A stretch of DNA of 64,000 nucleotides. Origin: Ligilactobacillus faecis (GTDB lineage: Bacteria > Bacillota > Bacilli > Lactobacillales > Lactobacillaceae). Each line of letters starts with the position of its first letter. The stretch's first letter is position 1. The notes under the pieces are model-generated. The model was given only the letters and a program-made list of their open reading frames with translations, did not search any database and was not told the origin of the DNA. A program made the translations under genes and the position numbers. The stretch covers positions 2,151,501-2,215,500 of the forward strand of contig NZ_CP123639.1 in assembly GCF_029889745.1 (NCBI RefSeq), written 5' to 3'. This document shows positions 1 to 64,000 of this stretch, piece by piece.

Positions 1-932
1 ACCATATCAGCAACACGTTTTTCTGTGAAGCGCCGTTTAACACCTTTAAAAGTTAAAAGTTCCTTTTTGATCTCTTCTTGATCGACTTTTTCTAAATGTG
101 AAACAGCGATCACAGCTAAACTATTTAAAATGTTATGCTTGCCAAACATCGGAATCTCGTAATTGCCCAGATATTGGTCATGCAAATAAACATCAAAAGT
201 CGAGCCTTTAGTCGTGCGCTTGATATTTTCAGCGCGAACATCATCATTTGCTTCTGTACCATAGTAGTAAACTGGGACATCAGCCTTCAAGCGCCGTAGA
301 TACTTATCTTCACCCCAAACAAAAAGTCCCTTTTTAGTCTGTTTTGCCAAAGTTTCAAAAGCATCACAAACATCATCGATCCCAGTGAAATAGTCTGGAT
401 GATCAAAATCGATATTTGTCATGATCGTATAATCGGGGTGGTAAGCGACAAAATGTCGGCGGTATTCGTCAGCTTCAAAAACAAAGAAACGAGCATCTGG
501 GATCCCTTTTCCCGTTCCATCCCCAACTAAAAAACTTGTTGGTGAAACGCCACTCAACACATGTGCTAACAAACCTGAAGTACTTGTCTTACCATGGGCT
601 CCCGCCACACCGATACTTGTTGTTTCTTCGATCAACATTTGCACGACTTCAGGATAGCGTAAAACTTTCAAACCTAATTCACGTGCTCTTTTGATCTCTT
701 CTTGATCATCACCAAAAGCATTTCCGGCTACGATCGTCATTTTTTTATCAATATTTTTTTCATCAAACGGGTAGATCTTGATCCCCGCTTGTTCTAATCC
801 TCTTTGCGTAAAAGTATACTTTTCGATATCTGAACCGGCGACTTTACAACCTTTATCATTTAAGATCAAAGCTAAAGCGCTCATTCCAGTCCCTTTGATA
901 CCTACAAAAAAGTAGGTTGTATCCATATCCAT
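1..932 (-). CDS. murC: UDP-N-acetylmuramate--L-alanine ligase, 3' part outside window
   Basis: Cytoplasmic Mur ligase that joins L-alanine to UDP-MurNAc with ATP, the first amino-acid step of peptidoglycan precursor synthesis. About 310 N-terminal residues are visible. The Rossmann start with GIKGTGMS lies near residues 11-18 and the ATP loop GAHGKTST near 111-118, both typical of MurC. The reading frame runs off the window at base 1. The ATG at 932 is chosen because an AAGAGGA Shine-Dalgarno lies just upstream. In Bacillus murC lies next to sftA (ytpS). Here an ATP-grasp and two esterase genes sit between them. The assignment is firm and only the C-terminus is unseen. Confidence 0.95.
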
Positions 933-1037
933 GGTAAAGATCCTCTTTTCTTATTTAACGGTCAAAAACAGTTTACCATAGATAATAGATCGATTGAAAG
1001 TCTTGTAAGCCTTTCAAAGAAAACTTAGTATTTTTAA

Positions 1038-2213
1038 CTACTGTGTAGTTAAAGGTTTAAGTTTCCCAAGATCTGCGATGATCTCAAACATCTCAGTTTT
1101 TGTCTTAGTATTGAAAATATAGCCGATATCTCCCATCACATCTGCAAAAACACCAGGAACTTTTTGGATCTCTTTTAAATTAGTTTGATATTTTTGTTTG
1201 ATCTCTTGTTCACTATAATAGTAATTTTGCTCTAAATCGCGTGAAATATAGACACTATAGTAAGGACAATCACTTGTGCCATAGAAACGATCTTCAAGCA
1301 CGATGTGGGCATATTCATCAAAGAGACTCAGTTCGTGCGCATGATTCATAAGATCGATCGAAGGTCCTCCTGGTGGGCGACAATTGATCTCTAACGCGAT
1401 CAACTTACCAGTTTTCGTTTTGAAAAATTCAAAGTGAAAGAAACGTTCACGAATATCAAAAGCTAAAACGCATTTCACACCTAATTCATATAGGTCTGCA
1501 GGCACGTTTCGTGTTTCATAGAAATACATATCACCAGCACGTGAAACTGTTTCTAGCGCCGGCTCCTGATACACTAAAGAAGAATAAAAAACAACATTAC
1601 CGCTTTGGTCTGTCAGACCATCAAACGTCACGATATCACCTTCGATAAATTCCTCCATAAAGTATGGACGATCATGTTTGTTCTTCAAAAAATCGGCTAG
1701 CTCTTTTTCATTTGTGATCTTATATGTATCACTTGCCCCAACGCCTTCGTCTGGTTTAATGATAACTGGATAGCCTAACTCTGATAAAGCTTGCTTAGCT
1801 TCAGCTTCAGTCGTAAAGACTTGGCCTTTAGCAACTGGGATCGCATTTTTTAAAAAGACCTCTTTCATTTTAGATTTATACTTGATAACATCCATGTCTT
1901 TTGTTTTATAACCTGGAATATTAAAATCAGTTCTTAACTGAGCATCTTGAAAGAGCCAGTATTCGTTATGCGATTCTAAGCGATCGATCTTCCCGTATTT
2001 AAAAGCAAAATAGGCTACAGCACGATACATTTGAGCGTAATCTTCCATGTCATCTACACGGTAATATTCTGTCAAAGCATCCTGCAAAGTCGGTGACAGC
2101 TGATCATAAGGATGATCACCGATCCCTAAAGTCGTTGCGCCATTGGCATTTAAGCGCACTGAAAATTGTTCAAAATTTTCAGGAAAATGTGGTGAGATAA
2201 CAATAAAATTCAT
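1038..2213 (-). CDS. ATP-grasp domain ligase, substrate unknown
   Basis: About 391 residues with an ATP-grasp fold, as in carboxylate-amine ligases and carbamoyl-phosphate synthase-like proteins. Visible signs are a lysine-rich ATP-binding stretch (VIIKPDEGVGASDTYK, about residues 150-165) and the C-terminal metal/ATP motif ALEINCRPPGG. Such enzymes activate a carboxylate as acyl-phosphate and ligate it to an amine or thiol. The substrate cannot be read from sequence. The ATG at 2213 is preferred over an upstream in-frame codon because AAAGGGG precedes it at good spacing. It lies 13 bases behind the esterase gene, so the two are probably co-transcribed and may act in one pathway. Confidence 0.8.
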   Translation of the reverse strand: MNFIVISPHFPENFEQFSVRLNANGATTLGIGDHPYDQLSPTLQDALTEYYRVDDMEDYAQMYRAVAYFAFKYGKIDRLESHNEYWLFQDAQLRTDFNIPGYKTKDMDVIKYKSKMKEVFLKNAIPVAKGQVFTTEAEAKQALSELGYPVIIKPDEGVGASDTYKITNEKELADFLKNKHDRPYFMEEFIEGDIVTFDGLTDQSGNVVFYSSLVYQEPALETVSRAGDMYFYETRNVPADLYELGVKCVLAFDIRERFFHFEFFKTKTGKLIALEINCRPPGGPSIDLMNHAHELSLFDEYAHIVLEDRFYGTSDCPYYSVYISRDLEQNYYYSEQEIKQKYQTNLKEIQKVPGVFADVMGDIGYIFNTKTKTEMFEIIADLGKLKPLTTQ

Positions 2214-2226
2214 ACACGGCCCCTTT

Positions 2227-2970
2227 CTAAACTTTACCAGCAGCTTCAAGTTCTGTCAGATAATACGGTAACTGTTTTTGCCACCAATTCCAATCATGAG
2301 CAACATCATAGCCCCAATAATCAAACCATCCAGGCACTCCTTTAGCTTGAAAGACCTCTTCTAACTTTTTAGTCTCATAAGGTTCTTCATAAGGCCCTTG
2401 ACCAGTGCAAACAATAAACGTATTTTGACGATATTGCTCTAAAAACCACGGATCAGCCAAATTAGCTAAGTAACTCGTCGGCGAATTTAAATAGACATGT
2501 TCGTCATTGATAGTTCCTAGTAAAAAACTTAGATCGTAAAAACCGCTCAATGAGATCACAGTCGCAAAAACATCAGGATGACGTAAACCAAAATTCATCG
2601 CATGATACGCTCCCATTGAACAACCAGTCGCCAAAAGCTTATCCTGGGACTTATTTTCAACTTGGATAACTGGGACTAACTCTTCAATAATGAACCGATC
2701 ATACGCATCGTGGGCTAATGCCTGTTCAAATGGGGCTTTGTAGGATGCCTCCCATGACTGTGCATCATAGGAATCAGGTGTATAAAAACGCAAAAGGCCA
2801 CGTTCGATCCACGAACGACAGGCTTCGATCATTCCAAAATCCCCAAATTCAGAATGACTCCCACCTGAAGATGGAAAGACAAGCACTGCTTTGCCTGCAT
2901 GTCCATAGACATTATAATGCATCGTCTGACCTAAATTTTTACTCTCGTAGCTTCGTTCTTCAAAATACAT
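2227..2970 (-). CDS. Alpha/beta-hydrolase esterase, EstD/putative esterase family
   Basis: A 247-residue alpha/beta hydrolase with no signal peptide, so probably cytoplasmic. The nucleophile elbow GCSMG lies near residues 116-120, with Ser as the likely nucleophile. The likely catalytic His is in AHDWNWW near the C-terminus (about residue 225). The N-terminal VFPSSGGSHSEF probably forms the oxyanion region. It is the upstream partner of the ATP-grasp gene (13-base gap). A second esterase of similar fold starts divergently about 200 bases away. Substrate unknown. The family includes acyl-ester hydrolases acting on small or peptidyl esters. Confidence 0.8.
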   Translation of the reverse strand: MYFEERSYESKNLGQTMHYNVYGHAGKAVLVFPSSGGSHSEFGDFGMIEACRSWIERGLLRFYTPDSYDAQSWEASYKAPFEQALAHDAYDRFIIEELVPVIQVENKSQDKLLATGCSMGAYHAMNFGLRHPDVFATVISLSGFYDLSFLLGTINDEHVYLNSPTSYLANLADPWFLEQYRQNTFIVCTGQGPYEEPYETKKLEEVFQAKGVPGWFDYWGYDVAHDWNWWQKQLPYYLTELEAAGKV

Positions 2971-3085
2971 GTAGTTTCCCCCTCATAACTTTCAGTCACC
3001 TTAAAATTCATTCTTATCTAATTTTTCATTAATATTATCACAAATGAAAATTAATGTGAATAATAAAATCACTTAAAGTTTTTAC

Positions 3086-3114
3086 TAGACTTCTCATAAA
3101 CAACAAGATATGAT
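3086..3114 (+). promoter_or_regulatory. Probable promoter of the plus-strand esterase
   Basis: A -35 TAGACT at 3086-3091 and a -10 TATGAT at 3109-3114 are separated by 17 bases in the divergent intergenic region. The -35 is imperfect. Confidence 0.5.
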
Positions 3115-3130
3115 AAAGCAAAAAGGAATT

Positions 3131-3163
3131 ATGGAATTTATATCCTTGAAAAACAACAGGTGA
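3131..3163 (+). CDS. Possible 10-codon leader peptide ahead of the esterase
   Basis: An ATG at 3131 follows an AAAAAGGA Shine-Dalgarno (3121-3127) and encodes MEFISLKNNR. Its TGA at 3161-3163 overlaps a downstream ATG at 3163 as TGATG, which could couple translation to the esterase. A TCCTT at 3142-3146 can pair with the AAGGA of the Shine-Dalgarno. No protein-level support is possible for so short a frame. Confidence 0.3.
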   Translation: MEFISLKNNR

Positions 3164-3168
3164 TGGAG

Positions 3169-3987
3169 ATGCCACAGAATAATTTTTTAGAATTAAAAAC
3201 GCACTATCTTGCAATGCCTTATGACCGCCCCCGGCGGATCCGAGTTTTATTACCTAAAAACTACTACCAAGAACGGCATAAGACGTATCCTGTGTTGTAC
3301 ATGCACGATGGACAAAACGTTTTTTATAGTCGCGAAGCTTTTATGGGTCATTCTTGGAAAGTGATCCCGACGCTTAAAAAACACCGAGAATTTCCCCCTT
3401 TGATCATTGTTGGACTTGACAACAGTCCCCGATATCGTTCGGATGAATATACTCCGTGGCCGACCGAATTTTATCAAGATGGAAAGCAGCAACGATTTGG
3501 AGGGGGCGGTCAAGCTTATGCTGCTTGGATCGTAGAAGTCGTTAAACCATTTATCGATACTCATTACCGAACACGTCCAGCTCGAAGCGATACACTTTTA
3601 GCGGGAAGCTCTCTAGGCGGTTATATTACTGCTTATATGGGTTCGGCTTATCCAGACATCTTTGGGAATCTAGGTGTTTTTTCTAGTGCCGCTTGGTTAA
3701 GTGATCAATTTAGTCCCTTTGTCGCTGAAAATCCATTGAAAAAAACAACTAAAGTTTATATCCAAGCTGGAGCCAATGAAAGTGACGCTGGCGATGATGA
3801 GATCATTTCCCCTAACTTTCAAGCTCAAGCCTATATTGATGAAGCCATTGCCTATTACCAAACTTTACTTTTGAATGGTCATCCTCTACCCCAGATCAAA
3901 TTAAAGATCTTTGCTGGTGAATCACACAATGAGTACTTTTGGGCCAAACATTTCCCTGAATTTTTAGATTTTTGCTTAAAAAAATAG
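3169..3987 (+). CDS. Alpha/beta-hydrolase, Fes/IroE-like putative esterase family
   Basis: About 272 residues of the putative esterase family (esterase D, IroE and Fes relatives). The order is a YPVLYMHDGQN strand-turn near residue 45, nucleophile elbow AGSSLGG near residues 145-151, and a late SHNEYFW that probably holds the catalytic His. There is no signal peptide. The start at 3169 is chosen because an AGGTG lies 7 bases upstream. ATG 3163 (overlapping the small leader frame) and GTG 3160 are alternatives. It stands alone on the plus strand between a promoter at 3086-3114 and a terminator at 3985. The substrate is not predictable. Confidence 0.8.
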   Translation: MPQNNFLELKTHYLAMPYDRPRRIRVLLPKNYYQERHKTYPVLYMHDGQNVFYSREAFMGHSWKVIPTLKKHREFPPLIIVGLDNSPRYRSDEYTPWPTEFYQDGKQQRFGGGGQAYAAWIVEVVKPFIDTHYRTRPARSDTLLAGSSLGGYITAYMGSAYPDIFGNLGVFSSAAWLSDQFSPFVAENPLKKTTKVYIQAGANESDAGDDEIISPNFQAQAYIDEAIAYYQTLLLNGHPLPQIKLKIFAGESHNEYFWAKHFPEFLDFCLKK

Positions 3988-4016
3988 AGCTAAGCCTACA
4001 CTTAGCTCTATTTTTT
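3985..4016. terminator. Bidirectional Rho-independent terminator
   Basis: A 10-bp stem (3985-3994 with 4001-4010) has a 6-base loop. TTTTTT follows on the plus strand and a matching A-run at 3979-3984 on the other side. It serves the esterase and probably sftA. The 100 bases between it and the sftA stop show no other recognisable feature. Confidence 0.85.
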
Positions 4017-4122
4017 AAGATAGCGACGATCTGCCGTCCACTGCTTGAGCAAGTAAGGTGCCGGGATCTACACAAAGCGTGCTTCGAAATTCGTTAGGCT
4101 TTTAGGCTCACAAATAGCACCT

Positions 4123-6249
4123 TTAGCCAGTAGTGGTCGCGCGCAGTTTATCTAACCCTTCTTGCGTCAAGAAAACTTTACGGGGCTTAGCACCGTGGGC
4201 TGGTGAGATATATTGCTTGCTTTCAAGTGTATCAATGATACTTGCGGCTCGATTATATCCGATCGAAAAGACTCGCTGTAATTTAGAGGTCGAGATCGTC
4301 TCTTCATTGACTAGATAATCTAAAACACGTGGTAAAAGTTCGTCTTGCTTTTCGCTTTCTAAAACTCGCTGTTTCAAACCATCTGGGTCAAAAGCATATT
4401 TAGGCCGTCCACTTTGTCTAACAAAATCCGTGATACGCTCAACTTCATCTTCAATGTAAGTTCCTTGCAGGCGCAGTGGTTGACTTGCCCCATTGCCAAG
4501 ATAAAGCATATCTCCCCGTCCTAACAAGCGCTCTGCTCCTGCAGTATCTAGGATGGTGCGCGAATCAACTTGACTAGCTACCATAAAGGCGATGCGTGTT
4601 GGAATATTATTTTTGATCGTTCCCGTAATAATATCCACACTTGGACGTTGTGTCGCAACGATCAAGTGGATCCCTGCTGCCCGTGCTTTTTGCGTGATCC
4701 GTGCGATATGATCTTGAACTTCAGAAGAAGCGACCATCATCAAATCAGCCAATTCATCGATGATCACAACGATATATGGTAGCTGTAGACTGTACTCACC
4801 TGCTTGTTTTGCTTTTTCATTATATACTTCGATATTACGTGATCCTGCTGCAGCTAAACGTTGATAACGTTCCTCCATCTCATTAACTAACCATTTTAAA
4901 GCAGCGGCGGCAGCTTGAGGGTCAGAAATAACTGGAGCTAAGAGGTGCGGTAGGTCATGATAAGGAGCCATCTCAACTGCTTTGGGATCGATCAAAAGTA
5001 GTTTGACTTCAGCTGGAGTAGCTTTATAGAGCAAGGAAACTAATAGACTATTGATAAATACTGATTTACCTGAACCTGTAGCCCCTGCGATCAAGCCATG
5101 TGGCATTTTTTTGATATCTGTGATCTGTGGCTCGCCAAAAAGATCGACTCCTAAAGCGATCGTTAGTGGAGAAGAGGCTACTTGAAATTTTTCAGAACGT
5201 AAGACTTCTGATAGCATGACCGGACGCGAAGTCTTATTAGGGATCTCGATCCCGACAGTGCTCTTTCCGGGGATCGGAGCTTCGATCCGAATATCTTTTG
5301 CAGCCAAAGCTAGTTTGAGATCATCTGTCAAATTAGTGATCTTATTGACTTTGACGCCATGCCCTAAAGTCAGTTCAAACTGTGTGACTGTTGGCCCGAT
5401 CGTCCATTCGCTCACCGTAGCCTCAACATTGAACGCTTTAAGTGTTTCATTTAAAGTCACAACTTGTTCTTCGACCCACTGCTCAAGTGCGGGATCGGCC
5501 TCAACAACTGGGGCTGGCAACAAAGTCAACGGCGGATAAGTATATTGGACATCTGGATTTGATACACTAGTGTTAGCTAGCTTCTCTGCTTGGGCTACTT
5601 CTTTTGTTTCGTGTTCTAGTGCTGCCGCTAACCCACTCAAGCGTTTCTTAGGTCTACGAACTTCAGTTTGTGCTAAAGTAGTGTTTTCTACTGGTCGTTT
5701 TACTTCTCCAGTTGTTGTTGCTTCTTTTGTGACTACTGATCGCCATACTTTTTCAGTTGGGCGTGTCTCTTGAGAAATTTCAGGTCGTTTAGTTGGCAGA
5801 CTAGAGGACTTAGTAGTGGCAGGTCCTTCATCTAAAGCTCGCTCATCACTCAAAGGTTTTGAGTGTTCTTCTTTAGATCGGGCTGCCGTGTGTTCTGAAA
5901 CGTTTTTGACTTCGTTTACTTTTGGTCTTTCTTTTGTCAGATCGATCGCTTCTGAGCCAAACAAGATCCCACTATCAAATAGCAGATAATCACCTGGGTC
6001 CTTTTTTAATGCATTGATCAGTTTAGCATAATCAGTCCGCTCAACAACAGGCGTCGTGTGTACTAACGATTGCGGAACATATTTGGGACTAAAGGCACGT
6101 ACTGTATTATATTGAGAATTTGTTTTCTTTTTTTCTTTTTTTTGTTCGACCTGCTTATCTGGCTTATGGTAAGAAACTTGCGGAACTTGTCGCTCTCTTC
6201 TTCCATTTCTAAAAAAAGCTGGTCCGTCGTAATGTTCCATTTCTTTCAT
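4123..6249 (-). CDS. sftA: Soluble DNA translocase SftA (FtsK/SpoIIIE family)
   Basis: About 708 residues. The N-terminal 240 are charged and low-complexity and lack the membrane helices of FtsK/SpoIIIE, which marks the soluble SftA (YtpS) type. The motor follows, with Walker A GATGSGKS near 390, Walker B VVIIDELADLMM near 490 and a C-terminal winged-helix gamma domain (about 640-705) that reads KOPS/SRS-like polarity sites. In Bacillus SftA moves chromosome DNA away from the closing septum. The ytpP/ytpR/sftA/murC neighbourhood supports the call. ATG 6249 is taken as start. ATG 6240 with AGGA upstream is equally possible. Confidence 0.9.
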   Translation of the reverse strand: MKEMEHYDGPAFFRNGRRERQVPQVSYHKPDKQVEQKKEKKKTNSQYNTVRAFSPKYVPQSLVHTTPVVERTDYAKLINALKKDPGDYLLFDSGILFGSEAIDLTKERPKVNEVKNVSEHTAARSKEEHSKPLSDERALDEGPATTKSSSLPTKRPEISQETRPTEKVWRSVVTKEATTTGEVKRPVENTTLAQTEVRRPKKRLSGLAAALEHETKEVAQAEKLANTSVSNPDVQYTYPPLTLLPAPVVEADPALEQWVEEQVVTLNETLKAFNVEATVSEWTIGPTVTQFELTLGHGVKVNKITNLTDDLKLALAAKDIRIEAPIPGKSTVGIEIPNKTSRPVMLSEVLRSEKFQVASSPLTIALGVDLFGEPQITDIKKMPHGLIAGATGSGKSVFINSLLVSLLYKATPAEVKLLLIDPKAVEMAPYHDLPHLLAPVISDPQAAAAALKWLVNEMEERYQRLAAAGSRNIEVYNEKAKQAGEYSLQLPYIVVIIDELADLMMVASSEVQDHIARITQKARAAGIHLIVATQRPSVDIITGTIKNNIPTRIAFMVASQVDSRTILDTAGAERLLGRGDMLYLGNGASQPLRLQGTYIEDEVERITDFVRQSGRPKYAFDPDGLKQRVLESEKQDELLPRVLDYLVNEETISTSKLQRVFSIGYNRAASIIDTLESKQYISPAHGAKPRKVFLTQEGLDKLRATTTG

Positions 6250-6363
6250 CCTAACTTCTTTTAGCTCCAAAACTTAATTAGCTCTGGCATCATAAATATA
6301 CACTTAATTATATAGTCTAGCTAAAGACAAAACAACTAAGTCTCTTAAGATCTGATAGTAAAA

Positions 6364-6390
6364 GACCGGATATGTCTAACATATCCGGTC
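6364..6390 (-). terminator. Terminator after the Gfo/Idh gene
   Basis: A stem of GACCGGATATG with its complement CATATCCGGTC is followed by TTTT on the minus strand, just after the stop of the oxidoreductase. Confidence 0.75.
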
Positions 6391-6398
6391 AAAATTTT

Positions 6399-7373
6399 TT
6401 AGCGTTCTTCAGGGTAAAACAAACCCCACTCTTTTCGCAACGCACTCATCATTTCCATAACATCTGTCGTATAGTTTAAGTACATCACATTTTCAGCCCC
6501 ACTGACTGCTCGTTCCATATCTTTAACTTCATATGCCAAAGCATTTTCAGTTTGGCCTGCTTGGAGAACTTCTTTACTCCCATCTTCTGTATAAGTGATC
6601 GTTGCTTCGTTTCCCCGTGGATATTCGTAGATCTCAATGTAGCCTTCTTCAAAAGCTAACATCCCACGTTTAGGTTGTTTAGCGTGTAATGTCAAGGCGA
6701 TCGTTGCCATCTCACCAGCTTTATTTTGCAATAAGATCCCTGCTTGTTCATCGACTCCACTTGGAGCTAAGCGCACTTGAGAAGCCAGTTTATCTGGTTT
6801 TTCTGACATAAACCAACGCGCAAACGATAAAGCATAGACTCCGATATCTAATAAAGCCCCACCAGCTAATTTAGGTGAGAAAAAACGGTTATTCATATCA
6901 TAATCTTTGTAACTTCCAAAATTCAACTGGATCATCTGCAATTTACCTAAACGTTTTGTTTCGATAATATCACGAAGCTTTTTATAGATCGGCATATGGT
7001 AAAGTGTCATAGCTTCAGCCAAGACCACATTATTTTCTTTAGCTAAAAGTTTAGCTTCAGCAAGTTCAGCAGCATTCAACGTGATCGATTTTTCACATAA
7101 AACATGCTTCCCTGCCGCTAGAGCTTTACGCAAAAATTCAATATGCGTATTATGGGGCGTTGAGATATAAATAATATCTACATTGGGATCAGAAAAAACA
7201 CCATCGATCTGATCATAGACTTTTTTGATCCCATATTTTTCAGCAAAAGCTTCGGCCTTGCTATGTGTTCGGTTAGCCACACTATAAAGTGTGCGTCCCT
7301 CTTTAGCCAGAGCTTGCGCTAATTCGTTAGCGATCACACCACAACCTAGCGTCGCCCAATTATATGTTTTCAT
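6399..7373 (-). CDS. Gfo/Idh/MocA-family NAD(P)-dependent oxidoreductase
   Basis: About 324 residues with an N-terminal Rossmann domain (ATLGCGVIANELAQAL, residues 7-22) and the family signature CEKSITLNAAE near residue 93, whose Lys is the usual catalytic or binding residue. The C-terminal half is the GFO/IDH beta-sheet domain. Members oxidise or reduce sugars, inositols or dihydrodiols. This one resembles the dihydrodiol-dehydrogenase-like lactobacillus proteins, but the substrate is unknown. The ATG at 7373 has an AGAGGTG six bases upstream. It is flanked by terminators on both sides, so it is monocistronic. Confidence 0.85.
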   Translation of the reverse strand: MKTYNWATLGCGVIANELAQALAKEGRTLYSVANRTHSKAEAFAEKYGIKKVYDQIDGVFSDPNVDIIYISTPHNTHIEFLRKALAAGKHVLCEKSITLNAAELAEAKLLAKENNVVLAEAMTLYHMPIYKKLRDIIETKRLGKLQMIQLNFGSYKDYDMNNRFFSPKLAGGALLDIGVYALSFARWFMSEKPDKLASQVRLAPSGVDEQAGILLQNKAGEMATIALTLHAKQPKRGMLAFEEGYIEIYEYPRGNEATITYTEDGSKEVLQAGQTENALAYEVKDMERAVSGAENVMYLNYTTDVMEMMSALRKEWGLFYPEER

Positions 7374-7443
7374 CCTAAACACCTCTACTTTATTGATACT
7401 CTTATTTTAGCAAAATTACTTTATCTACTTCAAAATAATAGCT

Positions 7444-7481
7444 TAAAAAAAGTCATACCGTCTCGTTAAGACGATATGACT
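7444..7481 (-). terminator. Terminator after the glycosyltransferase gene
   Basis: A 13-bp stem (AGTCATATCGTCT pairing with 7451-7463, one G-U pair) is followed by TTTTTTT on the minus strand. Confidence 0.85.
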
Positions 7482-7493
7482 CAAAGTTATATA

Positions 7494-8504
7494 TTATTCG
7501 TATAAAACCTTAAAGACTGCTTCTGTTAATGTTTTTTTAGCAAAAAAGCCTTCACGAATAAGTGGGGCAAAAGCTTCAACCCGTTGGACCATCTCATGAT
7601 ACTTTTGGTCACTTAAAGCTTGAACTAGAGTAACGGCTTCCTTTAAATCAGAAACTGCAAAGCCTAGACCTTTTTCTACGATCCTCTGACTTTCAGGTAA
7701 TTCTTTGGGCAAGATCAACGGGATGCCTGCTGCCAGATATGTACTCAATTTATGGTTAGCATTGAGTTGCATATATTTACTCCAGTAAGCATTGTCATCC
7801 CAAACTAAGCCAAATCCACCATTTGTTCGTAATTTTTCAATTAAAACCCCATCTGACTGCCAACCACCAAACTTGATGTTTGCATTTTCAGGGACCTCTA
7901 CCTGCTCACTAAATACATATAAACTAGTTTCAGCGAATTTCCAATTTTGTATAAATCTAAACTTTTCTGGATTACCAGCAAAGTTAATAACTTTAGTGTT
8001 TTGTGGAATAGTCAACGGGTTGATCTGACATAAATGATCCCACATATGCTGAACTACGATCTTTTCGACTGTCAGACCTTCAGTACGTAAAAAATCAGCC
8101 ATATTTTGAGAAGCAACGATAACAAGATCAGCACTGTTATAAAAATCAATAAACTTAGGCAGTAAATAGCGATTCGATTCAAACATCAATGGAATGATGT
8201 CATGAATAAAGATGATCTTATTAACAGCGTACGGTGCTAAGTGATCAAGAAAGGCTTGATCCCATTCGATCGAATTCCAACTTGGAGATTGAAAAATGAT
8301 CGTATCCCCTTTACTGACCGAAGCAATGATCCCATCAAAACGTGCATTGAGTTGCGCATCTGGTTCTTCTGGCCAGTTATAGTTGTAGATCCCCAGTTCT
8401 TTGAAACCAAGTTCTCGGCAAGCAATTTGAGCGACTTGATTTTGCGCAAGTTGCGCAGTGCTTTGGTAACTTTGGCCATGTATATTTGTGATATGCACTT
8501 TCAT
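7494..8504 (-). CDS. Gtf3-like sugar transferase
   Basis: About 336 residues resembling the glucosyltransferase-3 (Gtf3/Nss) and galactofuranosyltransferase-like group used in adhesin or cell-wall glycan modification. Visible hallmarks are [14 protein letters not shown] in the first half and [19 protein letters not shown] in the second, where Gtf3 enzymes bind the nucleotide sugar. There is no signal or membrane helix. A distant paralog lies at 51969-52994. ATG 8504 is preferred. GTG 8513 lies in a hairpin and the nearest Shine-Dalgarno is upstream of that hairpin. With the Gfo/Idh gene it interrupts the conserved ytp cluster, which suggests accessory DNA. Confidence 0.7.
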
Positions 8505-8510
8505 TTCAAT

Positions 8511-8578
8511 CACTATCCTATAGCCTGTGGAATTATATAACGATCTATATAATCAGAAATACTATAGTGCTTCCTTTC
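8511..8578 (-). promoter_or_regulatory. Leader with Shine-Dalgarno set apart by a hairpin (glycosyltransferase)
   Basis: GAAAGGA (8572-8578) precedes the arm CACTA (8565-8569). Its partner TAGTG (8511-8515) lies just before the ATG at 8504, which has no Shine-Dalgarno of its own. A TTTC within the loop could instead pair with GAAA of the Shine-Dalgarno. It is the same design as in nine other leaders of this window. Confidence 0.5.
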
Positions 8579-8637
8579 TTGGATAAGTCATCTGCCCCAC
8601 AACCTATTTTTCTAGCAAACCTGCTTTGTTTGTAAGC

Positions 8638-9276
8638 TTAAGCAAATAATCGTGCGCCTTTTGCAAAATCAAAAGCTGTCCCAACTTTGAATTCAGCTGG
8701 ATCTAAAATCAAGATCCCACGTGCTTTAGGTGCGTTAGGTAAAGCTAATTCACGTGCAGCACAGAGCATCCCAAAACTGTCGACCCCGCGTAACTTTCCA
8801 GGCCAGATCAAAGCCCCACTTGGCATCATCGCACCAACTTTGGCAACGACAACATTTTGTCCTGCTTCGATATTTGGTGCTCCACAAACGATCTGAAGCG
8901 TTTCACCGTTATCGACTTCGACTTTAGCAATATGCAAATGATCTGAATCTGGATGTTCTGCTAATTCAGCTACATACCCCACTACAAATTTAGGTGTCAT
9001 ATCAACTGTAAGTTCTGCTTCAAAACCAGCTTGACTTAAAGCTTCGTTTAAAGTCGCTACTTGCTTTTCTGTTAAAAAGACTTGTCCTTGATCTGTCAGA
9101 TCAGACAAAAGTTCACTGACTTCAAAAAAGTTATAACCTAAAGTCTCATTCGAACTTACATCATAGATCCGAACGATCTTTTCTTTTTTCTCAGTTGCTT
9201 GCGTAGCAACATCTGGTTTTGTTATTGCTACTAAAACATCACCCATTTGCGCTGGGTTATAGCTAGTGATCAACAT
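8638..9276 (-). CDS. ytpR: YtpR family tRNA-binding protein
   Basis: A 212-residue protein. The N-terminal 90 residues are a lactobacillus/bacillus-specific domain. The C-terminal half is an EMAP/PheT-type tRNA-binding OB fold (VGYVAELAEHPDSDHLHIAKVEVD and a later GVDSFGMLCAARELAL), which binds structured RNA. It is free-standing, without the PheT catalytic part, as in B. subtilis YtpR. AAAGGAAG lies at good distance from ATG 9276. It lies 19 bases behind ytpP, so the two form an operon. The physiological role is not established. Confidence 0.9.
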   Translation of the reverse strand: MLITSYNPAQMGDVLVAITKPDVATQATEKKEKIVRIYDVSSNETLGYNFFEVSELLSDLTDQGQVFLTEKQVATLNEALSQAGFEAELTVDMTPKFVVGYVAELAEHPDSDHLHIAKVEVDNGETLQIVCGAPNIEAGQNVVVAKVGAMMPSGALIWPGKLRGVDSFGMLCAARELALPNAPKARGILILDPAEFKVGTAFDFAKGARLFA

Positions 9277-9295
9277 GTTTCATACTTCCTTTAGC

Positions 9296-9613
9296 TTAAA
9301 TATTATTTAAAAAATCTTCGACTTCTTTTTTAGTCTTCCGGTCTTTATTGACAAAACGAGCCTTTTCTTTGCCATCTTCATAAACGACAAAACTAGGGAT
9401 CCCCATGATCATCAGCTCTTGGCAAAGATCGATATTTTCATCACGATCAACTGTAATAAACTCAAATTGGCTAAATTCTGCTTCGATCTCAGGCATCGCT
9501 GGTTTGATAAAACGACAATCTGGGCACCAATCTGCGGTAAAGAAAAGAACGTACTTGCCATCTTGTAACTTTTCTTCTAATGTTTTTTTATCCATTTTTG
9601 CTAATTTTTCCAT
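9296..9613 (-). CDS. ytpP: Thioredoxin-like protein YtpP
   Basis: A 105-residue single thioredoxin fold with the redox motif WCPDC (about residues 29-33) and the cis-Pro segment MGIPSFVV. CPDC instead of CGPC is usual for YtpP. It is probably a cytoplasmic disulfide reductase. ATG 9613 follows a near-perfect TGGAGGG. It forms an operon with ytpR. Confidence 0.9.
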   Translation of the reverse strand: MEKLAKMDKKTLEEKLQDGKYVLFFTADWCPDCRFIKPAMPEIEAEFSQFEFITVDRDENIDLCQELMIMGIPSFVVYEDGKEKARFVNKDRKTKKEVEDFLNNI

Positions 9614-9678
9614 AATGATCCCTCCAGAATAAATTACTTACTTTTTGTATTATAACTTATCAAGAGTTATTTTTAAAT

Positions 9679-10329
9679 TTATTTGCTTGTTTTGAAATGT
9701 GCTTCTAACTTATAGATTGGTTGACCTTTTTGACTGAATTTTTCTTCATATTCTGTCATCACATTGTCAACTAAGTCGGGAGTTTGGTGAAGATCTAACC
9801 AAACTTGATCAAATTCCATCCCATAGTTATTCATGCTTACTAATGAATACTCAAAAAGACCACGATTGTCAGTCTTAAATTCTAAGTGACCTTCTGCGCA
9901 CATAACTTCTTCATATTGAGCTAAAAAACTCTTATATGTCAAACGCCGTTTCTCAGTACGCTTCTTCGGCCACGGGTCTGAAAAATTCAAATAGATCCCA
10001 CTGACTTCATTTTTTTCAAAAAATTCTGTCAGTCCACTCCCGTTAGCACAAATAAATTGGAGATTCGGTAACTGTGCTTCAAGTTGTTTTTTCAAAGCGA
10101 TCCCTGTTGCTACAGTTTGCATCTCGATCCCGATAAAATTTCTTTCTGGATATTTTTTAGCCATTTCGACGATGAAACGACCTTTTCCCATCCCAACTTC
10201 AATATAAAGTGGTTGTTTTTTGGCAAAACGACTTTGCCATTTTCCACGCAACTCAGCTGGTTCTGTAACGACATATTGCGGGTTTTCCTCGATCAAAGGC
10301 TTCGCCCAAGGTTTATTTCTTAAACGCAT
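9679..10329 (-). CDS. trmB: tRNA (guanine-N7-)-methyltransferase
   Basis: A 216-residue class I SAM-dependent methyltransferase that makes m7G46 in the tRNA variable loop. The SAM-binding segment [13 protein letters not shown] lies near residues 45-57, and the family signature [17 protein letters not shown] near 112-128. Length and motifs are standard. Its ATG at 10329 has no adjacent Shine-Dalgarno. GAAAGGA lies 28 bases upstream beyond a hairpin (10338-10364). It follows ytmP in the same direction. Confidence 0.95.
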
Positions 10330-10337
10330 CTTTTTTT

Positions 10338-10364
10338 AACTAGTTAACAACTAGTTTTCCTTTC
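10338..10364 (-). promoter_or_regulatory. trmB leader: Shine-Dalgarno, 8-bp hairpin, start codon
   Basis: GAAAGGA (10358-10364) is followed by AACTAGTT (10349-10356), a 3-base loop, AACTAGTT (10338-10345), then eight bases to ATG. Folding the hairpin would bring the Shine-Dalgarno to normal distance. This is the simplest and clearest copy of the design. Confidence 0.6.
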
Positions 10365-10383
10365 TATAACTAACTTTCACTAA

Positions 10384-10420
10384 ATAAGGGACAAAAGGTG
10401 CACTGCCTTTTATCCCTTAT
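10384..10420. repeat. 15-bp inverted repeat between ytmP and trmB
   Basis: Arms 10384-10398 and 10406-10420 (one G-U) enclose a 7-base loop. No T-run follows on the minus strand, so it is more likely a processing or attenuating stem than a full terminator. Confidence 0.6.
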
Positions 10421-10424
10421 CGCA

Positions 10425-11231
10425 TCAACAATGCTTGGCATTGTTATTTTTGTTTTTGATAAATTGACTAAGCTTGATAATGTCTTGGTTCATTTCATGG
10501 AAATGACCACGTTCATAGTTATGCTTGATCACTAACAATAAGTTGATCATCGCATACCAATCGATCCGAGCTGATAAGTCTGCTGAAGGTTTTTTTCCTT
10601 CATAACGCGTTAACCATTGCTCCCAATCCTTACGTGGGACATATTGACACATTAACATACTAAGATCTAAAGCTGGGTCAGCTATACGAACTGCTTCCCA
10701 ATCGACTAGATATAGCTGTCCTGACTCAGATAAGAGCCAGTTTTTATGATTTAAATCGCCATGACATACTTCGTAATTCGAGCTTTCAAGCCGCGGCATA
10801 TCCTCTCTTAATCGTGCGACAACACGCATCAATAACGGATGCTTACGTAGATCACTGCTCAAGTTAGTAAAATATTGAGCTAAGAGGTCATCTGGTGTAT
10901 AAGTCTTACCCCCAACTTGGAGCAACATCTTTTTTAAAAGTTTTGAGTGGTGCATTCGATAAAGAAGTTGAGAAACTTGTACTGAACACATCTCTTCGCG
11001 CTTGAGCGAACGACCATTCATCCACTCTTGTGCAGTCAAAGTATCACCTGAGACCATCGTTTTAGTCCAAATCAGACGCGGAACGATCTCCTCTAACGAT
11101 AAAGCCGCCAAAAATGGGGAAGTATTTCTCTTTAAAAAAATACGTTCATCATTATTGACTGCCATATAAGCAGTACCTGTGTCGCCATCGATCGGAAGGA
11201 TCTGCCAGCCATTGTCCAAACTGATATCCAT
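10425..11231 (-). CDS. ytmP: YtmP-like phosphotransferase (aminoglycoside phosphotransferase fold)
   Basis: A 268-residue protein-kinase-like phosphotransferase. The catalytic loop CHGDLNHKNWLL lies near residue 155 and the metal-binding DWEAVRIADPALDLS near 175. The family phosphorylates small hydroxyl substrates such as choline, homoserine or aminoglycosides. The substrate of YtmP is unknown. The neighbourhood with trmB and ytpP is conserved in Firmicutes. ATG 11231 has GGAGAG upstream. It probably belongs to the ecsAB transcript (gap of 63 bases). Confidence 0.85.
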   Translation of the reverse strand: MDISLDNGWQILPIDGDTGTAYMAVNNDERIFLKRNTSPFLAALSLEEIVPRLIWTKTMVSGDTLTAQEWMNGRSLKREEMCSVQVSQLLYRMHHSKLLKKMLLQVGGKTYTPDDLLAQYFTNLSSDLRKHPLLMRVVARLREDMPRLESSNYEVCHGDLNHKNWLLSESGQLYLVDWEAVRIADPALDLSMLMCQYVPRKDWEQWLTRYEGKKPSADLSARIDWYAMINLLLVIKHNYERGHFHEMNQDIIKLSQFIKNKNNNAKHC

Positions 11232-11294
11232 CTGGGGCTCTCCTTTTGAAAATATCGATAACTAAAATAAGTCTACAAAGAACTAAGTAGCCTG

Positions 11295-12512
11295 TCAAGC
11301 TCTTTTTATTAGGCGCACTTTGGTATAGGGACCAGCAAGCAGTAAACACTCACCTAATAAAAGACCTAAAGAAATGCTTCCTGAAAAAAGACCTAACGAG
11401 CTAAAAACGACAAGTGAAAAGACAACTGCACAAAGCGCAAGACTAGTAAATAAAACTTGACTGAAGGCTTTGAGCTTTTGGTTCTTCTCTAACGGATAAA
11501 GATGCATAAAAACAAGCTCATCATAGTAAAAATAAAGTGGCAATAACTGGAAACCTAAAAGATAAATGAACAGCATCCCTAAAACATAAGCTAACCACGG
11601 AGTTTCGACAAAGTATAAGATCACCATTCCTAGTAAGCTCAAACGTAAATAAAGGCCACTATAGTTTCCATTTCGGACTAACGCCCGCCAATACAAATAA
11701 GTGAAACTTCTCGTAGGACTATTTGAAGCTTTAGGTAAGAAGCGATCTAAATAACGCCGTCTCTTAGCAGCCACTTGGATAAATGGTACATCGGTAAAAA
11801 GATCAAAAAAGCGATACCAACGTAACATTCTTCGTTGTTCTCTTTTGATCGCTTGCTCCCATAGAAAGCTCCCACTAGCGGCACTTGCTTTTTGCGCTCT
11901 TTCTAAAAAGATCCCTATCATCGCACTCAACAAGAGCAAATAAAGCGCATTAAAATAAAAACTCGCTAGTAAAATGAGGAAACAAAAAAGATCAGCAAAA
12001 AGTAATCTGAACCATCTTTGAGCTAATTTAGCGTGATACAAAGCAAGTAATTCGCGCTCAAGTTGCAAATATTTCAATACTAAAACGAGCAACCAAAGCA
12101 ATAAGATCTGTGGCGTCTTCAGCAAGACCGCATGCAAAAGATACGGAACAAGCGCCAAATAAAACACTGAAACGCTGAGCCAAGAAAAAAATAGTGAATG
12201 CGTAAAAGCACGGCTTAAGTAGCTTCCGATCTCGGCTTGCTTAGGTCCTAAAAAAACAAGATCTGCTGGGCGCAAAAGGGTCGCTAAAGAACCACATTTT
12301 AAAACGAGCCATAAGATCAAAGCACTGATCACAGGACTAAATGAAACACTTTTTTGACTAGTCAATGTTTGCAGATAATTAGAATAACTCAAACCTAGCC
12401 CACCTAGTAAAAAGAGCAAAGCTAAGACAAAATGATCATTCAATACATAACGTAAATATTTGAACATTTGTTTTTGATGTTTAGCTTGACGTTTTTTCCA
12501 TAATTCAAGCAT
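11295..12512 (-). CDS. ecsB: ABC transporter permease EcsB
   Basis: About 405 residues with many hydrophobic helices. It starts MLELWKKRQAKHQK and has the EcsB layout. It is the membrane subunit partner of EcsA. In B. subtilis EcsAB affects secretion, competence and intramembrane proteolysis by RasP, and the transported substrate is debated. The start at 12512, not the longer in-frame extension, is chosen because it overlaps the ecsA stop by eight bases and has GGTGGTG upstream. Confidence 0.9.
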   Translation of the reverse strand: MLELWKKRQAKHQKQMFKYLRYVLNDHFVLALLFLLGGLGLSYSNYLQTLTSQKSVSFSPVISALILWLVLKCGSLATLLRPADLVFLGPKQAEIGSYLSRAFTHSLFFSWLSVSVFYLALVPYLLHAVLLKTPQILLLWLLVLVLKYLQLERELLALYHAKLAQRWFRLLFADLFCFLILLASFYFNALYLLLLSAMIGIFLERAQKASAASGSFLWEQAIKREQRRMLRWYRFFDLFTDVPFIQVAAKRRRYLDRFLPKASNSPTRSFTYLYWRALVRNGNYSGLYLRLSLLGMVILYFVETPWLAYVLGMLFIYLLGFQLLPLYFYYDELVFMHLYPLEKNQKLKAFSQVLFTSLALCAVVFSLVVFSSLGLFSGSISLGLLLGECLLLAGPYTKVRLIKRA

Positions 12513-13245
12513 CACTTTCACCACCCTGCGCGAATTTGAGATAGATCTCAGATAAAGAAGCTTCTTGTTTTCCATAGGTTTGCCGGAGTTGCGCTAGATC
12601 GCCGCTTGCTGTGACTTGCCCTTGGTCAAGCATCACAAACCGATCACAATACTCTTGCGCAGTACTCAAAACGTGCGTTGACATCAAGACGGCTGCGCCA
12701 GCTTGCTTTTTTTGGGCGATCAACTCAAGTAGATCATTTGTTGCAAGTGGATCTAGTCCTAAAAACGGCTCGTCAATGATATATAAAGATGCATCTGTGA
12801 TGAAAGCACAAACGATCATCACTTTTTGTTTCATCCCTTTTGAAAAATTAGCGGGAAACCAATCTAACTTATTATCTAAGCGAAATTTCTTTAATAGTTT
12901 CTGCGCCTTTGGCCAAGTTTTTGTTTGATCGAGTCCATAAGCCATCATCGTTAGCTCAAGATGTTCTTTTAACGTCAACTCTTCATATAAGATCGGAGTT
13001 TCTGGGATATACGCTAGTTGGCTCTTATAGTGCTTAGGATCTTTAGCAAGAGTCACTCCATCAAGTTTGATAGTTCCTTTTTGTGGCATAAGTAAGCCAA
13101 TGATATGCTTCAAAGTCGTCGATTTACCTGCCCCGTTGAGCCCGATCAGGCCAACTAGTTCACGATCATTCACTGTAAAAGAGATATCCTTTAATACTGG
13201 GACTTGTGAATAGCCACCAACAAGTCCGTTAACTTCTAAAGTCAT
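12505..13245 (-). CDS. ecsA: ABC transporter ATP-binding protein EcsA
   Basis: A 246-residue ABC ATPase. Walker A GLNGAGKST lies near residues 35-43, signature FSKGMKQ near 134, and Walker B LYIIDEPFLGLDP near 155. It powers EcsB. GGAGGG precedes ATG 13245. It is divergent from hit, the usual arrangement in Bacillales and Lactobacillales. Confidence 0.93.
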   Translation of the reverse strand: MTLEVNGLVGGYSQVPVLKDISFTVNDRELVGLIGLNGAGKSTTLKHIIGLLMPQKGTIKLDGVTLAKDPKHYKSQLAYIPETPILYEELTLKEHLELTMMAYGLDQTKTWPKAQKLLKKFRLDNKLDWFPANFSKGMKQKVMIVCAFITDASLYIIDEPFLGLDPLATNDLLELIAQKKQAGAAVLMSTHVLSTAQEYCDRFVMLDQGQVTASGDLAQLRQTYGKQEASLSEIYLKFAQGGESDA

Positions 13246-13408
13246 AGACTACCCTCCGAGAAATTTTCTTATTCTTTAGTTTACACCAAATTCAGGCTAA
13301 AGGAAAAATTGGATACATAGTGTTAGAATTTTTTCTAGAATAGATGATCGACTAAATTTTAGTGTATACTAGAAGAAAGATCTATTTTTTTGAAAGAAGG
13401 TTTTAAAT

Positions 13409-13849
13409 ATGCAAGATTGTATCTTTTGTAAGATCGTCGCTGGAACGATCCCAAGTACAACAGTCTACGAAGATGATGAAGTCAAAGCTTTCTTAGACAT
13501 CTCCCAAGCTACACCAGGACATACTCTTGTCGTTCCTAAAAAACACGCAGCTGATATCTTCGAATATGATGAAGAACTGGCTAAAACCGTTTTTAGTCGG
13601 ATCCCCAAGATCGCTCGGGCACTCAAAGCCTCAGATCCTCAGATCACAGGGCTAAATATCGTCAATAATAACGGTGAAGTTGCCTACCAAACGGTCTTTC
13701 ATTCACATGTTCATTTGATCCCACGTTACAGCCAAAAAGACGGCTTCAAGATGGTCTTTGACGATAATTCAGACCAATATGATAGCGCAAAACTCCAAGC
13801 GATCGCAGCTAACATCAAAGCCCATTTAGAGGATCAGACCAATGAATAA
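13409..13849 (+). CDS. hit: HIT family nucleotide-binding protein
   Basis: A 146-residue histidine-triad hydrolase/transferase of the PKCI/Hint group. N-terminal Cys residues CIFCKI suggest a zinc site, and the catalytic triad HSHVHLIP lies near residues 98-105. Hint enzymes hydrolyse adenosine phosphoramidates. GAAAGAAGG precedes ATG 13409. Its 3' end overlaps the next gene by eight bases. Confidence 0.93.
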   Translation: MQDCIFCKIVAGTIPSTTVYEDDEVKAFLDISQATPGHTLVVPKKHAADIFEYDEELAKTVFSRIPKIARALKASDPQITGLNIVNNNGEVAYQTVFHSHVHLIPRYSQKDGFKMVFDDNSDQYDSAKLQAIAANIKAHLEDQTNE

Positions 13850-14156
13850 ATTAACTCGTTTTGCGTTGATCACAGGTTCGCTTGCAACGATCGTCTATCT
13901 CAAACGTGATGAGATCTTCAAATATTTGACTAAAAAGGCAGTCGTCCTTGATCAAACAGTCGCAGAAGGTAAAGCTTATCTAGCTAAAGTTCAAGTTGTC
14001 AAAGATAAGGCTCACGCTTTCAGTGCTGAATTAGAAAAAGCCACTCCTGTTTTAGATGAGCTTTCAAAAGAGATCAATGTTTATAGCGAAGAGATCAAAC
14101 CTTTGACAAAAGAGCTCGACCGTTCTGCTTCTGAGCTCGAACAACGATTTTCTTAA
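13842..14156 (+). CDS. Small membrane-anchored coiled protein (YtxH-like), function unknown
   Basis: A 104-residue protein with a short hydrophobic N-terminus (LTRFALITGSLATIVYL) and then a charged, heptad-rich helical region rich in Glu, Lys and Leu. It resembles the small YtxH-like proteins often found between hit and prsA. It is translationally coupled to hit by an eight-base overlap. No enzymatic motif is visible. It probably lies at the membrane facing the cytoplasm. Confidence 0.7.
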   Translation: MNKLTRFALITGSLATIVYLKRDEIFKYLTKKAVVLDQTVAEGKAYLAKVQVVKDKAHAFSAELEKATPVLDELSKEINVYSEEIKPLTKELDRSASELEQRFS

Positions 14157-14192
14157 AAATTATTAAACGTTTGCGCGTCATTTCGCCAAATG

Positions 14193-14201
14193 TGTTATAT
14201 T
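14193..14201 (+). promoter_or_regulatory. Probable extended -10 promoter of prsA
   Basis: TG-T-TATATT (14193-14201) forms an extended -10. A weak TTGCGC lies 19 bases upstream. It sits between the upstream stop and prsA. Confidence 0.45.
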
Positions 14202-14241
14202 GTACTTATTAGATTTTTACGAATAGGATGTGTTTAACATA

Positions 14242-15264
14242 ATGAAAAAATGGTTAGTCGCCTGTGCTGGTGTCTTGATGACATTGAGCTTATCAGCTTG
14301 TTCAAGTAAAACTGTGGCCACTACTTCGGGTGGTAAGATCACTGAAAGTCAATACTACGATAGTATGAAAAAGACCTCTTCTGGGAAACAGATCTTACAA
14401 CAAATGATCTTAGACAAGATCTTAGAAGGTAAATATGGTGATAAAGTTACCGATAAGATGGTCAACAAAGAATATAACAAATACAAGAAACAATACGGTT
14501 CTTCTTTCTCAGCTGTCCTTTCACAAAACGGCTTGACAGCTTCAGCTTTCAAGAAGAGCATTCGTTCTAACTTGTTATTACGTCAAGCAGTGATCGCTAA
14601 TACAAAGATCACTGATGCGCAACTTAAGAAGCAATGGAAATCTTATGAACCAACGATCACGGTTGCTCAGATCCTCGTTTCAAATGAAGACGAAGCTAAA
14701 TCGATCATCGAAGATCTCAACAAAGATGGTTCCTGGAAGAATTTCAAGAAGTTAGCTAAAGAAAAATCGATCGATGACTCAACGAAAAACGATGGCGGTA
14801 AGCTACCATCATTCAACAACACAGATACTTCACTTGACAGTACATTCAAAAAAGCAGCATTTGCTTTGAAACAAGGTGAATACACTAAAGAACCTGTCAA
14901 GACAAGCTATGGCTACCACATTATTTACAGCGTCAAGAACCCTGGTAAAGGTAAGATGTCTGACCATACACAAGAATTAAAAGATCAGATCATCGATGAA
15001 AAACTAAACGACTCTGCAACACTTCAAGCTGTTATCTCAAAAGAATTCAAAGAAGGTAACGTTTCGATCAAAGATAGTGACTTGAAAGATATTCTAGCTG
15101 ATTACCTTTCAACAAGTAGTGTGACGACTTCAAGTTCTTCAAGCAAGAAGAGTAGCTCTTCTTCTAAGAAAGAAAGCTCTTCTTCTGAAGCTTCCTCTTC
15201 TGAGAGTTCTTCAGAAAGTTCAGCTGCTGATAGCAGTAGTGCCGAAAGTAGCAGTGCTGAATAA
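14242..15264 (+). CDS. prsA: Foldase lipoprotein PrsA (PpiC-type peptidyl-prolyl isomerase)
   Basis: About 340 residues. The signal peptide ends in lipobox LSAC (Cys20), so it is a lipoprotein on the outer face of the membrane, where it helps secreted proteins fold. The parvulin PPIase domain spans about residues 130-225 ([14 protein letters not shown] through [11 protein letters not shown]). The last 50 residues are almost only Ser with Lys, Glu and Ala, an unusual low-complexity tail. ATG 14242 starts the signal peptide. GTG 14230 is a less likely start. A strong terminator follows. Confidence 0.93.
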
Positions 15265-15291
15265 GCAACACGCTTACTAAACCAATAAACT

Positions 15292-15331
15292 AAAGACCGA
15301 TCAAGTTGGATCCCTAACTTGATCGGTCTTT
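15292..15331. terminator. Bidirectional terminator between prsA and the RNase H gene
   Basis: A 16-bp perfect stem (15292-15307 with 15316-15331), an 8-base loop, then TTTTT on the plus strand. An A-run at the other foot allows use by the converging minus-strand gene too. Confidence 0.9.
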
Positions 15332-15341
15332 TTAAGGTTCT

Positions 15342-15935
15342 TTATTTTAAGCCACAAGCTTCTTTAGCTAGTTGATCAGCACGTTCATTAAATCTTATAC
15401 CTGTATGAGCGGCAACTTTATAAAACTTGAGCTTTGCTTGCGTTTCAGCTTTAAATTTCTGCACAAAGGCGACATAGCGTTTTGTTACTGGTGTCTTAGC
15501 TTGCCAAGAACCATCCGCCCAACTAGCGATCCCCTGATAATCATGACAGATCACCACTTCAGTCATCCCTTTGGCTTGCGCATACTTAAGCGCATAGATC
15601 GTAGCCAATAACTCACCCCCGACATTTTGTAACTTGATCAAGTCTAGATGCCGATCGTCTCTGACTTTTTGTTCAAAAATGATCTGCTCATTTTTAACAT
15701 GGATAAAAGCGCCTCCTACGACCTGTTGCTCTTTTGCAAAACTTCCATCTACAAAAATACTCTCTTTGGGAAGAGCTTGTTCTGTCTTTCCTAAAAGAAA
15801 AGCTTCTGCTTCTTCTTTGGTCACAAACCCCTTAAAAACAGGATTTGTGACTTGTTTTAACGCTTGTTGACACTCTGGCCAAGAAGTGTAGATCTGTCCG
15901 GTATTTTTAAGCGCATAAAAATTTTTCTTTGCCAT
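15342..15935 (-). CDS. rnhA: Ribonuclease H with N-terminal viroplasmin-type domain
   Basis: A 197-residue protein. The N-terminal 50 residues are the caulimovirus-viroplasmin/RNase HI hybrid-binding domain (FYALKNTGQIYTSWPECQ). The RNase HI fold follows with acidic active-site residues in FVDGSF, GELLAT, CHDYQG and NERADQLA. It removes RNA from RNA-DNA hybrids. It lies 11 bases downstream of yhaM, so the two nucleases are co-transcribed. Confidence 0.9.
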   Translation of the reverse strand: MAKKNFYALKNTGQIYTSWPECQQALKQVTNPVFKGFVTKEEAEAFLLGKTEQALPKESIFVDGSFAKEQQVVGGAFIHVKNEQIIFEQKVRDDRHLDLIKLQNVGGELLATIYALKYAQAKGMTEVVICHDYQGIASWADGSWQAKTPVTKRYVAFVQKFKAETQAKLKFYKVAAHTGIRFNERADQLAKEACGLK

Positions 15936-15946
15936 TGTCTACCTCG

Positions 15947-16894
15947 TTATTTTTCACTAGGACGATAAAAATTGCGCCCATCCAGCCCAAAGATCCGCTC
16001 AGTAAATTCTCCTGGTGCTGTATGTTCTAAACTTTTGTCTAACATTTGTAAAGAAGCGTCTAAGTTATCTAACTGATGCAACACTTCAGCTTCGACCAAG
16101 TGCGGACGCACAGGTGAACCATATTCTAACAAACCATGATGTGAAATGATCATATGTCGTAATAAAAGCGCATCCTCACTTTCAGTTGCAAGTCCTAGAC
16201 GTTCACAGGTCTTAACGATCTCTTCATCGATCAAAACGATATGCCCTAAAAGATTTCCCGCTAAAGTATAAGACGTAGCAACTGGACCTGAAAGTTCTAA
16301 AACTTTACCAATATCGTGCAAGATCGCTCCTGCATACAATAACGAAGTATCTAACTGCGGATATTGTGTACCTAACGCTTTGGCTAAACGTAAGATCGAA
16401 AGCGTATGAAAAGCTAGACCCCCAGCATATGCATGATGATTTGATTTAGCTGCAGGGAAGGTGAAAAATTCCTTTTGATATTCCTTTAATAAAGCACGCA
16501 CGATCCGATTCCACGTAGGATTAGTGATCTCAAAGAGATAACGGTTCAATTCTGCTTCGATCTCAACTCTTTTTTCAGGTGCTTTTTGTACAAAAAGTGC
16601 GGGATCTTGAGGCTCACTTTCTTTAGCTAAGCGCAATTTAAAGATCTTGATCTGAGGATTATTTTGATAGAGTTCGCGCTTGCCTTTGAGATATACGACC
16701 TTTCCAGGCGTAAAAGTAGCGATCGCTTCTTTAGAAGCATCCCAAAATTTAGCACTGATCACACCGGACTGATCAGAAAAATTGAAAGCAATAAATTGTT
16801 TTCCATTTTTAGCGATCCGCGTCTCAGCCGATTTGATCAAAACAAAAAGTTCTATATTTTCATCATTTTTATAATCAAAGATTCTTTTATTCAA
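15947..16894 (-). CDS. yhaM: 3'-5' exoribonuclease YhaM
   Basis: A 315-residue exonuclease. An OB-fold nucleic-acid-binding domain covers about residues 1-110. The HD phosphohydrolase domain follows, with HHAYAGGLAFHTLSI near 155 and the metal motif HDIGK near 190. YhaM trims mRNA 3' ends and single-stranded DNA with Mn. The start is TTG at 16894 with AGGTAG seven bases upstream. It forms an operon with the RNase H gene. Confidence 0.93.
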   Translation of the reverse strand: MNKRIFDYKNDENIELFVLIKSAETRIAKNGKQFIAFNFSDQSGVISAKFWDASKEAIATFTPGKVVYLKGKRELYQNNPQIKIFKLRLAKESEPQDPALFVQKAPEKRVEIEAELNRYLFEITNPTWNRIVRALLKEYQKEFFTFPAAKSNHHAYAGGLAFHTLSILRLAKALGTQYPQLDTSLLYAGAILHDIGKVLELSGPVATSYTLAGNLLGHIVLIDEEIVKTCERLGLATESEDALLLRHMIISHHGLLEYGSPVRPHLVEAEVLHQLDNLDASLQMLDKSLEHTAPGEFTERIFGLDGRNFYRPSEK

Positions 16895-17001
16895 TATTTC
16901 TACCTATCCGTTTCTTTCAAGGTTCTCGCTTATTAACTTTAACATATTTTAGCTAAGTAAGATACGCTTTTCCAAACGCTACATTTTTCTTTGCGAAAAA
17001 A

Positions 17002-17037
17002 CGCTTGGGAACAGTCGCGATCGACTGCTCCCAAGCG
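17002..17037 (-). terminator. Terminator after ylbF
   Basis: A long GC-rich stem CGCTTGGGA-CAGTCG with its complement is followed by TTTTTT on the minus strand. Confidence 0.85.
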
Positions 17038-17051
17038 CTCAAGCTCACTTA

Positions 17052-17390
17052 TTAGTCTTTATATAATTCTTGAACTGGTTGGAAGATGATCTGGCTCACT
17101 TCATCCATCAACATACTCAAAGCTTGTTCTTTCAACATAAGTTGTTGTAAAGTTTCAAAGTCTTTAGCTTTAGCTCCTGCTTCTTGTAGCTTCTTGAAAT
17201 CTTCTTCAGTGATCTCGCCTTTCATCTGCTTTTGTTGCATCTCTTCTTGCAAAGTTTGCAATTCTTTGAAGCAACTATAAGCAGCTTCATCAGCTTTTAA
17301 AGCATCATAAGCAGCTTTGAGCTCTGTGTATTGTTGGGTTTCTTTTAACTCGCTTCCCATTTGGTTAGCCGTATCATAAATGTTTACCAT
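17052..17390 (-). CDS. ylbF: YlbF/YmcA family regulator
   Basis: A 112-residue, mostly helical protein (a com_ylbF domain throughout, e.g. AYSCFKELQTLQEEMQQKQMKG). In Bacillus the YlbF-YmcA-YaaT complex tunes RNase Y cleavage and affects competence and biofilm. It is probably a cytoplasmic RNA-decay modulator here. ATG 17390 has AAGGATAG ten bases upstream. A 215-base structured leader precedes it (17391-17620). It is monocistronic. Confidence 0.88.
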   Translation of the reverse strand: MVNIYDTANQMGSELKETQQYTELKAAYDALKADEAAYSCFKELQTLQEEMQQKQMKGEITEEDFKKLQEAGAKAKDFETLQQLMLKEQALSMLMDEVSQIIFQPVQELYKD

Positions 17391-17620
17391 AGATCTTCTA
17401 TCCTTGCTATATCAAATATGGCTCAAGATAAAGTACTTTATCCTGCTAAAAAGAAATATAGCCTTCCTTTCATGTTTATTTGCTACTCTTAGTTTCAAAA
17501 AATAACTTAAGCAGCTCTAAAAGATAGTCATCATCCTGATCCTTAGTACCTAGTCCATATTTTATCTTTTTTGTAGATACTATCGATCAACTATCTTTTT
17601 ACTTTTCAATTACTATTATA
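17391..17620 (-). promoter_or_regulatory. Long structured ylbF leader with SD-hairpin module
   Basis: A -10 TATAAT lies at 17615-17620 with a weak -35. The RNA then contains a long-range stem (AAAGATAGT near 17592-17600 with ACTATCTTT near 17521-17530). Next come GAAAGGA (17465-17471), arm GCTATAT (17456-17462) and its partner ATATAGC (17406-17412), 15 bases before ATG. The decamer CTAGGTACTA (17544-17553) recurs in the phoH leader. Confidence 0.55.
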
Positions 17621-17655
17621 CATCACTTTATATTTTTGATTAATTCAAAAGCCTC

Positions 17656-19773
17656 TCAATTTCCAAATAAGTTATTCCAAACATCGCGTCCTTTTTGCAA
17701 CCACGAATCAGCTGTATCGCGCCAATCAGAAGTTTCATTTTCGGCTTGTTGACCTGCTTTTTTCAGTTTATCCCACCAACTTTCAGTATTGTTTGTTTCA
17801 TCTTCTTTAGCTAGCGTTGAAGCAGCAGCAACATCAAATTTTGTTTGTTTTGTATATGGCAAGATATTTTCCATCTCTGTTTTGAATAACAAAGCTCCTC
17901 CACGTGAACCAGCATCTTCGATCGAATTTTTATTTGAATCAAAACCGACCCAAGTTGCTAGTACGATATCTGGTGTATATCCAACATACCAATGATCAGT
18001 GTCCGCACTATTAGGATCAATACCATTTCCTTGAGTCGAACCTGTCTTTCCAGCGATCGTATATCCTGCTGGTTTAGCATTGCTTCCTGTCCCGATCGTA
18101 TAAACGTCGATCATCATGCTCGTCATTTCTTTAGCATTTTTTGCAGATAAAACTTGATGTGAATCAACATCACCATTATCAACGATCGTCTTACCAGAAG
18201 CATCTACGATCTTGCGAATAAAATGCGGATCATAACGGACTCCATCATTGGCAAAAGCCGTATATGCACTAGCGATCTGATATGGAGAGACCCCTTTCTT
18301 TAGTCCCCCTAAAGCTAAACTTAAATTCTCGTCTGACTCATCAAGTTTGATCCCAAATTTTTCAACTGAATCAAAGCCTGTTTTAACACCGATCTTGTTC
18401 AGTAACCAGACCGCAGACGTATTTTTACTTTCAGCTAAGGCTTTATACATTGGAAGTTCTCCAGTATAAACGTTGTTCCAATTATGTGGTGTATACTTAT
18501 TAGTTCCATAACTTTTGAGTTTGTCAGGTAGTTCTGTATCATAATGATACCCTTTGGCCAATGCAGGTGCATAAACAGCTAACGGTTTGATCGTTGACCC
18601 AGGTGAACGAACTAACTGTGTTCCACGATTATACCCCCGAAAAACATGAGTCCCACTGCGTCCTCCAACAACAGCTGCTACCCCGCCGGTCTTAGGGTCG
18701 ATCGCAACCGATGCTCCTTGAGCTTTAGCCCCACTGGCGGCATCTGCTGGAAAAAGATAGTCATTTGCAAAATCTTCTTGCAGGCTGGCTTGGTAGTTTT
18801 GATCTAATGTTGTGTAGATCTTGTATCCGCGGTTCATGATGTCCGATTCACTTAAGCCATACGTATTGATCGCTTCCGAGATCACAGCATCAAAATAATA
18901 GGGATATTTATAACCAGAATTATAAACATACGTATCATTTGTGATCATCGCTTGTGCTTGATATTGTTTAGCTTGTTCTTCAGTCAGTTTATTATTAGCA
19001 ACCATCAGACTCAAAACAACATCCCGTCTTTTTTTAGAAGCTTCAGGGTGATCAAGAGGATTAAAAGCATTAGGACTTGTCAGCATTCCAGCCAGCGTGG
19101 CTGCTTGCGGAACAGTCAATTGACTTGCACTTGTCCCAAAATACTTTTTGGCCGCATCTTCAACACCCCAGACACCATTCCCAAAATAAGCATGATTCAA
19201 ATACATCGTTAAGATCTCTTTTTTGCTATACGTATTTTCGACTTGCATTGCGATAAAGATCTCTTTAGCCTTACGCGAGAACGTCTGCTCTTGCGATAAA
19301 AAAGCATTTTTGACTAATTGTTGCGTTAAAGTACTGCCCCCACCACTGATCGCTTGGCTACCAGTCAGTTTATTTTTGACATAAGACACACCTGCTCGGG
19401 CGATACCTTTGACAGAAAAACCGTATTCTTTATAAAAATTACGATCCTCAGTTGACAAAACAGCATCTACGACATTTGGTGAAATATTATCAAGTGAGGT
19501 CCAAGTCCCTTTTTGCGAATACAGATACCCTGCTTTTTGATCATTTTTATCATAGATCTCAGTTGCTTGTTCTAATGCGCTTTTCAAACCTTTAACATTT
19601 GACGTCTTTGCAATAAAAGTCAAATAGATACTCATACATAAAAAAAGCGATAAAACTAAGACGATCGCCCAGCGGATCAATTGATATCTCTTACACTTAG
19701 CCCAAAACCAGCACCAAAAACGTTGGCTGTAATAGGCTATTTTTTGCCAGGCTTTTTCTAAAAATCCATTCAT
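17656..19773 (-). CDS. Bifunctional class A penicillin-binding protein (PBP1A/2A type)
   Basis: A 705-residue peptidoglycan synthase. A cytoplasmic start and one membrane helix (about residues 36-58) come first. The glycosyltransferase domain carries STEDRNFYKEYGF and GGSTLTQQLVKN near 105-155. The transpeptidase domain has the nucleophile motif SPGSTIKP near 385, SKNTS near 450 and KTGS near 575. It polymerises glycan chains and cross-links them outside the membrane. The C-terminal 50 residues are Trp/Asn/Asp-rich. AAGGAAAG precedes ATG 19773. It is separate from argR, which ends in a terminator. Confidence 0.92.
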   Translation of the reverse strand: MNGFLEKAWQKIAYYSQRFWCWFWAKCKRYQLIRWAIVLVLSLFLCMSIYLTFIAKTSNVKGLKSALEQATEIYDKNDQKAGYLYSQKGTWTSLDNISPNVVDAVLSTEDRNFYKEYGFSVKGIARAGVSYVKNKLTGSQAISGGGSTLTQQLVKNAFLSQEQTFSRKAKEIFIAMQVENTYSKKEILTMYLNHAYFGNGVWGVEDAAKKYFGTSASQLTVPQAATLAGMLTSPNAFNPLDHPEASKKRRDVVLSLMVANNKLTEEQAKQYQAQAMITNDTYVYNSGYKYPYYFDAVISEAINTYGLSESDIMNRGYKIYTTLDQNYQASLQEDFANDYLFPADAASGAKAQGASVAIDPKTGGVAAVVGGRSGTHVFRGYNRGTQLVRSPGSTIKPLAVYAPALAKGYHYDTELPDKLKSYGTNKYTPHNWNNVYTGELPMYKALAESKNTSAVWLLNKIGVKTGFDSVEKFGIKLDESDENLSLALGGLKKGVSPYQIASAYTAFANDGVRYDPHFIRKIVDASGKTIVDNGDVDSHQVLSAKNAKEMTSMMIDVYTIGTGSNAKPAGYTIAGKTGSTQGNGIDPNSADTDHWYVGYTPDIVLATWVGFDSNKNSIEDAGSRGGALLFKTEMENILPYTKQTKFDVAAASTLAKEDETNNTESWWDKLKKAGQQAENETSDWRDTADSWLQKGRDVWNNLFGN

Positions 19774-19870
19774 AATAAAACTTTCCTTTTTAGCATTGTC
19801 ACTCTCTCATCTTACCATATCAGATAAGGTTATCACATAATGCCTTCTAATCTTAAGCAAATATCTAAAA

Positions 19871-19892
19871 ACGAGCACCTAAAGGCACTCGT
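19871..19892 (-). terminator. Terminator after argR
   Basis: ACGAGTGCC pairs with GGTGCTCGT (two G-U) and is followed by TTTTT on the minus strand, just past the argR stop. Confidence 0.75.
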
Positions 19893-19898
19893 TTTAGC

Positions 19899-20366
19899 TT
19901 ATGTAAGCTCATCATGTGCAAGATGCTCGTTAAATAAAGTATTGATCTTCACTGCACTTTCACGTGTCGGACTAATGACGACTACAGTATCAAAGCCGGC
20001 CACGGTCCCAGCAATATCCTCTAACGCTAGGTCATCTAAGATCGCTGCTAAAACGTTCGCACTCCGTGGCGTCGTATGGATCACATTCATAAATTCGACC
20101 AAAATGACTGCTGTGACCGAATCATAGATCGCTTTATTCAATTTATCTTGTTCAGAACTATTGTGAGCTTTAAAGATCATATAACGCAAATTACCTTGCG
20201 CATCTTGTTGTTTAACGATCTGCATCTCACGAATATCACGTGAGATCGTGGCCTGCGTAGCACTGATCCCAAGCTCTTTTAGTGCTGCCATCAGCTCTTC
20301 TTGATTAGCGAGCGGTCGTTGATTTATCAACTGCTCGATCTTTGCTTGTCGTAGTTCTTTTTTCAA
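19899..20366 (-). CDS. argR: Arginine repressor ArgR/AhrC
   Basis: A 155-residue transcription factor. The N-terminal winged helix has the DNA-reading stretch ISATQATISRDIREMQIVK near residues 35-52. The C-terminal hexamer and arginine-binding domain has GTVAGFDTVVVISP near 118-131. It controls arginine synthesis or catabolism. The start is TTG at 20366 with GAGGTGATC upstream. No arginine genes are in the window. A Crp/Fnr gene lies beyond a decayed insertion sequence. Confidence 0.93.
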   Translation of the reverse strand: MKKELRQAKIEQLINQRPLANQEELMAALKELGISATQATISRDIREMQIVKQQDAQGNLRYMIFKAHNSSEQDKLNKAIYDSVTAVILVEFMNVIHTTPRSANVLAAILDDLALEDIAGTVAGFDTVVVISPTRESAVKINTLFNEHLAHDELT

Positions 20367-20446
20367 AAGATCACCTCAAACATTAGTACACATCTTGATA
20401 CATATCATTTTAACAAAAAAAACTTAACAATCATAGGTCAACTACT

Positions 20447-20514
20447 GCTATATAAAATGTAAGTAAACATGAACAAATAATTATGTTTGAGAAAGAAATA
20501 TAGCTTTTCCTTTC
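20447..20514 (-). promoter_or_regulatory. Copy of the SD-hairpin leader module upstream of argR
   Basis: GAAAGGA (20508-20514), arm GCTATAT (20498-20504) and partner ATATAGC (20447-20453) match the clpB copy closely over about 70 bases, including a TTTCTTTC that could mask the Shine-Dalgarno. The nearest ATG 12 bases past the hairpin opens only a 9-codon frame. argR starts about 80 bases further with its own Shine-Dalgarno. Confidence 0.5.
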
Positions 20515-20529
20515 CTAATTTTATTTACT

Positions 20530-20618
20530 ACCGTCAACGCTAATTCCTATATCCTAACTAAAGGGTAATGATATTGACTAGCTCTAATAGCTTTAGGGTA
20601 TAGCCCCCCTTCATATTT
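20530..20618 (-). other. Possible relic of IS200/IS605 right end or omega-RNA
   Basis: Directly after the tnpB remnant stop, the minus strand reads GGGGGGCTATACCCTAAAG, then a small hairpin (AGCTA/TAGCT at about 20579-20596), with ATACCCTAA able to pair with TTAGGATAT. The position and structure fit the right end, from which TnpB guide RNA is made. Its decay makes function unlikely. Confidence 0.35.
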
Positions 20619-21235
20619 TTAATCTATTAAAGTCAAAAGATTTTTTACTGCATTTTCACCTCTATCCATAACTAGACCACATCCATAACAAATATATTTG
20701 TTTTATTCTATGTTTTTCATTACCATTGAGACCAACTTTATCTTCGCCAGTCTTAATAAAGCCACACTTAGAACAACGTTGCGTGCTTGGATAATATTTA
20801 TCAGCTAAAACTACTTTTTTACATACCAGTTACACTTATAAGTTAATGCTTGTCTAAAGTAGCCAAATAATGAACGTTGAAGTCCTTTAGCGGCAATATG
20901 TGTCATTTGCATTTTCTTGACATCTAGATCTTCGATTACGATCTGATCGTAATTAATAACTAACTTGGTGGTAAATTTTGGATAATGTCATGTTCACTTT
21001 GAGATGATCACGTTATACTTTGGTTCTCTTCTTAACGTAATTACTCGTCTATGTGGTTTAGATGTCCGACATTGACGTCAACGGCTGAGTTCTTACCTGT
21101 CTGGATCTTCTTTTTTATCTCGATCCCCAAAGGCAAACTCGCCCAGTATTTACTATTTTCACGATGAATTGAAATAACTTTTAATTCATCTTCTAAGTTC
21201 TTAGCGTCTTTTAATCTAATATCATACTAAGTTTT
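20619..21235 (-). pseudogene. tnpB: Decayed IS200/IS605-family TnpB, truncated and frameshifted
   Basis: Pieces of TnpB can be read in several frames on the minus strand. Near 21080-21200 is KVISIHRENSKYWASLP and a degenerate AVDVNVGH. Near 20860-20960 come VIEDLDVKKMQMTHIAAKGL (the RuvC Glu region) and LFGYFRQALTYKCNW. Near 20720-20800 comes LADKYYPSTQRCSKCG, and after one more frameshift YICYGCGLVMDRGENAV, completing the zinc ribbon. The end is at 20619. The N-terminal part is missing and at least three frame breaks are present, so it cannot make an active nuclease. No tnpA is nearby. Confidence 0.85.
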
Positions 21236-21243
21236 GCTCCTGC

Positions 21244-21975
21244 TCAAAAGTCCCTAAAATAAAACCCCTCAAATTGCTCCAAAACAAAATTCTTATCTAA
21301 TAGCATTTTATAGCGCCCTGTTAAAGCTAAATTTTCGGCTACTAACTGTGTCAAGACCTCTGTTACAGATGAACGTGAAGTTCGCGCAAAAGAAGCTAAG
21401 ATCCCCCGTGTCAACTTATGAGGCAAACAGATCCAACCGTTATGTTGATCTTGGCCATAAAAAAGAGCCAAATAACAAAGCGAGGCGAGCACTCGATTTT
21501 TAGCAAATAATTGATAACAATAGAGTTCAAAGATAAGCATTCGTTCCAGTTGAGCTTTGAGCTCTAAAAACAAAAACATCTCAAAAGAGCGCGAACGTTC
21601 CCGCAAAAGCATCACGATCTTACTTGGGATCTTTACTAAAGTAACTTCCCCATCAAAGGCTACTAACTCTAAATTGAGCTTTTCTTGCGACGAAAAAGAG
21701 TCCAGCGATAAAAAACATTGACCTTGTTTATAAAATTGAAGATAGTCCACTTCCTCTGCATCTCGCGCAAAAGTGCGACAAGCTACTAACCCACTGACCA
21801 TAAAATAAAGTGAGTCACTTGGGCGTGCACTTAACTCGATGATCTCATTATAAGTAAAAAGTTGTACATGGCATGTTTCAGCCAAAAGCTTTTGTTCAGT
21901 TTCGTCTAATTGCAGAAAAGATCCTAAAATATTAGTAAGTACGATCTGCTTTTGTTCATAATTATAATTATACAT
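21244..21975 (-). CDS. Crp/Fnr family transcriptional regulator
   Basis: About 243 residues. A cyclic-nucleotide-binding-like beta-roll covers residues 20-130 (NEIIELSARPSDSLYFMVSGLV). The C-terminal winged helix has LASFARTSRSSVTEVLTQLV near 195-215. No Cys cluster typical of a 4Fe-4S Fnr is seen. The effector is unknown. ATG 21975 is chosen over an upstream in-frame codon because GGAAGGTG lies just before it. ArcR-type Crp proteins regulate arginine deiminase genes and argR lies nearby, but that link is inference. Confidence 0.82.
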   Translation of the reverse strand: MYNYNYEQKQIVLTNILGSFLQLDETEQKLLAETCHVQLFTYNEIIELSARPSDSLYFMVSGLVACRTFARDAEEVDYLQFYKQGQCFLSLDSFSSQEKLNLELVAFDGEVTLVKIPSKIVMLLRERSRSFEMFLFLELKAQLERMLIFELYCYQLFAKNRVLASLCYLALFYGQDQHNGWICLPHKLTRGILASFARTSRSSVTEVLTQLVAENLALTGRYKMLLDKNFVLEQFEGFYFRDF

Positions 21976-22194
21976 TGATTCACCTTCCAATGCTGAAACT
22001 GGTTTTTTAAATTTTACCACGATAATTTACTTTATGAATTTACGTTTTACTAAATTATTTACCACGTTTTTTTCATTTTAGAGATTTTTCTATCACCAAT
22101 CACTAAATAGTTCCCTAGCTTCCGCTGATTTTACCAGATCTTTTTAGAACATCTGATCAAAATCACTTTACAAGTTTTAGTTATCATTATTATC

Positions 22195-22249
22195 AAGTTA
22201 TACTAAAAAAACTCACCCCCAAAGGAGTGAGTCTTCTTAGTATAACTTG
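22195..22249 (-). terminator. Terminator after pyk, nested in a longer inverted repeat
   Basis: ACTCACTCC-TTTG-GGGGTGAGT (22211-22232) with TTTTTT forms the inner terminator. Outer arms AAGTTATACTAA (22195-22206) and the complement at 22237-22249 extend it. The remaining bases to the Crp gene (21976-22190) are AT-rich and hold no clear gene. Confidence 0.85.
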
Positions 22250-22355
22250 ATAACTGACTATCACTTCAAAATCAGCGATCTATAAGTCAGATACGTTATA
22301 ATACTGTTTGGAAAAGACACGATAAATATTATCGGACTAAACCCAAAAATTCAGA

Positions 22356-24116
22356 TTAAAGTGCGTTTGATGCACCATGGTAAACAATACCGCGACGAGA
22401 GTCAACAGTTACAACTTCACCATCAGTGATCAATTCTGTTGCGTTAGTAGCACCAACAACAACTGGGAGACCCATAGAGATACCAACAACAGCAGCATGT
22501 GATGTCAAACCACCGTTTTCAACGATCAAAGCAGATGCTTTTTCGATAGCTGGTAAGTAGTCTTTGTCAGTTGTCTTTGTTACAAGAACAGCACCTTCAA
22601 CAGCTTTTTCGTTTGCTTCTGCAGCAGATGTTGCTACAACAGCTTTACCGATAACTGTTTCGTCACCAACGCCTTGACCTTCAACTAACTTAGAACCGAT
22701 CAATTGGATCTTCATAACGTTTGTTGTACCTTTTTCACCAACAGGAACACCAGCAGTGATCAAGATCAAGTCGCCTTCTTTAGCAAAGCCAGCTTCTTTA
22801 GCTTTTTCTGTTGCTAAGTTGAACATTTCATCAGTTGAGCTTGGTGTTTCAGCCACAACTGGGAAGACGCCCCAGTTTACAGACAAGCCACGACGTGTAC
22901 GTTCGTCAAATGTCACAGCCAAGATGTCTGCATCTGGACGGTATTTGGAGATCATACGTGCTGTATGACCAGATTTTGTAGCTGCTACGATCGTCTTGAT
23001 GTTCAAGTTATCAGCAGCTTCAGCAACAGCGCGACCAATAGCTTCTGTCACGTCTGTCTTATCAAATTCATTCAATGCAAATGATTTGTGTTGACGCAAT
23101 GCATTTTCAGCTTTAACGTCGATACGTGCCATTGTTGCAACAGCTTCAACTGGGTAATCACCGTTTGCAGATTCACCAGAAAGCATTGTTGCATCTGTAC
23201 CGTCAAACACAGCGTTAGCAACGTCAGAAGCTTCGGCACGTGTAGGACGTGGGTTTTCTTGCATAGAATCAAGCATTTGTGTAGCTGTGATAACAGCTTT
23301 ACCAGCAGCGTTACACTTCTTGATCAATGATTTTTGTACCAAAGGCACGTTTTCTGCTGGGATCTCAACACCCATGTCACCACGAGCGATCATCAAACCA
23401 TCAGAAACTTTTAAGATCTCGTCAAAGTTATCGATACCTTCTTGAGATTCGATCTTAGGGAAGATTTGAACATGTTCCATGTTCTTTTCTTCTAAAAGTT
23501 CACGAATATCTAAAACGTCTTGAGGTTTACGTACGAATGATGCAGCGATGAAGTTGATCTCGTTGTCTAAACCAAAGCGGATATCATCAGCATCTTTTTC
23601 TGTGATACCAGGTAAGTTGATGGAAACGCCAGGAGCGTTAACACCTTTACGTGAACCAAGTGTACCTTCGTTGATAACTGTACATACTAATTCGCGGTTT
23701 GCTTCGTCTTTCTTTTCGATCTTCATGTCGATCAAACCATCATCGAATAAAACATGACCACCTTCATGTACGTCATCGTACAAGTCTGGGTAAGTAACAG
23801 CGATCTTTTCTTTTGTACCTTCAAGTGATGCGTCCATTGAGATACGAACTTCATCACCGATGTTGAAGTGTAACTTACCACCTTGTTGAACTGTTGTACG
23901 GATCTCAGCCCCTTTTGTATCAAGCATGATACCTACCATCTTGCCTGTTACTTTTTCAGCTTCGCGCACAAGGTTCATACGGCCTAAATGTTCTTCATGG
24001 TCACCATGAGAGAAGTTGAAACGGAAAACATTAGCACCCGCTTCGATCAATTTGCAAATTGTATCTAGATCTGAACTAGCTGGTCCAAGTGTACTTACGA
24101 TCTTGGTCTTTTTCAT
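22356..24116 (-). CDS. pyk: Pyruvate kinase with C-terminal PEP-utilising-like domain
   Basis: About 586 residues. The N-terminal TIM barrel has KTKIVSTLGPAS at residue 3, the active-site IFPKIESQEGIDNFDEI near 220 and MIARGDMGVEIP near 240. The C-terminal allosteric domain follows, and an extra 100-residue PEP-utiliser-like domain ends in NGGLTSHAAVVGISMGLPVVVG, as in other Bacilli. It converts PEP and ADP to pyruvate and ATP. The ATG at 24116 has AAGGAGAG upstream. The longer frame to 24179 is rejected. It is co-transcribed with pfkA. Confidence 0.96.
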   Translation of the reverse strand: MKKTKIVSTLGPASSDLDTICKLIEAGANVFRFNFSHGDHEEHLGRMNLVREAEKVTGKMVGIMLDTKGAEIRTTVQQGGKLHFNIGDEVRISMDASLEGTKEKIAVTYPDLYDDVHEGGHVLFDDGLIDMKIEKKDEANRELVCTVINEGTLGSRKGVNAPGVSINLPGITEKDADDIRFGLDNEINFIAASFVRKPQDVLDIRELLEEKNMEHVQIFPKIESQEGIDNFDEILKVSDGLMIARGDMGVEIPAENVPLVQKSLIKKCNAAGKAVITATQMLDSMQENPRPTRAEASDVANAVFDGTDATMLSGESANGDYPVEAVATMARIDVKAENALRQHKSFALNEFDKTDVTEAIGRAVAEAADNLNIKTIVAATKSGHTARMISKYRPDADILAVTFDERTRRGLSVNWGVFPVVAETPSSTDEMFNLATEKAKEAGFAKEGDLILITAGVPVGEKGTTNVMKIQLIGSKLVEGQGVGDETVIGKAVVATSAAEANEKAVEGAVLVTKTTDKDYLPAIEKASALIVENGGLTSHAAVVGISMGLPVVVGATNATELITDGEVVTVDSRRGIVYHGASNAL

Positions 24117-24262
24117 GAGTTGATTCTCTCCTTTGAAATCTTTCGATGCTTTATAGCATTTATCAAATATTAGTAACACAGTTTCAAACTGTCTCTACCG
24201 GATGATCAAGTCCGCCAGAGCGCCTTTTTTAGTTACCAGTCAAAAAGCATTTGGATGATAAA

Positions 24263-25234
<972 letters not shown>

Positions 25235-25355
25235 TCAAGTAATAATTCTGTAGTACTACATTCTCCAAATGTAATCTTATCACTTTTATGAGCGCTTGTC
25301 TTGTAAAAAATTGTTTTTCTGTAATAAATTAAAAGCGCATTTTCACAAATTTTCA

Positions 25356-28300
25356 TTACTTTAAGACAACGTTTTTGCTACCTAATAAGGTTGTTAGCGC
25401 TTCTTTTGTTTCTGGAGTGTTATTTAGCCACATATTTTCTTTTAAAATTATTTTTTTCTTCTCATTTGTTTCGATCAAGATCACTGGAACATTCCCTTGA
25501 TTTTTTTGTATCAAAGTTTGTAATTGTTTTCGTTTTTCCAGTGTTGCTGTCGCATCCAAACGTAGATAATAGCATTGCTTTGAAAATGAAGTCGCTAAAG
25601 CAAGCTTAGTCACGATAATATTTTTTTGGTCATTACGCATCTCGACTTTGCCTTCAACTAATACACATTCATCTACTTGTAATAATTCTGAAAAACGCCG
25701 ATATTCTTCTGGAAAAACGACTAATTCACCTTCGGCACTCTGGTCGCCAACTTTGACAAACGCCATCTGTTCTCCTTTTTTAGTTCGGATCACACGTACT
25801 TTATCGATATATACGAGAACTTTCATGCGTGTTCCTGGTACGATCGCATTTAAAAGTTTAGCTTGCTTTCGTTTGGCTAACCAAGCATATTTTTCGACTG
25901 GATGCTTTGAAAGATATGTGCCTAAATAGTATGCTTCTTTTGCCAACAACTCTTTTTCAGAAATCTCTGGGATCTCAGCTTGTTCTTTAGGGGCAAGTTT
26001 TTCAAATAAAGTTTGATTATCTCCACTTAGTGCGATATTGCTCAAAAGTAGCGGTACTTGTGCGATCAACTTTGCGCGATCTTTTGTTAAACTATCTAAA
26101 GCTCCAGCATAGATCAAAGCTTTTAACTGCTCTTCTTTTAAAAATTTTTTATCGATCCGCTTGATCAGATCGACTAAAGAAGTATAGGGACCATTTGCCT
26201 GGCGTTCGTTGAGGATAGCTTTGAGCAGATCACTACGTACCGTCTTGATCGAAGCTAGACCAAATATCAACGCCTGTTCTTTGAGCGAAAAATATAAAAC
26301 ACTTTGATTGATATCTGGACCTTTTAGTGTCAGCCCGTACTGTTTGATCTCCCCTAGATATTCACGTAACTTAGCCTCATTTCCGATCACAGAATTCAAT
26401 AAAGCCGCAAAAAAAGCTGCTGGATAATGACTTTTTAAATACGCTAATTCAAAGGCCATCTTGGAATAAGCGACCGCATGTGAGCGGTTGAAACCATAAT
26501 TTCCAAACCTTTTCATGTAATCATAGACTCGCTTGGCTTTTTCTTTAGCATAGCCTTGTTGCTTAGCGCCAGCAATAAACGCAGTCTGCAATTGGTCGAT
26601 CTTCGTCTGATCTTTTTTACTGATCGCACGTCGCAACAGATCGGCTTGTCCAAGCGAAAAGCCCCCCATCTCGGAAGCAACCTGCATGACTTGCTCTTGA
26701 TAGACCATAATACCATAAGTTGACTCTAGGATCGGACGCAAGCTTGGTTCAGGATAGATAACTGGCTTTTTTCCGTGCTTTCTTGCAATAAACTCATCGA
26801 TATTTCCGATCGGTCCTGGACGATAGAGAGCATTGACGGCCGCTACATCTTCAAAAGAGGTCGGTTTTAGGCGACGTAAGACATTTTGGATCCCATTTGA
26901 TTCAAATTGAAAGATCCCGTTTGTTTGGCCTAACTGAAATAAACGAAGAGTCCTAGGATCGTCCAAAGATATCTTACGAAGATCTAGACGTTCTCCATAA
27001 CCAGTTTTGACGAACCGCAGTGCATTATCTAAGATCGTTAGATTGCGCAAACCTAAAAAATCGATCTTTAATAGACCAACTTCTTCGACTTGTTCCTTTG
27101 CAAACTGTGAAAGTAAGATCTGATCTCCACCAAGTTGAACTGGAACTGATTCACTCAACGGACGATCACTCAGTAAGATCCCAGCCGCATGGGTCGAATA
27201 GTGACGTTTCAAGCCTTCCAATTTAAGTGCCGTTTTAAAAAGACGTTCATTTCTTGGACTATCTGCGATCAAATTTTTCACTTTTTGAGATTCTTGATAA
27301 GCTTCACGTAAAGTAAGCTTGTATCGATGTGGTAAAGCTTGCGACCATTCGTCTAATTCAAAACTCGTCAGTCCCATCACTCGCCCTACATCTCGGATCG
27401 CCTGACGTGCACCTAATGTTCCAAAAGTAATGATCTGCGCCATATGCGTATGCCCATATTTTTGATGAACATATCGGATCAGGCTCTCTCTTTTAGTATC
27501 TGGAATATCTAGATCGATGTCAGGCATCTGAGCTCGCTTAGGATTTAAAAATCTTTCAAACAATAAGCCATACTTTAAAGGATCCACATCTGTGATCTTT
27601 AAAACATAAGCAACTAACGAACCAGCGGCTGAACCACGTCCTGGACCGATCCGGATCTTTTTTTCATGCGCAAAATTAGTTACATCCCAAACGATCAAAA
27701 AATAGTCTGCAAAACCTAATTGTTCGATCAAAGTTAGTTCTTTTTTTAGTCTCTTTTCATAAGTTGCTCTAGTCGAAACTTGTTCGATTCGTAGACGTTC
27801 ATTTAGACCTTCTTGACATAATTTTTGTAAATAACTCACTGCACTCAATCCATTTGGAGTCTCAAAATGAGGCAATTTTGTTTTCGAAAATTCCAAATGT
27901 AGCTGGCTTTCAGCTAACAATTTTTCCGCATTTGAAAAAGCATCTTGTAGACCAGCGTTTTGATATTCGATCTGATACTGACTAGGCTCTTTTAAATAGT
28001 GGCGCCCGATCTGAGCTTTCAAAGAACTTTCAAAAGAGAGCTTTTCCCCCGAAGCGATCGCGCGTAAAACTTTAACTTCAAAATATTCATCTGCAGTCAA
28101 ATAATGGACGACACTTGTAGCAAGTAAGGGGGTTTGTGAGAGCTTAGAAAGCATCGTCAGGGCCAACTGTTCTTTTTTAGCTAACGTCGGTTCGATCCCT
28201 AAATAGACGCTATTGGGATCAGCATATTCTTTTAGATGCTTCAAGATCTCAGTAGCATTATCATAATACTTGGCTAGCAAACTCTCTGTTGGGGGCGCAA

Positions 28301-28664
28301 TGATATTTAGATCTGTCAAATAAGGGCTTATCTGGTCTAAAAATTCACTAAAAGCTAGTTCGCTATCTTTAAAACGTGTTAATTTCAACGAAGAGATCTG
28401 TAAAAGATTGCGGTAACCTTGTTCATTTTTAGCTAACAAGACTAAAGAAGAACTCGCTTCCACTTCAAGTGTGATCCCCACAACAGGCTTGATATGATAT
28501 TTTTGACATGCATGATAAAAATCTAAGACTCCATACATTACATTGAGATCACTTAAAACTAAAGTCTGATACCCAAGATCAGCAGCTCTTTTGACATAGG
28601 TCTCGATCCGCAGATCACTTTTCAAAAGACTATTTTCACTCAAAACTTGGAGCGGGCTAAACAT
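25356..28664 (-). CDS. dnaE: DNA polymerase III subunit alpha DnaE
   Basis: About 1102 residues of C-family polymerase. The order is a PHP domain (residues 1-200), the polymerase core with catalytic aspartates in MPDIDLDIPD near 388, FGNYGFNRSHAVAYS near 715, and an OB-fold near 950. Gram-positives use DnaE beside PolC for primer extension on the lagging strand. ATG 28664 has AAAGGAAGTG upstream. A slightly longer GTG frame overlaps this ribosome site. It stands alone, divergent from the DUF2929 gene. Confidence 0.95.
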   Translation of the reverse strand: MFSPLQVLSENSLLKSDLRIETYVKRAADLGYQTLVLSDLNVMYGVLDFYHACQKYHIKPVVGITLEVEASSSLVLLAKNEQGYRNLLQISSLKLTRFKDSELAFSEFLDQISPYLTDLNIIAPPTESLLAKYYDNATEILKHLKEYADPNSVYLGIEPTLAKKEQLALTMLSKLSQTPLLATSVVHYLTADEYFEVKVLRAIASGEKLSFESSLKAQIGRHYLKEPSQYQIEYQNAGLQDAFSNAEKLLAESQLHLEFSKTKLPHFETPNGLSAVSYLQKLCQEGLNERLRIEQVSTRATYEKRLKKELTLIEQLGFADYFLIVWDVTNFAHEKKIRIGPGRGSAAGSLVAYVLKITDVDPLKYGLLFERFLNPKRAQMPDIDLDIPDTKRESLIRYVHQKYGHTHMAQIITFGTLGARQAIRDVGRVMGLTSFELDEWSQALPHRYKLTLREAYQESQKVKNLIADSPRNERLFKTALKLEGLKRHYSTHAAGILLSDRPLSESVPVQLGGDQILLSQFAKEQVEEVGLLKIDFLGLRNLTILDNALRFVKTGYGERLDLRKISLDDPRTLRLFQLGQTNGIFQFESNGIQNVLRRLKPTSFEDVAAVNALYRPGPIGNIDEFIARKHGKKPVIYPEPSLRPILESTYGIMVYQEQVMQVASEMGGFSLGQADLLRRAISKKDQTKIDQLQTAFIAGAKQQGYAKEKAKRVYDYMKRFGNYGFNRSHAVAYSKMAFELAYLKSHYPAAFFAALLNSVIGNEAKLREYLGEIKQYGLTLKGPDINQSVLYFSLKEQALIFGLASIKTVRSDLLKAILNERQANGPYTSLVDLIKRIDKKFLKEEQLKALIYAGALDSLTKDRAKLIAQVPLLLSNIALSGDNQTLFEKLAPKEQAEIPEISEKELLAKEAYYLGTYLSKHPVEKYAWLAKRKQAKLLNAIVPGTRMKVLVYIDKVRVIRTKKGEQMAFVKVGDQSAEGELVVFPEEYRRFSELLQVDECVLVEGKVEMRNDQKNIIVTKLALATSFSKQCYYLRLDATATLEKRKQLQTLIQKNQGNVPVILIETNEKKKIILKENMWLNNTPETKEALTTLLGSKNVVLK

Positions 28665-28788
28665 TTTTATCACTTCCTTTGCAAAGTTTCGCTTTATTAA
28701 TAATAATTATACTATGCCTTAAGATCTTAGCAATGATTTACTAAAGCGACATTTAGTCCTATTTATTTGTGCAAATCACCCATAAATG

Positions 28789-28797
28789 TGCTACACT
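28789..28797 (+). promoter_or_regulatory. Extended -10 promoter of the DUF2929 gene
   Basis: TG-C-TACACT (28789-28797) lies 27 bases before ATG 28825. A TTGTGC upstream is spaced 19 bases, longer than ideal. Confidence 0.45.
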
Positions 28798-28824
28798 ACT
28801 TAATGTGAATGCGAGGTGTTAGCA

Positions 28825-29019
28825 ATGGCAAAACAACTTACGATCCTCTTTTGGGGGTTTATTTATGGTGAAGTTATCGGTTATATCCTTTCAGCACTTT
28901 CAGGAAGTACATTTGAACCACTCTCAAGTGGCTTGATCGCCATGGTTGCTGGTTGGATCGCAGTCAACTGTTTGACTCCTTTCATCAAAAGCCCTACAAA
29001 GACTAGTGATAGCAAATAA
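28825..29019 (+). CDS. DUF2929 family small membrane protein
   Basis: 64 residues with two hydrophobic helices (LTILFWGFIYGEVIGYI and LIAMVAGWIAVNCLTPF) separated by a short loop. This is the usual composition of DUF2929, a family found beside dnaE in Bacilli. Function unknown. CGAGGTG precedes ATG 28825. A terminator follows. Confidence 0.85.
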   Translation: MAKQLTILFWGFIYGEVIGYILSALSGSTFEPLSSGLIAMVAGWIAVNCLTPFIKSPTKTSDSK

Positions 29020-29025
29020 TTTTTC

Positions 29026-29054
29026 AACTGTACGACAAATTCGTACAGTTTTTT
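29026..29054 (+). terminator. Terminator of the DUF2929 gene
   Basis: AACTGTACGA (29026-29035) pairs with TCGTACAGTT (29041-29050), followed by a T-run. Confidence 0.88.
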
Positions 29055-29058
29055 CTTA

Positions 29059-29103
29059 GATGTAAAAAAGATCATTCTACTCTCGAATGATCTTTTTTAC
29101 ATC
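29059..29103 (-). terminator. Terminator of clpB
   Basis: A 19-bp stem (29059-29077 with 29085-29103) begins at the clpB stop codon. Its T-rich arm serves as the U-tract. Confidence 0.8.
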
Positions 29104-31706
29104 TATTTTTGGATAAGATCCTTTGTCTCAAAAGCGACTTGATCACCAGCAAGTTTTAATAAGACCTCAGAATGAGGCATGATCTGCCCAGCGATCAAAG
29201 CTTTAGCAAGTGGAGTCTCGATCTTTTCTGTGATGAAACGCTGTAATGGACGCGCACCATAAGCTGGATCGTAACCATTTTTTGCGATCCACGCCTTCAA
29301 TTCATCACTTAAAACTAATTTGATCTCTTGATCAGCTAAACGTTTCGTCAAACGTTCGATAAATTTTGTCACGATCTCAGTCACGGCTAAAAGATCCAAC
29401 GGTGTGAACATGATGATATCATCGATCCGATTTAAAAACTCAGGTTTAAAGTGTGCTTGAGCGATCTTTAAAACTTGCTCTTTAGTTTTATCTGAGATCT
29501 GACCATCAGTTGAGGCATCATTTAAAAGCAATTCTGAACCTAAATTAGAAGTCAAGATCAAGATCGTATTTCTAAAATCAACTGTCCGCCCTTGACCATC
29601 TGTCAAACGTCCGTCATCTAAAACTTGTAGTAACAAATTGAAAACATCGGGATGCGCTTTTTCGATCTCATCAAATAACACGATCGTATAAGGATCTCGG
29701 CGCACAGCCTCTGTCAATTGGCCGCCTTCTTCATAGCCGATGTACCCAGGTGCTGCTCCTACTAGCCGTGAGATCGAAGCTTTTTCCATATATTCAGACA
29801 TGTCGATCCGCACCATATGCTTTTCTGAATCAAAGAGATCTTCAGCTAACGCTTTAGCTAATTCCGTTTTCCCGACCCCAGTTGGTCCTAAAAACATAAA
29901 AGAGCCTAACGGTTTAGATGGATCTTGTAGACCGGCGCGCGAACGTAAGACAGCATCTGAAACAGCTTTGACTGCTTCGTCTTGTCCGATCACACGTTGG
30001 TGTAACTTTTCATCAAGGTGTAACAGTTTTTCTCTTTCACCTTGAACGATCTTGTTGACTGGGATCCCTGTCAAACGACTGACAACTGAAGCGATCTCAT
30101 CGTCAGTAACTGATTCTTCAACTAAGAGATGCGCAGGCTTTTTCTCATTTTCAAGTGTGGCTAGCTCTTGTTCGAGTTTTGGGATCACTCCATACTGTAA
30201 CTTAGCTGCTTTTTCAAGTTCATAGTCACTCTCAGCTGTTTGCAATTCTTGCTTAGCGTGATCAAGCTCAGCCTTTTTATCACTAACTTTTTGAATACTT
30301 TCGCGTTCACTTTCCCACCGCATCTTTAATTGATTTGCTTGCTCTCTTAAATCAGCTAACTCGCTTTGCATCTCTGCTAATCTTTTTTTAGAGGCTGAGT
30401 CGCTTTCCTTTTTCAAAGCAGCTTCTTCAACTTCTTTACGCATCAATTCACGCGTGACTTGATCAAGTTCAGTTGGCATCGAATTCATCTCAACTCTGAT
30501 CTCAGCACAAGCTTCATCGACTAGATCGATCGCTTTATCTGGCAAATAGCGATCAGTGATGTAACGGTCAGATAATGTTGCTGCTGCGACTAACGCATTA
30601 TCATGGATCCGTACTCCGTGGTGTGTTTCATACCGTTCTTTTAAACCACGCAAGATCGAGATCGTCTCAGTGACACTTGGCTCTTTAACTAAAACTTTTT
30701 GAAAACGCCGTTCAAGTGCTTTGTCTTTTTCTAAATATTCACGATATTCATCTAACGTCGTCGCCCCGATCAAGTGCAATTCTCCTCGGGCAAGCATTGG
30801 TTTCAAGAGATTCCCCGCATCCATACTTCCCTCGGTTTTACCTGCACCAACGATATTATGGATCTCATCGATAAATAAGATGATCTGACCTTCACTTTTA
30901 GCGACTTCTTTTAAAACAGCTTTCAATCGTTCTTCAAATTCACCACGATACTTAGCACCTGCGATCAAAGCTCCCATATCAAGTGAAAAGATCGTCTTAT
31001 CTTTCAAATTATCTGGAACATCGCGTGAAACGATCCGTTGCGCCAAGCCTTCAATGATCGCCGTCTTGCCGACCCCAGGTTCTCCAAGCAACACAGGATT
31101 ATTTTTGGTTTTGCGTGATAAGATCCGGATTACATCGCGGATCTCATCATCGCGTCCGATGATCGGATCTTGCTTACCTTTTTTGACTTGTTTGACTAGA
31201 TCGATCCCGTATTTTTCTAAAGCCTTATATTGCTCTTCTTGATTTTTAGAAGTTACTTTCTCACCATTGCGCAATTGAACAACAACTTCTTCTAACTTTT
31301 TAGCAGTGATCTTGTGTTCTGTTAAAAATTTGACTAATGGATCATAAGTTTGCTTCATCAAAGCTAAAACAAGAGTATCTAAGGCAATATATTCGTCAGC
31401 AAACTGTTTTTTGATCTCATCTGCATCCCGTAAAAGTTGTAACAACTTTTGGCTAAAAGTTTGACCATAGCTCACATTACCAGTCAAAACAGGTTGCTCA
31501 GCTAAAATTTGATCGATCTTTTGCTCAAATCCATTTAGATCAATGCCAGCCCTTTTATAAATATCAGCGACTAGTTCACCTGGTTGCACTAAAAATTTAA
31601 ATAGGTGGCTCACATCGATCGCTTGATTTTTACGGGTGATCGCGATCTGTTGTGCTTGTCCTAAAGCATCTTGGACTGCTGTCGTAAAATTATTTTCATC
31701 ATTCAT
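29103..31706 (-). CDS. clpB: ATP-dependent disaggregase ClpB
   Basis: An 867-residue Hsp100 chaperone. The N-domain covers residues 1-145. The first AAA domain has Walker A GEPGVGKT near 205, followed by the coiled middle domain (about 405-520). The second AAA domain has [13 protein letters not shown] near 605. It rescues aggregated proteins with DnaK. The start region carries only a weak AGG. A strong GAAAGGA lies 86 bases upstream beyond a hairpin. No CIRCE and no convincing CtsR operator is seen in the 230-base leader, which is unusual for a clp gene. Confidence 0.96.
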
Positions 31707-31720
31707 CGTCTTCTTTGCCT

Positions 31721-31917
31721 GCTATATAAAATGTGAATAAACATACTTATTTATAATAAATGAGCACATTTTTAGAAAGAAATATAGCTTTTCCTTTCTT
31801 GATCTTATTTACCATTATTGCTATCAAAAGGCCCTACTTTTGACGGCAAATATATTCGCCTCACATTTGATCTTTCTTACGAATCTTGATCATATCTCAG
31901 TATCTTTGGGCCAACAA
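31721..31917 (-). promoter_or_regulatory. clpB promoter and structured leader
   Basis: A -35 TTGTTG (31912-31917), 17 bases, and a -10 TATGAT (31889-31894) predict a leader of about 175 bases. It holds hairpin GGCGAA-TATA-TTTGCC (31846-31861 area), hairpin TCAAAAG-TAGGGC-CTTTTGA (31824-31843 area), GAAAGGA (31792-31798), arm GCTATAT (31782-31788) and partner ATATAGC (31721-31727), then 14 bases to ATG. TTTCTTTC at 31775-31782 can pair with the Shine-Dalgarno instead. Confidence 0.6.
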
Positions 31918-31936
31918 GCGAGCACTCAGCCACAGA

Positions 31937-33178
31937 TCACCGAACTGCCAGTGAAATGATCTCTAAGATCACTGCTACAGCTTGTTCCATAACTTGTGTC
32001 GAAACATATTCATAGCGCGCGTGCATATTTTCGCCTCCAGCAAAAATATTTGGCGTTGGCAGACCTTTAAATGAGATCGTTGAACCATCAGTACCACCCC
32101 GAACTGGATAAATGACTGGAGTGATCCCTAAATTCTGCATTGCTTGCTTAGCAAGTTCAACTACTGTCATATCTTTTTCGATCACGTCACGCATATTATA
32201 ATATTGATCTTTTAGCTCTAATTTGATCCGCTCTGTCCCTAGTGCTTGATTGATTTGCGCGACATTTTCTTGCATCAAACGTTTCCGTTGTTCAAATTTT
32301 GCGTGATCATGATCTCGAATGATATAGCTTGAACTAGCATGATCAACTGTCCCGCTCAATTCTTCTAAATGAAAGAATCCTTCGCGCCCAGATGTTTTTT
32401 CAGGAACTTCGTCTTTAGGCAACATTTCATGAAGATCGATCGCCAGTTGTAACGCATTGACCATGATCCCTTTAGCGGTAGCTGGGTGCACATTTTTCCC
32501 GATAAATTCAAGTTTAGCTTGCGCAGCGTTGAAAGTCTCATATTCAAGTTCACCAAGCGGTCCTCCGTCAACAGTATAAGCGATCTCAGCTCCAAAATCG
32601 TCTACGTCAAATTTGAGTGCCCCTGTTCCGATCTCTTCATCTGGCCCGATCCCGATCATTACATCGCCATGTTCGATCTCAGGATGAGCAAGTAAATATT
32701 CCACTGCAGTGATCACCTCAGCTACTCCTGCTTTATCATCGGCCCCAAGTAATGTCGTTCCATCAGTTGTGATCAGATCATGACCAGCATACTTTTTCAA
32801 ACTTGGAAATTCAGCAGGTGACAATACATACTCACCCGCAGCATCTAACTTGATCTCGCTACGCCCATCATATGCTTTGACGATCTGAGGTGAAACATTT
32901 GTTGCATTAAAATTAGCTGTATCCATATGGGCTAAAAAACCGATTTTTTTAGCTTTCTTACCTGCTGGCAGATTACTTGGCAAAACAGCTAAAACATAGC
33001 CATTATTAGGATCGATCCGCACATTTGCTAGTCCAAGCTCACTTAGTTCTTTAGCTAGCTCCTTAGCAAATTCAACTTGACTTTTAGTTGACGGGATCGT
33101 CGTTGAAGTCGCGTCTGAACGTGTTTCTTTTTTCACATATTTTAAAAAACGTGGTACTAGATTTTCATACTTGCTCAT
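31937..33178 (-). CDS. pepT: Peptidase T (tripeptidase)
   Basis: A 413-residue M20 dizinc aminopeptidase releasing the N-terminal residue of tripeptides in the cytoplasm. Zinc ligands lie in FLAHMDTAN near residue 82 and LLGADDKAG near 148, GPDEEIGTG near 184 holds the catalytic Glu, and a late Asp/His set completes the site. Peptide use fits an auxotrophic lactic acid bacterium. AAGAAGGGTGAG precedes ATG 33178. Confidence 0.95.
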
Positions 33179-33196
33179 TTAAACTCACCCTTCTTT

Positions 33197-34312
33197 TTAA
33201 ATATATTCAAATGGATCAGTCGTTAATCGTGAAGCGATCACTTCGATCCCCCAGTTATTTTCTGCTTGCCACTTAGTGAACAATGTTTGTAAATGTGGTT
33301 TACAGATCGCTTCAAAGTGATGTCCAGGATCGATCACCGCTAAGCCAGTCTCATACATGTCATGTGCGGTATGATAAGAAACATCACCTGTCACATATAC
33401 ATCGGCCCCTTTTTTTAGCGCAAATGGATAAAATTTAGCTCCTGAGCCTCCTAAAACGGCAACTCTTTGAACTAATTTAGTTTGATCTTTAGCAACTAAG
33501 CGCAAGCCTTTTAAATTTAAACGTTCTTTACAAAAAGCAACGTAATCCATCAAAGGCATCGGTTTGGGTAGCATTCCGATCCGCCCCATCCCTGTCTTTT
33601 GACCTAAGCCTTCAACTTGATAAAGATCAAAAGCGATCTCTTCATAAGGATGGTTAGCTCGCATCGCTCGTAAAACATTATCCTTTATCTCACCTGGAAA
33701 AACGACTTCGATCTTTTCTTCTTTGACTTCTGTAAATTCACCGACTGTGCCAATATAAGGCGTAGCTCCAGCTTCTGGTAAAAAACGTCCTGTACCAGTT
33801 AATGAGTAGGAACAACCTGCATAGTCACCTAAATACCCTGCCCCAGCTTTAGCTAAAGCTTGACGCATTGCTTTAGCTGCTTCAAGTGGGGTAAAAACAG
33901 CTAATTTATACCAAGTCTGTTCTCGTGTTGGCAATAAACTAGTAGTTTGACTGAGCCCTAGTGCTTTAGCTAACCAATCATTCATGCCTCCATTAGCGTT
34001 ATCTAAATTCGTATGCGCTGCATAAACTGTGATCCCGTGTTTGATCAATTCAGCATACATCGCATTTTGCGGGTCAGCTAGATCAAAACTTTTGATCGGA
34101 ATAAACAGCGCTGGATGATGCGCAAAGATAAAATCGACTTGGTTTGCGATCGCTTCAGTAACGACTTCAGGGCGAACATCTAAGGTGACCATCATCTTAG
34201 TGACTTCTTGTTCTAAACTACCTAGTTGCAACCCGATCGGATCGTTTTTTTCAGCGATCTCTTTGGGCGCAAACTTTTCAAATCTTTGGACGATCTCTTT
34301 AACTTTTACCAT
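33197..34312 (-). CDS. Nif3-like dinuclear metal centre protein (YqfO type)
   Basis: A 371-residue Nif3/DUF34 family protein with the inserted CutA-like domain (about residues 125-230) of Gram-positive YqfO. Metal ligands are expected in FIFAHHPALF near 63 and AAHTNLDNANGG near 100, plus the C-terminal GDVSYHTAHD. The family has been linked to GTP cyclohydrolase-like or metal-insertion roles without consensus. It overlaps trmK by 14 bases, as in most Bacilli. Confidence 0.9.
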   Translation of the reverse strand: MVKVKEIVQRFEKFAPKEIAEKNDPIGLQLGSLEQEVTKMMVTLDVRPEVVTEAIANQVDFIFAHHPALFIPIKSFDLADPQNAMYAELIKHGITVYAAHTNLDNANGGMNDWLAKALGLSQTTSLLPTREQTWYKLAVFTPLEAAKAMRQALAKAGAGYLGDYAGCSYSLTGTGRFLPEAGATPYIGTVGEFTEVKEEKIEVVFPGEIKDNVLRAMRANHPYEEIAFDLYQVEGLGQKTGMGRIGMLPKPMPLMDYVAFCKERLNLKGLRLVAKDQTKLVQRVAVLGGSGAKFYPFALKKGADVYVTGDVSYHTAHDMYETGLAVIDPGHHFEAICKPHLQTLFTKWQAENNWGIEVIASRLTTDPFEYI

Positions 34313-35003
34313 TCAAAACACCTTCGATCTGCTCGATTTTGGCTTCAAGTGCCTGTTTCTTTGCGACTGGAACATCTTTAGCTTTTGTCAACTGCGCTAA
34401 GACGGTTTCACTTTTAGCGATCTCTTTTTGCCATTTTTTAACAAAAGCATTTGCACGTTCATTCAACAAATATGGTCCAAAAATAGCCTCTTTATCTGTT
34501 AAAACTGGCTTTGTAGCAGTATACTTTGCAGCTATGATCTCATAAATATGTCCATCTTCTTCCATGATCATCTCATTTACAAGCGTATAACCATTAGTGT
34601 CGAGCCAATTTCTGACATTTTTTTCGCCCACATTTGGTTGCAAGATCAAAAAAGGATGTTCGACTAATTTATCTTTACCTTTTTCCAATATATCGCAGAT
34701 CAAAGTGCCTCCCATCCCACAGATCGTGATCGTATCGATCTGGTCACTAGCTTCGATCGCAGCTAGACCATCAGCTAAACGAACAGCGATCTGTTCATTT
34801 AAGCCTTGCGCTCTGACGACTTGCTGAGCGTTTTGGAATGGTCCTTTGACAACTTCACCTGCAACTGCAAATTCGATCTGTCCTTTTAAAGCTAAATAGG
34901 CCGGTAAATACGCATGATCTGAGCCAATATCAGCTAATCGTGCTCCTTTAGGAACTAATTTTGCTACATTCAATAAACGCTTTGATAAATGATGTGCGTC
35001 CAA
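34299..35003 (-). CDS. trmK: tRNA (adenine(22)-N(1))-methyltransferase
   Basis: About 234 residues of COG2384 SAM methyltransferase that makes m1A22 in tRNA. SAM motif LADIGSDHAYLPAYL lies near residue 23, and the catalytic region ICGMGGTLI near 93. The frame can be extended to 35018, but the extension contains the Shine-Dalgarno GAGGTGG, so TTG 35003 is the likely start. It lies upstream of and overlaps the Nif3-like gene. Confidence 0.9.
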   Translation of the reverse strand: MDAHHLSKRLLNVAKLVPKGARLADIGSDHAYLPAYLALKGQIEFAVAGEVVKGPFQNAQQVVRAQGLNEQIAVRLADGLAAIEASDQIDTITICGMGGTLICDILEKGKDKLVEHPFLILQPNVGEKNVRNWLDTNGYTLVNEMIMEEDGHIYEIIAAKYTATKPVLTDKEAIFGPYLLNERANAFVKKWQKEIAKSETVLAQLTKAKDVPVAKKQALEAKIEQIEGVLNGKS

Positions 35004-35126
35004 ATCAAACCACCTCAACTAAAATTCTCTAACTATATTCAATTATCTATTATCGGCTCTAAGATAGCAAGGTCAAATGCTGACTTGCCGATCCGAAGCG
35101 CGTTCAGCGGTCTTTTAGGTATATAA

Positions 35127-35154
35127 AAAAGCTTTGGCCTGTACCAAAGCTTTT
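35127..35154 (-). terminator. Terminator after rpoD
   Basis: AAAAGCTTTGG pairs with its complement around a 6-base loop and is followed by TTTTTT on the minus strand. Confidence 0.88.
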
Positions 35155-35158
35155 AAGT

Positions 35159-36283
35159 TTATTCTAAGAAATCTTTTAATTGTTTAGAACGCGATGGATG
35201 GCGCAGTTTGCGCAAAGCTTTAGCTTCGATCTGACGGATCCTTTCACGTGTAACACCAAAGACTTTACCTACTTCTTCTAAAGTCCGTGTGCGTCCATCA
35301 TCAAGTCCAAAGCGTAAACGTAAAACATTTTCTTCGCGATCAGTCAACGTATCTAAGACACTTTCGATCTGTTCTTTTAAAAGTTCATAGGCTGCATGCT
35401 CGGCTGGGCTAGTCGCATCTTGGTCTTCGATAAAATCACCTAAATGTGAATCATCTTCTTCACCGATCGGTGTTTCTAATGAAACTGGTTCTTGTGCGAT
35501 CTTTAAGATCTCACGCACTTTTTCAGTCGGCATGTTCATCTCAGCACCGATCTCTTCTGGGATCGGCTCACGTCCTAAGTCTTGCAACATTTGACGTTGG
35601 ATCCGGATCAATTTATTGATCGTTTCGACCATATGAACTGGGATCCGGATCGTCCGCGCTTGATCAGCGATCGCACGGGTGATCGCTTGCCTGATCCACC
35701 ATGTCGCATAAGTTGAGAATTTGAAACCTTTCCGATAATCAAATTTCTCGACGGCCTTCATCAGACCCATATTTCCTTCTTGGATCAGATCAAGAAATGA
35801 CATGCCTCGACCAACATAACGTTTCGCGATCGAAACAACTAAGCGTAAGTTAGCCTCAGCCAAACGTTGCTTAGCTTCTTCATCGCCCTCTTCGATCCGT
35901 AAAGCAAGAGCCACTTCTTCGTCAGCTGTCAATAGGTTCACCCGACCGATCTCTTTTAGATACATCCGTACAGGATCGTTGATCTTGACCCCAGAAGGAG
36001 CAGAGAGATCACTTTTAGAAAGTTCTTTTTCTTCGCTACTTGCTTTTTTCAAACTTAAAGCACTTGGGTCACCATTTTCATCAACAACGGAGATCCCAGC
36101 ATCTTCAACACGTGCGATCAAAGCATCCATTTGATCAGCATCGAGATGAAATGGAGTCGCCATCTTATCAGTCAATTCATCATATCTGATCTCTTTTTTT
36201 GCCTTATATTCTTGTAATAATTCCCGTAAAGCTTTACGATATGCTATTTCGTCAAGGTTTGTATTTTTCTTCTCTTCTGCCAA
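35159..36283 (-). CDS. rpoD: Primary RNA polymerase sigma factor (SigA)
   Basis: A 374-residue housekeeping sigma-70 factor. Region 1.2 begins near residue 100 ([13 protein letters not shown]). Regions 2.1-2.4 include [17 protein letters not shown] near 195. Region 4.2 is [18 protein letters not shown] near 345. It directs RNA polymerase to the TTGACA/TATAAT promoters seen in this window. The start is TTG with GGGAGG upstream. It is co-transcribed with dnaG (14-base gap). Confidence 0.97.
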
Positions 36284-36297
36284 AATAGAGGCCTCCC

Positions 36298-38145
36298 TTA
36301 AATGATTGACTTCTCCGTCTGCTTTTTTTGTAATAACTCGATCAATTTTGCAGTTTGCGTAACGATCGTTTGACTATCATTGATCCGTTTCGCTTGTGCG
36401 ATCTTTTCTTTAACGGCTTCGATCTGAACTTCAAGCGGTGAACGCTTCATAATAAAAGCTAAACAATCATCGATCTCTTGCTCATTTGCCTCGCCATATT
36501 CAGTCAGCTCAAGCGCGATCACGATCTGTCGTAAATGTTCTTCTTTTAGATAATCTAAAAAACTGGCACTTTCATAAGTTGCATAATGTTCAAAATAACC
36601 CTCTGCCAGTAAAAAGATCGTCTCATATTCTTCGTGAATAAAAGAAAAATCAGCAAGTGCTCTGACCCGTAAATAAACATTTTGTTCATGTAAACTTCGG
36701 TACAATAATAAACGCTCTGCTTGTTCAACTGGTGAATACCGCGTCTTTTCGTGACTTTTTTTTGTTGTATAGGCTATTTTTTCTGAATGCTTATAGTTTA
36801 CTTGCTCTTTGACTTGCTCAGCTTGAAAACGTGTCAGCAAAACTTGGAGCTGACTTTCAAGATTGACACGCTCGATCCCAAATTCTTTTGCTAAACGACC
36901 TAACGTTAGATCGCGTAAGAGTGGATCTGTAACTTGGGCTACTTTTTCTAAGATCGCAGTGATATATTCTAATTGATCGTGTTCATTTTCAAGATTTTTA
37001 TTTTGTTTGTAGTATTCTAAGTAGAATTCTAATTCAGTTTGGCGATTTTGCATAACAAAATCCGCAAAACTTGCTTCACCATATTTTTTTACATATTCAT
37101 CAGGGTCGAGCTTTTCTGGAAGTAAGACAACGCCTAATTCAAATTTATGCAAAGGACTGATCAACTCAAGCGCACGTTTAGCTGCCGCTTTTCCAGGTGC
37201 ATCACCATCATAGCAAACATAAAGTTTTGTCGCAGTTTGCTCTAATAAGTAGATCTGTTCAGTCGTTAGACTCGTTCCCATCGAGGCAACGCTATTTTTG
37301 ATCCCTGCTCGCCAAGCAGCTAAAACATCCATAAAACCTTCAAATAAAAAAACTTCACCTGTATGCCGAATAGTTTTTTTAGCTTTATCAAAATTGAAAA
37401 GAATTTTACGCTTGTTAAAAAGCGGTCCTTCAGGTGAATTGAGGTATTTGGGGACCTTTTTATCAGCCGTTAAAGCTCGGCCTGAAAAAGCGATGACCTG
37501 CCCCATTTGATCACGGATCGGAAACATGATCCGATCATTGAAACGTTCTTTTAATGTCTCATCTTTGCGCTCGCTAAAAAGTCCTGAACGCCGTAATAAT
37601 TGATAATCATCTATTTTCTTTTCATGAAAAAAGGCTTGTAAAAGTTCATCATTTGGCGCATATCCTAGCTGAAACTCATTGATGATCTCATCGGATAAAC
37701 CTCTTGCATGTAAATATTCTAGCGCAGATTCACCCAATTTAGTATTAACTAAAATATGATGGTAAAGCTGACTCACTTGGGCATAGAGTTGCTTTAATCG
37801 CCCGTTCTCCGAATGAGCTGATTCGTTTGCTTTCGGCAAATATGCTTGGTCAAGTTCGATACTTGCAAGTTCAGCCGTTCGAGAGACAGCTTCCGGAAAA
37901 GTGAGGTCTTCGATCTCCATCAAGAATTTAAAAACATTTCCACCACGCCCACATGAAAAGCAATGAAAAAACTGTTTTTGTTCATTAACCGAAAATGAAC
38001 CTGTCTTTTCAGTGTGGAAGGGACAAAGGCCAAACCAGTTGTTTCCTGAACGATGTAACTGTACGTACTGGCCAACTATATCTAAAATATTGACACTTGA
38101 CCGAACTTGATCGATCACTTCCGTTGGAATCCTACGTTGACTCAC
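36298..38145 (-). CDS. dnaG: DNA primase
   Basis: About 615 residues. The N-terminal CHC2 zinc-binding domain ([11 protein letters not shown] and CFSCGRGGN) lies near residues 40-70. The TOPRIM core has [12 protein letters not shown] and [18 protein letters not shown]-terminal helicase-binding region follows. It makes RNA primers for replication. GTG 38145 is the preferred start because GGTGGGTGAG lies before it. The longer frame to 38259 reads through this ribosome site. Confidence 0.95.
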
Positions 38146-38230
38146 AGTCTCACCCACCCATCTTTGTGCCTGATTGAGAAGAGCCGCACATGACGTACGA
38201 CTCTTCCAACTGTTTTTACACTCATTAACG

Positions 38231-38306
38231 ATTTTATAATAAATAGAACTTGATTGCAAGACTTGTGTTAAATTTTAAATATATCAGATCTAAGTACCTT
38301 TGACAA
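38231..38306 (-). promoter_or_regulatory. Tandem promoters of dnaG-rpoD
   Basis: The upstream promoter has TTGTCA (38301-38306) and TATATT (38278-38283), 17 bases apart. The downstream promoter has TTGCAA (38254-38259) and TAAAAT (38231-38236), also 17 apart. Both drive minus-strand transcription into dnaG. Confidence 0.6.
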
Positions 38307-38331
38307 GTTTTTTCCACATTCTACTTAGAAA

Positions 38332-38359
38332 AAAGAGTTGCACTGTTAGGCAACTCTTT
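38332..38359 (-). terminator. Terminator after glyS
   Basis: AAAGAGTTGC (38332-38341) pairs with GCAACTCTTT (38350-38359). The minus strand continues with TTTTTT. Confidence 0.88.
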
Positions 38360-38366
38360 TAAAGAT

Positions 38367-40442
38367 CTATTTGATATTCAAGTTGTCTAGCTCACCAAAG
38401 ACAGCTGTCAGATCAGCGATCTTAGCTAATTCACGAAGACGGTTTGCTCTGATCTTTTCGTCCTCAGCCATGACCATGATCTTTTCAAAATATTGACTGA
38501 TCGGTCCACGTAAGGTCTGCAAAGCCATGAATTTTTCTTCAAGGTCTGCTGTCGCAAATTCTTTTGCAACCGTTTCAACAGCTTGATGTAGCTGTTGTTC
38601 AGCTTCGTCTTCAAACAAGGCTGGATCAACTTCACCTTTTTGCTCTTTATCCATTTTTGCTGCTAAACGCCCTACCCTAGTCAAAGCCTCGATCGTTTCT
38701 TTGAAAGTTTCATCTTCAATATGATCGGCCAATGTTTGCGCAGCTTTTCTTTCAGCTACAAAAGGATTTTCCTTATTTGCGATAACTGTTTCCAAAATGT
38801 CACGCCGAACTTCATCGTTCAACAACTGATGAACTCGATCGATCATAAAGTCACGCAATGGTGTTTCATTTTTGACTGGTGCGATATTTTTATAAAGATC
38901 AGGGCGTTTTTCAAACGCATACTCAATCGCCGCGCGCAATAATGGCGCCGATAGCGCCCAATCTTTTGCAAAAGCGATCCGCACTATCCCTAGTGCTTGG
39001 CGTCGAAGTGCATACGGATCATTGGAGCCACTTGGCAACATTCCTGCACTAAAGAAAGCTTGGATGCTATCTAGTTTGTCTGCAACTGATAAAACAGCGC
39101 CTACATCAGTCTTTGGTAATTTTCCTTCAGCACTGATCGGCATATATTCTTCACGCATCGCAGTAGCAACAGCATCATTTTCACCTTGCAAGCGCGCATA
39201 GATCTCACCCATTACACCTTGAAGTTCGGCAAATTCACCGACCATCCCTGTTACGAGGTCAAATTTATAGATCTGACTAGCACGTTTTAAATCTGCCAAC
39301 TCTGTTTCACTTAAGCCTAACTTTTCACCAAGAAATTCTGCGATCAAACTAACACGTTCCATCTTTTCGTAGATCGTGCCGATCTTATCATGAAACATAA
39401 CTTTCTTCAAACGCTCAACATAGTCAGCGATCGTTTGTTTTTGATCTTCTGCATAGAAGAACTCAGCATCTTCTAGGCGAGCAGTCAAGACTTTCTCATT
39501 TCCAGCGATCACATTTTCTAAATATTCTTGGTCACCATTGCGGACAGAAACAAAGTTTGGTAAGAGCTTACCATCTTTGTCAGTAACGTAAAAGAAACGT
39601 TGATGATCTTTCATCGAAGTGATCAAAACTTCATCTGGGATCGCTAAATATTTAGCTGCAAATGAACCTGCAAAGACCGTTGGATATTCAACTAAATTAT
39701 TTACTTCCTCTAATAGATCAGGATCAACTTTGATATCCCAATCATTTGCTTTAGCTAATGCTTCGATCTGTGAAACGATCAGTGCTTCACGCTTTTTAGC
39801 ATCAGCAATGACCTCTTGACTTTCTAAGCTAGCTGGGTATTCGTCTGCATGTGCTAATGTTACTGTTTCACCTAAGAAACGGTGTCCTTTTGTCGTTCGC
39901 CCAGTTTCAACGTCCAAAACGTTAAAGGAGATGACTTCATCATCAAGTAAAGCAACGAGCCACTTGATCGGACGCACATACTCAAAGTCATTATCCGCCC
40001 AACGCATCATCGTTGGAAATTTAAGATCCATCACGACAGCTTTTAAGTCAGCTAAAACTTCCTTAGCTAGACGGCCAGGAATAAATTTCTTAACATATGC
40101 ATATTCGACTCCTTTTAATTCCTTAAAAAAGATGTCATCTGGCGTACAGCCTTGACCACGCGAAAATCCTTGCGCAGCTTTGGACCAATTGCCTTCTGCA
40201 TCAAGCGCGATCTTTTTAGCTGGACCTTTAGCTTCCTCTTCGATATCGGCTTGTTTGTCTGCAAGACCGAACACTTTGATCGCTAATCTTCTTGGAGTCG
40301 AATAAGCTTTGATCTCTTCAAAACTCAAACGTTCAGCTTCTAAAAAGTTTTTGACTTTTTGAACTAGTTGTTGACTGCTAGGTGTCACAACATGCGCAGG
40401 GATCTCCTCAAGTCCGATCTCTAATAAAAATGTATGTGCCAT
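38367..40442 (-). CDS. glyS: Glycine--tRNA ligase beta subunit
   Basis: A 691-residue beta chain of the bacterial heterotetrameric GlyRS. It binds tRNA-Gly and has an HD-like core and a C-terminal anticodon-binding domain ([18 protein letters not shown] at the end). It begins [14 protein letters not shown] as in the family. It overlaps glyQ as TAATG, so the subunits are made in balance under the T-box at 41500-41726. Confidence 0.96.
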
Positions 40443-41359
40443 TATTTTTCCTCCTCTAGCAGTTTTTGACGTAATTTTTCATCTTTCAACAATGGATAGC
40501 CTAATTTTTTACGTTCGGCCACAAATGCACGTGCTACTGAACGTGCCATGTTACGGATCCGTGAAAGATAGCCAGCACGTTCTGTCACTGAAACAGCCCC
40601 GCGAGCATCTAATAAATTAAATGTATGGCTGCATTTTAAAATATAATCATACGCTGGATGGACAAGTCCTTTTTCGATCTGTTTTTTAGCTTCTGCTTCA
40701 TACGTATCAAAGAGCGTAAGTAACATTTCTTGATCACTTTCCTCAAAGGAATATTTAGAATGTTCGTACTCAGGTTCTTTGAAAATATCGCCATATTTTA
40801 CACCATCAGCCCATTCAAGTTCAAAAACTGAATTAACATCTTGGATATACGAAGAAAGGCGCTCAAGTCCATAAGTTACTTCAACTGCAACCGGTTTGAC
40901 TTCAAGGCCACCAACTTGTTGGAAATACGTGAACTGGGTGATCTCCATTCCATCGAGCCAAACTTCCCAGCCAACACCAGCACACCCCATCGAAGGGTTT
41001 TCCCAGTTATCTTCAACAAAGCGAATATCATGTTCTAGCGGATCGATCCCTAAAGCACGTAAACTATCTAAATAAAGTTCTTGGATATTTTCTGGCGAAG
41101 GTTTCATGATCACTTGGAATTGATGATGCTGGTATAAGCGGTTGGGATTTTCGCCATAACGACCATCAGCAGGACGTCTGGAAGGTTCAACATAAGCTAC
41201 ATTCCATGGTTCAGGCCCGATCGCCCGTAGAAATGTATATGGGCTCATCGTTCCGGCCCCTTTTTCTGTGTCATATGCTTGCATCAACATACAACCTTGA
41301 CGTGCCCAAAATTGTTGTAACGTCAAAATGATATCTTGCATCGCTAATTTATCTGCCAT
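40442..41359 (-). CDS. glyQ: Glycine--tRNA ligase alpha subunit
   Basis: A 305-residue catalytic chain of alpha2beta2 GlyRS. It starts [16 protein letters not shown], has the class II motif [19 protein letters not shown] near 45-63 and [20 protein letters not shown] near 155. It charges tRNA-Gly. AAGGTCGAG lies before ATG 41359. An additional GAAAGGA is 48 bases upstream, beyond a hairpin. It heads the glyQS operon. Confidence 0.96.
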
Positions 41360-41371
41360 AAACTCGACCTT

Positions 41372-41413
41372 CTACTGATTGTGTGTAAATAGAAATATCA
41401 GTAGTTTCCTTTC
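41372..41413 (-). promoter_or_regulatory. SD-hairpin module ahead of glyQ
   Basis: GAAAGGA (41407-41413) is followed by arm CTACTGAT (41397-41404), and partner ATCAGTAG (41372-41379) ends 12 bases before ATG. TTTC in the loop can pair with GAAA. An outer stem AGTTCAAA (41475-41482 with 41437-41444) lies upstream. Confidence 0.5.
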
Positions 41414-41499
41414 TTAATTTTAAATCTCAAAAGCTTAGTTCAAAACAACAACTAGCACACAACTTCTAACTAGCTTTGAACTTTTTTGCAAAAATAAGC

Positions 41500-41726
41500 C
41501 AAAGAAGAGAAAAAACGCCCCTATGTAGCGCCTTTGGCTACATAGGGACGATCTTTCGCTGATCGCGGTTCCACCCTACTTCTAGTTAGACTAGCAACTT
41601 AATTCGTTTAGACTCCGAAAGTGCCAACTACATCTCTAGCAACTATCTGCTCTCACCATACCAGACTCGCTACAGTCACCTTTGAGACAGCCCTCTTTCA
41701 TCAACATCTACTCTATCAATAATCTT
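41500..41726 (-). promoter_or_regulatory. T-box riboswitch (glycine) leader of glyQS
   Basis: The conserved AGGGTGGAACCGCG (41564-41577 on the minus strand) marks the T-box antiterminator. The terminator is the stem CCCTATGTAGC with GCTACATAGGG (about 41519-41548) followed by TTTTTT. Uncharged tRNA-Gly should favour readthrough. The glycine assignment rests on the gene served. I did not fix the specifier codon. Confidence 0.9.
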
Positions 41727-41755
41727 AGGATAGTTGACCCTCAAAAATTTGTCAA
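41727..41755 (-). promoter_or_regulatory. Promoter of the glyQS T-box transcript
   Basis: TTGACA (41750-41755), 17 bases, TATCCT (41727-41732). It overlaps the recO stop codon. Confidence 0.75.
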
Positions 41756-42531
41756 GGTTTATTTTTTCCAAGGTCCCAATCAGCCATTTGATCTAAAAAT
41801 TTTTTAGCCGGAACATAGATCCCTACTTGACTTTGATAGATCTCATCAAGTGTTTTACGTAACATCGTTTTTGTTTCGGGTCTGACTTTGATCGAGCTCA
41901 ACTTACTCAAATCAACGACTGAAAACAAACGCAAGTAGTAGATTGTCCTTTGATCTAAATGTAAACGGTGCGGATCCAAATGAAAATGTTTTTGGCATAA
42001 GAGTCCACCATAGTTTTCTGAATAATCAAAGGGTCCATCTGAACGTTGGCAGACCACACAATCTTCTAAATGTGGACGCACTCCAAATTCTGTCATCAGT
42101 TGGATCTCGATGATATTAGTGATGATCGCAGGATCAAAGTGCGCATCGATCAATTCTAAAGCTTGTCGCAATTTTAAAAACCACCCACCAAAAACGAGCT
42201 GTCTTTCACTAAGAGCTTTTTGGGCTAAGCTCAGTAGATACGCTGCATAAGCATTCAATTCGATATCTTGCGTGAGGGCTAAGTATTGCTGTATCTCACG
42301 TGTCGCAGTGATAAAAGAGAGCCCAGCGTCATTGATCGTGCCCAAATAGGTCCCATGAGTAAATGGTAAGATCGCAGCCCCTAATTTAAAACCTCGTTTT
42401 CTGACACCACGGACAAAAAAAGTTTTGAAGCCATATTTATCTGTTAAGATCTGGACCAACATGTCACGCTCGCGGTAATCACGCCGTGAAACAACGATCC
42501 CATAAAATTCTGCGCCTTGCTTAACTACCAT
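41752..42531 (-). CDS. recO: DNA repair protein RecO
   Basis: About 259 residues. An N-terminal OB fold (FYGIVVSRRDYRERDMLVQILT) is followed by a helical domain with a zinc site formed by CVVCQRSDG and a following C/H pair. It loads RecA onto SSB-coated DNA in recF-pathway repair. ATG 42531 has GAAAGGA directly upstream at normal distance. The longer frame (42546) is rejected. Confidence 0.92.
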   Translation of the reverse strand: MVVKQGAEFYGIVVSRRDYRERDMLVQILTDKYGFKTFFVRGVRKRGFKLGAAILPFTHGTYLGTINDAGLSFITATREIQQYLALTQDIELNAYAAYLLSLAQKALSERQLVFGGWFLKLRQALELIDAHFDPAIITNIIEIQLMTEFGVRPHLEDCVVCQRSDGPFDYSENYGGLLCQKHFHLDPHRLHLDQRTIYYLRLFSVVDLSKLSSIKVRPETKTMLRKTLDEIYQSQVGIYVPAKKFLDQMADWDLGKNKP

Positions 42532-42600
42532 GCTTTTTCCTTTCACTAAAAAAGGGTCAGATCATTATGACCTTAGACCCTTCATCACTCAATTATCTAC

Positions 42601-43503
42601 TTAATAATCATCTTGACGATAACCAAACGCTTTGAGGTCAACTTGACGATCTTTCCAATTTGGTTGGACCTTGACCCAAAGTTCTAAAAAGACTTTATCA
42701 CCTAGCATAAACTCGATCTCTTTGCGCGCTCGCGTACCGATCTCTTTTAGCATTTTACCACCTTTACCAATGATGATCCCTTTTTGACTAGCACGTTCAA
42801 CAACGATCGTTGCTTGGATCAAAACTTTTTCATCATCTTCACGTTTGATCCGATCAACAACAACAGCGACTGAATGTGGGATCTCTTCGCGTGTTAGTTG
42901 TAAGACTTTTTCGCGGATCAATTCTCCAATGATAAAACGTTCAGGGTGATCAGTCACTTGATCTTCTGGATAGTATTGTGGCCCTTCTGGCAGATCTTTG
43001 ACTAGATCTTGGACAAGTTCGGCACAGTTATTTCCATTTAACGCTGAGATCGGAAAAACTTCTTTATAGTCGAGCGTCTCACGATAATCATCCATAACTT
43101 CTAAAAGATGATCAGGGTGGATCTTATCGATCTTATTGATCACTAAATAGATCGGTTTTTTGACTTTTTTCAAGCGTTCGATGATAAAGTCATCACCCCG
43201 TCCACGCTTTTGTTCGGCATTGACCATAAAAAGCACTGCATCAACTTCATTTAAAGTCGAAAGTGCAGATTGGACCATGAAATCACCTAAACGACTATGT
43301 GGTTTATGGATCCCTGGAGTATCGATGAAGACGATCTGAGCTTCATCTGTTGTATAGATACCTTGGATCTTATTTCTTGTCGTTTGTGCTTTATCGCTCA
43401 TGATCGCGATCTTTTGACCAACAACATTATTTAAAAATGTTGATTTACCAACATTAGGACGTCCAACGATCGCTACGAAACCTGAATGAAAATTTTCCTT
43501 CAA
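42601..43503 (-). CDS. era: GTPase Era
   Basis: About 300 residues. GTPase motifs are GRPNVGKST near residue 15, DTPGIH near 62 and NKID near 123. A C-terminal KH domain ([14 protein letters not shown] near 235) binds 16S rRNA. It is needed for small-subunit maturation. TTG 43503 is chosen because AGAGGT lies seven bases before it. It neighbours dgkA and ybeY, the standard order. Confidence 0.95.
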
Positions 43504-43528
43504 AATAATTACCTCTCTTACAAACAAA

Positions 43529-43942
43529 TCAACTAAATAAATGCCATATTTTTGGCAAAAAGATCAGTGAAGCTACGATAAGCGAAAAGATAGCTGCTAA
43601 TAAAACAGCCGCAGCCGCCATGTCTTTAGCCTTTTTTGCTAAGGGGTGGCGCTTATAGTTCGTTGCTAGATCGACAACATTTTCGATCGCCGAATTCCAA
43701 ACTTCACTTGAAATAACTAAGAAAACACACAAAGCTAACCACAGCCACTCACCGATCGAAACATGTAACAAAAAACCCATAACTACGACCAAAGTTATGG
43801 CACTTACATGAAACCGCAGATTTCTTTCTTCCCGATAAGCAGTTTTCAAACCGACGAGAGCAAAATACAGCGACTGAAAAAAATGTCGATTCTTCCAACC
43901 ATTTACTGGTTGGCGTCTTTTATCTCTTAAGCCCATACGCAT
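43529..43942 (-). CDS. dgkA: Undecaprenol/diacylglycerol kinase
   Basis: A 137-residue membrane kinase with three hydrophobic helices and the signature [14 protein letters not shown] near residue 83, which binds ATP and lipid. In Gram-positives the substrate is usually undecaprenol, feeding cell-wall lipid carrier recycling. Its start overlaps the ybeY 3' end by 23 bases. Confidence 0.9.
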
Positions 43943-44399
43943 CTAAGATCTCACGTTGCAGACCAAACATCTCCTGTTCATCTTCTGCTTTCATGTGGTC
44001 GTAGCCGTTGAGATGTAAAAAACCATGAACAACTAAAAAACCTAACTCACGTTCTTTTGAATGCCCTAAATACTCAGCTTGTTCAGCAACTTTGTCTAAA
44101 GAGACCATGATATCACCGATATTTTTAGGTAATTCAAATTCTGGATCATCTGGCATGATGATCGGGAGTTCTTCAGGATCTTCTTCTTCGATCGCAAAAC
44201 TGATCACATCTGTCGGTTTATCAACGCCACGATATTTTTTATTGATCTGATGGATCTCTTCATCATCCATCAAAGTGACCGACATTTCTGTATTTTCAGG
44301 CAGATCAATGTAAGCACCAGCATAATTTAAAATATCTTTGATCAATTCAAGCCATGCCTCAGGCGCTTGCTTAGTATTGTCGTAAACTTCCAAATCCAT
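43920..44399 (-). CDS. ybeY: Endoribonuclease YbeY (rRNA maturation)
   Basis: A 159-residue metalloprotein of the UPF0054 family. The zinc motif HGFLHLNGYDH lies near residue 125 and the earlier DKPTDVISFA near 65. It works in 16S rRNA 3' end maturation and ribosome quality control, often with Era, encoded two genes downstream. It directly follows phoH. Confidence 0.94.
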   Translation of the reverse strand: MDLEVYDNTKQAPEAWLELIKDILNYAGAYIDLPENTEMSVTLMDDEEIHQINKKYRGVDKPTDVISFAIEEEDPEELPIIMPDDPEFELPKNIGDIMVSLDKVAEQAEYLGHSKERELGFLVVHGFLHLNGYDHMKAEDEQEMFGLQREILDAYGLKR

Positions 44400-44401
44400 C
44401 G

Positions 44402-45388
44402 TTATTCCTCATTTTCTGTTTGTTTATTTTGTGCATCATAGGCTTTGATGATCTCAGAAACGACCGGATGTCGAACTACATCAGCTGCATCAAAATTGAC
44501 AAAACCGATCTGGGGTAACCCTTTTAAGATCTTCTCTGCATCGACAAGCCCACTTTGTTGATGTCCACGTGGCAGATCGATCTGCGAACGGTCACCGTTT
44601 ACGACCATCTTCGAACCAAAGCCAAGCCGCGTCAAGAACATTTTCATTTGTGCCCTAGTCGTATTTTGAGCTTCATCTAAGATCACAAATGCATTATCTA
44701 ATGTTCTTCCACGCATATAAGCTAGTGGTGCGATCTCGATCACACCTCGTTCGATCAAACGTTCAACATGTTCAGCCCCTAAGATCGAATTTAACGCATC
44801 ATAGATCGGACGTAAATAAGGGTCGACTTTTTCTTTGAGATCACCAGGCAAAAAACCTAGTGATTCACCCGCTTCAACTGCTGGGCGAGTCAAGATCAAG
44901 CGCTCGACTTCTCGGCGTTTTAAAGCAGCCACCGCCATCACGACAGCTAAATAAGTTTTCCCCGTTCCGGCTGGTCCGATCCCAAAAACTAGATCTTTAT
45001 GTTTGATCTCTTGCACATATTGTCTTTGTCCATAATTTTTGACGCGGATCACACGTCCCCGACGATCTTTTAGTAGTTCTTCTGTATAAAGATCTTTGAA
45101 ATATTCTAACGTTCCTCGTTCAGCCATCTTTAAGGCTGAAACGATATCTGGTCCGCTGATCGTGATATTTTTACGTAAAAGTGCGGTCAATTCTTGTAAG
45201 ATCGCATAAGCATCATTAACATTTTCTGCTTGTCCTGTGATCTTGATCACACCACCAAAAGGCTTCAATACAACGTCTAGACCTTCTTCCAGTAATTTAA
45301 GATGGCTATCATTGATCCCTGCAAGTGAGATCTGTAACTGTGAATCATTTACGATATATTCTTTTTCGATCAACTTTTCTTCGTTCAA
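44402..45388 (-). CDS. phoH: PhoH-family ATPase
   Basis: A 328-residue protein with an N-terminal KH-like part and a P-loop ATPase (GIGPAGTGKTYLA near 138, VILDEAQNTT near 238). It is probably an RNA helicase-like ATPase, and the precise function is unsettled. It is encoded with ybeY as usual. The start is uncertain: TTG 45388 lies directly after AGGCGG, and a second TTG 15 bases later is possible. A roughly 280-base structured leader precedes it. Confidence 0.9.
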   Translation of the reverse strand: MNEEKLIEKEYIVNDSQLQISLAGINDSHLKLLEEGLDVVLKPFGGVIKITGQAENVNDAYAILQELTALLRKNITISGPDIVSALKMAERGTLEYFKDLYTEELLKDRRGRVIRVKNYGQRQYVQEIKHKDLVFGIGPAGTGKTYLAVVMAVAALKRREVERLILTRPAVEAGESLGFLPGDLKEKVDPYLRPIYDALNSILGAEHVERLIERGVIEIAPLAYMRGRTLDNAFVILDEAQNTTRAQMKMFLTRLGFGSKMVVNGDRSQIDLPRGHQQSGLVDAEKILKGLPQIGFVNFDAADVVRHPVVSEIIKAYDAQNKQTENEE

Positions 45389-45678
45389 CCGCCTATTTAT
45401 CGCTATTTAAAATGTGAGCGTCCCTAACTATCTCTCAAGGAACGCGAAAGTTAGATAGCTTTCCTTTCTCGATTTTTCTCATATAATGGATAATAAATAG
45501 TAGTACCTAGCGAAGCATTTACTTGTGACTAAAATCACACATTAACATATGGACTACTCTGAACTTTGATATTTATTTCACATCTAAACTTTCCTTTAAA
45601 TATCAAAAACAGTCATAGTCAACGACCTAACTTCTAAATACTAGGTACCTAGCTTCGTATCCGCTTTGATATACCCCA
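45389..45678 (-). ncRNA. Long structured phoH 5' leader, candidate regulatory RNA
   Basis: After the promoter, the RNA can close a P1-like stem CGAAGC with GCTTCG (about 45651-45656 and 45511-45516). This encloses a GACTA/TAGTC arm, a TTTGATATTT/AAATATCAAAG arm and a hairpin GTGTGA-TTTTAG-TCACA. Downstream come GAAAGGA (45462-45468), arm GCTAT (45455-45459), an inner GCGTTCC/GGGACGC stem, and partner ATAGC (45402-45406) 13 bases before the start. The fold is inferred by eye. Confidence 0.5.
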
Positions 45679-45707
45679 ATTATACTTGTAATCAATAGGA
45701 TAAGCAA
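45679..45707 (-). promoter_or_regulatory. Promoter of phoH
   Basis: TTGCTT (45702-45707), 17 bases, TATAAT (45679-45684). Confidence 0.7.
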
Positions 45708-45730
45708 ATATCGCAAGGAAACGACAAAAA

Positions 45731-45752
45731 AGCCGAGATCAAGATCTCGACT
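45731..45752 (-). terminator. Terminator after yqeY
   Basis: AGTCGAGATC pairs with GATCTCGGCT (G-U tolerated) and is followed by TTTTTT on the minus strand. Confidence 0.88.
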
Positions 45753-45759
45753 TTTTTGT

Positions 45760-46206
45760 TTACTTGTTAAGCAATGACATTACAGTAGAGTTGACGAGTT
45801 TACCGTCAGCTTTACCTTTTAATTTTGGCATCACTGCCCCCATTACCTTACCGAAGTCAGCTTTTGATGTCGCTTTGACCTGTTCGATCGTTTCTTCAAC
45901 TACGGTCTTTACTTCATCAGCACTGAGTTGTTTTGGCAAATAGCTTTCAACAACCTTGATTTCTTCTTCGAGTTTTTGGACAGCTTCGCTACGTCCGGCA
46001 GCTTTGAATTCTTCTAAAGAATCCTTCCGTTGCTTCAACTCACGAGATAACACGCTGATCTCTTCATCAGAGGTCAGGTCATGTCCAACGTTGATCTGCT
46101 CATTAGTAACTGCAGCTTTAAGCATTCGAACAGTGCCTAAACGGTCTTTGTCCTTAGCTTTCATCGCAGCTACCATGTCTTTTTGTAATGAATCTAACAA
46201 ACTCAT
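45760..46206 (-). CDS. yqeY: GatB/YqeY domain protein
   Basis: About 148 residues. A free-standing YqeY domain like the tail of GatB, which binds tRNA in amidotransferases. Here it is helical, with IKVVESYLPKQLSADEV and a C-terminal MGAVMPKLKGKADGKLVN typical of the family. The role is unknown, perhaps tRNA-related. ATG 46206 has GGAGG nine bases upstream. It is co-transcribed with rpsU. Confidence 0.9.
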   Translation of the reverse strand: MSLLDSLQKDMVAAMKAKDKDRLGTVRMLKAAVTNEQINVGHDLTSDEEISVLSRELKQRKDSLEEFKAAGRSEAVQKLEEEIKVVESYLPKQLSADEVKTVVEETIEQVKATSKADFGKVMGAVMPKLKGKADGKLVNSTVMSLLNK

Positions 46207-46227
46207 CACATTTGCCTCCTCTAGAAA

Positions 46228-46413
46228 CTAGAAACGACGCTTATTTTTGCGCTTTCTTGCTGCTTCGGATTTTTTCTTACGTTTTACACTTGGCTTCTCG
46301 TAGAATTCACGTTTCCGATATTCTTGCAAAGTACCTGTTTTTGAAACGGAACGTTTGAAGCGACGAAGAGCGTCATCAAGAGATTCGTTTTTACGAACGA
46401 CTGTCTTTGACAT
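46228..46413 (-). CDS. rpsU: 30S ribosomal protein S21
   Basis: A 61-residue, strongly basic protein that starts [19 protein letters not shown] and ends in an Arg/Lys run, the standard S21 sequence. It sits near the mRNA exit site of the 30S subunit. A strong GGAGGGAGGG precedes ATG. It heads the rpsU-yqeY operon. Confidence 0.96.
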
Positions 46414-46487
46414 GGTTGTTTCCCTCCCTCCGAGCTTAAATGTAACCGTCTTAATTGTAGTACAACAAACTTCAACAGTTCCTTTCT

Positions 46488-46517
46488 ATTATAAACTAAA
46501 TTTAAAGATCTCGTCAA
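46488..46517 (-). promoter_or_regulatory. Promoter of rpsU-yqeY
   Basis: TTGACG (46512-46517), 18 bases, TATAAT (46488-46493). Confidence 0.75.
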
Positions 46518-46574
46518 CAAACTTTATCAACTTTCACACAATTCTTTAAGTAGACATAAAGTACTCTGTATCGT

Positions 46575-46604
46575 TTGTCTCAGAAACAAGATCTGTAATA
46601 TAAT
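46575..46604 (+). promoter_or_regulatory. Promoter of the PPDK regulator gene
   Basis: TTGTCT (46575-46580), 18 bases, TATAAT (46599-46604). It predicts a leader of about 140 bases with AGCTTTC (46617-46623) able to pair with GAAAGCT (46683-46689). Confidence 0.65.
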
Positions 46605-46699
46605 TGACTCAGAAATAGCTTTCATTTTCCTACACCTATCTCGATCATGTGAAAAGTAAAATGTGCTCTGTGGTCGCAGCCGGAAAGCTAGAATATCTA

Positions 46700-46752
46700 G
46701 AAAGGAGTAGCTATATATTTTCATCAGCACATTTATATAGCGATCATCATCT
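46700..46752 (+). promoter_or_regulatory. SD-hairpin module of the PPDK regulator gene
   Basis: GAAAGGAG (46700-46707), arm GCTATAT (46710-46716), partner ATATAGC (46735-46741), then 11 bases to ATG 46753. No other Shine-Dalgarno is present. It is the only copy on the plus strand, so the design follows gene orientation and not a strand-biased repeat. Confidence 0.6.
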
Positions 46753-47568
46753 ATGTCAAATAAGGCCAATATTTATGCTATCTCAGATTCATTAGGGGAA
46801 ACAAGTTATGCACTTGCTCAAGCAGCCGCCGTCCAATTCCCACAAACCGATTTTAAGATCCAACGTTTTCCATTGATCAAGACAGTCTCGATCTTGACTG
46901 GGATCTTAAATCGTGCTAAGCGTGAAGATGCTACGATCTTTCATACTTTTGTCGATCCCGAGTTATCAAATTTTGCGAATAATTTTTGTAAAGATAACGG
47001 ACTGATCGTGATCGATGCTTTGAGCCAAGCTCTGACTGAGCTTTCGCAAAAAACAGGGCAAAAACCACTGCAAAAAGCCGGGATCAATCACAATACTGAC
47101 AAAGAATATTTCAATCGGATCGAAGCTTTAGAATTCGCTGTCACATACGACGATGGTAAAGACCCAGCCGGCTTCTTAAAAGCTGACCTAGTTTTATTAG
47201 GGATCTCGCGTACTTCTAAGACGCCACTTTCGCTTTTCCTAGCTAACCGCGGTTACAAAGTCGCTAATTTACCACTCGTTCCTAAAGCTCAGATCCCACA
47301 AGAGATCTATAAAGTCGATCCAAATAAGATCTTTGGACTAACAAATGATCCTGAGATCTTGAACGGTATCAGACGTGAACGCATGATCTCTTACGGACTT
47401 GATCCAGATACACACTACTCAAATATCGATAACATCGAAAGCGAGTTACGCTTTGCCAATGAACTTTATAAAAAACTAGGTTGTCCAGTGATCAACGTTG
47501 CACACAAATCGATCGAAGAAACAGCAACGATCATCACCGAAAGTTTAGACAATAACGCCAAAAAATAA
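46753..47568 (+). CDS. Pyruvate, phosphate dikinase regulatory protein
   Basis: A 271-residue DUF299 protein (YqfL/PpsR family), a bifunctional kinase and pyrophosphorylase acting on PPDK or PEP synthase. It starts IYAISDSLGETSYALAQAA and has the P-loop-like LLGISRTSKTPLS near residue 150. Its target enzyme is not in the window. The start codon lacks a nearby Shine-Dalgarno and depends on the upstream hairpin module. An IS3 element lies directly downstream, with no terminator between. Confidence 0.92.
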   Translation: MSNKANIYAISDSLGETSYALAQAAAVQFPQTDFKIQRFPLIKTVSILTGILNRAKREDATIFHTFVDPELSNFANNFCKDNGLIVIDALSQALTELSQKTGQKPLQKAGINHNTDKEYFNRIEALEFAVTYDDGKDPAGFLKADLVLLGISRTSKTPLSLFLANRGYKVANLPLVPKAQIPQEIYKVDPNKIFGLTNDPEILNGIRRERMISYGLDPDTHYSNIDNIESELRFANELYKKLGCPVINVAHKSIEETATIITESLDNNAKK

Positions 47569-47637
47569 TATCACTAAAAAGTAGCCCTCTCAAGTTGATC
47601 TGAGACCCGTCAAGTGAACAACTAAATAATTAAAATT

Positions 47638-48369
47638 CTAGGCAGCCTGATTCCGGTATTCTTCTGGAGTCAGGCTGTTTAGTTTTATTTGGTAACGTTG
47701 GGTATTGTAGAACTTGATATAGTTTTCGATCATTTCTACAAGTTCTCCATATGTTTCACATTTTAGCCAATAATAACATTCTGTCTTGAAATGACTCCAA
47801 AAACTTTCCATTGGTGCGTTATCGATACATTTCCCCACTCGAGACATACTTCTTGTAACACCATGCCTTGAGGTCAACCGAAGATATTCCTTTGAAGTAT
47901 ATTGAAATCCACGATCACTGTGAAGAAGTAGATTAGCTTCATTTAAATGCGTGAATGCTTTTTCTAAAGTCTTCATGACAAGCCGATTATCATTTCTTTT
48001 ACTAATTTCAAAACTTATGATAGATCCATCGTATAGATCTTTGATCGCACTTAAATAAGCTTTTTGTCCTAAGCCATATTCTAAATAAGTGACATCAGTC
48101 ACCCACTTTTGATTAGGTCTAGTAGCGGAAAAATCACGACCTAAAGTATTTTCTTCGTAGTTTAAATGTTCTGAACGAGTACAACCTCGGCGTTTGCGAC
48201 GAATTACTGAATATAAACCAAGGACTCTCATTAAGCGACGAATACGTTTGAAGTTATATTGTTTTTGATACTTTCGATTGATAAGAAGAGTCATTCTTCT
48301 AGAACCGTAAATTCCATTTAAAGCATGAAATTCTTTTTTTATGATCTCACTTAACCATTCATTTTCCAA
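47638..48369 (-). CDS. IS3 transposase OrfB (integrase core), copy 1
   Basis: The 243 residues from the first ATG hold a DDE integrase core: WVTDVTYLEYG with the first Asp, LLHSDRGFQYTS with the second, and NAPMESFWSHFKTE with the Glu. The same frame stays open upstream to the orfA end (EISFIPKNLRFKAIQ, then LTAPKSQCTLENEW). The functional form is therefore an OrfAB fusion made by -1 slippage at A AAA AAA (48546-48552). It appears intact and active. Confidence 0.9.
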   Translation of the reverse strand: MENEWLSEIIKKEFHALNGIYGSRRMTLLINRKYQKQYNFKRIRRLMRVLGLYSVIRRKRRGCTRSEHLNYEENTLGRDFSATRPNQKWVTDVTYLEYGLGQKAYLSAIKDLYDGSIISFEISKRNDNRLVMKTLEKAFTHLNEANLLLHSDRGFQYTSKEYLRLTSRHGVTRSMSRVGKCIDNAPMESFWSHFKTECYYWLKCETYGELVEMIENYIKFYNTQRYQIKLNSLTPEEYRNQAA

Positions 48370-48518
48370 AGTACATTGTGATTTTGGAGCAGTTAAATAA
48401 CGATAATACCCTGAGCGCGATACATTTAAGATCGCACAAAGGATCCAGAGTTCAATTTGTGGAAACTCTTTAAGAACTTCCTGAATAGCTTTAAAACGCA
48501 GATTTTTAGGTATAAAGC

Positions 48519-49208
48519 TTATCTCCTCCTTTCGAGTTCGTCCAATTTTTTTAAAACGATATTTTCTGCTTCTAGATATTTATTACGTTCTTTCAAACGT
48601 AGGATCTCAAGCTTGAGACGCTCAGTTTCAGAAAGAGTCTTATAATCACGATCTTTAACTGTTTTACCACGATTATCGTATAATGCCTTTTCGCCATCTA
48701 CTTCAAACTTTTTGACCCAATTATAGACTTGGGAATAAGAAACATTATATTTATCGATCGCTTTGTGATAATTCTTATTATTAGCAAGTGTATACTGAAC
48801 TATTTCGAGCCGTTCCTTAAAAGTAGTTTTACGTCCATGTTTCATTCTATTACGACCTCCAATGGTAGCTTTAAAGCCTTTTCCATTAGTATACAAGTTG
48901 ATCCATTTACGTAAAACCGAAACACTCGAAATATTGTATTTATCACAAATTTTCTTTGGTGAACGTCCATTTTCTAAATATTCTAGAACCGCAGTTGTTT
49001 TTAATTCAACTGAATATTCTTTCCAGGTTCTAGACTCTTTTAAGCCATCTAAACCGCCAGCTTTGTATTTTCTGATCCAATTATCAAATGTATTTTTAGA
49101 AATGGTATATTTCCGGCAGATAAAGTACTTACTATATTGTCCACTAAGATACTCGGAGACTGCCTGGTATCTTTCTTCAAGTGTATGTTTAGTAGTTCTT
49201 CTAGACAT
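48519..49208 (-). CDS. IS3 transposase OrfA, copy 1
   Basis: About 229 residues with repeated helix-turn-helix units (YFICRKYTISKNTFDNWIRKY and two similar blocks) that bind the element ends, then a C-terminal leucine-rich coil LKLEILRLKERNKYLEAEN. ATG 49208 has AGGGGG upstream. It ends in LDELERRR just after the A7 slippery site that feeds the orfB frame. Confidence 0.88.
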   Translation of the reverse strand: MSRRTTKHTLEERYQAVSEYLSGQYSKYFICRKYTISKNTFDNWIRKYKAGGLDGLKESRTWKEYSVELKTTAVLEYLENGRSPKKICDKYNISSVSVLRKWINLYTNGKGFKATIGGRNRMKHGRKTTFKERLEIVQYTLANNKNYHKAIDKYNVSYSQVYNWVKKFEVDGEKALYDNRGKTVKDRDYKTLSETERLKLEILRLKERNKYLEAENIVLKKLDELERRR

Positions 49209-49319
49209 AAAAAATCCCCCTAGAGTGATCACAGAATCTTTATTATTTCCGTGTCCACTCTAGGGGAATCATATCAAAAGTCGCTTCATTGCTCAACTTA
49301 AGAGGGCTACTTTTTATTT

Positions 49320-50225
49320 TTAACTTAATTTCCCTTTAGTCGCATAAACTTTATCTAGCAGATCAGGATCAAATTCGCCTGCCCGTAACATAGCTAGCTC
49401 ATAAGCATATGGTGCATAACGATCATTTTTATCTGGACCAACATACGGCGTTTCAAGGATCTTAGCGATCTCTTTGAATTCTTCTTTTTGCGCGACCCTT
49501 TCAAGGGCAGCAAAACCGATCGTCCCAAACCCTAGATTAGCATGCCGATCTTTATGACTTCCCCGCTCATTTTGGGAATCGTTCAAATGGATCACTTGCA
49601 ATCTTTCTAAGCCAATGATCTTATCAAATTCAGCTAGCACACCATCAAAATCATTTTTGATATCATAACCAGCGTCATTTGTATGGCATGTATCAAAAGT
49701 TACCGAAACTTTATCGTCATGTTCGACTAATTCGATGATCTGTGCTAATTCTTCAAAACTACGCCCGACTTCAGTCCCCTTGCCAGCCATCGTTTCTAAA
49801 GCGATCTGGATCTTTTGGTCTGGTTTGATCACTTCATTTAAGCCCCGTGCGATATTTTTGATCCCTTCATCAGCACCTAGACCTACATGCGCTCCAGGAT
49901 GAAGTGTCATTTGCGTTGCTCCTAAAGCTTCAGCACGTTCAACTTCTTCTCTTAAAAATTGGACGGCAAAATCAAAATTTCCTGGTTTTTTTGTATTAGC
50001 TAAATTGACGATATACGGTGCATGCACAACGATCTGACTTAAGCCATGCTCTGCCATATATTCTTTGCCAGCTGGGATATTTAACTCTGCGATCGCCTTT
50101 CTTCGCGTATTTTGGGGAGCGCCAGTATAGATCATAAATGTCGATGCTTGATAGCTTGCCGCCTCTTTAGCAGCACCAAGTAGCATCTCTTTACCTTTCA
50201 TCCCTACATGTGAACCGATCAACAT
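49320..50225 (-). CDS. nfo: Endonuclease IV (AP endonuclease)
   Basis: A 301-residue TIM-barrel repair enzyme with three zinc ions. Signatures are LHPGAHVG near residue 110, [13 protein letters not shown] near 160, [14 protein letters not shown] near 190 and [16 protein letters not shown] near 222. It cuts abasic DNA. GAGGTGAG precedes ATG. It follows a glycosyltransferase with 14 bases between, an unusual operon partner. Confidence 0.95.
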
Positions 50226-50239
50226 TTTCTCACCTCATA

Positions 50240-51193
50240 TCAGATAATATAAAATAACTTAAACAACAGCGGATCAACGACCCGCAAATATAAATTGACT
50301 TTACTACGCGTTTTTAAGTACGGATTGTGTTTATAATTAGGAAAATCATGCCGTAAAGTTTGCTTGATCTGATCAAGAAGTTGACGGCGTAAAGCTTTAT
50401 CCTTGATCTTTAAAACTTTACGTACTAAAACATTGCCTAATAAATTTCGGCTAAAACGATACTCCAATTCAGATCGATATTTTGCTAAACACCCTCGTTG
50501 CTCATAAAAAGACAAAATATCGGCATAGATCGTAAAGATCTCTTGAACTCGTGTCGTTTCTCGATACGAGATCGAATCTCCTCGCTGGATATAATGGACT
50601 TCACAGACTGGATCGAGCGCAACTTCTGTAATATCTGTCAAATAAGTCACTAACTTAAAGAAAAACTCTTGGTCTTCATATAAGAGGCCAACTGGAAATT
50701 TGACTTTTGTTGCTAAGAGCCAGTCACGTAAATAAAGTTTGTTCCAGGCTACAACGCGTCCTTTAACTAAATAATCTTTGAGTGAGGCATAACTTTTAAT
50801 GATATCAGCTCGTTTCTTTGTCTCATATTCCCAAAAAAAATTACACTCAACGATCTTTTTTTGCCCGGCTTGACTTTTAGCGTACATTCGCGCTAACATT
50901 TCAGGTTCAACATAGTCATCTGAATCGATAAACAAAATATATTGTCCAGTAGCATAAGGTAAACCGTAATTTCTAGCGTCTGACAAACCACCATTTTCCT
51001 TTTCATAATATTGGATCAACGCTGGATATTTGTCAGCATATGTTTGACAGATCTCACCTGAAGCATCGGTGCTACCGTCATTAACTAAGATCACTTCATA
51101 TTCTGTCAAAGTTTGTGCCACTAAACTTTCTAAGCAACGGGGTAAATAAGCTGAAACATTATAAACAGGTACAATGACACTGATCTTTTTCAT
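50240..51193 (-). CDS. Family 2 glycosyltransferase
   Basis: A 317-residue GT-A enzyme. It starts KISVIVPVYNVSAYLPRCLES and has EVILVNDGSTDASGEI near 35 and the metal motif FIDSDDYVEPEM near 92. The C-terminal third is basic and hydrophobic. It transfers a sugar from a nucleotide donor, probably to a cell-surface polysaccharide or glycoprotein. It overlaps the next upstream gene by four bases (ATGA). Confidence 0.88.
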   Translation of the reverse strand: MKKISVIVPVYNVSAYLPRCLESLVAQTLTEYEVILVNDGSTDASGEICQTYADKYPALIQYYEKENGGLSDARNYGLPYATGQYILFIDSDDYVEPEMLARMYAKSQAGQKKIVECNFFWEYETKKRADIIKSYASLKDYLVKGRVVAWNKLYLRDWLLATKVKFPVGLLYEDQEFFFKLVTYLTDITEVALDPVCEVHYIQRGDSISYRETTRVQEIFTIYADILSFYEQRGCLAKYRSELEYRFSRNLLGNVLVRKVLKIKDKALRRQLLDQIKQTLRHDFPNYKHNPYLKTRSKVNLYLRVVDPLLFKLFYII

Positions 51194-51972
51194 TGTTCAT
51201 CCCTACCTATCAATTTTTTAGCCCGCCTTTCAAGTGCCCAGTATGCCCGAAAACCTAAATTGATCTTCATTCCGAATTTTTTTCCAAAAGTTCGGTTGAT
51301 CTTTCTGATCGTTTGGATATGTTTTAAATTCGTTTGACTTTGCCACAAAGCACTATAATGGTGAATGCTCAAAGTTTGTTCTGTGATCACGATCTCTCCT
51401 GTCAAAAAATCCATTGGTGCAAAATATTTTGTTGGATAAATAACGACATCATCTAACTTTTGTAACTCATTTTTACGTTCATACCCAAGCTTTTCTAATT
51501 CTTTTGTCGTATAAACTGGGACGGCAAGCATATTCAAACTACCATCTGGAGTGATAAAATCGACATCTAAGTACATATCGCGCAACTTTTTCAACAGTGG
51601 ATGTTTAGCTCTTGCCCCAAAACCTAGCCCAGGAGCAACTTCTAGACCAGCCTCATTTTCTTCGATCGCAAAGAAAGCTTCATTATCTAAAACTGGATCT
51701 AGAGAACGAACTAATTCAACATCAGTATCTAAATAGATCCCCCCATACTCATAAACAACATCAAAACCTAAGTAATCAGAGACAAAACTCCATTTTCCTG
51801 CTTTGGCTGCTTGCGCCATATACGGGACTTTTGTCACATCGTAATTTTTTTCATTCCATTCAATGACTTCATAATCAGGACAAAGTCTTTTCCATCCTGC
51901 GATATAATCTTGATATTCTTTAGGGAGTGGTTTATCACCAAACCAACAATAATGGATCTTTTTTTCGATCAT
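51190..51972 (-). CDS. GT32-like glycosyltransferase (DXD sugar-binding)
   Basis: A 260-residue protein starting KKIHYCWFGDKPLP, with the DXD motif GGIYLDTDVELV near residue 75, as in capsule and mannosyltransferase-like GT32 proteins. Sugar and acceptor are unknown. Four-base overlaps with both neighbours show tight coupling in a three-gene glycosyltransferase block. Confidence 0.88.
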   Translation of the reverse strand: MIEKKIHYCWFGDKPLPKEYQDYIAGWKRLCPDYEVIEWNEKNYDVTKVPYMAQAAKAGKWSFVSDYLGFDVVYEYGGIYLDTDVELVRSLDPVLDNEAFFAIEENEAGLEVAPGLGFGARAKHPLLKKLRDMYLDVDFITPDGSLNMLAVPVYTTKELEKLGYERKNELQKLDDVVIYPTKYFAPMDFLTGEIVITEQTLSIHHYSALWQSQTNLKHIQTIRKINRTFGKKFGMKINLGFRAYWALERRAKKLIGRDEQ

Positions 51973-52994
51973 ATCTTCACCTCGATTTGTTCACAGATCT
52001 TTTGCACGGCCGTTTTCAAATACTCTCCTTGCCGCATTTTTTGTGCGATCAATTGTGTATTGTGCCACATCTGTTCATATTCAGCTTGTTCTAATCCAGT
52101 TAAACGTTCATCTAATTCAGTCAGGTCGGCAACACACAGACCGACTTTATTTTGAGCGACAAAATCAGCCAAAGCAGCTTCTTGCCAAATGATCACTGGA
52201 AGACCCGAACTCAAGTAAAGTGATGCTTTATGCGGATCATTATATTTTAAATACTCACCATAGACACCATCGCACCGCTCTAAGCTCGTCCCGTCCCAGA
52301 TCAAGCCAAGATCTTGCGTTAACTTTTTAGGTAATTCATCTGGTGCAAAAGAACCTTCATAGCTAAGTGCAGTCGGATAGTGATCTTTTGGATTAGGTCC
52401 AAATAAACTCATTTTATGCGTCAAGCTCAATTTTTGCAAAAAATCAGCCTTTTGAAGATTACCGGCGTAGCAAAGCGTCCTTTCAAAATGATGCTCTTTT
52501 GGCAACGCAACTGGATTTAAATAGTCAAAGATCTCAAGCGAAACTAAAGGTTTGGCTATTTTATGTTCTTTAAACCATTGCTTCATTTTTTCATTGTGCA
52601 CGATCAAGCCATCACCTTGGGCTAAAAAATCGAGCTCAGTTTGTTGATAAAGACGATCAGCTCGCCGAGTTCTCAAGCTTTCGACATCATGGATCAAAAA
52701 AACGATCTTAGCCTTCGTATAACGGCGTAATGCTTTTAAGATCGCACGATCAGTCATTTGATCAAAAGTTGGATATTGAAAAATAACTAATTCAGGCTGG
52801 ATCTTTTTGATCTTTTGCGGAATATCCCAGACTCTTTGTCTCAGACTGATCACTTTAGCTTTCCGAGCTCCTGAAAAATAAAAATTAAGACGTTTGAAAC
52901 CTTGAGCAGCTAAAATGTCTTCAACGTCAACTTTAGCTTTAGGGCCAGCTTCATTTTGCCCCTTGTCATACATCGAGATAACATATTTTTCCAT
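51969..52994 (-). CDS. Gtf3-like sugar transferase
   Basis: A 341-residue protein related to Gtf3/galactofuranosyltransferase-like enzymes and distantly to the one at 7494-8504. Features are KIVFLIHDVESLR near residue 95, LCYAGNLQKADFL near 185 and YNDPHKASLYLSSGLPVIIW near 265, where the donor nucleotide is bound in this family. AAGGAAAGG lies before ATG 52994. It heads the glycosyltransferase block behind the YitT gene (15-base gap). Confidence 0.75.
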   Translation of the reverse strand: MEKYVISMYDKGQNEAGPKAKVDVEDILAAQGFKRLNFYFSGARKAKVISLRQRVWDIPQKIKKIQPELVIFQYPTFDQMTDRAILKALRRYTKAKIVFLIHDVESLRTRRADRLYQQTELDFLAQGDGLIVHNEKMKQWFKEHKIAKPLVSLEIFDYLNPVALPKEHHFERTLCYAGNLQKADFLQKLSLTHKMSLFGPNPKDHYPTALSYEGSFAPDELPKKLTQDLGLIWDGTSLERCDGVYGEYLKYNDPHKASLYLSSGLPVIIWQEAALADFVAQNKVGLCVADLTELDERLTGLEQAEYEQMWHNTQLIAQKMRQGEYLKTAVQKICEQIEVKI

Positions 52995-53009
52995 GTTATT
53001 TTCCTTTCC

Positions 53010-53882
53010 TTACGGCTTAGGCTCATAAAAATGTCCCATAATATGCACATTCTCAGCAATGCTAACAAATGCGTGTGGATCTGATTCCCGCATAGCTTTA
53101 CGAAGTTCAGGTTGTTCATACCGCGAAATGACCGTAAACAAGATCGTTTTTTTATCGTGTTTATAAGCCCCTTCGACACCATGCACGATCGTGATCCCAC
53201 GGCGCATATGATTTTGAATGCAATCGATCACACTTTTAGGTTTACTTGTTACGATCATAACTTGCATCTTCTGTTGTTTAGTATAGACCATATCCATGAC
53301 GCGCGCATTGACGATGATCCCTAAAGCTGAATAAAAAGCATAAGGCCAACCGTAAACTGCACCAGCCGCTAAGACGATAAAAGCATTGAAAATGATATTG
53401 ATCGTCCCCACACTTTTACCAGTATGCTTTCTGATCGTCAGCCCTAAAATATCTAAGCCCCCTGTCGAGATCCCATTTTTTAAAGCTAGCCCTGTCCCAA
53501 AACCATTGATCGCCGCGCCAAAGATCGCACAAATGATCGGATCAGTCGTCAACGGGAGCGGTTGGATCGCTTTGATCATCAATGAAGAACAAAAAACAGC
53601 AATGATCGTAAAGATCGTAAAGCGATGGCCGATCTGGAACCAAGCTAAAATAAATAATGGCACATTCAAAACAAAGATCAAAAGCGCAGTTGACAATGGT
53701 ACTGGCCAATTAGCGCTTAAAGTAGTCAATAACTGAGCTAGTCCCGTTATTCCTGAAGAATAAATATGTCCTGGTTCCCAAAAAAAGTTCAATGCAACTG
53801 AAACTAAAACACCATACATAAAAGCAGTTGAGGCTTTAGCGATATAAATATGTCGCTTCCAGATCTTCTGTAGTTCATCCAT
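53010..53882 (-). CDS. YitT family membrane protein (DUF2179)
   Basis: A 290-residue protein with about five to six hydrophobic helices in the first 190 residues (ALNFFWEPGHIYSSGITGLAQ, then GFGTGLALKNGISTGGLDILG) and a C-terminal DUF2179 cytoplasmic domain with VISRYEQPELRKAMRESDP. Suspected transport role, substrate unknown. AAGGAAGGAAC precedes ATG. It is the likely first gene of the glycosyltransferase operon. Confidence 0.88.
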   Translation of the reverse strand: MDELQKIWKRHIYIAKASTAFMYGVLVSVALNFFWEPGHIYSSGITGLAQLLTTLSANWPVPLSTALLIFVLNVPLFILAWFQIGHRFTIFTIIAVFCSSLMIKAIQPLPLTTDPIICAIFGAAINGFGTGLALKNGISTGGLDILGLTIRKHTGKSVGTINIIFNAFIVLAAGAVYGWPYAFYSALGIIVNARVMDMVYTKQQKMQVMIVTSKPKSVIDCIQNHMRRGITIVHGVEGAYKHDKKTILFTVISRYEQPELRKAMRESDPHAFVSIAENVHIMGHFYEPKP

Positions 53883-54001
53883 AGATATGTAGTTCCTTCC
53901 TTAATTCAATGGCTTAAAAAGCACATCAAAACTTTGAGCGATTCTCTTACTTCTCTATACTAATATACCGCACTTTATCACTAGAACAAACTATTTTTCA
54001 A

Positions 54002-54050
54002 ATGAAAAATAGCCTATTTATATGAAAAAAATTTCACATAAATAGACTAT
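54002..54050 (-). terminator. Terminator after aspS
   Basis: A 19-base arm at 54032-54050 pairs with 54009-54027 (one mismatch or wobble), followed by TTTTTC on the minus strand. Confidence 0.8.
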
Positions 54051-54061
54051 CGATCAATAAA

Positions 54062-55828
54062 CTATTCCTTATTTTCAGGCACTTCTGTCTTCAAATATAA
54101 TTCATCCAATTGTTTTGGTGCCACAACACTTGGTGCGTGTGTCAAAGGTTCAGAAGCTTTCGAGTTCTTTGGAAAGGCGATCACTTCCCGAATATTATCT
54201 TTACCTGCAAGTAACATCGCAAAACGATCTAAGCCAAGCGCTAATCCGCCATGTGGTGGGAAACCAAAATCAAGTGCATCCATGAACCACCCGAACTGTT
54301 CTTTAGCACTTTCTTCGGTAAATCCTAACGCTTTGAACATCTCTTCTTGTACTTTACGTTGGTGGATACGGATCGAGCCCCCGCCTAATTCATACCCATT
54401 CAAAACGATATCGTAACTTTGGGCATGGCATTTATGTGGATCGGTCGTCAATAACTCTAGGTCTTCTTCATTTGGCATCGTAAATGGATGGTGAGCTGCA
54501 ATATAGCGTTCAAATTCTTCACTATATTCAAAGAGTGGCCAGTCAACGACCCAAACAAAGGCAAATTGCGAACGATCGATCAGATCTAATTCTTTAGCGA
54601 TCGCAACCCGTAAATAACCTAAAGCATCAGCGACAACTTTACGTGTATCAGCAACAAATAAGATCAGATCACCAACTTTAGCGCCTGTTGCCTCTAAGAT
54701 CTGTGCTTCACGTTCCTTTAAGAACTTGGCGATCGGTCCAGTCAGACCTTCTTCGCTGACTTTGAGCCAAGCAAGACCTTTAGCACCAAAGCGTTTGATG
54801 TATTCTTGTTTTTCATCGATATGCTTGCGTGAATACTTATCTGCTCCACCTGGTACTGTGATCGCTTTGACTTGACCACCATTTTCTAAAGTTGCATCAA
54901 AAACTTTAAACCCAGCGCCTTTAACGGCCGTAGCCATATCCGTCAATTCCATCCCAAAACGAATATCTGGTTTATCTGAACCAAAACGATCCATCGCTTC
55001 ATCCCAAGTTATCTTTTGGATCGGAGTTTGCAATTCGATCCCTAAAGTTTCTTTCATGATCGCTTTTAATAGACCTTCTGTCATTTTTTGGATCTCTTCG
55101 GCTGTCATGAAAGACATTTCCATATCGATCTGCGTAAATTCTGGTTGGCGATCGCCCCGAAGATCTTCATCACGGAAACAACGTGCGATCTGGTAGTACC
55201 GGTCAAAGCCAGCCCCCATCAACAACTGTTTGAAGAGCTGTGGTGATTGTGGTAAAGCATAAAAATGTCCAGGGTAAACACGTGATGGCACTAAGTAGTC
55301 TCGCGCTCCTTCAGGTGTCGAACGTGTCAAATAAGGGGTTTCGATATCTAAGAAATCATTTTCATCTAAATAACGATGAACTGTTTGGGTGATTCGATTT
55401 CTGATCTTCAAAGCCCGTAACATTTCAGGTCTTCTGAGATCTAGATAACGATACTGCAATCGGAGATCATCTGAAGCATTGATGTCATCCGCAATATCAA
55501 ATGGAGTCGTTTTAGCTTCATTCAAGACTTTGATCGTTTGCACTTCGATCTCAACTTTCCCAGTCTTCATATTAGGATTGGCATTAGCTCGTTTGACGAC
55601 TTTTCCTGTGATCTCGATCACATATTCACTACGAATATTTTCCGCTACTTTAAGAGCTTCTTCACTAAATTCTTGACTAAAAACTAATTGCACGATCCCT
55701 TCACGGTCGCGAAGATCGACAAAGATCAAATTACCAAGGTCACGTCGCTTTTGGACCCAACCTTTTAAAGTTACTGTTTGGCCTAAATATTTTTCATCAA
55801 CTAGACCTGCATATGTTGTCCGTTCCAT
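54062..55828 (-). CDS. aspS: Aspartate--tRNA ligase
   Basis: A 588-residue class II synthetase. The N-terminal OB anticodon domain ([14 protein letters not shown]) is followed by motif 2 [18 protein letters not shown] near 215, the bacterial GAD insertion (about 300-420) and motif 3 [12 protein letters not shown] near 530. It charges tRNA-Asp. It lies eight bases after hisS, under the same T-box. Confidence 0.97.
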
Positions 55829-55836
55829 AATATTCT

Positions 55837-57123
55837 TTATTCCCCTTTACTCAAAACTGTCGCAAAATCGCCATAGATCGCAGCTAGAGCAACACTGGTC
55901 TCTTCTCCTGTTGCCATATTTTTTAAATTGGCTTGTCTTGCTTCTAATTCAGTTTCTCCAAGCGTCAACGTATACCGCGCATTCAAGCGACTTGCCGTCT
56001 TAAATTGACCCTTTGGTTTTCGAGCGAGATAGTCTCTTTCCGCACTAAAACCTTGATGACGTAAAGCTTGTACTAATTTCAAAGCTTCAGCATTAACTTT
56101 TTCGCCGATCGAAACGATATAAACATCAAGTGGATCACTTAAGTCAAGCTGATCTGTTTCTGCTTCTAAAACTAAAAGTAAACGTTCGATCCCTAGCCCA
56201 AAACCGATCCCTGGCGTTTCTGGGCCTCCAAGTTGTTCGACTAAGCCATTATAACGACCACCTGCACAGACTGTCGTCCACTTACCACCAAAAGCCTTTG
56301 AATCACTCATTATTTCAAAGATCGTATGATTATAGTAATCTAGACCGCGAACCATATTAGGATCGACGACATATTCGATCCCTAAAGCATCAAGCAAACT
56401 TTTAACTGTTTCAAAATGCTCTTTAGCTGCTGGTGTTAAATGATCTAAGATCGATGGTGCATCTGCTACGATCTTTTGATCAGTTTGATCTTTACTATCT
56501 AAGACCCGAAGCGGATTTTTGTGCAGACGTTCTTTTGAATCAGCTGAAAGTTGGTCTTCATAGGGCTCTAAATAATCGATCAGAGCTTGCCGATAGTTTG
56601 TTCGAGATTCATTATCACCTAAAGTATTGAGTGCTAGTTTCAAACTCTTGAGCCCAAAATTTTGCAAAAGATCGATCGCCATTGCGATAACTTCAACATC
56701 TAATGTAGGACTATCGACGCCAAAAGCTTCGACTCCGATCTGATGAAATTCACGGAGACGCCCAGCTTGAGGACGTTCATACCGAAACATCGGCCCCATA
56801 TAATATGTTTTGACAGGTTTTTGGAATTCTGGTCCATAAAGTTTGTTTTCAACAAAACTCCGAACGACCCCTGCTGTTCCCTCAGGTCGAAGTGTAATAT
56901 GCCGGTCACCTTTATCATAGAAGTCATACATCTCTTTTGTGACGATATCTGACGTTTCACCTGAAGTTCTAGAAAAGACCTCAAAACTTTCAAAAATTGG
57001 CGTCCGCATTTCTTGATAGCGGTACTTTTTAAATAATTCGCGGGCTTTTTTTTCAACATATTGCCATTTAGCCGAATCTTCTGGCAAAATATCAAAAGTT
57101 CCCTTTGGACGTTGGTATTTCAT
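55837..57123 (-). CDS. hisS: Histidine--tRNA ligase
   Basis: About 428 residues of class II synthetase. It starts [14 protein letters not shown]. It has [13 protein letters not shown] near 80, the histidine loop [13 protein letters not shown] near 260, motif 3 [16 protein letters not shown] near 310 and a C-terminal anticodon domain. ATG 57123 matches the family start. The frame can be extended ten codons to 57153 inside the leader hairpin region. It heads hisS-aspS. Confidence 0.96.
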
Positions 57124-57130
57124 AATCACA

Positions 57131-57183
57131 CCATATAAAATGTAGTAGATCATTAATGATCTTGAAAGATATATATCCTTTCA
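57131..57183 (-). promoter_or_regulatory. hisS leader hairpin over a Shine-Dalgarno
   Basis: GAAAGGA (57176-57182) lies inside a near-perfect stem TGAAAGGATAT/ATATCTTTCA (57163-57183), so it can be masked. An alternative longer pairing of ATATAT with ATATGG (57131-57136) is possible. ATG 57123 has a weak GGTG. Confidence 0.45.
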
Positions 57184-57253
57184 TTTGATTTCTCTGCTCG
57201 CTCCCCTACATTTTTAACTTTCTAGTCGCTGAGCTTTTCAGAAATCGGTCAAA

Positions 57254-57476
57254 AGAAAAACCCTTGCTGAATAAAATCCAACAAGGGCGCAAAAACGGCG
57301 CGGTACCACCTTTATTTTTTCTATGGATAACGCACCATTACGCGGCATGTTCTCACATACACCTCAAGAGTTGTCTTTTAGTCAGTTCCACTGGCGGATC
57401 TTGCAGCTAACTCCGCTCTCTAAGCAGTTTCCCTGACCTACTTTTCTCTTTAGACCGGTCTGATATTCTACTATTC
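57254..57476 (-). promoter_or_regulatory. T-box riboswitch leader of hisS-aspS
   Basis: AGGTGGTACCGCG (57299-57311, minus strand) is the T-box. The terminator stem CCCTTGTTGGA with TCAGCAAGGG (57261-57287) is followed by a T-run. It should respond to uncharged tRNA-His or tRNA-Asp. The specifier was not resolved by eye. Confidence 0.9.
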
Positions 57477-57505
57477 AGAATAATATCAAACCAAGTTAAA
57501 GTCAA
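57477..57505 (-). promoter_or_regulatory. Promoter of the hisS-aspS T-box transcript
   Basis: TTGACT (57500-57505), 17 bases, TATTCT (57477-57482), immediately behind tpx. Confidence 0.75.
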
Positions 57506-57512
57506 GCACATC

Positions 57513-58013
57513 TCAACGATTATTTTCTAAATGCTCTAAAAAGCCTAACGCTGTTTTATAATCAGGTTCATTAGTTTGTTCTTTGATCAGTTCTTGATAT
57601 AAGATCTCTCCATTTTCAGCAACGACCCAAATACTCCGAGCATCGATCTTTTTGTCAGCAACATACAACCCTAACGCCTTTCCAAATTCAGCTTGTACAT
57701 CGGAAAGAAGTTGCATTTTTTCAACACCTTCAGTCGCACACCAATTGGCTTGTTCAGCTAAAGTATTTGTCGAGATCGTGTAAAAATTGAATCCTTGATA
57801 CTTGTCGACTTCTTGGTTGAAATGCTTAGTTGAAAGGCTACAAACTCTGGTATCGATATCTGGCACGACACTGATCAAACTTGGTTTAGTCAATAGCTCT
57901 TTAGTGGACAAAGTCTTATTGGGAGCTAAAACCTTAAACTCTGGCAAAAATTCACCTACTTTAGGTGGCATTTTCTCTGTTTGACTAGCAACTCCGTGAA
58001 ATGTGATCTCCAT
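57513..58013 (-). CDS. tpx: Thiol peroxidase Tpx
   Basis: A 166-residue atypical 2-Cys peroxiredoxin that reduces peroxides with thioredoxin. The peroxidatic Cys is in DIDTRVCSLST near residue 58 and the resolving Cys in ANWCATEGVEK near 92. Only AGATAAAGCTA lies before ATG 58013. The good Shine-Dalgarno GAAGGAG is 75 bases upstream, beyond a hairpin. It is monocistronic. Confidence 0.94.
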   Translation of the reverse strand: MEITFHGVASQTEKMPPKVGEFLPEFKVLAPNKTLSTKELLTKPSLISVVPDIDTRVCSLSTKHFNQEVDKYQGFNFYTISTNTLAEQANWCATEGVEKMQLLSDVQAEFGKALGLYVADKKIDARSIWVVAENGEILYQELIKEQTNEPDYKTALGFLEHLENNR

Positions 58014-58025
58014 TAGCTTTATCTG

Positions 58026-58094
58026 CTATCAAATGGTAGAGTTTAGCACTAAAGATCTGTGCTTTCTTCAGAAAGAAAGATAGCTTCTCCTTCG
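58026..58094 (-). promoter_or_regulatory. SD-hairpin module of tpx
   Basis: GAAGGAG (58088-58094), arm GCTATC (58080-58085), partner GATAGC (58026-58031), then 12 bases to ATG. TTTCTTTC follows the first arm and can pair with the Shine-Dalgarno. The downstream spacer has no alternative ribosome site. Confidence 0.55.
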
Positions 58095-58156
58095 TTATTT
58101 TTAAAAGTGATGAATCTACTCTACTTTTTTCTTTCTGATCTGATATCATCTTTATC

Positions 58157-58178
58157 AAAACGCTATCTTTTTATAGCG
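58157..58178 (-). terminator. Probable terminator after rpsN
   Basis: CGCTAT (58173-58178 arm) pairs with ATAGCG (58161-58166), followed by TTTTG on the minus strand. The T-run is short, so confidence is moderate. Confidence 0.5.
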
Positions 58179-58232
58179 CTTCTATCTATTACTCTACCAC
58201 CAAATCAAAACAGACCGTAACTTTTTGCTTAA

Positions 58233-58502
58233 CTACCAACTAGCTTTTTTGACCCCTGGGATCAAGCCTTGATGCGCAAGCTTGCGGAAATTCAAGCGTG
58301 ACATTTTGAATTTGCGCATATATCCATGTGGGCGCCCGTCGATCTGATCACGATTATGGTAACGTGTTGGACTCGAATCCCGAGGCAATTTTGCTAAAGC
58401 CTCCCAATCCTTTGCTTGTCTTAATTCACGTCGTAAAACAGCATATTTTTCGATCATTTCAGCTTGTTTTTTAGCTTTTGCGATCTTTGATTTTTTAGCC
58501 AT
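58233..58502 (-). CDS. rpsN: 30S ribosomal protein S14, zinc-independent paralog
   Basis: An 89-residue S14 of the long form. It starts [15 protein letters not shown] and has [23 protein letters not shown], but lacks the CxxC pairs of the zinc-binding short S14. Such C-minus paralogs (RpsN2/YhzA type) replace the zinc form when zinc is scarce. ATG 58502 has CAGGAGG upstream. A Zur-like palindrome overlaps its promoter region. The zinc form is expected in the main ribosomal operon, outside the window. Confidence 0.93.
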
Positions 58503-58515
58503 CACTTTCCTCCTG

Positions 58516-58542
58516 TTTAAATAGTAATAATTACCATTTAAA
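58516..58542 (-). promoter_or_regulatory. Zur-type operator of rpsN
   Basis: A 27-base palindrome with core GTAAT-A-ATTAC and arms TTTAAAT/ATTTAAA is symmetric except for one base pair. It matches the Gram-positive Zur box (AAATCGTAATNATTACGATTT). It starts directly after the -10 of the promoter at 58542-58570. Confidence 0.8.
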
Positions 58543-58570
58543 CAATACAATTTCTATTTTATTTTGTCAA
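58542..58570 (-). promoter_or_regulatory. Promoter of rpsN
   Basis: TTGACA (58565-58570), 17 bases, TATTGT (58542-58547). The operator lies just downstream. Confidence 0.7.
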
Positions 58571-58580
58571 TAGCTAAAAT

Positions 58581-59726
58581 TTACGCAAGCTTTTGATAAA
58601 GATAAAAACTGAGCAAAGCACTAGCTAGTAAAAAAACATTCAAACAGCCAACTATATTGACTAAAGCTATTTTTTCACCTAGCGCTCCGATCAAAAAAGA
58701 AGCAGTTGTCAAAAGCGCCGAGATCATTAGATTGCTGACTGAAATGATCGTCGCTCGGACATTTGCATAAGCAAGTGCTTGGAGTTTATTTTCTAAAATA
58801 ACGTTCCAGATCTCATAGACAACATTCACGCTCACCAAGCTCAATAAAATAATACTCAACTTCTGCTCTAAAAAGAGCGCAAACAACACTAAGCTAATAC
58901 TTTGTAAGCTCCAAACTAAAAGATCTTCTTGAATGATCTTTGAAAGACGATAAGTAAAAAAGACTGCTATCGCGCCTAAAAAAGAAAGGATCCCAAAGAT
59001 CGTAGAAACAAGACTGACATTTAGTTTGAGCGTTTCTAAGATCAACGGTCCATATTGATAACTGATCGTCACTGCAGTTGCTGAAAAACAGGTCGTCGCA
59101 AGTAAAGGAAGTGCCCTTTTTTCACGTAAAAAGAAAGTCCTTAACTCAGCCAATAAAAGTTTGAAAGTCTTACTATCCTCTTCAGTAGTTATTAAATTTT
59201 TAGTGTCGATCTGAGTACATAATAAAAATGCTATCGCTCGACCACTAAGCCCAAGGATAAAGAGCAGTGTCCAAGAGTACTGTGCGATCCAACCACCAGA
59301 AAAGTTTCCAAGCGCAGTCGCTAAAACGCCAACTGCAGTAAAAACACTAGCATATTTCAAATAATTTTGTTTTTCTTTAGATGAAAGACTTTCATATAAT
59401 AATGAAATATCAGTTCCAGATATCAAAGCTAAACCTAAAGCAAACAATAAAAAACTTATATAAAGCAATATATGTATTTTAGGAACAAAATATGCTAGAA
59501 GATAAATAAAACAAAGAGTTTCCCCTAAAAGTAACGCTTTTTTATGCCCGATCCGATCTGAGATCAAACCTGAAGGAAGCTCAAAAATAACTTGACAGAT
59601 CGTAAAAAAGCCTTCAAGTAAAGCGATCTGCGTGATCGTCCAGCCTTGACTTTTCAAATAGATCATCCACACAACAATTTCCAACATCAAATTAGAAAAA
59701 CCATTATATAATAGTAATTTTCGCAT
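58581..59726 (-). CDS. MFS transporter, substrate unknown
   Basis: A 381-residue membrane protein with about twelve hydrophobic helices. The loop 2-3 motif ELPSGLISDRIGHKKALLLGE near residue 55 is the MFS signature. No substrate-specific residue set is recognised. Drug or metabolite efflux is plausible. AAAGGGGGG precedes ATG. It lies between the zinc-responsive rpsN and IS copy 2. Confidence 0.85.
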   Translation of the reverse strand: MRKLLLYNGFSNLMLEIVVWMIYLKSQGWTITQIALLEGFFTICQVIFELPSGLISDRIGHKKALLLGETLCFIYLLAYFVPKIHILLYISFLLFALGLALISGTDISLLYESLSSKEKQNYLKYASVFTAVGVLATALGNFSGGWIAQYSWTLLFILGLSGRAIAFLLCTQIDTKNLITTEEDSKTFKLLLAELRTFFLREKRALPLLATTCFSATAVTISYQYGPLILETLKLNVSLVSTIFGILSFLGAIAVFFTYRLSKIIQEDLLVWSLQSISLVLFALFLEQKLSIILLSLVSVNVVYEIWNVILENKLQALAYANVRATIISVSNLMISALLTTASFLIGALGEKIALVNIVGCLNVFLLASALLSFYLYQKLA

Positions 59727-59914
59727 AAAAACCCCCCTTTACTTGCTGAATTATAACATATCCGCCCATTAAATATTTAGTCACTGTGAGGATCTAAGTA
59801 GGAATTTTTCAACTCATCCTTTATGCTAAAGTATTACCCTTTTTTCACTACAACTTACTGTTTTTAACTATTTTTGATATAAAATAAAAGGGTATTCGTC
59901 AACTGATATGGATA

Positions 59915-59949
59915 TTCCTACAAACACTTCCTACAAACACTTCCTACAA
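59915..59949. repeat. 13-bp tandem repeat, 2.7 copies
   Basis: TTCCTACAAACAC is repeated at 59915 and 59928, with a partial third unit TTCCTACAA at 59941, six bases before the IS copy. The rest of the gap 59727-59914 is AT-rich with no recognisable gene. Confidence 0.85.
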
Positions 59950-59997
59950 TAGAATTGATCTGAGACCCGTCAAGTGAACAACTAAATAATTAAAATT

Positions 59998-60729
59998 CTA
60001 GGCAGCCTGATTCCGGTATTCTTCTGGAGTCAGGCTGTTTAGTTTTATTTGGTAACGTTGGGTATTGTAGAACTTGATATAGTTTTCGATCATTTCTACA
60101 AGTTCTCCATATGTTTCACATTTTAGCCAATAATAACATTCTGTCTTGAAATGACTCCAAAAACTTTCCATTGGTGCGTTATCGATACATTTCCCCACTC
60201 GAGACATACTTCTTGTAACACCATGCCTTGAGGTCAACCGAAGATATTCCTTTGAAGTATATTGAAATCCACGATCACTGTGAAGAAGTAGATTAGCTTC
60301 ATTTAAATGCGTGAATGCTTTTTCTAAAGTCTTCATGACAAGCCGATTATCATTTCTTTTACTAATTTCAAAACTTATGATAGATCCATCGTATAGATCT
60401 TTGATCGCACTTAAATAAGCTTTTTGTCCTAAGCCATATTCTAAATAAGTGACATCAGTCACCCACTTTTGATTAGGTCTAGTAGCGGAAAAATCACGAC
60501 CTAAAGTATTTTCTTCGTAGTTTAAATGTTCTGAACGAGTACAACCTCGGCGTTTGCGACGAATTACTGAATATAAACCAAGGACTCTCATTAAGCGACG
60601 AATACGTTTGAAGTTATATTGTTTTTGATACTTTCGATTGATAAGAAGAGTCATTCTTCTAGAACCGTAAATTCCATTTAAAGCATGAAATTCTTTTTTT
60701 ATGATCTCACTTAACCATTCATTTTCCAA
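59998..60729 (-). CDS. IS3 transposase OrfB (integrase core), copy 2
   Basis: Same 243 residues as the first copy, with the DDE core intact. Expression requires the A7 slippery site at 60906-60912 to join orfA with the open frame that runs upstream of this ATG. Confidence 0.9.
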   Translation of the reverse strand: MENEWLSEIIKKEFHALNGIYGSRRMTLLINRKYQKQYNFKRIRRLMRVLGLYSVIRRKRRGCTRSEHLNYEENTLGRDFSATRPNQKWVTDVTYLEYGLGQKAYLSAIKDLYDGSIISFEISKRNDNRLVMKTLEKAFTHLNEANLLLHSDRGFQYTSKEYLRLTSRHGVTRSMSRVGKCIDNAPMESFWSHFKTECYYWLKCETYGELVEMIENYIKFYNTQRYQIKLNSLTPEEYRNQAA

Positions 60730-60878
60730 AGTACATTGTGATTTTGGAGCAGTTAAATAACGATAATACCCTGAGCGCGATACATTTAAGATCGCACAAA
60801 GGATCCAGAGTTCAATTTGTGGAAACTCTTTAAGAACTTCCTGAATAGCTTTAAAACGCAGATTTTTAGGTATAAAGC

Positions 60879-61568
60879 TTATCTCCTCCTTTCGAGTTCG
60901 TCCAATTTTTTTAAAACGATATTTTCTGCTTCTAGATATTTATTACGTTCTTTCAAACGTAGGATCTCAAGCTTGAGACGCTCAGTTTCAGAAAGAGTCT
61001 TATAATCACGATCTTTAACTGTTTTACCACGATTATCGTATAATGCCTTTTCGCCATCTACTTCAAACTTTTTGACCCAATTATAGACTTGGGAATAAGA
61101 AACATTATATTTATCGATCGCTTTGTGATAATTCTTATTATTAGCAAGTGTATACTGAACTATTTCGAGCCGTTCCTTAAAAGTAGTTTTACGTCCATGT
61201 TTCATTCTATTACGACCTCCAATGGTAGCTTTAAAGCCTTTTCCATTAGTATACAAGTTGATCCATTTACGTAAAACCGAAACACTCGAAATATTGTATT
61301 TATCACAAATTTTCTTTGGTGAACGTCCATTTTCTAAATATTCTAGAACCGCAGTTGTTTTTAATTCAACTGAATATTCTTTCCAGGTTCTAGACTCTTT
61401 TAAGCCATCTAAACCGCCAGCTTTGTATTTTCTGATCCAATTATCAAATGTATTTTTAGAAATGGTATATTTCCGGCAGATAAAGTACTTACTATATTGT
61501 CCACTAAGATACTCGGAGACTGCCTGGTATCTTTCTTCAAGTGTATGTTTAGTAGTTCTTCTAGACAT
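60879..61568 (-). CDS. IS3 transposase OrfA, copy 2
   Basis: Same 229-residue helix-turn-helix protein as in copy 1, with no substitutions by reading. ATG 61568 has AGGGGG upstream. Confidence 0.88.
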   Translation of the reverse strand: MSRRTTKHTLEERYQAVSEYLSGQYSKYFICRKYTISKNTFDNWIRKYKAGGLDGLKESRTWKEYSVELKTTAVLEYLENGRSPKKICDKYNISSVSVLRKWINLYTNGKGFKATIGGRNRMKHGRKTTFKERLEIVQYTLANNKNYHKAIDKYNVSYSQVYNWVKKFEVDGEKALYDNRGKTVKDRDYKTLSETERLKLEILRLKERNKYLEAENIVLKKLDELERRR

Positions 61569-61649
61569 AAAAAATCCCCCTAGAGTGATCACAGAATCTT
61601 TATTATTTCCGTGTCCACTCTAGGGGAATCATATCAAATTGTGGGGAGT

Positions 61650-62978
61650 GTTTTTTTACGCAAATATACAATCAATTCGTAAAAAGAAAAATTGTTGATT
61701 AGCAAAACCGTAACAACTTCGTTTTAAGAGTTTGATCTTTCGATTGATACCCTCCAAAGGACCATTGGAATATTTTGAAGTTACGCTATTTATTAGATAG
61801 CTGCGATTTTTACGGAAAGTACGAATAGTCGTATCCATCTCTGTATTGGTGCGCTCATAACTATCGAGAACCTCATTCAAAGTAGTAATGTCTTTATTCT
61901 TCAAAGCTAAGGTAATATCTTGGTAAGTCTGATAAACTATTTTGAATTCAGAAAATTTATTGATGATCAAGTCGATCGCATTCTGTTGAGTCATATATTC
62001 ATTGATTCCCCTAAGATAGACAACATTTTTAGGGTCGATCTCATCAGATTTCTTATGGAATAAACGCCACTGTGATTTGAGAATCTTGTATTCTCGACTA
62101 TGCTTATTGAGTGATCTAGTGAGAGCGATTCGACAACTGTCTAAAGCACGTCCGGCTAGCTGAACTATATGAAACCGATCAATAATAATCTTGGCATTCG
62201 GGAAAAGTCGGCGAATGAAGCGCTGGTATTGAGCGTTTAAATCAATGACGACTGATTCCACTTGATCACGTTCAAACTTTGAGTAACGATTTTCAAAATA
62301 ATTGATAATGGTAGAAGATAGTCTATCTGGGAGTTTAACAACTAACTTATGAGTTTGTGCATCACAACAGATAAAAGAAGTTGTATTTTTAATCGAACGA
62401 AATTCATCAAAACAAAGATTCTTGGGCAAAACAGGTACTCGATATTGAGGTTTGATCCGTTCGACAATAGTTCTTCGAACACTACTAGCAGAGCAATGAC
62501 AGATGCGAGCGATAAGTTCACCGTTCAAACCTTCCCTAGCTAATAACATGATCTGATTTTTTAGTTTACGAGAAAGAGTTTGATTAGGCTTAGTCAATTC
62601 AGAGGTCGCACCGAAAGTTGTGCGACAATTTTTACATTGATAGCGTTGTTTATGAAGGATCATTTCATAACGTATACCGTTTAAACTTGGTAAACGTACG
62701 TGAGCTTTAGCGAAACCATTTTTATTAACAGTGGCAAAGCCACAATTTCGACAACGGCTGATAGGATAAGATAGTACAGCTTTGATCAAAACTAATTTCT
62801 CTGTGCCATTATTTAAATTATCGATAACATCAATAACTTTGAGATTAGGGTCTTTAATATTTAGAAGTTTTAGTATACAATCGTTATGGGACATTTAAAT
62901 TCTCTCCTTTACGTGGTTTGTGGTGAATTCATTGTATAACGAGAGGGCATTAAATGTCCTTTTTTTGCGCAAAAAAAC
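61650..62978 (-). mobile_element. ISL3-family insertion sequence
   Basis: About 1.33 kb bounded by inverted repeats GTTTTTTTACGCAAA (61650-61664) and the complement of GTTTTTTTGCGCAAA (62964-62978). It holds one intact transposase gene. It lies only 12 bases from IS3 copy 2. Exact outer limits and the expected 8-base duplication were not confirmed. Confidence 0.75.
61656..62894 (-). CDS. ISL3-family transposase
   Basis: A 412-residue DDE transposase. The N-terminal zinc-binding domain (CRNCGFATVNKNG, then YQCKNCRTTFG) covers residues 45-100, with a helix-turn-helix near 130. The catalytic residues lie in CFDEFRS near 165, VVIDLNAQYQ near 217 and GPLEGINRKIK near 380. It appears full-length. 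AAAGGAGAG precedes ATG 62894. Its stop lies inside the left inverted repeat, common for compact elements. Confidence 0.92.
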   Translation of the reverse strand: MSHNDCILKLLNIKDPNLKVIDVIDNLNNGTEKLVLIKAVLSYPISRCRNCGFATVNKNGFAKAHVRLPSLNGIRYEMILHKQRYQCKNCRTTFGATSELTKPNQTLSRKLKNQIMLLAREGLNGELIARICHCSASSVRRTIVERIKPQYRVPVLPKNLCFDEFRSIKNTTSFICCDAQTHKLVVKLPDRLSSTIINYFENRYSKFERDQVESVVIDLNAQYQRFIRRLFPNAKIIIDRFHIVQLAGRALDSCRIALTRSLNKHSREYKILKSQWRLFHKKSDEIDPKNVVYLRGINEYMTQQNAIDLIINKFSEFKIVYQTYQDITLALKNKDITTLNEVLDSYERTNTEMDTTIRTFRKNRSYLINSVTSKYSNGPLEGINRKIKLLKRSCYGFANQQFFFLRIDCIFA

Positions 62979-63005
62979 TGGTATGGAATTTTTCATCCAT
63001 ACCAG
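62978..63005 (-). terminator. Hairpin completing a terminator with the ISL3 end
   Basis: CTGGTATGGA pairs with TCCATACCAG around 8 bases. The TTTTTTT that makes it a terminator on the minus strand is part of the ISL3 inverted repeat. Confidence 0.65.
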
Positions 63006-63024
63006 AAAGTGTATACCCAAATAA

Positions 63025-63062
63025 AAGAGGCAAAACGTTGATATAACAGCGTTTTGCCTCTT
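63025..63062 (-). terminator. Terminator of tRNA-Arg
   Basis: AAGAGGCAAAACG and its complement (63025-63037 with 63050-63062) form a 13-bp stem followed by TTTATTT on the minus strand. Confidence 0.85.
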
Positions 63063-63089
63063 CTTAACTAGTATTAACTTCATTTAAAA

Positions 63090-63163
63090 TGATTCGGGTG
63101 AGATTCGAACTCACGACCTACGGTTTAGAAGACCGTTGCTCTATCCAACTGAGCTACCGAACC
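63090..63163 (-). tRNA. tRNA-Arg (anticodon TCT)
   Basis: 74 bases fold as a full cloverleaf. The acceptor stem is GGTTCGG with CCGAATC and discriminator A. The D arm holds AGCTCAGTTGGATAGAGC. The anticodon stem is ACGGT with loop CTTCTAA around TCT, and the T arm carries GTTCGAATC. No CCA is encoded. It reads AGA/AGG codons. Confidence 0.95.
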
Positions 63164-63247
63164 ATCGCAACGAAATTAATTATACCTTTTAAACTATTCT
63201 ACTGTCAATAATTAGTCTAGAAAAAATTAAGAAATTATCGATAAAGC

Positions 63248-64000
63248 TTATTCATTTTTTAAGCCCTTGAATAAGCGATCTAAAAAGCCGCCTTCTTCTG
63301 TGACTTCATCACCAGACGCTTCAGCAAAAGCCTTCAAAGCGAGTTTTTGTTGCTTATTCAAATTCCTTGGGACTTGAACTTTGACTGTGACCCTTTCATC
63401 ACCGTTTCCAGCTCCATGCAAACGTGGTGCACCTTTGCCACGTAAGCGGAAAGTTGTACCAGTTTGCGTTCCTGCTGGGATCTTTAATTTGACATCCCCA
63501 TGAACAGTCTTCACTTGGATCTCATCCCCTAAAGTTGCTTGCACAAAACTGATCGGTTGTTCAAGATAGATCTCAGAGCCGTCACGCTTGAAGATGTCAC
63601 TTGGAGCTACATTAAAGACGATAAAGAGATCGCCATATGGACCTCCGTTTACTCCAGCTTCACCTTGCCCTTGTAAACGCATTTGGTTACCATCTTCAAC
63701 ACCAGCTGGGACTTTGACTTCCACAACATGTTTTTTCCGCACATGTCCTGAACCATGACACGTTGTACATTTATCTTTGATCTCTTTTCCGGTCCCACCA
63801 CAAACTTCACATTCTTGTTGAGTCATGATCCGACCAAGCGGTGTTTGCCGTTCAACTTGGACAAACCCCCGCCCACCACAGTGCGAACACGTAACTGGAG
63901 ATGTTCCAGGTTTAGCACCTGAACCACCACACGTATCACATTCTTCTTCGCGAGTATATTCGATCTCAGTCGTTTTTCCAAAGATCGCTTCTTCAAAAGT
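63248..64000 (-). CDS. dnaJ: Chaperone DnaJ, N-terminus outside window
   Basis: The frame is open to the window edge and continues past the internal ATG near 63826, so about 250 C-terminal residues are visible. The zinc-finger repeats [24 protein letters not shown] and CTTCHGSG lie at the start of the visible part, followed by the two substrate-binding beta domains. It is the Hsp40 partner of DnaK and works with ClpB, also encoded here. The tRNA-Arg gene follows. Confidence 0.95.

Follow-up and report, generated by a model that had tools for sequence, protein, structure and literature searches.

The clpB leader and related copies in the window

The window, a 64,000-nucleotide stretch of the Ligilactobacillus faecis genome, carries a clpB gene on its minus strand. 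The gene and its leader comprise the following features:

29103..31706, minus strand: clpB coding sequence, 867 aa, with the ATG at 31706 (TIGR03346, 1273.5 bits versus a cut-off of 1232.1)
31719..31802, minus strand: core that appears to derive from a transposon right end, comprising Shine-Dalgarno (SD), P2a, loop, P1b, P2b and AG (covariance model R1, 81.5 bits, E = 4.5e-15)
31721..31727, minus strand: P2b, ATATAGC, 3' arm of the putative bridging hairpin, with AG and then 12 nt separating it from the ATG
31729..31737, minus strand: P1b, TTCACATTT, adjoining P2b
31775..31782, minus strand: TTTCTTTC, able to pair with the SD (P3; from the sequence and the nested fold, although not beyond composition in a loop-shuffle test)
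31782..31788, minus strand: P2a, GCTATAT, 5' arm of the putative bridging hairpin (covariation)
31792..31798, minus strand: SD GAAAGGA, a 7-base complement of the 16S 3' end (CCTCCTTTCT)
31854..31884, minus strand: P0 hairpin ATTCGT/GCGAAT around AAGAAAGATCAAATGTGAG (P0 rank test; the same hairpin type occurs upstream of tnpA in the full element)
31860..31868, minus strand: P1a, AAATGTGAG, situated within the P0 loop; counterpart of the IS607 left end
31889..31917, minus strand: possible weak promoter, TTGTTG-17-TATGAT, suggested by the sequence

On the minus strand, GAAAGGAAAAGCTATATTTCTTTC occupies positions 31775-31798 of the clpB leader, and CACATTTTATATAGC positions 31721-31735, followed by AG, 12 bases and the clpB ATG. 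The first-pass annotation had proposed that pairing of GAAAG with CTTTC masks the SD and that the alternative pairing of GCTATAT with ATATAGC frees it, and both pairings can indeed form in the clpB leader, above chance. Matches to the 24-mer pattern at up to three mismatches number three in the window, against 0.00 expected, and the 24-mer itself has 35 matches in the host genome, where the reversed control gave 0. The additional proposition that the two folds are mutually exclusive is correct for nested structures, in which GAAAG/CTTTC encloses one arm of GCTATAT/ATATAGC, but the pairings could coexist as a pseudoknot, which had not been considered. The clpB leader reaches no Rfam gathering score, and a consensus scan of the leader returned no promoter match. 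As previously noted, there is no clear CtsR box: a motif scan of positions 31707-31950 yielded no match to RGTCAAANNNRGTCAAA at up to three mismatches and, tandem GGTCAAA heptads being absent from that interval at the same tolerance, a CtsR-regulated promoter was rejected.

Covariance model R1, built from 25 host copies with helix P2 as its sole structure, detects nine copies in the window at E ≤ 1, two of them weak (E 0.02-0.04). All six genes for which the same element had been claimed, namely, argR, ylbF, phoH, tpx, glyQ and a glycosyltransferase gene, are recovered. The copies other than that of clpB are:

8515..8582, minus strand: copy before a glycosyltransferase gene
17404..17475, minus strand: copy before a ylbF-like gene
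20445..20518, minus strand: decayed tnpB-type right end upstream of argR, with no adjacent start codon
41369..41417, minus strand: copy before glyQ; its helix differs, CTACTGAT/ATCAGTAG, and the model match is weak (E 0.036)
45400..45472, minus strand: copy before phoH
46696..46743, plus strand: copy before a PpsR-like gene, unnamed in the first-pass annotation
57133..57186, minus strand: weak copy (E 0.02) before ORF 55837-57153, likewise new, with P1 AAAATGTAG/CTACATTTT
58023..58098, minus strand: copy before tpx, in which P2 is GCTATC/GATAGC

The real start of ORF 55837-57153 probably lies near 57123. Separately, the window contains identical 300-base direct repeats at 47595-47894 and 59955-60254, 12,360 bases apart.

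Size and distribution of the family

Across the host genome, R1 recovers 92 copies at E ≤ 1 and, with more stringent filtering, 74 at E ≤ 0.01. At E ≤ 0.01, matches occur in 11 of 41 genomes (the host, G000, and 40 relatives), with 28 copies in Ligilactobacillus murinus DSM 20452 (G014), 30 in L. apodemi DSM 16634 (G021), 31 in a third relative (G022) and nine or fewer in each of the other seven; across a sample of 397 genomes in 40 genera of the family, matches at E ≤ 1e-4 were confined to 21 genomes in 6 genera. The host genes behind the element include gyrA, murA, glyQ, coaBC, scpB, radA, rbfA, dnaJ, cshA, hflX, recU and zapA (named by best family match, in some cases below the curated cut-off, from a sample of 30 proteins, 28 of which belong to the 60 start-proximal host genes). 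The element occurs more than once in 26 groups of homologous genes, nearly all of them spanning species. A glycosyltransferase gene of the host (L057) and one of L. murinus (L175) carry an identical element, which suggests recent transfer.

The element in the clpB leader belongs to a dispersed family and does not look like a clpB-specific thermosensor. Regulation peculiar to clpB does not agree with the presence of the same element in front of gyrA, murA, glyQ, coaBC and many unrelated genes. Among 20 clpB orthologues found in the genus, the 17 that could be parsed all possess an ordinary G-rich SD and lack the element, so that heat control of clpB through the leader, as had been suspected, would be a recent peculiarity of a single species.

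Transposon origin of the element

Long (class-1) copies lie ~103-165 bases downstream of TnpB reading frames ending in ...DRDENAVxNLLALLN. The full element, ~2,030 bp long and common to five host copies, consists of a MerR-like/serine-recombinase gene (tnpA), tnpB downstream of it and the guide RNA at the right end, which terminates at TATATAGCAG. P0001, the transposase of a relative, is of the IS607 type (NF033518, 207 bits versus a cut-off of 110), the host TnpB is a guided TnpB (NF040570, 249 bits), and the Rfam Transposase-1 RNA (RF03014) matches the right end in all five elements scanned. The full-length copies are IS607-family transposons encoding a serine recombinase and TnpB, and their right end is the TnpB guide-RNA scaffold. 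A separate TnpB family is present in the host as well, at G000:C1:1587864 and roughly a dozen other positions, and more than ten of its copies are intact.

Directly before tnpA lies a left-end hairpin, AATATCTAC[AAGAAAGATAAAATGTGAG]GTAGATATT, and a hairpin of the same type and loop, P0 with P1a, makes up the 5' part of the clpB leader. Given this match, the short copies look like remnants of a left plus a right end. An outer left terminus was searched for in the short copies and none was recognizable; because an intact left terminus is missing, we refer to the clpB leader as a relic rather than as an IS607 element. In L148, the P0 hairpin (~1085-1125) adjoins the tnpA start codon and may also control translation of the transposase.

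Insertion sites and probable targeting of Shine-Dalgarno sequences

Left ends were located in 11 of 18 fetched regions, the other seven having none (an extra left-end pattern match, in L158 at 1041, was judged spurious and left out), and all 11 read GGAG. Joining the flanks (left + AG + right) recreates an SD no more than 10 nt ahead of a start codon in six of the 11 (L151, L158, L159, L160, L161 and L163), as exemplified by GTTAGGG-AG-ATTTAAATTG in L160 and AATAAGG-AG-TGGCGATG in L163; four host copies (L148, L149, L150 and L153) and L155 have the GGAG site with no adjoining start. Judging from the joined flanks, insertion of the full copies splits a Shine-Dalgarno sequence. According to published accounts, IS607 inserts at GG (PMC4227781), and related TnpBs of the RAGATH-18 type recognize the TAM AGGAG in 18 of 22 strains (PMC11061315). 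This IS607 lineage appears to home into Shine-Dalgarno sequences; for the short copies, the left boundary of which was not found, such insertion is extrapolated from the full copies.

Position, SD strength and spacing

G000, G014, G021 and G022 together contribute 166 distinct copies: in 142 of them the end of the element is 2-15 nt from a start codon downstream, in 13 the interval is 27-44 bases, and for 11 there is no start within 45; the same position rule is satisfied at 296 of 2000 random window positions. In the host, the argR copy and seven others lack a qualifying start codon within 45 nt. The 142 genes are almost devoid of an SD close to the start: the median duplex with the 16S tail (the 16S 3' end was found three times in the host genome) within -20..-3 is -3.0 kcal/mol, compared with -9.3 for 43 ORFs of the window that are 200 aa or longer and are favoured by being scored on the best of several starts, and -1.5 for random 18-mers. 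The sole strong SD is the GAAAGGA beyond hairpin P2, the region of which gives a median of -10.3 kcal/mol over the 142 copies. A split ribosome-binding site is expected to show just this arrangement, in which a hairpin lies between a strong SD and the start and no other SD is close by.

The spacing of these parts was analysed in 140 copies, two without GG having been dropped. The linear distance from GG to the start codon is 66 nt (sd 12.9, range 29-92) and, with the P2 hairpin excised, 14 nt (sd 2.3, range 8-21), which is longer than usual; the SD lies 3-5 nt from P2a in 136 of the 140. The constancy of the hairpin-excised spacing is the main reason for reading the leader as a split site.

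We consider it probable that an IS607 transposon end survives as a relic in the clpB leader and acts there as a hairpin-bridged split ribosome-binding site. Under this model, the IS607 lineage would insert into GG|AG, the core of the SD, thereby setting its right end a few bases before the start codon and depriving the gene of its native SD. The right end, which supplies the 3' portion of the TnpB guide-RNA scaffold in intact elements, would bring its own strong SD, GAAAGGA, with P2 following 3-5 nt further on, and folding of P2, probably stacked on the P0/P1 pseudoknot, would loop out some 15-73 nt and place this SD nearly at the usual distance from the start. The host and its relatives appear to have retained dozens of these ends, the majority lacking tnpA and tnpB, as the functional SD of housekeeping genes such as clpB. 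The origin, the insertion site of the full copies, the position before starts, the lack of another SD, the spacing and the covariation described below are all legible in the DNA itself. Ribosomes would then use the distal GAAAGGA, with P2 as the active fold.

Conserved helices and covariation

In 75 host copies, 92.9% of P2 cells are paired and covariation reaches 0.154, versus 0.090 for shuffled and at most 0.059 for slid alignments; in 86 copies from three relatives, 95.4% are paired, covariation is 0.236 (shuffled 0.121, slid at most 0.064) and six of the seven base pairs have changed on both sides. These values come from alignments fitted to the P2 model and include orthologous copies that are not independent of each other. 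Compensatory change is also seen between orthologues: GCTATAG/CTATAGC is replaced by ACTATAG/CTATAGT in the pair L205 and L221, and L241 has GCTATAT/ATATAGC where L223 and L247 have GCTGCAT/GTGCAGC. P2 conservation may in part be older than any translational role, since P2 also belongs to the guide RNA.

In P1, the P0 loop pairs with bases immediately ahead of P2b; the helix crosses P2 and so constitutes a pseudoknot. A rank test of own versus swapped pairing supports P1 in both the host (58 copies, p = 1.5e-7) and the relatives (73 copies, p = 2.1e-8), and the corresponding test for P0 gives p = 7e-12 in the 75 of 142 copies in which the P0 motif could be located. The transposon origin, the P0/P1 pseudoknot and the putative split-SD role had all escaped the first-pass annotation. 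P3 reaches a score of at least 11 in 115 of 142 copies and beats loop shuffles at p ≤ 0.05 in 12 of 142; loop shuffling thus reveals nothing beyond composition, and P3, with its TTTCTTTC arm, was rejected as a selected helix. The TTTCTTTC arm is missing from the shortened copies L197, L238 and L243, which keep the SD, the hairpin and the spacing; the loop of L197 measures 3 nt against a long loop in its orthologue L209, with the same three features unchanged.

Folding of the leader and the possibility of a switch

Nested folding of the clpB leader at 25, 30, 37, 42, 45 and 50 °C leaves the SD masked throughout, its unpaired probability never exceeding 0.06, and P3 has a probability close to 1, P2 one close to 0; P1 plus P3 is the preferred combination, and the minimum of -40.9 kcal/mol compares with -32.2 when P2 is forced. 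The nested model is unable to combine P2 with P1, which would be a pseudoknot, and adding P1 to P2 would be expected to narrow the gap. In RNA thermometers such as ROSE and FourU, a helix masks the SD upstream of a heat-shock gene, and the clpB SD could be masked by a helix in the same manner. Unlike in those thermometers, there is no opening between 25 and 50 °C in the nested model, and the element is neither tied to heat-shock genes nor conserved at clpB. The thermosensor envisaged at first is thus not supported, and the RNA thermometer class was rejected because the SD fails to open over the growth-to-heat-shock range in a model limited to nested structures.

When 142 copies are folded locally in the same nested model, P2 exceeds a probability of 0.5 in 39 and the SD is open in 46, that is, in 28 of the 39 copies with P2 above this threshold versus 18 of the 103 without. 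This nested-fold result weighs more heavily than any other against a split site and gives the strongest backing to a two-state translational switch, in which P3, together with P1 in the nested structure, would hide the SD, P2 would free it, and a signal (temperature, a ligand, a protein or the speed of transcription) would shift many genes together. What stands of the originally proposed switch is that the exclusive nested folds are real and that, within a nested model, P3 masks the SD and P2 tends to free it; no selection of the TTTCTTTC arm beyond composition was detected, P3 exceeding loop composition in so few copies and having been lost from several. The conservation of P0 and P1, even though a bare SD-hairpin seems to suffice in L197, also favours a switch. 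Conversely, essential genes such as gyrA, murA and glyQ should not default to the off state, the targets have no shared function, and temperature opens nothing in the nested model. All in all, we regard a two-state switch as unlikely.

Mobile remnants or retained elements

The short copies could alternatively be non-autonomous, MITE-like elements that keep the scaffold for TnpB acting in trans, their proximity to starts reflecting target choice and their structure being unused by the host. The host indeed has seven intact TnpB genes of this family, the TAM AGGAG explains the position, and P2 and P1 resemble the IS607 reRNA pseudoknots described in PMC11061315. However, G021 has 36 copies at E ≤ 0.05 and only TnpA fragments and a single TnpB of the family, with a stop codon inside. 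G014 is without TnpB of this family and has one intact TnpB of another clade, the only family TnpB of G022 is a 74-aa piece at a contig edge, the host TnpA copies contain in-frame stops or are fragments, and no intact TnpA of the family was found in G000, G014, G021 or G022, although G014 and G022 are drafts in which copies at contig edges (L245 and L246 at G014 contig starts; L176, L179 and L189 at G022 contig ends) are a sign of unassembled transposons, so that collapsed intact transposons are possible. Moreover, the left termini of the short copies are unrecognizable, the genes behind them have no other SD, and orthologous copies have been kept across species and covary, all of which makes mobilization in trans an improbable account of the family. 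A purely MITE-like terminal repeat was likewise rejected: P1 resembles the complementary ends of IS607 but covaries between orthologous leaders, and the short copies have lost the outer left end.

Splicing after the fashion of IStrons, with the element leaving the RNA and the native SD being restored, is highly improbable: IS607-type IStrons exist and insert at GG, according to PMC4227781, but five full or partial elements gave no group I intron match (Rfam, E ≤ 1), and transcription of the short copies seems to begin within the element.

Relation to known systems

The closest parallels to a hairpin-bridged split site are genes 38 and 25 of phage T4, in which a hairpin between the SD and the AUG shortens the distance from 22 to 5 and from 27 to 11 nt, respectively, and in which mutations destabilizing the hairpin reduce initiation (PMC3014915). 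The clpB leader is predicted from sequence to shorten the distance in the same way. Unlike the T4 sites, which are single phage genes, the elements described here form a dispersed family of transposon origin with dozens of members per bacterial genome, an extra pseudoknot and loops of up to about 59 nt. With the IS607/TnpB-reRNA system of the RAGATH-18 type (PMC11061315), they share a serine recombinase, TnpB, a scaffold at the right end and a TAM, AGGAG, that fits GG|AG; unlike in that system, the Rfam match is to Transposase-1 and the short copies lack tnpA and tnpB. The text of PMC11061315 contains no words beginning with ribosom, RBS or Shine. TldRs, nuclease-dead TnpB repressors that together with a guide repress DNA targets (PMC13418256), provide another case of a TnpB system domesticated for the control of host genes, but there protein and guide act on DNA, whereas in the present family it is the RNA end itself that seems to influence translation, in cis. 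Our search of the open-access literature found no report of split ribosome-binding sites made by transposons, which is weak evidence of absence.

Implications

The proposed relic offers a reason for the TAM AGGAG of some TnpB systems, namely, that the element targets ribosome-binding sites, and suggests how insertion is tolerated, with the guide-RNA end doubling as a hairpin-presented replacement site. A broader scenario, which we consider doubtful, is that a guide-RNA scaffold has turned into a cis-acting translation module present in dozens of copies per genome, has become the obligatory ribosome site of essential genes owing to the homing of its transposon into SDs and, through the competition of P1/P3 with P2, may coordinate the translation of ~70 unrelated genes. 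The split-site reading bears on the annotation of start sites and SDs in lactobacilli. If true, it would widen the class of split ribosome-binding sites, represented by two phage genes, to bacteria on a genome-wide scale, gyrA and murA included, and would represent a guide RNA domesticated without its protein.

Follow-up and report, generated by a model that had tools for sequence, protein, structure and literature searches.

In genes 25 and 38 of phage T4, a hairpin shortens the distance between the Shine-Dalgarno (SD) sequence and the start codon from 27 to 11 nt and from 22 to 5 nt, respectively (PMC3014915). In the IStrons, which combine a group I intron with IS605/IS607, insertion is made harmless at the RNA level (PMC4227781). 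For other IS607 elements, the available passages of PMC6188088 give (G)GG as the preferred target, and those of PMC11061315 give AGGAG or GAGGG as the TAM of related IS607 TnpBs. Judged by their sequence, these TAMs are Shine-Dalgarno sequences. The AGGAG motif is not tied to the Shine-Dalgarno sequence in the passages of either paper at hand (the words are absent from those of PMC11061315), and no report tying IS607 or TnpB to SD sites was found among open-licence papers.

In the window, which is the whole 64-kb stretch of Ligilactobacillus faecis DNA that was analyzed, the first-pass annotation had claimed a leader with a displaced SD, a bridging hairpin and a start codon for ten genes. Eight of these were confirmed (ppdkR, clpB, ylbF, phoH, tpx, glyQ, trmB and the glycosyltransferase gene), hisS was retained only in part, and argR was dropped. 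The leaders and the associated transposon remnants are located as follows:

46700..46741, plus strand: ppdkR leader; SD GAAAGGAG (46700-46707), stem GCTATATA (46710-46717) / TATATAGC (46734-46741), ATG at 46753
31721..31798, minus strand: clpB leader, a full-length copy of the IS607 right end; SD GAAAGGA, stem GCTATAT/ATATAGC, ATG at 31706
17406..17471, minus strand: ylbF leader; SD GAAAGGA, stem GCTATATT/GATATAGC, ATG at 17390
17541..17619, minus strand: IS607 left-end remnant 5' of the ylbF leader, matched by BLAST over left-end positions 9-81 with an E value of 1e-4
45402..45468, minus strand: phoH leader; SD GAAAGGA, stem GCTATcTAA/TTAaATAGC with one mismatch, TTG at 45388
58025..58093, minus strand: tpx leader; SD GAAGGAG, stem GCTATC/GATAGC, ATG at 58013 (C1 2209513)
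41372..41413, minus strand: glyQ leader; SD GAAAGGA, diverged stem CTACTGAT/ATCAGTAG, ATG at 41359
10338..10364, minus strand: trmB leader; SD GAAAGGA, short stem AACTAGTT/AACTAGTT, ATG at 10329
8511..8578, minus strand: glycosyltransferase leader; SD GAAAGGA, stem CACTAT/ATAGTG, likely start ATG at 8504
57131..57183, minus strand: hisS leader, a decayed right end; GATCATTAATGATC is enclosed by the arms TATATA/TATAT, and the real start is ATG 57123
20445..21240, minus strand: IS607 remnant 5' of argR, comprising a right end (with its SD and stem at about 20446-20515) and a fragment of tnpB

The argR gene has its own SD, GAGGTGATC, and the element is found some 80 nt 5' of the argR start rather than next to it, while hisS has regained an ordinary GGAG SD 6 nt before ATG 57123. 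Therefore, neither was counted as a clear bridged leader. For trmB, no SD of at least 4 nt was present at the normal distance. A strong hairpin, GATAAGGGATAAAAGGCAGTGCACCTTTTGTCCCTTATT, is located just 5' of the trmB leader (window 10329-10420) and probably terminates the unit before it. In the glycosyltransferase gene, ATG 8504, which follows the stem, is likely a better start than GTG 8513. The TTG start of phoH is conserved in relatives, whose SDs are GGGAG. Upstream of the clpB leader, at about 109 nt, a left-end BLAST match was detected with an E value of 0.10. When the window was searched with Rfam, no known leader or riboswitch scored above the gathering threshold in the leaders, and a tRNA was the sole match.

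Sequence comparison traces the leaders to the right end of a transposon of the IS607 family, about 2.03 kb long when intact. Near-identical repeats outside the window reach 2.03 kb upstream and terminate exactly at ATATAGCAG. Their TnpA matches PF13411 (1.3e-8), PF00376 and PF00239 (5.3e-20), that is, a MerR-like N-terminal domain and a serine recombinase, and their TnpB, the RNA-guided nuclease of such elements, matches PF07282 and PF01385. A match to RF03014 (Transposase-1 RNA; 68 bits) lies just upstream of the SD, although the Rfam model ends before the SD and the bridging stem of the L. faecis element. With the TnpB domains, the RF03014 match and a stem-pseudoknot, the right end is predicted to encode the 3' part of the TnpB guide RNA. 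In several elements, AGAAAGG can pair with CCTTTCT, or (C)UUUCU, behind the first arm; this pairing and the stem would form the H-type pseudoknot of the guide RNA. The same TnpA architecture and TnpB, and a guide RNA at the right end as predicted here, are described for the IS607 of Helicobacter pylori and the RAGATH-18 IS607 TnpB elements (e.g., ISFba1) in the passages available from PMC6188088 and PMC11061315. For trmB and glyQ, whose arms are the most diverged, descent from the transposon is suggested by the design of the leader and not by a sequence match. The IStron is the nearest analogue in strategy, but the L. faecis element differs from it in that an IStron splices out of the coding sequence, whereas here an initiation site is rebuilt; no group I intron was found in the Rfam scan of a full copy at E values up to 5.

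Among the full or near-full copies in the L. faecis genome, five of seven are not located before a clear gene start. In several full copies, the tnpA frame is broken and is matched in pieces by tblastn (C1 1555380 and 1439003), whereas the TnpB frames are open. Immediately before the start codon of tnpA, the left end (C1 1555242-1555330 and others) carries an inverted repeat, AATATCTAC...GTAGATATT, whose arms flank GTGAGG; traces of this left end were also seen 5' of solo leaders. A strict motif of the left terminus was not enriched upstream of old copies. Weaker left-end matches were detected within 700 nt in 9 of 44 old copies, compared with 0.7 expected.

The element is inserted directly after an SD-like motif. 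At 13 left junctions (five in the L. faecis genome, three in L. salivarius plasmids and five in prophage contigs), the flank ends in GGAG (11 junctions) or GGTG (2 junctions). When the flanks are joined, normal ribosome sites result, e.g., TATAAAGGAG joined to TAATTGAA-ATG and AGAAGAAGGAG joined to ATGAAGTGC-ATG. At scpB, the element lies between TTAGTAGGTGGGAG and AAACA-ATG, compared with the empty site TTAGTGAGTGGTGAATTAA-ATG in L. apodemi, and the alignment of the flanks to this empty site showed no target duplication. Likewise, IS607 elements are reported to insert at GG/AGGAG without target duplication in the passages available from PMC6188088 and PMC11061315. Insertion after the SD motif predicts that the distance from the right end to the start matches the distance from GGAG to the start. 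This was found, with a mean of 8.0 nt (mode, 9) from the right end to the start in bridged leaders and a mean of 8.5 nt (mode, 9) from GGAG to the start in ordinary genes.

The whole L. faecis genome (2.38 Mb, two contigs) was scanned using gene starts partly taken from a simple codon-usage caller, several of them backed by conserved N-termini and RefSeq. The order of SD GAAAGG, hairpin and start codon was found in about 70 to 100 genes, which supports the claimed design on a genome-wide scale as far as sequence can tell. The 3' end of the 16S rRNA is GGATCACCTCCTTTCT, indicating that GAAAGGA is a fair SD. GAAAGG occurred 125 times at positions -85 to -25 of gene starts versus 28.5 expected (ratio, 4.4), and the best ratio among other permutations of its letters was 1.4. 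In 77 bridged genes, the SD is past the working distance and the gap is filled by a hairpin of 15 to 86 nt, leaving an effective spacing of about 14 nt. This mean is 4 nt longer than that of ordinary GAAAGG sites, so the efficiency may be reduced. An SD match of at least 5 nt at the normal distance was present in 12 of the 77 bridged genes versus 973 of 1,755 others.

The pairing of the arms was specific to each gene. Stems of at least 7 bp numbered 62 with the genes' own arms and about 12 when arms were exchanged among genes; for stems of at least 8 bp, the numbers were 23 and about 2.5. For the covariation test, 74 genes were picked only by GAAAGG, CTA, TAG and the start codon, leaving the inner pairing unused. 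At the five inner positions, 66.5% of the cells were paired, compared with 54.0 ± 2.0% after the arms were swapped, and 32 doubly changed Watson-Crick pairs were observed, compared with 8.0 after swapping (maximum of 16 in 500 swaps). Compensatory variation of the arms, which had been proposed from the window, is thus borne out by these counts. Stem counts against shuffled spacers, made without an SD-specific filter, gave a weak signal (281 versus about 311 for at least 5 bp; 67 versus about 31 for at least 7 bp), and the tests were therefore tied to GAAAGG. Consensus folding of a MAFFT leader alignment gave no structure because the arms were misaligned. Matches to the DNA pattern in Pelagibacter and in MAGs were attributed to chance.

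Of 301 Lactobacillaceae genomes sampled, 34, distributed over 12 genera, had the same right ends marked by RF03014. Among 30 right ends of other genomes or of plasmids, 21 had an open start 3 to 13 nt further on, versus 15% of random positions, and in the RefSeq annotation of two plasmid copies the starts are 8 to 9 nt after the right end. The targets, identified from their N-termini, include coaD, rimM, ileS, mutY, ecfT and a copper-ATPase gene, and intact copies are placed before coaD, ileS, rimM, mutY and scpB across several genera of Lactobacillaceae. The stem varies in step across lineages, as GCTATAT/ATATAGC, TATATAAAAC/GTTTTATATA, TATGTAA/TTACATA and TATGCAA/TTGCATA. The IS607 elements of L. 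crispatus plasmids, which belong to a related branch, have a right end that finishes with CATAGC and lacks GAAAGGA, so not every member of the family carries the SD.

The leaders had been proposed as a genome-wide class on housekeeping genes. In relatives, ppdkR has a plain GGGAGG SD, phoH orthologues also have plain SDs, and rbfA, glyQ, der and trmFO of L. apodemi have plain SDs as well (GGAGGAG for glyQ). These results indicate that most leaders are recent on the L. faecis branch. Together with the identity of the element as an IS607 right end, they indicate that the leaders are not an ancestral host class; the bridging design itself is supported. Five leaders are common to L. faecis and L. 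apodemi, with different arms and conserved pairing, e.g., ACTTTAGTA/TACTAAAGT in L. faecis and GCTACAA/TTGTAGC in L. apodemi for cdsA. Covariation in orthologous leaders, proposed earlier as a check, was thus observed for the leaders that L. apodemi also has. L. apodemi has further leaders of its own, e.g., at rimM, and one leader is common to L. animalis and L. murinus. In RNA folds, the SD was unpaired with a probability of 0.78 in short decayed hairpins versus 0.35 in long transposon-like copies, and the stem with a free SD was favored in short copies and less so in long ones. In long copies, the SD can pair with the segment UUUCUUUC and is predicted to be mostly unavailable.

Taken together, the leaders are very probably IS607 right ends that were inserted at SDs, rebuilt the ribosome site and were later domesticated. 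As the junctions show, the element inserts right after a GGAG- or AGGAG-like motif, very often the SD of a gene, with its right end always facing that gene. The anatomy of the leaders shows that the old SD is displaced and that its place is taken by the right end, consisting of AGAAAGGA, 3 to 5 nt, the hairpin and AG, at 7 to 9 nt from the start. As is strongly indicated, AGAAAGGA would then pair with the 3' tail of the 16S rRNA while the spacer is folded out by the hairpin, for an effective distance of about 14 nt. Since a new SD and a folding spacer are supplied, the host gene would probably still be translated. Ribosomes thus presumably use the distal SD at a distance made workable by the hairpin, by analogy with T4 genes 25 and 38, and the rebuilt site may have protected host genes at the time of insertion. 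The rest of the element would subsequently decay, with selection keeping the SD and the stem while the stem drifts by compensatory change; the segment UUUCUUUC, able to pair with the SD as the guide-RNA pseudoknot, would tend to be lost. We also consider it likely that this transposon class targets SDs, that its guide-RNA end has a replacement SD and a folding spacer so that even essential genes are not silenced, and that about 70 to 100 such ends are now host ribosome-binding sites in one lineage.

The leaders could instead be passive relics, with right ends found before starts only because AGGAG is targeted, GAAAGG and the stem being merely the guide-RNA pseudoknot, and initiation depending on weak SDs or upstream coupling. 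The SD-like target motif at the junctions would alone explain the position of the right ends, and the AGAAAGG:CCTTTCT pairing in several elements does look like a guide-RNA pseudoknot. However, the stems go on pairing by compensatory change after the transposon sequence is lost, also among orthologues, another SD is rare in bridged genes, and insertions before the single-copy essential genes coaD and ileS must permit translation, which makes passive relics quite unlikely. A regulated switch is unlikely. In such a switch, the SD paired with UUUCUUUC would be off and the free SD with the outer stem on, perhaps with TnpB acting as a translational repressor via the guide-RNA fold. The anti-SD segment is kept in 26 of the 36 long copies, where the predicted SD accessibility is low, and TnpB copies with open frames are present. 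But only 10 of the 41 short leaders have this segment, the other 31 having kept the SD and the stem, and the genes have no common function that would point to a regulon.

The reading in which SD-hairpin leaders are ancient in the host and one was captured by an IS607 end is already disfavored and very improbable. While it would fit the excess of solo leaders over intact elements in the L. faecis genome, relatives are without leaders at phoH, ppdkR, rbfA, glyQ, der and trmFO, and the same right end and geometry travel with IS607 in many genera. It is also scarcely plausible that TATATAGC is a -10 box and that the mRNAs begin after the SD, leaderless or nearly so. Many copies contain TATATA, which is similar to a -10 box, but many arms have no -10-like sequence (CTACTGAT, AACTAGTT and CTAGTATC), the arms covary, and scpB, directly 3' of scpA, should be cotranscribed with it.

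Rebuilding of the site by an IS607 right end would extend the known systems in several ways. The split ribosome-binding sites of T4 concern single phage genes, whereas the L. faecis leaders belong to dozens of host genes unrelated to one another and come from a mobile element. The available passages on IS607 elements describe neither the restoration of a ribosome-binding site by a right end nor the domestication of such an end. If true, it would explain the SD-like insertion motif of IS607 elements and add to self-splicing a second route by which a transposon repairs its target gene. Guide-RNA ends would have been domesticated as mRNA leaders, and the spacing rule of bacterial initiation could be tested on many naturally occurring split ribosome-binding sites. 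One RNA strand would also have to serve as both mRNA and guide-RNA precursor, which is a conflict.

Other mobile sequences were observed along with the IS607 element. A second, distant TnpB family with about 25% identity to the IS607 TnpB has about a dozen copies in the L. faecis genome (e.g., C1 1101548, 240404, 892722, 87020, 1394321 and 2072612). In the window, positions 47638-49232 and 59998-61592 contain near-twin pairs of open reading frames (243 and 237 amino acids, with the same antisense frame of 133 amino acids), which by sequence appear to be a single insertion element present twice.
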